Source: a virus. From it: a stretch of DNA of 23,772 nucleotides. The stretch is from IMG/VR virus record IMGVR_UViG_3300021961_007444, positions 1-23,772 of that record; one strand, written 5' to 3'. Positions within the stretch are counted from its first letter, which is position 1. The number at the start of each line of letters is the position of its first letter. The notes below the pieces were generated by a model. It had not been told where the DNA came from and made no database searches. It saw only the letters and a program-made list of their open reading frames with translations. Of this stretch, positions 1 through 23,772 are shown piece by piece. The translations under genes were made by a program, and so were the position numbers.

Positions 1-616
1 CCATCATGGCTTCAGTTTTATCATAATAACTGGCTCTGATAGGTTGATGTATCATAGCACAATGAACTACATTTGCTGGGCATTGAAATAGGTCATAAAA
101 AGTTTTATCGATACCCCATGCAATTTGTAATGGCCAATGAGAAATGAATTCCATTAGAAACTTAAATTTATCTAATGTGAAAAATGGAGAACCCATTTCA
201 ATAAAATTAGTCTCAGAAAAATGACAATTCGGATCATGTCTAAGACACTCATAGATCAAACTAGAATCATGAGGCATAGAAAGTTGCCAATACTGAAAAT
301 TCAAATTCTGCGCTAGAAGCAATCCTGTATTAAAATCTTTATAACCAGTAATCAAGTCATCATCGACGCAACCGATATATTTGTATTTGTCAATCGGGAA
401 AGTCTTTGCTACTTCTTGGATGATTTGCCATTTGTGTCCCTTCATTCTCAAGATATGATCATAAGAACCAGGTTCTGGCTCAAAGTCATTATATACTACA
501 ACGAGAGTTTCGTAAAGTCTTTCATTTTTTGTCCAGCGCCAGTGTTCTTCTTCAGACCATCTAGCATCATGAGGCATTTCCATACCAACAGGACATATAA
601 TCAAATTGTCTGCCAT
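1..616 (-). CDS. DUF707-like putative glycosyltransferase (partial, runs off the left edge)
   Basis: The frame is open from an ATG at 616 to the window edge with no stop, giving about 205 residues of an incomplete protein. Seen: an acidic IGCVDDD patch about 95 residues in, a later run containing GSPFF, then WGIDKTF, then a His/Ile-rich tail (VVHCAMIHQPI). This order (DDD-type motif, a G-x-P-F strand, W-G-x-D, then H) resembles the DUF707 family, which is related to nucleotide-sugar transferases; that match is from memory of the family pattern. A good ribosome site (AAAGG, six bases before ATG) sets the start, and the gene begins two bases after the stop of its upstream neighbour. It is the last visible gene of the sugar cassette. 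Its role, probably glycan transfer, is inferred, and acceptor and donor are unknown. Confidence 0.6.
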   Translation of the reverse strand, partial: MADNLIICPVGMEMPHDARWSEEEHWRWTKNERLYETLVVVYNDFEPEPGSYDHILRMKGHKWQIIQEVAKTFPIDKYKYIGCVDDDLITGYKDFNTGLLLAQNLNFQYWQLSMPHDSSLIYECLRHDPNCHFSETNFIEMGSPFFTLDKFKFLMEFISHWPLQIAWGIDKTFYDLFQCPANVVHCAMIHQPIRASYYDKTEAMM

Positions 617-618
617 AA

Positions 619-1326
619 TTAACCTTTATATGGTTCAAATTTCGCTCTCACTTCTGGATGAAAGCATGGGTGATCGGGCACATTCGGTCTACAGAGAGTA
701 TAGAATGTGTTTACATTACTTATTTCGTTTATTGTTGAGATAAAATTAAGATTTTCTTTATTAGTATGTTTTATGAGAAAGTTTATAATACCATGAGTAT
801 CTGGATATGCAGTACCTCTAGGCCATCCGTATGTTTCTCTCATAGAGTTTTTCATCACCCCACTAAAAGAATGATTCCAGATATAGAAACAATCACATAC
901 AAATAGATGAGATTTCCACCAAATAGGATCTTCAGGAAATAAAAAATTAATTTTATTAAAATCTATACTTTTTTCTTGAGCAATCTTTTTACTGAAATGA
1001 ATATCGAATCGGGTAAAAACTACAGCATCTAATTCTTCTCCCTGAATAGCATCGTGAAGTTTAGATTTAGCAGTAAATGCATCGGATTTAGAAAAGTCTG
1101 AAAATACTGTGACTTTCGGTTTGACCATATCAAAAAATTCTTCTTCAACTTTTTTATCATCGAACGGATATGTTGAGGCATAATTTATAGCCTCATATCC
1201 TTGGTCTACAAAAGGTTGAATCAGCATCGTTTGAATATTATTCCAACAATGACGAAAATCCCTAGAATACCCAGTTTTCTTATCGATGCCCTGGGTTATA
1301 CCATAAAAAGCAAAACCTAATTTCAT
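619..1326 (-). CDS. Hypothetical protein, glycosyltransferase-like, in sugar cassette
   Basis: A 235-residue protein whose ATG overlaps the stop of the methyltransferase gene (ATGA), so translation is probably coupled. I do not recognise a precise family. It opens with a short beta-strand-like segment (KLGFAFYGITQG), has a middle AVVFTRFDIHF strand with an R-F-D core, and is rich in aromatic residues (PIWWKSHLFVCDCFYIW). An R-x-D following a hydrophobic strand is often seen in GT-A-fold sugar transferases from mixed polysaccharide loci, so a transferase role is plausible, mainly from its neighbours. No signal peptide or membrane segment is visible. It could instead be an enzyme that recognises or modifies a sugar acceptor. 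Confidence 0.6.
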   Translation of the reverse strand: MKLGFAFYGITQGIDKKTGYSRDFRHCWNNIQTMLIQPFVDQGYEAINYASTYPFDDKKVEEEFFDMVKPKVTVFSDFSKSDAFTAKSKLHDAIQGEELDAVVFTRFDIHFSKKIAQEKSIDFNKINFLFPEDPIWWKSHLFVCDCFYIWNHSFSGVMKNSMRETYGWPRGTAYPDTHGIINFLIKHTNKENLNFISTINEISNVNTFYTLCRPNVPDHPCFHPEVRAKFEPYKG

Positions 1327-2522
1327 TCAGTTTTCTGCTCAGGAAAGTATTTCACAAAAGTGTCTTGATTATTTGGTCGAATGCTTTTAATCTTTCGTTT
1401 CATCTCTTCATAGAAATTCCATGCAAGAGGAATAAAACAAATATCCTCATCTTTATATTCATAAAGAGCATCCATACCTTTAATCGGAACAGAACTGCCA
1501 GGAGTATACAGACCTTGCTTCAAAGGATTTTCATCAATAATCAAATCTGGTGCTTCTTTTGCAAAATTCAAAAGTGTATTACCTTTTGCTGGTGCGCCAA
1601 GTCCGACAACCTTAACACCAAGTCTTTTGTATGCTCGAATCATACCTGCAACATATTCAGCTACCATAAGACACTTTTTGGTGTAATCTTCATAGGTTTT
1701 GTCTGTGTATAAACCTTTTTTCTGTTCAATAGAAATAAGATTTTCAATAGTTTTTGGTGCTTTATTAAACTTTGAGATAATGAAAATATAACTTGTACCA
1801 TGAACAGGAGATTTTACTACATCAATCAAGTTTAGGCCAGCACGTTTACAGAGTGCATCGATAGATTTGATATTATAGAAAGAAAGGTGTTCATGATAAA
1901 TTGTATCAAATTCACCATTCAAAATCATATCCGCTTGGGATGTCGTAGCAAATAACAGACTGTCTTTGTGCATCGTCTCCTTGATATTCTGGAGTAATTC
2001 GAGTTGGTTGAAGTTGTGTGCGAATGCGTTTTGACATACGATGACATCGAATTTTTCTTGGAATTCTTTTCCCGTAAAGTACCCGCAGACGATTTTGTGC
2101 CTTTGGGACGAAGTAGCATACAAGTTTTCCGCTGGATCAACGCCATAAGTTTCTGCTCCGTAATCTTGGAAGTAATTGAGTTGACTACCATCATTACAAC
2201 CAATATCGAGAACAGTTCGCGGCTTTGTACCATATTTTTCCGCTGCGAATTGAGCAAACCAATCAAAATATTCTAGCTGAGACTTTGCTGTACCAGAAAC
2301 ATATAGGTAATCTTTAAAAAGTAAATCTGGATTTACTCGGTGTGTCAACTGTACATGATAACAGTGTTTACACCGATTGATTGCAAGAGGATATTCCTCC
2401 TGAACTTCTTCTTTTGTTTTTTTAAATGAATTTGCTAGTGGCTGTTCATTTAAACTCAATGTCAAAAATAAATCTGAACTACCACAAGCAATACATTCTG
2501 TTATATGTTCACAATTATTCAT
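1323..2522 (-). CDS. SAM-dependent sugar C-methyltransferase (NovU/TylCIII-like)
   Basis: A 399-residue protein with the three-part layout of deoxysugar C-methyltransferases. First comes an N-terminal zinc-binding module with C10-x2-C13 and C51-x2-C54. Then a Rossmann SAM domain has motif I (VLDIGCNDGSQL, about 104-115). Last is a C-terminal Methyltransf_14-type domain containing GLGAPAKGNTLLN. Proteins with this layout methylate a ring carbon of 4-keto-6-deoxy nucleotide sugars. The upstream gene encodes a 4,6-dehydratase that would make exactly that type of substrate. I chose the ATG at 2522 because it makes an ATGA overlap with the dehydratase stop; an in-frame codon 12 bases upstream would add MARR inside the neighbour and is less likely. 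The family call is strong, the exact sugar is not known. Confidence 0.88.
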   Translation of the reverse strand: MNNCEHITECIACGSSDLFLTLSLNEQPLANSFKKTKEEVQEEYPLAINRCKHCYHVQLTHRVNPDLLFKDYLYVSGTAKSQLEYFDWFAQFAAEKYGTKPRTVLDIGCNDGSQLNYFQDYGAETYGVDPAENLYATSSQRHKIVCGYFTGKEFQEKFDVIVCQNAFAHNFNQLELLQNIKETMHKDSLLFATTSQADMILNGEFDTIYHEHLSFYNIKSIDALCKRAGLNLIDVVKSPVHGTSYIFIISKFNKAPKTIENLISIEQKKGLYTDKTYEDYTKKCLMVAEYVAGMIRAYKRLGVKVVGLGAPAKGNTLLNFAKEAPDLIIDENPLKQGLYTPGSSVPIKGMDALYEYKDEDICFIPLAWNFYEEMKRKIKSIRPNNQDTFVKYFPEQKTE

Positions 2523-3553
2523 GCGTCTAGCCACCTTCTATTCTGAAGATACCAATCGCTCACTTGTTTAATTCTTTCACTAAAAGCAATCGTTGGTTCC
2601 CAACCTAATGACCTCATCAAATCTCCACTCAAAGCATAACGAAGATCATGACCAGGCCTACTCGAATGAAAATCAATCATTTCATAAACTAATTGTTTAT
2701 TTTGTGCTTGAGCGATAAGTTTGGCTAATGTAAGATTATCTACTTCTTCTTTACCAACAATATTGAATTTAGCACACTTCGCACCACCATAATCAGGAGC
2801 GACTTTTGGTTTGTTAATCAAGAGAAATAGAAGGGCTTCAGCAACATCTTGTGCATGAATATAAAAACGACTTCCTGCATGAGTCTTCGTATGATCGGAA
2901 TGAATCCAAATTTTTTCACCTAAATCGACTTTCTTAATACAAAGAGGAATAAACTTCTCAGGAGTTTGACGTTCACCAAATACATTCATAGTATGGGTGA
3001 TCATCATAGGAATTTTGTATGTGTTTTCATATGCAACACACAATTCTTCCGCTCCTGCTTTTGATGCAGAATAAGGATTTGTAGAGTTATATCTCGCTCG
3101 TTCATCATATGAAACTCCTGGTGGCGCGGCACCAAAAATTTCATCTGTACTGAAATATAGGAAAGTATCGAGTCTATCGAGCCTTCGAGTATACTCTAGT
3201 AAATGTGCAGTACCGATAGTATTATCAAAAATAAATTCCATCGGATGAGTAATAGACCTATCAACATGCGAAGATGCTGCAAGATGAAGAATAATATCTG
3301 GTGTTCCAAACTTATGCATAAAGTTTTGAACTAGAGGATTAATCTCCGCTTTCAAATCATGAAATACGACATTCACTCTTTTCTTGGTTTCTTTGTCATA
3401 ATTCTCAAGAATTTCGTGAAGTCTATTCAAGTTGCCTGAAAAATCTAGTCTATCTAAGGTAGTAATTTTCCAGTCTGTTTTCTTAATTAACAATTCGATA
3501 ACATGGTGTGCAATGAATCCTGCTCCACCAGTAATTAATACATGCTTACTCAT
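2519..3553 (-). CDS. NAD-dependent nucleotide-sugar 4,6-dehydratase/epimerase (RmlB-like)
   Basis: A 344-residue extended short-chain dehydrogenase. Seen: the NAD-binding GGAGFI motif at about 9-14, the STDEIFG strand that carries the Thr-Asp-Glu set typical of dTDP-glucose and related 4,6-dehydratases, and the catalytic Y-x3-K in NPYSASKAG. The MNVFGERQ/EKFIP segment fits the substrate-binding half of the family. Length matches RmlB-type enzymes. The ATG at 3553 is preferred over a codon 24 bases upstream because AGGAG lies eight bases before it; it overlaps the end of the upstream gene by eight bases. The product would be a 4-keto-6-deoxy sugar nucleotide, fitting the C-methyltransferase encoded next. 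Whether the nucleotide is dTDP, GDP or CDP cannot be told from motifs alone. Confidence 0.88.
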   Translation of the reverse strand: MSKHVLITGGAGFIAHHVIELLIKKTDWKITTLDRLDFSGNLNRLHEILENYDKETKKRVNVVFHDLKAEINPLVQNFMHKFGTPDIILHLAASSHVDRSITHPMEFIFDNTIGTAHLLEYTRRLDRLDTFLYFSTDEIFGAAPPGVSYDERARYNSTNPYSASKAGAEELCVAYENTYKIPMMITHTMNVFGERQTPEKFIPLCIKKVDLGEKIWIHSDHTKTHAGSRFYIHAQDVAEALLFLLINKPKVAPDYGGAKCAKFNIVGKEEVDNLTLAKLIAQAQNKQLVYEMIDFHSSRPGHDLRYALSGDLMRSLGWEPTIAFSERIKQVSDWYLQNRRWLDA

Positions 3554-4232
3554 TAATAATATCTCCTGTTGGTGCAATCACACCTTCTAAACCAATAGGT
3601 TTCACTTCAACCCACTTATGCATATGTAGATTCTTATAATACGAATGTTCAACATCAATATTATATTGAACACAAGTATTAAAAATAATTGGTAGTTTAG
3701 ACTGAAACGTATCGAACAAAGAAGAGTCCATATGCCACAATCTCAATTCAAATATCCTATCAACACCAGCCTCTTCTTGTTTTTCTTTTGACATCCAAGA
3801 ATTAACTGTAGGTAAAAATACAAATGAATCTTTAAAGTCCTCTCTATTCAAAACAAAATTATCATTCAGTTCATATCTGCCTGATACTTTATAAATTCTT
3901 TTACATTCTACTCTATTTTTGGAGTAATAGTCAAGAGCAATAATAAAACTCATTGTCTCGGCTAAACTTCTCAAACCAACTTCCGAAAAATACCTAACTT
4001 GTGCATTATCTCCGGTATAAAAAAAAGTTACACCCATAAGACCAATCATACCAATATATTCACTTTTCGGTAATTCATAGGATGCATCAAATAAAATAAT
4101 CTTACTATTAGGGCAATATTTTTGTATCGACTTAATAGTTTTTACTGTTTGCTCATATCTTTCATCGTTATTGAAAACTGAAAGTTGTTTTACATTCAGA
4201 GCAGAACTTATGAAAAAGACTCCATCAACCAT
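3546..4232 (-). CDS. Hypothetical protein, possible glycosyltransferase, in sugar cassette
   Basis: A 228-residue protein starting at an ATG with GAGG six bases before it and overlapping the previous gene by eight bases. It shows alternating strands and helices (GVFFISSALNV, SKIILFDASYELP) and the motif RIYKVSGRYELN near the middle. K-x-S-G-R-Y is a pattern I associate with uncharacterised transferases of polysaccharide clusters, where the segment lies near the sugar-nucleotide site. There is no clean D-x-D, and I cannot place it in a named family. Neighbours on both sides handle sugars, so a role in glycan assembly is inferred. It is cytoplasmic as far as can be seen, with no signal peptide or membrane helix. 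Confidence 0.6.
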   Translation of the reverse strand: MVDGVFFISSALNVKQLSVFNNDERYEQTVKTIKSIQKYCPNSKIILFDASYELPKSEYIGMIGLMGVTFFYTGDNAQVRYFSEVGLRSLAETMSFIIALDYYSKNRVECKRIYKVSGRYELNDNFVLNREDFKDSFVFLPTVNSWMSKEKQEEAGVDRIFELRLWHMDSSLFDTFQSKLPIIFNTCVQYNIDVEHSYYKNLHMHKWVEVKPIGLEGVIAPTGDIINE

Positions 4233-5067
4233 ATTTTGCCTCTATAACTTTTCGCCATTCTGGTACTCTATCATACTGGTGAACAATAGTAAACTCTTTT
4301 CCTTCAGAAGTAGTAACTTTGCCGTCAATCATCTTAGGTTCTGCTTCTAAAAGAAATGGTCTGAACTGTTCAATTTTTGATGGGTCTGCTGTTGTACCTA
4401 ATTGTGAAGCCCATCCATCTTCAGAATTCATATACAAACTTGTGCTGCGATATGGTTCTTGAGATATCATGAAGTTAAATGTTGATTGATCACAAATAGG
4501 AATCGGGCGATTGATTGCAGCGGTAAAGATATTGATTGTTAAATCTCGAATAGCATATCCACGACCAGCCAAAACGCCTACATTATAAATTGTATTGTGT
4601 TTAAACTTATCATAGATGTATTGTCCATAGGTTTCAAGTAAGTTTTGATTGCCCCATGGTTCATCTTTATATCTCATGCTTTCAGATGCAAAGAGATAAT
4701 CTTTATCGGAACTATTAAGAAGTTCTTCAACATGTGGAATGGGATTTTTTTGAAAGACGACATCTTTAACATCGGTAGTAATTACAAATCTGTAATCATT
4801 CCGAGAAAGATGATCATAGATGTGAATAAATCTTTCGACATGAACAGGAATTCTTCCATGTTCATATACTAGGTCACCATTTTCATTCTGACCAAAACCG
4901 ATAACTTTAAAGCCGGAATCAATAACTCTTTTTACGGTTTCAATATCACAATTCATCAGAACCAAAACTTTTTCACCTTCGAATCCGCTTTGGTTGATTG
5001 AATTCACCCAATACTTCAATACATTCCAATTATATCCGGTGCTTGCACCAATTATCAAATCATTCAT
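4225..5067 (-). CDS. Putative GT-A-type glycosyltransferase
   Basis: A 280-residue protein. The N-terminus (LIIGASTGYNWNVLKYWVNS) resembles the first strand of transferases that begin by finding a donor pocket. The TTDVKDVVFQKNP segment, about 95 residues in, gives D-x3-D after a strand, the pattern of metal- and nucleotide-binding in DUF616/DUF1647-like GT-A proteins. Later features are YNVGVLAGRG, CDQSTFN and the C-terminal VHQYDRVPEW, where the His could complete metal binding. AAGGAG seven bases before the ATG gives a strong start. It is the first gene of the left sugar cassette, following a 30-base gap after the late cassette. Donor and acceptor are not identifiable; a virion or host-surface glycan is the natural guess. 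Confidence 0.72.
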   Translation of the reverse strand: MNDLIIGASTGYNWNVLKYWVNSINQSGFEGEKVLVLMNCDIETVKRVIDSGFKVIGFGQNENGDLVYEHGRIPVHVERFIHIYDHLSRNDYRFVITTDVKDVVFQKNPIPHVEELLNSSDKDYLFASESMRYKDEPWGNQNLLETYGQYIYDKFKHNTIYNVGVLAGRGYAIRDLTINIFTAAINRPIPICDQSTFNFMISQEPYRSTSLYMNSEDGWASQLGTTADPSKIEQFRPFLLEAEPKMIDGKVTTSEGKEFTIVHQYDRVPEWRKVIEAKYG

Positions 5068-5097
5068 AACAAATCTCCTTAAAATTATATAGTCATA

Positions 5098-5409
5098 CTA
5101 TTGACCAGGTGTATCCTTTTTATACTTGTTTGCCAAGTGTTTTGTTCCCCATTGTCCAGCTCCAGCGACAGGTAAAATATCTGGATTGGGAGACTTCTTT
5201 TCTTCATGTACACTTTTATGTAGTGTTGCTCCAGTTACTCTCTGGACAACATCCCATGCCTGTTTGTGTCTTTTATTCTTAACGTGATCATCAAATTCAT
5301 TACGTTCTTTTTGATTCGCTTTCTTTTTGAATTTGATTAGTTCCATAATACCTATATTTCCCGCATATGCAGCTTCATGTAGTATATTGAACTGTTTAAA
5401 ATTTAACAC
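5098..5409 (-). CDS. Small putative capsid-targeted internal protein (GTG start)
   Basis: A 103-residue basic protein, not assignable to a function. The start is GTG at 5409 with GAGG five bases upstream; the overlapping ATG at 5411 meets a stop after two codons. The N-terminus reads MLNFKQFNILHE followed by AAYAGN. This resembles the T4 capsid-targeting peptide of internal proteins (MKTYQEFIAE then A), which gp21 protease cuts after a Leu/Ile-x-Glu. Here L-H-E followed by A satisfies that rule. The rest is Lys/Arg-rich with an amphipathic helix (NKRHKQAWDVVQRVTG) and a Gly/Pro/Lys-rich tail, as expected for a DNA-associated internal protein. It is last in the late cassette. The targeting role is inference from motif and context. 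Confidence 0.72.
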   Translation of the reverse strand: MLNFKQFNILHEAAYAGNIGIMELIKFKKKANQKERNEFDDHVKNKRHKQAWDVVQRVTGATLHKSVHEEKKSPNPDILPVAGAGQWGTKHLANKYKKDTPGQ

Positions 5410-5410
5410 A

Positions 5411-5692
5411 TTAGCCTCTAGTCAAATTAAGTATTTTTTGTATCTGTGTTTCTAATGTCTGTTTTCTATTAGGCCACTTAATCACAGGCTGATCGGCAGT
5501 TTTCAGTAACTTAGTTAGAAAAGGTAAAATTAATTTTTCAACTTGTTCAAGTCTTTGTTTATACTCTTCAACTGTTTCATCTTTTTCCGCAATTACAGAT
5601 TCATAATCGGCATCATCTTCTGCGGTGAAACCAAAGTCATCATCACCATATTCTTCCATTATTTTGCTGATATCAAATTTCTTTTCCATCAT
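5411..5692 (-). CDS. Conserved small acidic phage protein, function unknown
   Basis: A 93-residue protein with a very acidic N-terminal part (EEYGDDDFGFTAEDDADYE) followed by a predicted coiled-coil-like helix (TVEEYKQRLEQVEKLILPF) and a short KWPNR segment. The DFGF-then-helix-then-WPNR layout is one I associate with uncharacterised small proteins of marine T4-like phages. Two adjacent ATGs occur at 5692 and 5689: the first overlaps the upstream stop as ATGA, the second as TGATG, and I cannot choose between them. The gene sits between the two proteins with capsid-targeting-like leaders but has no such leader itself. An acidic, helical protein could act as a partner or scaffold-type factor for its basic neighbours, which is only a suggestion. 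Confidence 0.75.
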   Translation of the reverse strand: MMEKKFDISKIMEEYGDDDFGFTAEDDADYESVIAEKDETVEEYKQRLEQVEKLILPFLTKLLKTADQPVIKWPNRKQTLETQIQKILNLTRG

Positions 5693-6921
5693 TTATTCCA
5701 ATTCTTTTGTGCTGTGAAATTCTGTAGACTAAATTCCAATCTATCAACTAGTTTTACAGCATTACCTTTGAGTTTATCCACTGCTACGAAACCTTCTGGA
5801 TTAGTAATTCTAAAACCATTTTCAGTTCTCATGAAAGTATTAGTAACTTGTTTCATTTGTTGCAATTTAGCAATAATCATATTCTTAGCTTCAACAAATA
5901 AATTTTGTAGATCAAATATTGCTTTCAAATCTGTAGTATTTGCTCTATAAAATCTCATCAATTCATTTTTTTCTTCTTGTCTTTTCTTTCTAGTGTCTTC
6001 TCTTTTCGCAGATAAAATTTCTTTATTTAATCTATCTTCTATCCATTTTAGTAATTCTACAGTATGAGATGTAGTATTGGTAATCTTTTTACCTTCCTTA
6101 ACTTTAGAATTATTGAACGTCTTTATTTGTAATTGAATTAAATCTGATGTGGATATTCTATTCAAAGTCATAGAATTCATTCTCTGAAATATTACTCCAG
6201 CTTCCGATAATATTTTATTGAGTTTTTTAGTTTCATCTTCAGTAAAAGTTGCTGTACCTGATGCATCAACAAAGTATGCATCTCGGAACCAAACATCTTT
6301 TGTTCGTTTTAAATTATTAATATCAATATTAAAAGATGATTTTAAATCTTGAATAGTTTGTCCAGTGTATGATGTATGAAATACGATACCCATTTCGGCT
6401 GCCAATATGCTTTTTGCTAAAGAAGAATCGGCAGGAACTGCATATACAATTGTATTAGGTTGAAAAAGTATATAATCAGTACCATCAATTGTTTCTCTTT
6501 GAATGTCACCCTTAGTAAACATCATATCACCCTGAAGGACTCCTTGAATGCCGAGTTTAGGTAGATATCTAAGTGCGACTTTTAGCTTTGCATTCAAACC
6601 TTCGCCTGTATGGTTTTTATCAATATCTTCTTCAGTATAATTTAATTTACTATCGACATTGAATATTCCTTTAGTTGCAACAAAAAACTTTCCATTCTCT
6701 GGATTAATTCCAGCAAAAACGGCAGGTGCTCCATCCCATTTTGTGGTCACATTAACTTTATTATTACTGTGACCTGCTAACATATCCCTAAGAGAACGGA
6801 GAAAATTTATTGCATCTCTAGCACCAGAAACGCCTCGATTAATTATCTCATCCTCGATATGTTCTAAGTGAACATTCTTTCCTTCTTTTTTACCTTCAGT
6901 TATAAATTGCTTAAAGTTCAT
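5689..6921 (-). CDS. Ligase-like (nucleotidyltransferase motif) protein with capsid-targeting-like leader
   Basis: A 410-residue protein. It begins MNFKQFITE then GKKEG, which matches the T4 prohead-targeting peptide and cut rule (Ile-x-Glu before a small residue). About 65 residues in is TTKWDGAPAVFAG: K-x-D-G is motif I of ATP- or NAD-dependent DNA and RNA ligases and capping enzymes, the Lys being the site that takes AMP. FVATKGIFN and VLQGDMMF follow at spacings that could be motifs Ia and III, but a clear motif V (K-x-K) is not obvious. I recall this kind of protein being labelled DUF6267 in marine phages, without a proven activity. The C-terminal half is a charged helical region (KREDTRKKRQEEKNELMRF). 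It is coupled to the upstream gene by ATGA and expressed from the late promoter at 8021-8028. Enzyme activity and packaging are both inferred. Confidence 0.78.
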   Translation of the reverse strand: MNFKQFITEGKKEGKNVHLEHIEDEIINRGVSGARDAINFLRSLRDMLAGHSNNKVNVTTKWDGAPAVFAGINPENGKFFVATKGIFNVDSKLNYTEEDIDKNHTGEGLNAKLKVALRYLPKLGIQGVLQGDMMFTKGDIQRETIDGTDYILFQPNTIVYAVPADSSLAKSILAAEMGIVFHTSYTGQTIQDLKSSFNIDINNLKRTKDVWFRDAYFVDASGTATFTEDETKKLNKILSEAGVIFQRMNSMTLNRISTSDLIQLQIKTFNNSKVKEGKKITNTTSHTVELLKWIEDRLNKEILSAKREDTRKKRQEEKNELMRFYRANTTDLKAIFDLQNLFVEAKNMIIAKLQQMKQVTNTFMRTENGFRITNPEGFVAVDKLKGNAVKLVDRLEFSLQNFTAQKNWNK

Positions 6922-7997
6922 AATTGTATTCCTACTTTGTCTCGTACTCTATCGAATGCGGCTTTACTTCTAAAAGCAAAATTATCATGTGTAACTGTAT
7001 CTTCTGCTGGCACCATTGATTGCATAACAAACTGAGGTACTCCGTTTTTAATACCCATTTTTACTATATTCAAATCTTGAAAACAATGCTTCATGATATT
7101 ATCAAAATCAAATTGATTCGATGATATAAATTTAATAAAACCATATACTATATTAGTAGTAGTAAAAGAAGCTTTTCCTGTTTTTAATTTTTGTTTTTCT
7201 GATTGTGGAACTTTAGTAGAATCTAAAACGAACCTTGTGAGAAAGGTTGCATATGCTTCTGGTTTTGATAAATTAATTGAAGAGATTTGTTTATCTTTAT
7301 TTTTCTCTATAATTACAGAATCTTTCTTGAAATCTACACCAGCAAACATTTTCTTCAAATCTAGTGCTGATATATCGAAACCTCTAGCAGTAGCATTATT
7401 ATTAATCAATGATTCGAATGCTAATATTACACCTTCAAACATTCCGTGATCGGTTAATTTCTGTATTACCTCTAATTCTTTTTGATTATTTCGGAAAACA
7501 GGATCACCTTTCATTTTATTAATTCTTTCATGAATTAATTTAGGTGCTAGTGTATTTGAACCACCAGTTAATGCTTTAGAACTGAACCCATAATGATGTT
7601 TATTACTAATAAAAAAGTCAAAAACTTCATAATTCTGTCTAGTGGGAAAAACAACATTATCGACTTTATGACCTTTTAAATATTTGATTGCAAATAAAGG
7701 ACCTAAAATTTCACCGAAGTCTGTAATGATTTTCTTTTCTTCTATTTGTTTTCCGCTATTATTATATGTGTTTTCGACCTGTTGTTGATTTGCTGAACCT
7801 TCCATAAAATCAACTAGAGTTTTCAGATAAATTTTAGAAGGTTCTGAAATTCCTGCTACTTCTTCTATTTGTTTTTTGACTACCTTAGGGTATTCTCGGA
7901 TAGGAATAACCCAAAATTTATCATTTTTTGCTCTAACTAATTCCGAAATGTCCTGTGTCGGTAGTCTGGAAAACAAATCACCAGGTTGTAAAAGCAT
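6918..7997 (-). CDS. Putative PD-(D/E)XK-like nuclease, first gene of the late cassette
   Basis: A 359-residue protein with no family I can name surely. A nuclease-like pattern is visible in the N-terminal half: a helix with Glu (DFGEILGPLFAIKYL), then a strand ending in Asp (YEVFDFFIS), then about 12 residues later GFSSKALTGGS. The order E, D, S-x-K with 14 residues from Asp to Lys is that of restriction-type PD-(D/E)XK nucleases in which the second acid is Ser. The C-terminal half is helical, basic and unrecognised. The start at 7997 has CGGAG five bases before ATG, and that ribosome site is inside a small hairpin just after the late promoter. Translation is coupled to the next gene, the ligase-like protein. 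Nuclease function is an inference of moderate weakness; the gene itself is certain. Confidence 0.72.
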   Translation of the reverse strand: MLLQPGDLFSRLPTQDISELVRAKNDKFWVIPIREYPKVVKKQIEEVAGISEPSKIYLKTLVDFMEGSANQQQVENTYNNSGKQIEEKKIITDFGEILGPLFAIKYLKGHKVDNVVFPTRQNYEVFDFFISNKHHYGFSSKALTGGSNTLAPKLIHERINKMKGDPVFRNNQKELEVIQKLTDHGMFEGVILAFESLINNNATARGFDISALDLKKMFAGVDFKKDSVIIEKNKDKQISSINLSKPEAYATFLTRFVLDSTKVPQSEKQKLKTGKASFTTTNIVYGFIKFISSNQFDFDNIMKHCFQDLNIVKMGIKNGVPQFVMQSMVPAEDTVTHDNFAFRSKAAFDRVRDKVGIQL

Positions 7998-8004
7998 AGA
8001 ATCT

Positions 8005-8019
8005 CCGATATTTTATCGG
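8005..8019 (-). promoter_or_regulatory. Small hairpin covering the ribosome site of the nuclease-like gene
   Basis: CCGATA, a three-base AAA loop and TATCGG form a perfect 6-bp stem. The 3' arm takes in the GG of the CGGAG ribosome site for the gene starting at 7997. A transcript reading through from gp41 would carry both arms. A late transcript starting about six bases after TATAAATA would lack part of the 5' arm. Confidence 0.55.
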
Positions 8020-8020
8020 T

Positions 8021-8028
8021 TATTTATA
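8021..8028 (-). promoter_or_regulatory. T4-type late promoter (TATAAATA)
   Basis: The octamer TATAAATA on the minus strand is identical to the T4 late promoter box used by gp55-directed polymerase. It overlaps the gp41 stop codon (GTA TAA) and lies 24 bases before the ATG at 7997. Part of the octamer is forced by the Val-stop coding, but its place directly before a new gene set supports real use. I saw no second copy elsewhere on this strand. Confidence 0.75.
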
Positions 8029-9433
8029 CTCTTACTCCCTCAAACTTAGAATTGAACTTTCTCTCTCTATTTCCAAAAGTATTGATTGGTTTATCTGGCA
8101 TGTCTTGTCCCGAATCGATCAAATCTTGTGCATGACTTTCGACATCATACAATCTCATCTTTGATCTGTCAACACCAATAACGAATTTCTTGTTATGTGT
8201 CGGATCATTATATCGATTCTTCAACTGTTTGACCATGATTTGATTTAACTGTTGGAGTTCTTCTGTCGTAATCAGAGCAAACATGAAGTCTGCTGTAGCA
8301 GGAAGACCAAAAGATTCGCTGGTATCTTCAAGACCGACATCAGTATTTGTATAGCCTGACCTAGTTGTTTGTGTTGCAGAAACAATAGGTACATTAAACT
8401 CAACTGCAAGACCTCGAAGTTCTTCAGCAATCGACTTGATATAGGTATATGAGTTTACACTACTTCCCATTTTAAGTCTAGATGAACAACAAATATTCAA
8501 ATAGTCAACAAAGATAATTTTTGGATGAAAGTTCTTCTTCAACTGCAATTCATTCAGTAATGACCTAAAGTGCATGGCACTGGCTGAAGCTGTCGGATAT
8601 TCTTTGATAATTAATTTGCCGCGAGTCTTACTCTGAATGGCTTGAAACCTTCGGACATAATCTTCTTTTGGAATTACAACGAGTTCATTCAAACTGATAT
8701 TCAGTAAGTTTGCATCGATCCTTTCTGCAATTTTTTCTTCAGCCATCTCAAGTGTGATATACAGAACATCATACCCCTGAGAAATACAACTTGCAGCAAC
8801 ATGACACATAAAGAGAGACTTACCAACACCGGTGCCAGCAAGAGCAATATTAAGTGTTTTATTTGGAAGACCACCTTTTGTGATTTTGTTGAAGTAATCG
8901 AGATCGAATGGGATTCTTTCTTCTTTTTGATGATAAAATTCATATCGCTTCTCATAATCGTCGATGTAATCATGACCAATGTGATTATCAAAAGAAACAC
9001 CGAGAGCATCAGATAGAATCTTCGGTATTTCTCCTTTTGCCTTATTGTTGGTTTTATTGTCTAGAATACTGACAGATTCCATAATTGCATTATAGATTGC
9101 CTTGTCTTGACAAAACTTTTCCGTTTGGTCTGTCAACCATTGAACTTCGGTTGGCTCATCCTTATTTTGATGAATAAGTTTTAGAAGATCGATAGTACCT
9201 CGAACTTGCTCTTCGGTTAGAGATTTACTCTCTGTGAAATTAATTACGAGGGCTTCATATGTCGGAAGAGCCTTGTACTTTTCGATAAAACTTTTAATTT
9301 CTACAAATAGATTTTTCTCAGTATTGTCGGAGAAATATTCCGAACTAATGAAAGGTAATACTTTTCGAGTATACTCTTCATTATAGATTAGATTCTTCAG
9401 AATAGAATTTTCTAGGCGATTCAAATTGACCAT
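8024..9433 (-). CDS. 41: Replicative DNA helicase gp41 (DnaB-like)
   Basis: A 469-residue DnaB-family hexameric helicase, close to the T4 gp41 length. The N-terminal domain is helical; the RecA-like core carries Walker A AGTGVGKS at about 199-206, then ITLEMAEEKIAERID, the usual DnaB segment after it, and Walker B (KIIFVDYLNI, Asp about 310). The QTTRSGYTNTD and ESFGLPATADF segments match the later helicase motifs. It unwinds the fork ahead of gp43 and pairs with a primase, which is not in this window. The ATG at 9433 has no strong ribosome site and lies 53 bases inside the previous gene, so coupled translation is likely. UvsX and gp43 upstream complete the same operon as in T4. Confidence 0.95.
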   Translation of the reverse strand: MVNLNRLENSILKNLIYNEEYTRKVLPFISSEYFSDNTEKNLFVEIKSFIEKYKALPTYEALVINFTESKSLTEEQVRGTIDLLKLIHQNKDEPTEVQWLTDQTEKFCQDKAIYNAIMESVSILDNKTNNKAKGEIPKILSDALGVSFDNHIGHDYIDDYEKRYEFYHQKEERIPFDLDYFNKITKGGLPNKTLNIALAGTGVGKSLFMCHVAASCISQGYDVLYITLEMAEEKIAERIDANLLNISLNELVVIPKEDYVRRFQAIQSKTRGKLIIKEYPTASASAMHFRSLLNELQLKKNFHPKIIFVDYLNICCSSRLKMGSSVNSYTYIKSIAEELRGLAVEFNVPIVSATQTTRSGYTNTDVGLEDTSESFGLPATADFMFALITTEELQQLNQIMVKQLKNRYNDPTHNKKFVIGVDRSKMRLYDVESHAQDLIDSGQDMPDKPINTFGNRERKFNSKFEGVRV

Positions 9434-9749
9434 CCATTAAAATGATTTCAGAAAGTATATCACCTATCATTGTAACAAAATTTTCATCTTTTTCCAATGA
9501 TAATTGATCATGATTTCCAGAATTTACAATCATATATCCGAACTTTAGAGTAGCCAAGTACCCTTGTTCGGATATATTTGCATTGTTATAATAATAAACC
9601 ACACCTTTGTATGGTTCTTTTAGTATTTCTATACCAGTTAAATCGGTTTCTGGAAAATCGATAAATTTAAAATCTTCATCAAGAATCAATTTCTTCGGTT
9701 TCTTCCAAAACTGAAGCATTTCCCATAATATTTCCGTAAGCGATTTCAT
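9381..9749 (-). CDS. Conserved small protein between uvsX and gp41, function unknown
   Basis: A 122-residue protein that overlaps uvsX by 71 bases at its start and gp41 by 53 bases at its end. AAGGA before the ATG at 9749 supports that start despite the long overlap. The N-terminus has two Trp-containing helical turns (EILWEMLQFWKK), then beta-rich sequence (GVVYYYNNANISEQGYL, ATLKFGYMIVNSGNHDQL), and a C-terminal stretch with MDGQFESP. No motif gives a function. A gene in this position is common in marine T4-like phages. Possible roles are a helicase or recombinase accessory protein, purely from position. Confidence 0.75.
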   Translation of the reverse strand: MKSLTEILWEMLQFWKKPKKLILDEDFKFIDFPETDLTGIEILKEPYKGVVYYYNNANISEQGYLATLKFGYMIVNSGNHDQLSLEKDENFVTMIGDILSEIILMDGQFESPRKFYSEESNL

Positions 9750-10743
9750 ATTTTTTCCTTACAAACTCTTTGAAATCCTTATTTGCTAAGATTTCTTTCC
9801 AAAATTCTTCTGTTTGGGTTGCATCAAATCGATATTTCTTTTCAGAAATTTCACCAGTTTCTTTATTCACTTTTGCATACCAACCATTACTTGGCTTGAT
9901 AACAAAATCACCTTCAAGTGCTACATCCAGGAGACCGGAGTATTTTTGAATACCACCTTCGAACGAAACAGCGATAGGAATTTTTGATTTTTCTTTGACA
10001 TAGCGAGATTTCTCCACATTAATAATAAAGTTATAACCAGTAATTTCAGTACCTTCTTTTTCTTGCTGGCGACCAAGAATAAAGATGTTATCTGCCGAGT
10101 AATAAGAACCTGTACCGCCACCGACAATATCTTTAGGAAACATTCCAATTTCCTTGTAGGTATGATTGACTACAACCATAGGAATGTCTTTAAGTGTCAG
10201 ATGCGGAGTTACCATACGAAACAAACTCTTAACTTGTTTCGCTCTGCTCATATCAGCAACAGATTTTTGATCGAGTGCATCTTCAACTTCTTTTTTCGAT
10301 GCAAGATTACCGATAGAATCTACAATAATCATAACACGTTCACCGCGCTCAATAGATTCTAACTGTTTCATGATATCAAACTTCAGTTGTTCAATATCGG
10401 TAATTGGAGTATGGAGGACTCTATCGGTGTCGATGTTGAAAGTATTGAAGTAAGACTGAGGAGTACCAAACTCAGAATCGTAAAATAAAAGAACAGAATC
10501 TTCATATTTCTCCATGTAAGATTTAGCCATCAGAAGACTGAAGGCAGTTTTAAAGTGTTTAGAAGGACCTGCCCACATAGTTAATCCTGGAGTCAAACCA
10601 CCATCCAGGCGACCACTCAATGCAACATTGACCATAGGAATACTGGTCGGAATCATATCTTTTTCATTAAAGAATTTCGATTTAGACAAAATAGCAGAGT
10701 CTTTAATCGTAGAATTCTTTTTAATTTTATCCAATAAACTCAT
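9679..10743 (-). CDS. uvsX: RecA-like recombinase UvsX
   Basis: A 354-residue RecA/Rad51-type strand-exchange protein. The core begins with a substrate-finding segment (TSIPMVNVALSGRLDGG), then Walker A GPSKHFKT at about 59-66, an unusual P-loop sequence that is typical of UvsX. LLFYDSEFGTPQSYF, VMIIVDSIGNLASKKE (Walker B Asp) and VVVNHTYKEIGMFPKD follow in the usual order. The end is acidic (EETEEIDS), as in T4 UvsX, where the acidic tail moderates DNA binding. It acts in recombination-dependent replication with gp41. AGAGG lies before the ATG at 10743, nine bases after the gp43 stop. Confidence 0.95.
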   Translation of the reverse strand: MSLLDKIKKNSTIKDSAILSKSKFFNEKDMIPTSIPMVNVALSGRLDGGLTPGLTMWAGPSKHFKTAFSLLMAKSYMEKYEDSVLLFYDSEFGTPQSYFNTFNIDTDRVLHTPITDIEQLKFDIMKQLESIERGERVMIIVDSIGNLASKKEVEDALDQKSVADMSRAKQVKSLFRMVTPHLTLKDIPMVVVNHTYKEIGMFPKDIVGGGTGSYYSADNIFILGRQQEKEGTEITGYNFIINVEKSRYVKEKSKIPIAVSFEGGIQKYSGLLDVALEGDFVIKPSNGWYAKVNKETGEISEKKYRFDATQTEEFWKEILANKDFKEFVRKKYEIAYGNIMGNASVLEETEEIDS

Positions 10744-10752
10744 AATAACCTC

Positions 10753-13299
10753 TTAGAAAAAATTATCTAGTGTATTTGTTTTCTCTGTTTTCCAGCCGAT
10801 ACAATCAAGAATGATTTTCACTGGTTCGAGAAATGCTTTTTCGAATTGTACATCATAATCAATATACCCGTCAAGCTTAAATTCAGGAGGTAAACGATTC
10901 GGATATGATATAACTGTATCACCAATAGGATTAGGTCTTTTCAAGTAGGTAAATTTTAGTTTTTCACCTTCTTGAATCATCGGATACTTTTTTGTTAGAT
11001 CATATTTCTTTAAAAAATGATTATACAATAAAGCACCCTTAACATGAATCGGTGTTCCCTTAGTATATATTTGAGAGTTATCTGAGTAAGTGTTCAATCC
11101 ATTCACTGAACGAGGAAATGATATCTCTTCAGGAGGCAATTTCGAAAACTGATTACGAAAGTTTTCGATATAGTTTTGTACTGAATTTTCATCCGAGATG
11201 ACAATTAATTTAATTACCTCTTTCATTCTCTCTCGAATAGAAGATGGTGTTGAAGATTTAACAACCTCAAGACCCATCACTTTCATTTGAGGTTCAGTAT
11301 ATTGAACACCCTCATTATTATATACGTTTAGGATATAACGTTTCTTCGCAGTCCAGATACCCTTATCAGAAAGACCTTCACGTTTCATTTGCATTTTTTG
11401 CGCGTATGCGTGAACATACTCAGCAAGTTCAGCATAACTCTTATCAATAAATGGTTGAATCTTATCCTCACAGACACGATCCATGAAGGCGATAATTTTA
11501 TCAGTCTTTTTCTCTCCAGAAAAAACTTTTTCAACAAGTTCACCAAGACGCAAATAGATCGAATCTGTATCCGAAGCAATAACATAATCAACGCCGTTTG
11601 TTTTAAGTATGTTGTTTATATATTGATTCAATTTGTTTTCGATCCAACGAATAGAAAGCTGACCAGCAGAAGTAACGGCAAGTGCCTGCCTCAAATCATA
11701 GAAACGAAAGTATTGTGAACCCATTGCACCATAAGCAGAGTTCAGAGATACTTTCTTAGCCAATTGAAGATTATCATACCGAGCAATCTTCTTCTTTATC
11801 TCATACTTTTTACTGGTATCTTTTTCGTTTTCATATTCTTGCTTTGCCTGCAACATCATCTTCTTAAACTTCTTCCGATCTTCATACATCTCTTCGAGCA
11901 TTTTAGGAAGAAAGCCTTGCTTATGTGTCGTGAAGAATTGACCATTGGGTGTTAGAGTTACGCCAGCAGTTTTCAATGCATCAGTATCAATCTCTTTGTT
12001 CAATAGCTTATCTACCGTGACACCACGATGAATAATATCAAACATTTCCTGATTGTAATCTTTTGGATCAATCAGTGTTTCAGGTGAGATATTGTATTGC
12101 ATCATCAAATGAGGGTACAGAGAGTTCAAATCGAATGATGCCACCCAATTGTGAAGACCAATCTGAGGTTCTTTAACATAAGCACCTTCAAATCTTTCAT
12201 CTTTTTCACCAATAACTTTTGGTGGCACAACGATATTTCTTTCGAGAAGATAATTATAAATGATTGCATCCCACATTCTTGTCTGTGCGAAGATATCATC
12301 ATAATTAGATTTTGTATCATATGCAAGAGTCAAACCTAGTTCGAGAAGTTTTAATTTATCTTCAAGCTTGATAATAAGTTCAACGTCTTTAATGTTATAC
12401 TCGATAAACTTTTGATAGTTCAGTCTGTATAATTGATGAAGATTATCATACTCATCATAAGATAATTTGCTTTCACCAAGTTCAACATTGGCGATATTAT
12501 CTAGTCGATAAGATTCTTGGGACTTGCCGCCAGGAGCATACCATCGATATAGTTCGATATAATCGAGAGAAGAAACACCTACGATATCATAGAAGATACT
12601 TTCTTTGCCTCGAACGTTAGTTTTTCTTTCTGAGATATAATTCCATGGTGAAAGCTTTTTCGTTTCATCTTCACCTAGAAGTTTATTGAAACGATTTACC
12701 AAATAAGGAATATCAAAGAACTTTGTATTCCAGCCTGTCACTACATCAGGATAATTCTCAGACCAATCTTTAATGAATGCTTTACATAAAGACCATTCAT
12801 CTCTACATTTGATATAAGTTACATTTTCGAAAGTATTATTGAACTCACCGCATCCATAAACAATCATTTCACCATTGAGGGTTTTGATTGAGATTGCAGT
12901 AATTGGTTCATTTGCTTTGTATGGGTCAGGAAAGCCATTTTCCGAACCGACTTCGATGTCGATGATTGCAATGTTAATTTTCGACTGGTCCCATTCGACC
13001 ATTCCTTTGAACTCATCAGCAATAAAGGCATACTCATAACGTGTGTTCCCATAAATTTTAAAGTTATCAACTTCTTCATATCGAGAAATAAAATCTCTAC
13101 ACTCTCGAATAGAATCAAATTTGTGTTCTTCAAGAGTTTCGTTTTGTAATGTTTTCCAAGGAGAATTGGATTTATTTTTAGCAGGCAAAAACATAGTCGG
13201 CGTGTAAGCAATTTTCATCTTTACACGCCGACCGTTCTCTACACCTCGGTAGAGAATATTGTTTCCTGCACAAATTACATTTGTGTAGAATTTATTCAT
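10753..13299 (-). CDS. 43: Family B DNA polymerase gp43
   Basis: An 848-residue replicative polymerase with proofreading exonuclease. Seen in order: Exo I D114-I-E116 (AIIDIEVGSE), Exo II N191 and D196 (GWNTKFFDIPYL), Exo III Y301-x3-D305 (YNIKDVELI), polymerase motif A D390 with SLYP (SFDLNSLYPHLM), motif B K516-N520-YG (KKVSLNSAYGAMGS), and motif C DTDS at 577-580. The extreme C-terminus, TLDNFF, resembles the short hydrophobic peptide by which T4 gp43 holds the gp45 clamp. T4 gp43 is about 898 residues, so this is slightly short but complete. The ATG at 13299 overlaps the stop of the preceding gene (TGATG); an in-frame TTG three bases upstream is less likely. In T4, RegA represses its own gene and others of this set at translation. 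Confidence 0.97.
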   Translation of the reverse strand: MNKFYTNVICAGNNILYRGVENGRRVKMKIAYTPTMFLPAKNKSNSPWKTLQNETLEEHKFDSIRECRDFISRYEEVDNFKIYGNTRYEYAFIADEFKGMVEWDQSKINIAIIDIEVGSENGFPDPYKANEPITAISIKTLNGEMIVYGCGEFNNTFENVTYIKCRDEWSLCKAFIKDWSENYPDVVTGWNTKFFDIPYLVNRFNKLLGEDETKKLSPWNYISERKTNVRGKESIFYDIVGVSSLDYIELYRWYAPGGKSQESYRLDNIANVELGESKLSYDEYDNLHQLYRLNYQKFIEYNIKDVELIIKLEDKLKLLELGLTLAYDTKSNYDDIFAQTRMWDAIIYNYLLERNIVVPPKVIGEKDERFEGAYVKEPQIGLHNWVASFDLNSLYPHLMMQYNISPETLIDPKDYNQEMFDIIHRGVTVDKLLNKEIDTDALKTAGVTLTPNGQFFTTHKQGFLPKMLEEMYEDRKKFKKMMLQAKQEYENEKDTSKKYEIKKKIARYDNLQLAKKVSLNSAYGAMGSQYFRFYDLRQALAVTSAGQLSIRWIENKLNQYINNILKTNGVDYVIASDTDSIYLRLGELVEKVFSGEKKTDKIIAFMDRVCEDKIQPFIDKSYAELAEYVHAYAQKMQMKREGLSDKGIWTAKKRYILNVYNNEGVQYTEPQMKVMGLEVVKSSTPSSIRERMKEVIKLIVISDENSVQNYIENFRNQFSKLPPEEISFPRSVNGLNTYSDNSQIYTKGTPIHVKGALLYNHFLKKYDLTKKYPMIQEGEKLKFTYLKRPNPIGDTVISYPNRLPPEFKLDGYIDYDVQFEKAFLEPVKIILDCIGWKTEKTNTLDNFF

Positions 13300-13595
13300 C
13301 AAATTTTAGGAATAGCAGATGCGATTTGAATACCAGATCCAAAAAATTTGTTATATTGATTTTGAAGATCGACCACAGGGTTGTTGATAGTCAAAATATC
13401 TTCATAGTGAAACACGATTCCTTTTTCGAATTCTTCCGAAAAATCGAGAAAAGGAGCAAAAGCCATCATCGGTCCTTCTTTCGTTGGCTGAACAATTACT
13501 TGAACTGGTTGTTTTACCTTTATACAAGTTTTTTCTTCAGAAACTTGTCCAATAATCGTTTGATTAGTTTTAAATGTAATTAATTTTAGTTTCAT
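13299..13595 (-). CDS. Small Sm-like (LSm-fold) candidate protein before gene 43
   Basis: A 98-residue protein. It starts with beta-strand patterns like those of Sm/Hfq proteins: KLKLITFKTNQTIIGQVSE (strands 1-2 with the G-x-V turn), CIKVKQPVQVIVQP, and later GIVFHYEDILTI and a polar C-terminal helix (DLQNQYNKFFGSG). Sm-like proteins form rings that bind RNA. The assignment rests only on the pattern of strands and a family layout I recall from marine phages, so it is tentative. AAGG lies seven bases before the ATG at 13595, which also overlaps the preceding stop (ATGA). Its stop overlaps the polymerase start, so it is translated in step with gp43. Confidence 0.72.
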   Translation of the reverse strand: MKLKLITFKTNQTIIGQVSEEKTCIKVKQPVQVIVQPTKEGPMMAFAPFLDFSEEFEKGIVFHYEDILTINNPVVDLQNQYNKFFGSGIQIASAIPKI

Positions 13596-13819
13596 AGTAC
13601 AACCTTCTCCGTTTGCTCAAATACACCTAGAGTAACCCAACGTTTTGGGAAAAGCATTTCTCGATTTTGAAAATCTCGGATATCGAGAGTTGGATCATCA
13701 ACCAAACCAATCAATTCTACCATACCATCATAGTCACGCAAAACCAAATCATACCTTTGCGCCCGAATAAGATTGTACTTTTCAACCAGATTTTCTGCTA
13801 CTTTAGAAATATTAATCAA
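13592..13819 (-). CDS. Small hypothetical protein (TTG start)
   Basis: A 75-residue protein, unrecognised. The N-terminus is helical (AENLVEKYNLIRAQRYDL), followed by acidic, turn-rich sequence (RDYDGMVELIGLVDDPTLD) and a C-terminal GVFEQTEKV. The only in-frame start near the reading frame opening is a TTG at 13819, with GGAG 11 bases before it; the next ATG is 32 codons later and would remove most of the protein. The start therefore is uncertain. It overlaps the MazG gene by eight bases and the next gene by ATGA, which supports that it is a real coding region in an operon. No role can be given. Confidence 0.62.
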   Translation of the reverse strand: MINISKVAENLVEKYNLIRAQRYDLVLRDYDGMVELIGLVDDPTLDIRDFQNREMLFPKRWVTLGVFEQTEKVVL

Positions 13820-14084
13820 TTTGAATATTACTCCATTGTTTGAGTTTATTAAACTTAGCTTCTTTTGCTAACTGCATACTAGACCAATTAACGAAACCTT
13901 TTTCTTCTAGAAGATCAATCATAGCAAGAAGATCACCTAACTCTTCTTCCAAATGATGTTTGTTTGTCTTAGGCTTTCCTGGCTTATAATTATCTGCACC
14001 GAATCTTTCACACTTACTAACTGCTTGAATGACTTCAGCACATTCTTCTTGGAGAATTAAAAGTATTTCTTTAATATCGCTCAT
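13812..14084 (-). CDS. MazG-like nucleotide pyrophosphohydrolase
   Basis: A 90-residue single-domain all-alpha protein. Seen: EECAEVIQAVSK (the E-E-x2-E metal-binding helix) and, 30 residues later, HLEEELGDLLAMIDLL (E-x2-E-x2-D), the signature of MazG/dUTPase-like NTP pyrophosphohydrolases, which hydrolyse nucleoside triphosphates to monophosphate and pyrophosphate. Typical small MazG domains are about this length. The ATG at 14084 lies one base after the upstream stop; a possible TTG at 14111 would extend the protein into the upstream gene and is not preferred. Substrate (dNTP, or an alarmone as proposed for phage MazG) is not shown. It follows a second MazG-like protein, so the two might form a mixed complex, which is speculation. 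Confidence 0.85.
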   Translation of the reverse strand: MSDIKEILLILQEECAEVIQAVSKCERFGADNYKPGKPKTNKHHLEEELGDLLAMIDLLEEKGFVNWSSMQLAKEAKFNKLKQWSNIQID

Positions 14085-14085
14085 T

Positions 14086-14604
14086 TTAATCTTTTTTAAT
14101 AAATTTGTCAAGTTGGGGAGGCTGCCAGCCCTCAGGTTTCATAACTTTACCTGCCTCATTCTTAATAACTTTACCTGTTTGAATGTCGATTTTGCTTAGA
14201 TTGCTACGGGCAACTTCATCCCAAGCACCATAAACATCCCAGCCTTTCATTTTACAGTAACCAAGAATTACCCAAATCATATCCATGCAAGCATCTAGTT
14301 GTTCGATATCATCATTTTTCTTGATGCCATCTTGAAATTCCCAAAATTCTTCATTGATAAGATTACGGTAAAGATAAACATTTTCCGATGAAGTTTTTTG
14401 ATCACATGCATCAATAAATGTATCAACATCTTTATAAAAATCAGTCTCAAGTTTTCTCAAAATAATTGCTCCATCCTTTTCTGTTATATCAAGCCTAGTA
14501 CCTTCATACCAGTTCATTTGTTCACACAGTTCGTCTGGCAACTGAAGAACAGCAGAACCATCATCTAGAACTTCAACAACTTCACCTATAAATTTATCCT
14601 TCAT
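14086..14604 (-). CDS. AbrB/MazE-like domain fused to a MazG-like pyrophosphohydrolase domain
   Basis: A 172-residue protein in two parts. Residues 1-50 (GEVVEVLDDGSAVLQLP, then CEQMNWYEGTRLDITEKDG, IILRK) follow the AbrB/SpoVT swapped-hairpin pattern: strand, D-G, strand, L-P-x-E, then G-x-x-hydrophobic, then D-G-x-I-I-L. That fold usually binds DNA, often as an antitoxin or regulator. The remainder contains NLINEEFWEFQDGIKK and QLDACMDMIWVILGYC, a MazG-like E-x2-E/D-x2-D helix pair, then a tail ending GWQPPQL like phage HisE/MazG-type proteins. I read it as a nucleotide-pool enzyme with an added DNA-binding or dimerising module. It overlaps the preceding gene by 11 bases. Confidence 0.78.
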   Translation of the reverse strand: MKDKFIGEVVEVLDDGSAVLQLPDELCEQMNWYEGTRLDITEKDGAIILRKLETDFYKDVDTFIDACDQKTSSENVYLYRNLINEEFWEFQDGIKKNDDIEQLDACMDMIWVILGYCKMKGWDVYGAWDEVARSNLSKIDIQTGKVIKNEAGKVMKPEGWQPPQLDKFIKKD

Positions 14605-14959
14605 TACTATTCGGGTCTAGTGCAACCCGTCTCCATTCATTATCAACTTTCAACCAAAGGCGCTTGTCTCGACCGACTGCCATTCCAACTTGCAAGTCAT
14701 ATTGCGGATTGATTGGAGCAAAAGTATATCCATTTGTATCTTTTGGAGGTTCTGGTAGTTTTGAGTAACCCTGTAAAGTAAGCGTTGTTATTCCAATAGG
14801 TTGCATATCTACATCAGCAACATCTACTGGTGCAGGCAACATTTCTTTAACGATTGTTTCTTTTGTATGAATTCGTTCAATCACTTCTTTGCCAGCAAGA
14901 ACACCACCAAGCAAACCACCGAGTAATCCAGTACCTCTAATAAATTTTCGTCTATTCAT
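14594..14959 (-). CDS. Twin-arginine (Tat) signal-bearing protein of unknown function
   Basis: A 121-residue protein whose N-terminus reads [20 protein letters not shown]: two adjacent Arg, a Phe two residues on, then a Gly/Leu-rich hydrophobic stretch. This fits the Tat export signal (S/T-R-R-x-F-L-K), which carries folded proteins across the cell membrane. There is no obvious signal peptidase A-x-A site, so it could stay anchored by its N-terminus. The mature part has Pro-rich turns (KLPEPPKDTNGYTFAPINP) and LWLKVDNEWRRV, and no known domain. GGAG five bases before the ATG and an ATGA overlap with the deaminase stop define the start. Export of a phage early protein would point to action at the host envelope; that is inference. 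Confidence 0.75.
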   Translation of the reverse strand: MNRRKFIRGTGLLGGLLGGVLAGKEVIERIHTKETIVKEMLPAPVDVADVDMQPIGITTLTLQGYSKLPEPPKDTNGYTFAPINPQYDLQVGMAVGRDKRLWLKVDNEWRRVALDPNSNEG

Positions 14960-15399
14960 ATTTTCTCCACACTTACATTACATTTTTCTAAAAATTTTAT
15001 ACCATCATCTGAGCGATAGACATTACGATAATATACACTCTTAATTCCACTCTGATATATGAGTTTAGCACAATCTAAGCACGGAGAGTGGGTAATAAAC
15101 ATCGATGCACCATCACCAGACTCGGTAGATTTGGCTAACTTAGCGATAGCATTCGTTTCAGCATGAAGCACCTCAGGCTTAGTTTTTAATGTAGGACCCT
15201 CACCCTGTAGATAAGGAAGTGAGGGTGTTATCACATCTTCACAATTATTATCCCAACCTGAGGGCATACCATTGTAGCCAATAGAGATGATGCGATCATC
15301 TTTTACAATAATCGCACCAACATGAAGACGCCGAGCACTTGACAATTCAGAAAAGGTTTCAGCGACCTTCATATATGCATTACGAAATTTTTCTTTCAC
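14956..15399 (-). CDS. cd: Deoxycytidylate (dCMP) deaminase
   Basis: A 147-residue zinc deaminase of the ComEB/T4 Cd type. Seen: [20 protein letters not shown] (the conserved start of the fold), the catalytic H79-A-E81 (HAETNAI), and SPCLDC with the zinc Cys pair 107 and 110. The enzyme turns dCMP into dUMP and so feeds dTMP synthesis. The start is GTG at 15399 (GAGG four bases before), overlapping the rubredoxin stop as GTGA; a later ATG at codon 10 would trim part of the first helix. T4 Cd is 193 residues and allosteric, so this is a shorter form without an evident extra zinc insertion. Confidence 0.9.
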
Positions 15400-15530
15400 A
15401 TTGCCTCATATTCATCTTTACCTACACCACACTCAGGGCAAGTAAAGTCATCAGGCAATTCTTCCCATTTACCTTCTGTTGCTTCATCGTGTACATGCCC
15501 ACATACTACACAAACATAATCGGGTTTCAT
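15396..15530 (-). CDS. Rubredoxin (44 residues)
   Basis: A short gene that is easy to miss because it is only 44 codons plus stop. The product has two Cys pairs, C7-x2-C10-G and C31-x2-C34-G, with [18 protein letters not shown] at the second: the iron-binding knuckles and PDDF/GKDEY signature of rubredoxins. The loop between the pairs is shorter than in classical 52-residue rubredoxins. Rubredoxins carry single electrons, commonly to rubrerythrin. GGAGG lies five bases before the ATG at 15530, which also overlaps the rubrerythrin stop (ATGA), so the two are made together. Function as electron donor to the rubrerythrin next door is strongly suggested by this pairing. Confidence 0.92.
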
Positions 15531-15982
15531 AGAGCCTCCAATACTTTTTTGTATGCATTTGCATGGCGTTCTTCGACTTTCTTCAAAGCATGAAAACGTT
15601 TTTCTGCTTTCTCAAGAAGTTCGATAAATTGTCGTGCATGTTCTTCCGATTCTTGAATTTGTCCTTCAAATTCTTCAACCGATTTCATATCACCTTCTGT
15701 CTGAGCGATTGCTTCAAACTGAGGATACATTTCGGTATATTCATATGTCTCTCCAGCGATTGCTTTCTCAAGACATTCTTTTGTGCTTGGTTTACCAATG
15801 AGCAATTCGAGATGTCCCCATGCATGTTTAATTTCTTGGTCTGCGGTATGTTCGAAGTGTTTTGCAACATCTTCAAAGCCTTCGGCGCGAGCAATCTTAG
15901 CGAAGTATCTATACTTGATATGAGCCATTGATTCGCCAGCCAATGCGCTCTCAAGATTTTTTAGTGTTACGGAGGTTGTCAT
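15527..15982 (-). CDS. Rubrerythrin (diiron ferritin-like domain)
   Basis: A 151-residue four-helix protein. Iron-ligand helices can be seen: [10 protein letters not shown] (E17), [12 protein letters not shown] (E50 and H53), [12 protein letters not shown] (E78, E81) and [12 protein letters not shown] (Glu with H115), the order of rubrerythrins. The C-terminal rubredoxin-like domain normally fused to rubrerythrin is absent, and a separate rubredoxin gene follows instead. Rubrerythrins reduce hydrogen peroxide. AGGAT precedes the ATG at 15982. It lies ten bases after the phosphoesterase stop and probably belongs to the same operon as gp43. In a phage this would be a host-stress enzyme; peroxide removal during infection is inference. 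Confidence 0.92.
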
Positions 15983-15992
15983 TTTTATCCTT

Positions 15993-16757
15993 TTAAATTT
16001 CTACTATAATTAATTGAAAATCATATGCTCGATCTTCATAACCAATATAACCTCTTGGATTGCACAAGATTCTGGTTTCACCAATCATATAATCGAATGT
16101 ATCATGAGTATGACCATGAGTCCATAGTTTAATTTGTGTATGATCCAAGATGAATTCTGATAGATCGGATGAGTATGCACCATTAGTTAGATGATCACCT
16201 TGATATCGAGGTTTAACCGATTGCTTAGATGGTGCATGATGTCCTACAATCACATATTTTTTTGTGCTATCTGATACTTCACTACGAAAATAATCTAGAG
16301 TTTTCAGATGTTCTTCATATACAAACTCGGGAGATAAAACATAATCTGGACCATTACGAATAATTCTAAAATCGTTCATGACCCTTTTCACATGAAACAG
16401 AGTATTCGGATCATTTTTATTCATATCTGTCCATAAAGTTCCACATACAAAAGTGAAATCATCAATAGTAATGGATTCTTTTTCTAGAATATGAATATTC
16501 TTAAACTCTTCAAGTTCTTCATGAAGAATTTTTTTAGTCAGTTCGAAGTCACCACCATAATGCTCATGATTTCCCATAATATAAATCACATTAGGAAATC
16601 TTTCTGAACACTCTTTGAAGAATTTAGTAAATTCTTTTTCGAAATGTGTAGCAACACAAATATCTCCAGACAAAATCAATACATCTGCATCATTTTTATT
16701 GTCAAAAGATATAGGTCCAAATTCCAGATGGACATCAGAAGCGAGTGCAATTTTCAT
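15993..16757 (-). CDS. Calcineurin-like metallophosphoesterase
   Basis: A 254-residue protein with all motifs of the metallophosphoesterase fold: D8-x-H10 (ALASDVH), GD at 31-32 (LSGDICV), GNHEH at about 62-66, VGHHAPS, and a final THGHTHD. These bind two metal ions and cut phosphoester bonds; substrate may be a nucleotide, nucleic acid or protein phosphate and is not told by the motifs. The ATG at 16757 is chosen over a codon 33 bases upstream because AGGAG lies ten bases before it. The latter part of the ribosome site is inside a 12-bp inverted repeat and the start is behind an early promoter (see those entries). No signal peptide is seen. Confidence 0.9.
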   Translation of the reverse strand: MKIALASDVHLEFGPISFDNKNDADVLILSGDICVATHFEKEFTKFFKECSERFPNVIYIMGNHEHYGGDFELTKKILHEELEEFKNIHILEKESITIDDFTFVCGTLWTDMNKNDPNTLFHVKRVMNDFRIIRNGPDYVLSPEFVYEEHLKTLDYFRSEVSDSTKKYVIVGHHAPSKQSVKPRYQGDHLTNGAYSSDLSEFILDHTQIKLWTHGHTHDTFDYMIGETRILCNPRGYIGYEDRAYDFQLIIVEI

Positions 16758-16765
16758 AGTATGTA

Positions 16766-16800
16766 ACTCCTTTCCGTACCAATATAGCACGGAAAGGAGT
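16766..16800 (-). repeat. Perfect 12-bp inverted repeat at the metallophosphoesterase start
   Basis: ACTCCTTTCCGT at 16789-16800 (minus-strand reading) pairs without mismatch with ACGGAAAGGAGT at 16766-16777 across an 11-base loop. The second arm contains the AGGAG ribosome site of the gene starting at 16757. No run of U follows, so it is not an ordinary terminator. It could fold in RNA reading through from hsp20, or act as a DNA operator. Confidence 0.85.
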
Positions 16801-16809
16801 CCTTGTCAA
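16781..16809 (-). promoter_or_regulatory. Early sigma70-type promoter for the phosphoesterase-to-gp41 run
   Basis: TTGACA (16804-16809), 17-base spacer, TATATT (16781-16786), preceded by TGC as an extended -10. Start of RNA would be about 16774, inside the second arm of the inverted repeat, leaving a leader of some 17 bases that still has AGGAG. It is the best promoter upstream of the gene 43-uvsX-41 block. Confidence 0.8.
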
Positions 16810-16812
16810 TAG

Positions 16813-17283
16813 TTATTCTTGAAGAAGTTTAGATTGTTGTTTTTGTGCAACAATAGGAATCTTCTTTGGAAGCTTCTCCTCAGGAATCACATTCTCCAGT
16901 TCGACCGTCAGAATTCCGTCGACCAGGAACGCTCCATTCACGCGAACCGTATCAGCAATTTGAACGGTCTTTCTGAAGGAACGGGTTGCAATACCCTGAT
17001 GCAAATAAGAACGTTTCTCATTCTTATCCACTTTCTTTCCAGCAATCGTTAGAGTGCCATCAGAAACTTCAATGTCAATTTCATCCTGTGAAAAACCAGC
17101 AACAGCAAGTTCTACAAGATACTTATTCTCACCAACCTTTACGATATTGTGAGGTGGAAAAGTATTTGCTGGAACTTTTTCGAGTGCTAGGTTCTCAAAT
17201 GCATTGAAGAGTCGATCAAAGCCGACAGTGGTTGGTACGAGAGGTCCAAAAGAAATGCGACCAAGATTTAGTTCATTACCCAT
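16813..17283 (-). CDS. hsp20: Small heat-shock protein, Hsp20 family
   Basis: A 156-residue alpha-crystallin-type chaperone. Seen: an N-terminal GFDRLFNAFENLA, as in IbpA-type proteins, then the alpha-crystallin core (YLVELAVAGFSQDEIDIEV, LTIAGKKVD, RSFRKTVQIAD, VNGAFLVDGILTVEL) and a C-terminal P-K-K-I-P-I-V (I-x-I/V anchoring motif) before a short tail. It prevents aggregation of denatured proteins by forming oligomers. Hsp20 is a well-known gene in marine T4-like phages. TTAAGGAG lies before the ATG at 17283. A leader of about 107 bases separates it from the gene before; no clear promoter or RNA thermometer was found in it. Confidence 0.95.
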   Translation of the reverse strand: MGNELNLGRISFGPLVPTTVGFDRLFNAFENLALEKVPANTFPPHNIVKVGENKYLVELAVAGFSQDEIDIEVSDGTLTIAGKKVDKNEKRSYLHQGIATRSFRKTVQIADTVRVNGAFLVDGILTVELENVIPEEKLPKKIPIVAQKQQSKLLQE

Positions 17284-17390
17284 TTTTTTCTCCTTAATTA
17301 AGCAAGTTAAAGTTTACTACCCATTAGGCGTAGTGGTGAAGGTTTTTTACAAGGTTACCTTCTTCCTTGTCCCATCCCGAGGGAATATCC
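17284..17390 (-). other. 107-base intergenic leader upstream of hsp20
   Basis: The longest gene-free stretch. It ends with a strong ribosome site overlapping the palindrome CTTAATTAAG. Short complementary segments (GAAGGT with ACCTTC) are present but give no convincing long stem. No consensus promoter or U-tailed hairpin is visible. It might hold regulation for hsp20, but I cannot identify it. Confidence 0.4.
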
Positions 17391-17576
17391 TTATATATTC
17401 GTTTTAGTGAAAGCTCCTTCATTGACCCAGTATTTTCTACCTGGATCCGTTTCTTTGAACACTAAAATAAAAGTCATATCACCTTCAACTCTCTTCAATG
17501 AAGCAGGGTCGGTATATACGATTTCATTCGTAAACAAATTTTTAAGTCTAATAAATTTTCTTCTTGCGTTGTTCAT
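17391..17576 (-). CDS. Small conserved-type hypothetical protein after regA
   Basis: A 61-residue basic protein with beta-rich pattern: RRKFIRLKNLFTNEIVYTD, MTFILVFKETDPGRKYWVN and GAFTKTN. The K-Y-W-V-N-x-x-A-F-x-K ending has the look of a conserved small domain, and the reading frame is well packed between regA (eight bases upstream) and the hsp20 leader, so I accept it as real. No motif gives a function. The ribosome site (GAGTTG) is weak. A nucleic-acid-binding role is possible because of its charge and position but is not supported by a motif. Confidence 0.65.
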   Translation of the reverse strand: MNNARRKFIRLKNLFTNEIVYTDPASLKRVEGDMTFILVFKETDPGRKYWVNEGAFTKTNI

Positions 17577-17584
17577 GATTCAAC

Positions 17585-17986
17585 TCAATTTTTACTTTTC
17601 TTTCCTATATTGTATTTGCTAATCAACTGCCATTCATCTTTCTCTTTGAAAGAAATGATCTTGATTTGATGAATAGGTGCAATCTTCCCTTCTAAGATTT
17701 CGGGATTTACGATCTTGACCAGTTCCCATTCCTCAAGAAGTTTAGCGATGGCATTCCTACGCTCAATATCATTGTCTGTAATATTAGCAGGTTTTCCATC
17801 TAAAGAAAATAATTCCTTGAAATGAACGATATAATATTGCCCTCGTTTATGCAGTATGTGACATGACTGATAAAGAGTTTTTTCTTTCCTGGAAGAAACA
17901 CCGATTCTCGTTAAAGTCTCTTTAACTTTAAGAAAGTCATCTTGTTCCTTTAAATTAACCTCTACGAATGTTGATAAGTCTGCCAT
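17585..17986 (-). CDS. regA: RegA translational repressor
   Basis: A 133-residue homologue of T4 RegA (122 residues). Diagnostic stretches are DDFLKVKETLTRIGVSSRK and LYQSCHILHKRGQYYIVHFK, near-identical in pattern to T4 RegA, followed by LFSLDGKPANI, RRNAIAKLLEEWELV and the C-terminal KEKDEWQLISKYNIG. RegA binds mRNA at start regions and blocks ribosomes, including on its own message and that of gp44 and gp45 in T4. GGGGAAG lies a few bases before the ATG at 17986, two bases after the gp62 stop. The place right after gp62 is the same as in T4. Confidence 0.96.
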   Translation of the reverse strand: MADLSTFVEVNLKEQDDFLKVKETLTRIGVSSRKEKTLYQSCHILHKRGQYYIVHFKELFSLDGKPANITDNDIERRNAIAKLLEEWELVKIVNPEILEGKIAPIHQIKIISFKEKDEWQLISKYNIGKKSKN

Positions 17987-17987
17987 A

Positions 17988-18371
17988 TTACTTCCCCAGG
18001 CCGCCTTGCGCGGTTTTTTCTTTTAGTTGTTGTAATTGTTCCTCAGTAAGCAGACTCAGGGCTTCTTGTGCTTTAGATGTAGAAACACCATAAAAAGCCT
18101 TAATACATTCTATGTCTTCACTTTTTTCAGCCTTAACCCACTTATTGAAAGGTCTTTTTCGGGACCTCACGGTATTTATTAAAAAATCATTTTGTAATTT
18201 TTTATCTACAAATGGTCGCTGATTCATCTCGTTCGCAAACATGATGCAATCGAAATGATAGGAAAGAGCACGGTTCACCAGAAAAGGTTCATAAGTCTTT
18301 TCTGTGTAGTCATCAACAATGAGGTTCTTTTTTCCTTGTAAAATTTCATTGACATAATCGAAGGGACTCAT
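17988..18371 (-). CDS. 62: Clamp loader small subunit gp62
   Basis: A 127-residue protein that overlaps the end of gene 44 as ATGA, exactly the arrangement of T4 genes 44 and 62. Seen: FDYVNEILQGKKNLI at the start, the NRALSYHFDCIMFANEMNQ segment, and RKRPFNKWVKAEKSEDI, which resemble the conserved first half of gp62. T4 gp62 is 187 residues, so this is a shorter form, like those of marine relatives. It makes, with four gp44 subunits, the ATP-driven machine that opens gp45 rings on DNA. The call rests on short motifs plus very firm context. Confidence 0.9.
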   Translation of the reverse strand: MSPFDYVNEILQGKKNLIVDDYTEKTYEPFLVNRALSYHFDCIMFANEMNQRPFVDKKLQNDFLINTVRSRKRPFNKWVKAEKSEDIECIKAFYGVSTSKAQEALSLLTEEQLQQLKEKTAQGGLGK

Positions 18372-19300
18372 TTGAACTCCAGGCTTACCATCAGTTCAGT
18401 GAGACATGCAACAGTATTAATCTGAGTATCAGCAACGAAAGCTTGTTTATACTGATAGTCTGCAAGAATAATCACTGCTTGCGGAATGCTCTGAGGTTGC
18501 AAGAGGTCATATAGGCTGTCATAGATTTTTCTATACAGTGTCGCAGGATCTACATCATTAGAAGCGACCCACTTACGAATTGCACCAAAGTCTTTCTCTT
18601 TCAATGCTTTCGTAATTTCAGTAATAGAAACATCACCGACTTGAGAAAGAATTCCAGTATCGATCCTACCAAACTTCGAATATCTCTGAAGTTCATTGAT
18701 AGTTCTACGAAAATCTGGAAAGTGTTTCTTGACTACTTCAGCCAAAACTTTCTGATCGAATTCGACATTCTCCTTCTCCAAGATTTGAAGTACCATCTTG
18801 TAGAAGAGTCCGGCCATCTGTACCTTTTCATCAGACCTCAAAGTGAAGTCTACAACTGCACAACGAGAGTGCAAAGGATCGATAATCCGATTCTTGAAGT
18901 TACAAGTGAAGATGAAAGAACAATTGCCTGCGAATTCTTCCATAGCATTACGAAGAGCAGGCTGGGTTGAATTAGGATTCAAATAGTCTGCTTCATCAAT
19001 GATGATAACTTTGCGACCACCAGTAAATGATACCGATGATGCAAAGTCTTTAATCTTTGTACGAAAGACATCGATGCCGGACTCATCAGAACCATTGATC
19101 ATGATAAAGTCGGCACCGATTTCATTGCACAGTGCTTTTGCTACAGTTGTTTTACCAATGCCTGCTCCGCCATGCAAAAGAAGATGTGGAATGTTTTCTG
19201 ATTTAACATACTCCTGAAAAGGCTTTTTAAGCCTTTCAGGAAGAATGCACTTATCAATCGTTTGCGGGCGGTACTTCTCCGTCCAAAGTAAATGTTCCAT
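18368..19300 (-). CDS. 44: Clamp loader large subunit gp44 (AAA+ ATPase)
   Basis: A 310-residue AAA+ protein of the RFC/DnaX clan. Walker A is GGAGIGKT at 44-51, Walker B is VIIIDEADYLN (D102-E103-A-D105), and the arginine-finger SRC motif is at 145-147 (DPLHSRCAVV). The opening LLWTEKYRPQTIDKCILP is the standard clamp-loader N-terminus. A C-terminal helical collar follows. It hydrolyses ATP to place gp45 on primed DNA. GAGG lies five bases before the ATG at 19300. Genes 45, 44, 62 and regA follow one another as in T4. Confidence 0.97.
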   Translation of the reverse strand: MEHLLWTEKYRPQTIDKCILPERLKKPFQEYVKSENIPHLLLHGGAGIGKTTVAKALCNEIGADFIMINGSDESGIDVFRTKIKDFASSVSFTGGRKVIIIDEADYLNPNSTQPALRNAMEEFAGNCSFIFTCNFKNRIIDPLHSRCAVVDFTLRSDEKVQMAGLFYKMVLQILEKENVEFDQKVLAEVVKKHFPDFRRTINELQRYSKFGRIDTGILSQVGDVSITEITKALKEKDFGAIRKWVASNDVDPATLYRKIYDSLYDLLQPQSIPQAVIILADYQYKQAFVADTQINTVACLTELMVSLEFK

Positions 19301-19327
19301 AGTTCCTCATAATAAAAAAATAATCAA

Positions 19328-20005
19328 TTAAGCTTGGCTAGTTGAGCCAACTTCAGTTGCAACCCAATATTGAATTGGTTTGTCTTTGTTTTTGAAATTT
19401 GCGATACCTCTAAAAGAGATAGAGACATCATAATTTCCTGGAACCATGCGAAGATTTTCTGTCTTGAAAATCAAGTTATACTTCTTACCATCACCATCAG
19501 CAATCTCAATTTGACTTGAGTGAGCGGAACTATTTTTACTATCGAGTTGAGTAACACAAATCTTACCACCATCGGATGTCACTGCAACATGAGGACTACC
19601 GAGAACGGAGGCTGAACGAAGAATAGAATCCAAATCTGTAGATGAAAGAGTGAAGCTAACATCAACAGATGGCATATTGATTGCCTTTTCTGGAGCATTC
19701 TTAATCATCGTAGTATCACACAAACGATAATTAGTTTTCTTACGACCACTCATCAGGTATGCAGACTTGTTGTTATCACCAAGTTCAATTTCGGTATTCT
19801 CATCATGAAGACTGATAACCGAGAGAAAACGATTCAAGTCATAAATCGCAAAGTCTGATGGAATGGTTTCTGTGATGGTAGTCTCGGCAAGAATTTGCTT
19901 TTGAGGATCACAGGTTCGAATAATATTACCAGTTCGAAAAACCAAACCATCATTGATGGTTGCAAAGTTTTTAAGAATACCAAGAGTTTCTTTAGAAAGT
20001 TTCAT
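19328..20005 (-). CDS. 45: Sliding clamp gp45
   Basis: A 225-residue ring protein, close to T4 gp45 (228). Typical features: the start KLSKETLGILKNFATINDG, FAIYDLNRFLSVISL, the second-half FTLSSTDLDSILRSASVLG, and the final RGIANFKNKDKPIQYWVATE, the last strand with the conserved PIQYW-V-A pattern. It forms a trimer that holds gp43 on DNA and, in T4, also activates late transcription, so it would link this replication block to the late promoter at 8021-8028. AGGAAT precedes the ATG. Confidence 0.96.
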   Translation of the reverse strand: MKLSKETLGILKNFATINDGLVFRTGNIIRTCDPQKQILAETTITETIPSDFAIYDLNRFLSVISLHDENTEIELGDNNKSAYLMSGRKKTNYRLCDTTMIKNAPEKAINMPSVDVSFTLSSTDLDSILRSASVLGSPHVAVTSDGGKICVTQLDSKNSSAHSSQIEIADGDGKKYNLIFKTENLRMVPGNYDVSISFRGIANFKNKDKPIQYWVATEVGSTSQA

Positions 20006-20019
20006 TATATAAATTCCTT

Positions 20020-20439
20020 TTATTTTTCACTTTGATGAAAATTCAATTCCAAGTTTGACTGTAGTGACTCAGTATCTTGAAATTTTTCAACAGAATAGAT
20101 CATATCATGTTCATACAAAAACATCAAGCAACACATTGCATGAGCAAGGTGATGTTTACCAGATTCGAGATCGAATTGTTCACCTTCTCTATAAGCCCAC
20201 AAATGCCTTTGAAGTGCATCGAAATACCTTCGCTTAGAGTCTGGAACTTTCTTCCAGTTATCTCGCTCATATTTCTGTGCACCGAAAGTTAGTACATCTA
20301 CAGTAGCTTTCAATGCTGCTGGCGGGAGCAAACCATACTCCAACTTGTTACCATCAAATTTACGTCCGCCAGTAGTGGCAGTTTGCGAAGCTTTTACCAA
20401 TTCTTCAGTAGAGGTATCATCTTCAAATTTTGCCATCAT
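20020..20439 (-). CDS. DUF5664 / MazZ-like dATP/dGTP pyrophosphohydrolase
   Basis: A 139-residue protein. The pattern is that of DUF5664: GRKFDGNKLEYGLLPPAALK, VLTFGAQKYERDNWKK, RYFDALQRHLWAYREGE and DLESGKHHLAHAMCCLMFL. This family includes the MazZ protein of 2-aminoadenine phages such as S-2L, which cleaves dATP and dGTP to monophosphates. The helices with H-H-L-A-H and the Asp/Glu residues before them would bind metal. Two adjacent ATGs (20439 and 20436) are possible; GGGAG is better spaced for the second. No PurZ homologue is seen in the window, so base replacement is not implied. It would act in nucleotide-pool control next to the replication genes. Confidence 0.85.
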   Translation of the reverse strand: MMAKFEDDTSTEELVKASQTATTGGRKFDGNKLEYGLLPPAALKATVDVLTFGAQKYERDNWKKVPDSKRRYFDALQRHLWAYREGEQFDLESGKHHLAHAMCCLMFLYEHDMIYSVEKFQDTESLQSNLELNFHQSEK

Positions 20440-21251
20440 AGTCTCCCAGTAAGTTCAGCAATTTTTGGCATATTACCAGTAAATGGATATGTACCAATAT
20501 GTTGAGTCTTCATCCATGGACATAAGAAGATTTGCCCACCAATCTTTCTCCACAGTTGACAGAACATATAATCTTCTGAAAGATATCTGTCTGTACCGCC
20601 ACCTGTTGCACTATCTTTTGAATCGATGATTGTATCGAAGTATGCATGAATATACCTCGAACCATCAAAGTTGGCCTGTCCAACATGATCTGGTCGATAG
20701 CGAAGTTGTGGATATGCTTTCTCCATTTGTTCAAATACATGTCTCTTAATCAACATGAAACCAGTTCCGATTTCTAGAACTTCAAGAGGTTCGGTAACCG
20801 TAAACTGTTGTGTACCTTTTACGACATTGAAGACATAATCACCAACCAGATTCTCAAGTTCACCAGGAGAAAGATCGGGATGTTTTCTTGCGGCTTCAGC
20901 AACATTATTCCAATTGATAGATTTTTTAGGATAAGGTCCGCCAATTACATCTTTGTCTAAGGCAAGCAGTGCAATTACATCTTGTGGACTGTAATGAATA
21001 TCGGAGTCAATGAAGAGAAGGTGAGTACAATCTGACCTGAGAAATTCATCAGCCAAATAATTTCTTGCTCGCGTGATAAGAGATTCATTAAATAGGAAAG
21101 AGAATCGAGTCTCTACTCCATACTTTGTCATGATACCTTGAAGATCAAGACAAGATTTGATATACATCCCATGTGCCATTCCACCATACATCGGAGTGGC
21201 AATAAAGAGTTTGCTTTTCTTCAAGTCTTCAACTTTAACTTTAATTTCCAT
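20436..21251 (-). CDS. GT-A-fold glycosyltransferase located in the replication block
   Basis: A 271-residue protein with a clear nucleotide-sugar transferase core: KLFIATPMYGGMAHGMY at the start, SLITRARNYLADEFLRS, then THLLFIDSDIHYSPQD, whose D-S-D is the metal-binding D-x-D of GT-A enzymes. IGGPYPKKSINW and GTGFMLIKRHVFEQM follow, and LSEDYMFCQLWRKIGG gives the E-D base-type motif. Its place directly upstream of the MazZ-like gene and gp45, away from the sugar cassette, is notable. In T4 DNA glucosyltransferases are early genes but of different fold motifs, so DNA as acceptor is only one option. Confidence 0.88.
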   Translation of the reverse strand: MEIKVKVEDLKKSKLFIATPMYGGMAHGMYIKSCLDLQGIMTKYGVETRFSFLFNESLITRARNYLADEFLRSDCTHLLFIDSDIHYSPQDVIALLALDKDVIGGPYPKKSINWNNVAEAARKHPDLSPGELENLVGDYVFNVVKGTQQFTVTEPLEVLEIGTGFMLIKRHVFEQMEKAYPQLRYRPDHVGQANFDGSRYIHAYFDTIIDSKDSATGGGTDRYLSEDYMFCQLWRKIGGQIFLCPWMKTQHIGTYPFTGNMPKIAELTGRL

Positions 21252-21263
21252 AATACACCCATA

Positions 21264-21306
21264 AAATAAAAAAAGGAAGCGACATTACTATATATCGCTT
21301 CCTTTT
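21264..21306 (-). terminator. Rho-independent terminator after the winged-helix gene
   Basis: On the minus strand, AAAAGGAAGCGA (21295-21306) pairs perfectly with TCGCTTCCTTTT (21271-21282) over a 12-base AT-rich loop, and a T-rich run (TTTATTT) follows. It lies 18 bases after the stop of the gene ending at 21325 and so should end that transcript. It is the only classic stem-plus-U terminator I found. Confidence 0.9.
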
Positions 21307-21324
21307 ACCTAATCCAACATTAGA

Positions 21325-21597
21325 TTAGGCGAATGTGTTGATACCTTGAGAACGAAGAGCACGGAAACCAGCAGCAACAACTTCACGATTGGCTTTACCG
21401 AGACGGTAATAGGTAATCTTACGACCATTAGAAAGAGTTTTCTGGTTGGTGTAGATTGGATGTCCTTCTTCTCGAAGTTCATTAATCCGAGCAGCAACAT
21501 TGGTAACACCAAACATACTACGGGCCTGAGCAGTAGTAAAGGTATTATACTTACCGTCTTTACTCAAAAATTTAAGCATACGTTCTTTTGCGTTCAT
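21325..21597 (-). CDS. Small winged helix-turn-helix DNA-binding protein
   Basis: A 90-residue protein with a helix-turn-helix reading like PF14090 (HTH_39): KERMLKFLSKDGKYNTFTTA, then AQARSMFGVTNVAARINELR (recognition region) and EEGHPIYTNQKT with the wing GRKITYYRL. The tail ends with a helix (ANREVVAAGFRALRSQGI). The ATG at 21597 is chosen since GGAG is seven bases before it; another ATG 12 bases upstream overlaps that ribosome site. It has a promoter (21666-21695) with an inverted repeat across the -35 region, and a terminator after it, so it is a single-gene unit. An autorepressor or early gene regulator is a natural guess; DNA target unknown. Confidence 0.85.
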   Translation of the reverse strand: MNAKERMLKFLSKDGKYNTFTTAQARSMFGVTNVAARINELREEGHPIYTNQKTLSNGRKITYYRLGKANREVVAAGFRALRSQGINTFA

Positions 21598-21665
21598 ATA
21601 AAACTCCATTATAAAATCACACTTTATTTTTACTTGAGAGGTGATCGATATCTCAAGATACTAAT

Positions 21666-21695
21666 ATCATAGCACAATAGAACCTATCGAGTCAA
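21666..21695 (-). promoter_or_regulatory. Early promoter for the winged-helix gene
   Basis: TTGACT (21690-21695), an 18-base spacer and TATGAT (21666-21671) preceded by TGC (extended -10). The leader to the ATG at 21597 is about 62 bases. The -35 box lies in the loop of the inverted repeat at 21679-21703. Confidence 0.78.
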
Positions 21696-21703
21696 TAGGT
21701 TCT
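21679..21703. repeat. Perfect 9-bp inverted repeat over the -35 box
   Basis: AGAACCTAT and ATAGGTTCT are perfect complements with a seven-base centre (21688-21694). It covers the -35 box and part of the spacer of the winged-helix promoter and has no U-tail in either direction, so an operator is more likely than a terminator. Termination of the upstream ATPase transcript is a possible second role. Confidence 0.8.
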
Positions 21704-21714
21704 GTCGGTAATGA

Positions 21715-22875
21715 TTAAAAAGGAATATCGTTATCGGCATCCGAAACGACAGTCGCAGGCGTATCGGACAGTTTTGCCTCGGCATCAAGTTTCGTATAAA
21801 GATCCATGAAGGAAGCTTTCGTATCAACATCAAACCGATTCAAGCAGAGTTCAATAGCTTTCATACGATTTTTGTGAATACTAAAGGTCTTAACGATATG
21901 TACCAGACGGCGAGTGGAGATAATTTCATCAACACCACCTTCACTGAAGGTTTTGCGAATTACATCAGCCCACGATACAAGTTTTTCAGCAAATTCATCA
22001 TCAGAGCAACCAAGGGAGTCTAGTTCCTTTTTGATAATTTTCTCTTCAACTTTCATAGGAGGAAAGTCTTGTTCAAAGGTATTCAGAAACCGCTCAAGAA
22101 AGGCTTCATTCAATACATTGGTGAACATATATCGACCATCTTCGCTACCTTTACCTTTGGTATTTGCGGTAGCAATGATAGTGAAACCTTCAGCAGGTGA
22201 TACCAATTCATTTTTCTTTTTCAAAAGAAACGGCTTACCTTCAAGTACACGCTGAAGGCAGGAAAGATTCTGAGCACCATAATCAATCTCATCGATACAC
22301 AATACCGCACCTTGGCGAGCAGCAACCGTTACAGGACCATCACGCCATTCCATCTGACCATTGATAAGTACATAGTTACCGAGAAGATCAGATTCATCGG
22401 TATCGGGTGTCATTGAGATGCATACAAACTTACGTTTAGCCTTAGCGCAAGCTTGTTCAACGGACATGGTTTTACCGTTACCAGACTGACCTGTAATAAA
22501 CACAGGAAAGAATTGATTACTCTTTACGATAGCCAGAATATCATCATAGTTACCGAAAGGTACATAGTTTTTGTATGCCTCAGGTACTAGATTCTCGGTT
22601 TCAAGATCAGTGGTAACGCTAGTGATACGATTACCACTAGAAACGACCGGCTCAGGTTTTTTCATAGGAATTACAGCCATATCAACAGTGGTGCCTGGTA
22701 CCTTATATAGACCGCGACCAGCACGATTAGAATCTTCTTTTGTGAACCACTGAGGAAACTTTAGATTGTTTTCCTCACAAATATCAACAATTTCTTGGCG
22801 TGATACAACCTGTTTGCCCGAAGCTTTGACCAATGACAGAAATTCTTCACGTTTATCAGTCCGAGAGACTCGCAT
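21715..22875 (-). CDS. cobS: CobS/MoxR-like AAA+ ATPase
   Basis: A 386-residue protein of the AAA_5/MoxR clan, the type annotated cobS in marine T4-like phages. An N-terminal domain of about 90 residues (SRQEIVDICEENNLKFPQWF, later RAGRGLYKV) looks winged-helix-like. The ATPase follows: PVFITGQSGNGKTMSVEQAC (Walker A GQSGNGKT), AVLCIDEIDYGAQN (Walker B), FTIIATANTKGKG (sensor 1) and LNEAFLERFLNTF (arginine finger). The C-terminus has STRRLVHIVKTFSIH and an acidic DNDIPF tail. MoxR/CobS ATPases work with a VWA-domain partner, which is encoded just upstream. GGAG lies before the ATG and a perfect-consensus promoter is at 22905-22932. True cobalamin function is doubtful; a chaperone-like role is equally possible. 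Confidence 0.88.
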   Translation of the reverse strand: MRVSRTDKREEFLSLVKASGKQVVSRQEIVDICEENNLKFPQWFTKEDSNRAGRGLYKVPGTTVDMAVIPMKKPEPVVSSGNRITSVTTDLETENLVPEAYKNYVPFGNYDDILAIVKSNQFFPVFITGQSGNGKTMSVEQACAKAKRKFVCISMTPDTDESDLLGNYVLINGQMEWRDGPVTVAARQGAVLCIDEIDYGAQNLSCLQRVLEGKPFLLKKKNELVSPAEGFTIIATANTKGKGSEDGRYMFTNVLNEAFLERFLNTFEQDFPPMKVEEKIIKKELDSLGCSDDEFAEKLVSWADVIRKTFSEGGVDEIISTRRLVHIVKTFSIHKNRMKAIELCLNRFDVDTKASFMDLYTKLDAEAKLSDTPATVVSDADNDIPF

Positions 22876-22904
22876 AATATAAACTCCAATCAGTTAATAA
22901 TCAC

Positions 22905-22932
22905 ATTATACACGCTCTGGTTTTTGTGTCAA
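22905..22932 (-). promoter_or_regulatory. Consensus sigma70 promoter for the CobS-like gene
   Basis: TTGACA (22927-22932), 16-base spacer, TATAAT (22905-22910): both boxes match the bacterial consensus exactly. The start would be about 22898 and the leader about 22 bases. The -35 box overlaps an inverted repeat. Confidence 0.88.
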
Positions 22933-22941
22933 CCAGAGTGT
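22912..22941. repeat. Inverted repeat over the -35 box of the CobS-like promoter
   Basis: CTCTGGTT (22915-22922) and AACCAGAG (22931-22938) are perfect complements with an eight-base centre, and the stem extends to 11 pairs with one G-T (22912-22922 with 22931-22941). It has no U-tail. Geometry is like that of the repeat at 21679-21703 but the sequence differs. Confidence 0.78.
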
Positions 22942-22949
22942 TGTAAAAA

Positions 22950-23772
22950 TCATACAGCAATTTCTTTAATGAACTTGTTGACAAGTACACGGTTAACTTG
23001 TCGTTTCTTATTCATCTTAATGAATGCATTCCTTAATTTACTTTGGCTCATTTTATCATCTACTTCCAGATCCTCATCTTCGATTTGAAGATTCGAACCA
23101 CCAGGAATCATAAAGAATTTGGAGTAGCCACGATTGTGAGACTCAAGAAACTTTTCATCTCGCATTTTTTTGGCTAACTCTGAGGCTTTCTCGCGCATTT
23201 CCTGGTGTGCATTGTTTTGATATATTTTTTCTTGCATATTTTGTCCATCTTCAAAGAAATATTTGTCAAGAATATTATATTTCATTGCACCTAAACTTTT
23301 AGAGGTAATGAAGAATCCAATGATATCAGATTCGGCAGTTTCTTTATACCACTTCATAATAGATTCGCGCAGACCATAATCATGTTCATATGAAGTAACT
23401 TTGAATTGCATTTTCTTACTTTTATCATTAATGATCAGATTAACATTTCGACGATTCAAACTATCAAACTTTTGTTCAGATTTCACATAAGAAGAAATGA
23501 TATCGGCATCACCATCATGAAGAACGATAGTTTTAACGATATCAAGATTATTTTTCTTTTTGAAATCAACGGTAAGATTCCTCAAAGCAACCACAGCCTC
23601 GATTAGAGGAGTATTCGAAAGAGTTTCACTATTAGGAACATAATACCGTTTACCTTGAGTATATGATTGTAGATAGGAATTTGATAGACAAACCAGATTC
23701 TTTACGCATCGAGTGAAATCACGAGTAGACATCCGATTACTCAAATACTCTCGAAGAAAAACGGGAAAGAAG
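22950..23772 (-). CDS. CobT-like VWA-domain protein (partial, 5' end beyond the window)
   Basis: About 273 residues of the C-terminal part; the frame stays open to the window edge with no convincing start (a TTG at 23744 only). Seen: STRDFTRCVKNLVCLSNSYL, SNTPLIEAVVALRNLTVDF, where N-T-P-L-x-E-A is typical of VWA proteins of CobT type, then TIVLHDGDADI (counterpart of the L-T-D-G-D metal-site strand) and SDIIGFFITSK. A long Lys/Glu-rich helix and DEDLEVDDKMSQSKLRNAF follow. Cyanophage annotations often call this protein a peptidase, but no protease motif is visible here. With the CobS-like ATPase just downstream it forms a MoxR-VWA pair, usually a remodelling chaperone. Confidence 0.8.
   Translation of the reverse strand, partial: FFPVFLREYLSNRMSTRDFTRCVKNLVCLSNSYLQSYTQGKRYYVPNSETLSNTPLIEAVVALRNLTVDFKKKNNLDIVKTIVLHDGDADIISSYVKSEQKFDSLNRRNVNLIINDKSKKMQFKVTSYEHDYGLRESIMKWYKETAESDIIGFFITSKSLGAMKYNILDKYFFEDGQNMQEKIYQNNAHQEMREKASELAKKMRDEKFLESHNRGYSKFFMIPGGSNLQIEDEDLEVDDKMSQSKLRNAFIKMNKKRQVNRVLVNKFIKEIAV

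Follow-up and report, generated by a model that had tools for sequence, protein, structure and literature searches.

The gene directly upstream of DUF6267 (PF19782), a family without assigned function, is an exchangeable slot for unrelated proteins that carry a D...SxK motif. The ligase-like DUF6267 gene is retained in hundreds of marine phages, and the adjacent nuclease-like gene has been repeatedly replaced. We analysed a window of 23,772 nucleotides (the whole of the stretch examined, positions 1 to 23,772 of IMG/VR virus record IMGVR_UViG_3300021961_007444) from a T4-like phage, in which one such gene pair lies in a four-gene cassette. With moderate confidence, we believe that the pair is a late-expressed two-enzyme unit, made up of a ligase-like DUF6267 protein and a swapped PD-(D/E)XK-like nuclease, that would process DNA and whose DUF6267 member would be packaged into the phage head in this lineage; we infer the catalysis, packaging, substrate, and timing.

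Organization and expression of the cassette

The cassette consists of four open reading frames on the same strand (Table 1). The 359-aa and 410-aa genes overlap by 4 nt (ATGA), as do the 410-aa and 93-aa genes, and the gap between the 93-aa and 103-aa genes is 1 nt. An earlier sequence-only reading had described one promoter followed by four coupled genes, and this layout held: TATAAATA is present as a single exact copy in the window when both strands are scanned.

Table 1. Features of the cassette, with positions in the window.
Feature	Position	Strand	Description
T4-type late promoter TATAAATA	8028-8021	-	31 nt before the ATG of the 359-aa gene
359-aa nuclease-like protein	7997-6918	-	PD-(D/E)XK-type pattern; without leader in this lineage
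410-aa DUF6267 protein	6921-5689	-	ligase-like motifs and helical insert
Leader MNFKQFITE of the 410-aa protein	6895..6921	-	capsid-targeting-like; predicted prohead-protease cut after Glu9
93-aa acidic ORF	5692-5411	-	translation; weak, sub-threshold similarity to a phage scaffold family
103-aa protein	5409-5098	-	GTG start; leader-like N-terminus

The single copy of TATAAATA compares with 2.3 copies expected by chance and is not above chance, and we dropped the idea that its occurrence is unexpected in itself. We assign it as a promoter because its position is conserved, the count alone carrying no weight. In L072-L077, L149, L150, L153, and phage Melnitz, it precedes the homologous gene, or the one in the equivalent position, at -29 to -47; in S-SM1 and HTVC008M, CTAAATA stands in its place at about -31 to -38. 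The conserved position suggests that the cassette is transcribed late, as had been proposed.

Ligase-type motifs in the DUF6267 protein

As judged from its sequence, the 410-aa protein carries ligase-type active-site motifs, from which we infer catalysis. It matches DUF6267 over the entire profile (positions 1-376 of 376; E 4.8e-110; 368.9 bits versus a cut-off of 27), and more than 460 phage records contain a member of the family. The ligase motif I (KWDG) that the sequence-only reading had picked out in the second gene is well supported: in K61-W-D-G64, K61 and D63 are found in all 31 relatives compared and G64 in 29. Motifs III (Q130-G-D132), IV (E376-G-F-V379; E-G-x-V), and V (K390, with R394 in the 410-aa protein) are kept in 29-31 of the 31, and in the AF2 model (pLDDT 80.7) they follow in ligase order, on or beside predicted strands. 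In the most divergent member, that of S-CREM2, W62 is changed and KxDG is kept (K-I-D-G).

The motifs have the same order and content as those of the covalent nucleotidyltransferases (ATP- and NAD+-dependent DNA ligases, T4 Rnl1 and Rnl2, and mRNA capping enzymes), with predicted strands beneath them and fold matches that are weak but consistent. However, DUF6267 differs from these enzymes in having a helical insert of about 130 residues between motifs III and IV (about residues 228-360 of the 410-aa protein) and a conserved N-terminal HLEHxED segment, and in having neither a match to the Pfam ligase families nor a profile-level link to Rnl1.

Comparison of the predicted structure with ligase folds, a check proposed earlier, gave a divided answer. 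By our count, DNA ligases and capping enzymes, together with an RNA ligase, made up about 30 of the top 50 Foldseek matches in the PDB, but each was weak, with a best E of 0.2 and low TM scores. Taken together, the PDB and viral fold matches were mostly ligases and capping enzymes at E values of 0.1-2, none individually significant. PDB sequence searches with alignments of the 410-aa and 359-aa proteins returned nothing relevant, and none of the papers in the collection searched described DUF6267 under that name.

The capsid-targeting leader and packaging into virions

At the level of sequence, the DUF6267 leader is a specific capsid-targeting signature that recurs in divergent relatives. Using the strict pattern M-x(1-3)-[FY]-x-x-[FY]-[ILV]-x-E, we found a match in one of the 35 genes in the window, that for the 410-aa protein (MNFKQFITE/G, with the predicted cut at ITE/G), and in none of 1,508 control shadow ORFs. 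Among the 274 genes of T4, the pattern matched ipII, ipIII, and gp61.1. A looser pattern was rejected as too noisy (4 shadow versus 15 gene matches). The leader is also present on DUF6267 of Melnitz, C48C1, DLP6, L061, L064, L066, L078, and L186, and the likeness to the T4 prohead-targeting peptide that had been noted for the 410-aa protein was upheld.

The strict pattern also marks cytidylyltransferases that mass spectrometry detected in the virions of three cyanophages: S-SM1 (same locus; PMC3037559), S-SZBM1 (same locus; PMC9146016), and S-CREM2 (another locus; PMC10665884). This cytidylyltransferase/NMNAT-like protein (T4-GC190, phrog_395/3041) is encoded next to DUF6267, is fused to it in some cyanophages, and has the same leader, but it has a different fold (HIGH-type nucleotidyltransferase, PF01467). 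Its gene was not found in the window.

A related leader, VLNFKQFNILHE/AAYAGN, which the sequence-only reading had missed, is carried by the 103-aa product. The N-terminus of this protein, LNFKQFNILHE, is followed by the conserved AAYAGN; in its relatives the leader varies and ends at an E/AA[YS][AV]GN-type junction. DUF6267 sequence occurs at all 39 loci with such relatives, in most cases one or two genes upstream.

The cyanophage members of DUF6267, including those of S-SZBM1 and S-CREM2, have no leader, and these leaderless homologues are absent from the virion protein lists of those two phages. The core function of the family therefore needs no packaging. It is possible, though we find it the less convincing account, that DUF6267 is a replication or packaging DNA ligase that is otherwise missing from these phages and that acts late in the producing cell, with head loading being incidental or confined to certain lineages and no part played when the next infection begins. 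The leaderless proteins keep all of the motifs, and the DUF6267 gene often lies directly after replisome genes. A review of T4-like cyanophages reports that homologues of the gp30 DNA ligase are absent, as are those of the host-DNA degradation proteins DenA, Ndd, and DenB (PMC2984593), and the canonical ligase (PF01068) is missing from 11 of 12 DUF6267 phage records; T4 has gp30 and no DUF6267. The ligase that is apparently missing from these phages may be DUF6267. However, the promoter is of the late and not the early or middle type, capsid-targeting leaders recur in many lineages on both DUF6267 and its nuclease-like partner, and DLP6 has both DUF6267 and the canonical ligase. DLP6 rules out strict exclusivity of the two proteins, indicating that DUF6267 is no simple ligase substitute.

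The exchangeable slot upstream of DUF6267

The 359-aa protein in this slot has a conserved pattern that suggests a nuclease-type, PD-(D/E)XK-like active site. Residues E96, N122, D127, S139, and K141 do not vary among the 37 relatives compared, so that the E, D, S-x-K pattern reported earlier for the first gene stands. As in PD-(D/E)XK nucleases, E...D...S-x-K falls on a helix, a strand, and a strand as predicted: the AF2 model (pLDDT 80.4) has E96 in a helix and D127 and K141 on neighbouring strands. The protein differs from those nucleases in that neither its sequence nor its fold matches a solved member. The fold comparison called for previously went against the nuclease assignment, with no significant PDB match and no nuclease among the results. 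Pfam and PHROG gave no family for the protein, and NCBIfam and PADLOC gave nothing above cut-off. In the window the protein has no leader; divergent nuclease-like relatives (L177, L182, L183, L185, and L186) do, and the position-equivalent protein of Melnitz has a similar one. We considered whether the 359-aa protein is related to the Melnitz-type family, and hhalign found nothing; we therefore treat these as separate families in one slot.

A compact D-h-x-h...h-S-x-K pattern was present in six of nine slot family groupings, compared to 6.3% of background genes (by regular expression, with groupings chosen by eye). The exceptions are the L003 and L005/L013 types, with longer spacing, and the L033 type, which shows no such pattern. 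The gene pair is contiguous in the isolates S-SZBM1, S-WAM1, and C48C1. Conservation of the pair across phages, a check proposed earlier, was partial: a DUF6267 gene lies in the covered flank of 15 of 26 nuclease-like clusters (within 100 nt in seven), but in other phages the upstream partner is swapped or missing.

The slot contains at least six D...SxK families with no relationship to one another, beside a DUF6267 gene that stays conserved, which would be in keeping with an exchangeable interference nuclease directed against competing phages or mobile DNA, with DUF6267 sealing or protecting the phage's own genome as an antidote. We consider this rather unlikely. In cyanophages L037-L056 and S-CREM2, the gene immediately upstream of DUF6267 is not nuclease-like, and rapid turnover is normal for any restriction-like nuclease.

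Relationship to RNA ligases

In HTVC008M, the segment of DUF6267 spanning motifs IV and V (EGYVAVDKSGKAVKLVDR) resembles that of T4 RnlA (EGYVAVMKDGSHFKIKSDW), and one weak match in the viral fold search was T4 RNA ligase. These similarities would fit an injected, T4 Rnl1-like RNA-repair enzyme that reseals tRNAs after cleavage by host anticodon nucleases, with the nuclease-like partner being an independent anti-host effector. However, the hhalign score of DUF6267 against the T4 Rnl1 family (20.7) was inside the shuffled null (up to 22.5) and remained within it even without the helical insert, and we rejected DUF6267 as an Rnl1 relative. In addition, the partner resembles a DNA nuclease, and no end-healing kinase or phosphatase was identified beside DUF6267. 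We regard a role in RNA repair as quite improbable.

It is very unlikely that DUF6267 has a ligase-like fold without enzymatic activity and serves as a scaffold or a DNA-binding head protein, as a family without assigned function and with individually weak fold matches might, since the catalytic residues, and not only core ones, are among its most conserved columns and are kept even in a 296-aa member with a shortened insert.

Discussion

The closest precedents for the proposed packaging are T4 Alt, an ADP-ribosyltransferase, and the internal proteins IPI-IPIII. They have the same type of leader (MKTYQEFIAE/A in T4, compared to MNFKQFITE/G in the 410-aa protein), predicted cleavage after Glu, and a late T4-type promoter. 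However, none of them is ligase-like or nuclease-like, and for DUF6267 packaging is what the leader predicts. IPI-III are inhibitors of restriction enzymes (PMC12373910).

In the two-enzyme unit that we favor, DUF6267 would be a divergent covalent nucleotidyltransferase that transfers AMP onto Lys61 and then joins or caps nucleic-acid ends, next to a PD-(D/E)XK-like nuclease that appears to be exchanged freely between phages. Leader-bearing DUF6267 would enter the prohead, where the prohead protease would cut it after Glu9, and would then be carried into the next cell with the phage DNA, providing an end-joining activity before any phage gene is expressed. Its most likely job would be DNA processing, both at the start of infection and during late replication or packaging, with the nuclease cutting DNA of the host or of foreign origin and the ligase-like enzyme sealing that of the phage; the earlier sequence-only reading had suggested host DNA, host RNA, or a defence as possible targets. 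The pair might make up for the absence of the T4 gp30 ligase and of the DenA and DenB nucleases; these are hypothesised counterparts of DUF6267 and the slot, although they have no detectable homology to the cassette proteins.

More tentatively, Kyanoviridae-type phages in general might use DUF6267 as an unrecognised ligase in place of gp30, together with the exchangeable nuclease slot, and several lineages might package and inject both proteins as a cut-and-seal kit, ready when infection begins to break down foreign DNA and repair the phage genome. DUF6267 and the slot are concrete candidates for both of the gaps in cyanophages (gp30, and DenA, Ndd, and DenB), and specific residues can be named for mutation. 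Should the leader be functional, end-joining enzymes would be added to the small set of activities that accompany the DNA of T4-like phages into the cell.

Cassette layout and late promoter

The window, a 23.8-kb IMG/VR virus fragment, has a T4-like gene order on its minus strand (CobS-like ATPase, clamp, clamp loader, RegA, Hsp20, DNA polymerase, UvsX-like recombinase and DnaB-like helicase). The four cassette genes directly follow the helicase gene, and sugar-modification genes come next. We re-examined the sequence and found the cassette coordinates, gene couplings, promoter, nuclease-like pattern, KWDG motif and leader all as the sequence-only reading had described them; its observation was accurate. 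The fragment also encodes a rubrerythrin/ferritin-like protein (PF02915, E 4.5e-18) and a 121-aa protein that has no family match and whose N-terminus resembles a twin-arginine export signal.

Coordinates of the cassette, its surroundings and individual loci in other phage records
Record	Feature	Position	Strand
window	sugar-modification block (epimerase, C-methyltransferase, glycosyltransferase-like genes), adjoining the cassette	1-5067	-
window	103-aa protein	5409-5098	-
window	93-aa protein	5692-5411	-
window	410-aa protein (DUF6267, PF19782; leader MNFKQFITE)	6921-5689	-
window	359-aa nuclease-like protein	7997-6918	-
window	late promoter sequence TATAAATA	8028-8021	-
window	121-aa protein	14594-14959	-
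window	rubrerythrin/ferritin-like protein	15527-15982	-
L112 (Melnitz)	RimK-like ATP-grasp protein	82-1131	
L121 (T4)	gp61.1	18966-19130	
L151 (phage record)	DUF6267 and 359-aa relative	2638-6305	
L153 (phage record)	nuclease-like gene and DUF6267 genes	7101-9264	

The T4-type late promoter sequence TATAAATA lies 31 nt upstream of the cassette. There is one exact copy in 23.8 kb versus 2.3 expected, so the count is unsurprising. It recurs at the equivalent position in Melnitz and in relatives whose 359-aa proteins are 47-61% identical; S-SM1 and HTVC008M have CTAAATA there. Copies of ATAAATA and CTAAATA in those genomes show a strong coding-strand bias (for example, 37:1 and 29:1 in S-SM1). 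The bias fits promoter use, but stop codons at gene ends may account for part of it. Nearly all CTAAATA copies, like those of ATAAATA, are on the coding strand in S-SM1 (29:1; records L138-L146), HTVC008M (18:1; L130-L137) and Melnitz (16:1; L112-L114), and CTAAATA may be a second late-promoter form. A published late promoter of S-PM2 is NATAAATA (PMC2984593).

A ligase-like protein and its nuclease-like neighbor

The 410-aa protein probably represents a divergent nucleotidyltransferase of ligase-like type. It matches Pfam DUF6267 over its full length and also belongs to phrog_455; neither family has an assigned function. Relatives were found by tblastn in 466 phage records, mostly cyanophages, and the closest isolates were the Methylophilales phages Melnitz (52.6% identity). 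When 31 divergent members were aligned, conservation was highest at K61-x-D63-G64, K84, Q130-G-D132, E376-G-x-V379, K390 and R394, the residues that a covalent nucleotidyltransferase should have. In the AlphaFold model the motif residues sit on or next to strands, and a helical insert extends from about residue 228 to 360. Shorter versions in S-SM1 (324 aa) and S-CREM2 (296 aa, with K-I-D-G as motif I) keep the motifs. In the fold comparison, by our count, DNA ligases, capping enzymes and an RNA ligase made up 30 of the best 50 PDB matches, but no match had an E value better than 0.2. Searched against viral predictions, the protein matched its own family first; the annotated enzymes that came next included an RNA ligase and DNA ligases, all weak matches. 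Profile comparison of DUF6267 with T4 Rnl1 found no significant similarity, and we assign the protein to no named ligase family.

The 359-aa protein had no match in any family library searched, and an alignment-based scan found 51 loci with relatives. G95, E96, N122, D127, S139 and K141 are kept in all 37 aligned sequences, at identities down to about 20%. The predicted secondary structure has E96 on a helix, followed by strands that bear D127 and K141, which is the PD-(D/E)XK arrangement. The fold search matched no solved structure.

An exchangeable slot upstream of DUF6267

With the 359-aa family clustered at 80% identity, a same-strand DUF6267 gene was present in the flanking sequence examined for 15 of 26 clusters (within 100 nt in 7), and the isolates S-SZBM1, S-WAM1 and C48C1 have the two genes directly adjacent. 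In Melnitz, HTVC008M and S-SM1 the slot holds a protein unrelated to the 359-aa family with an invariant PKTD...SxK pattern, in DLP6 a third kind (PKSD...SHK), and at other DUF6267 genes yet more unrelated proteins. A compact D-h-x-h...h-S-x-K pattern was present in the slot protein of 6/9 family groupings; among ordinary phage genes of comparable size the rate was 6.3%. We take this as a strong hint and not as a clean test, since the groupings were drawn by eye and known members were used to tune the pattern.

At every one of the 39 loci found for the family of the 103-aa protein, DUF6267 is close by. A cytidylyltransferase gene (PF01467) is commonly downstream of DUF6267 and is fused to it in some cyanophages. 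The S-PM2 fusion is split in the old record (L079, AJ630128/NC_006820) but forms one 591-aa ORF in the newer LN828717; the older sequence probably contains a frameshift. In L153, the nuclease-like gene is directly followed by two short DUF6267 fragments and then a full-length gene, possibly a duplication or replacement. L151 was the only locus seen with the 359-aa relative downstream of DUF6267.

The capsid-targeting leader

We searched every gene of the window and of four phages for a strict leader pattern, M-x(1-3)-[FY]-x-x-[FY]-[ILV]-x-E. It found ipII, ipIII and gp61.1 in T4, only the cytidylyltransferase T4-GC190 in S-SM1, the nuclease-like gene, DUF6267 and two TTG-start candidates in Melnitz, no gene in HTVC008M, and only the 410-aa protein in the window; the control rate was 0/1,508 shadow ORFs. 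T4-GC190 is present in purified S-SM1 virions (PMC3037559), and tagged cytidylyltransferases are in virions of S-SZBM1 (MRFRQFIIEA) and S-CREM2 (MKNFSSFLTEA) (PMC9146016, PMC10665884). The pattern is therefore a good predictor of head proteins where virion data exist, which is in a few cases. T4 gp61.1, annotated as hypothetical, has a perfect capsid-targeting-like leader (MKTFKEFIKED). The Melnitz RimK-like ATP-grasp protein, with a TTG start, begins TQKFSQFITEE and is possibly another head-targeted enzyme.

Besides the window's lineage, Melnitz, C48C1, DLP6 and several distant groups have the leader pattern on DUF6267, and a similar leader is on the nuclease-like protein in five phage records (L177, L182, L183, L185 and L186). 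Cyanophage DUF6267 proteins start directly at or near a conserved HLEHLED segment, without a leader, and the virion protein lists of S-SZBM1 and S-CREM2 do not include theirs (PMC9146016, PMC10665884). Head packaging is therefore not a property of the whole family and is limited to a prediction for the window's lineage. The earlier interpretation, a packaged nucleic-acid enzyme, is partly supported: the ligase-type motifs, nuclease-like pattern, leader and late promoter position are seen at sequence level, and head packaging of the enzyme is predicted.

Gaps in ligase and host-DNA degradation genes

We favor a cassette that would encode an adenylyltransferase/ligase-like enzyme and an interchangeable nuclease, made late and, in the window's lineage, carrying a head tag. 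The sequence features are established; catalysis, injection and target are putative. Of 12 DUF6267 records examined, a small and phylogenetically uneven sample including two fragments near 100 kb, 11 lack the canonical DNA ligase family PF01068; DLP6 has it, as do T4 (without DUF6267) and the phage record G003 (with the 359-aa family and without DUF6267). None of the 12 records tested for PF01653, T4 among them, has it, and PF09414, tested in five records, was found in T4 only. A review by Clokie and colleagues reports no gp30 homologues in cyanomyoviruses, leaving open a possible distant one, and host-DNA degradation genes likewise missing (PMC2984593). DUF6267 and its nuclease-like partner are candidates for filling both gaps.
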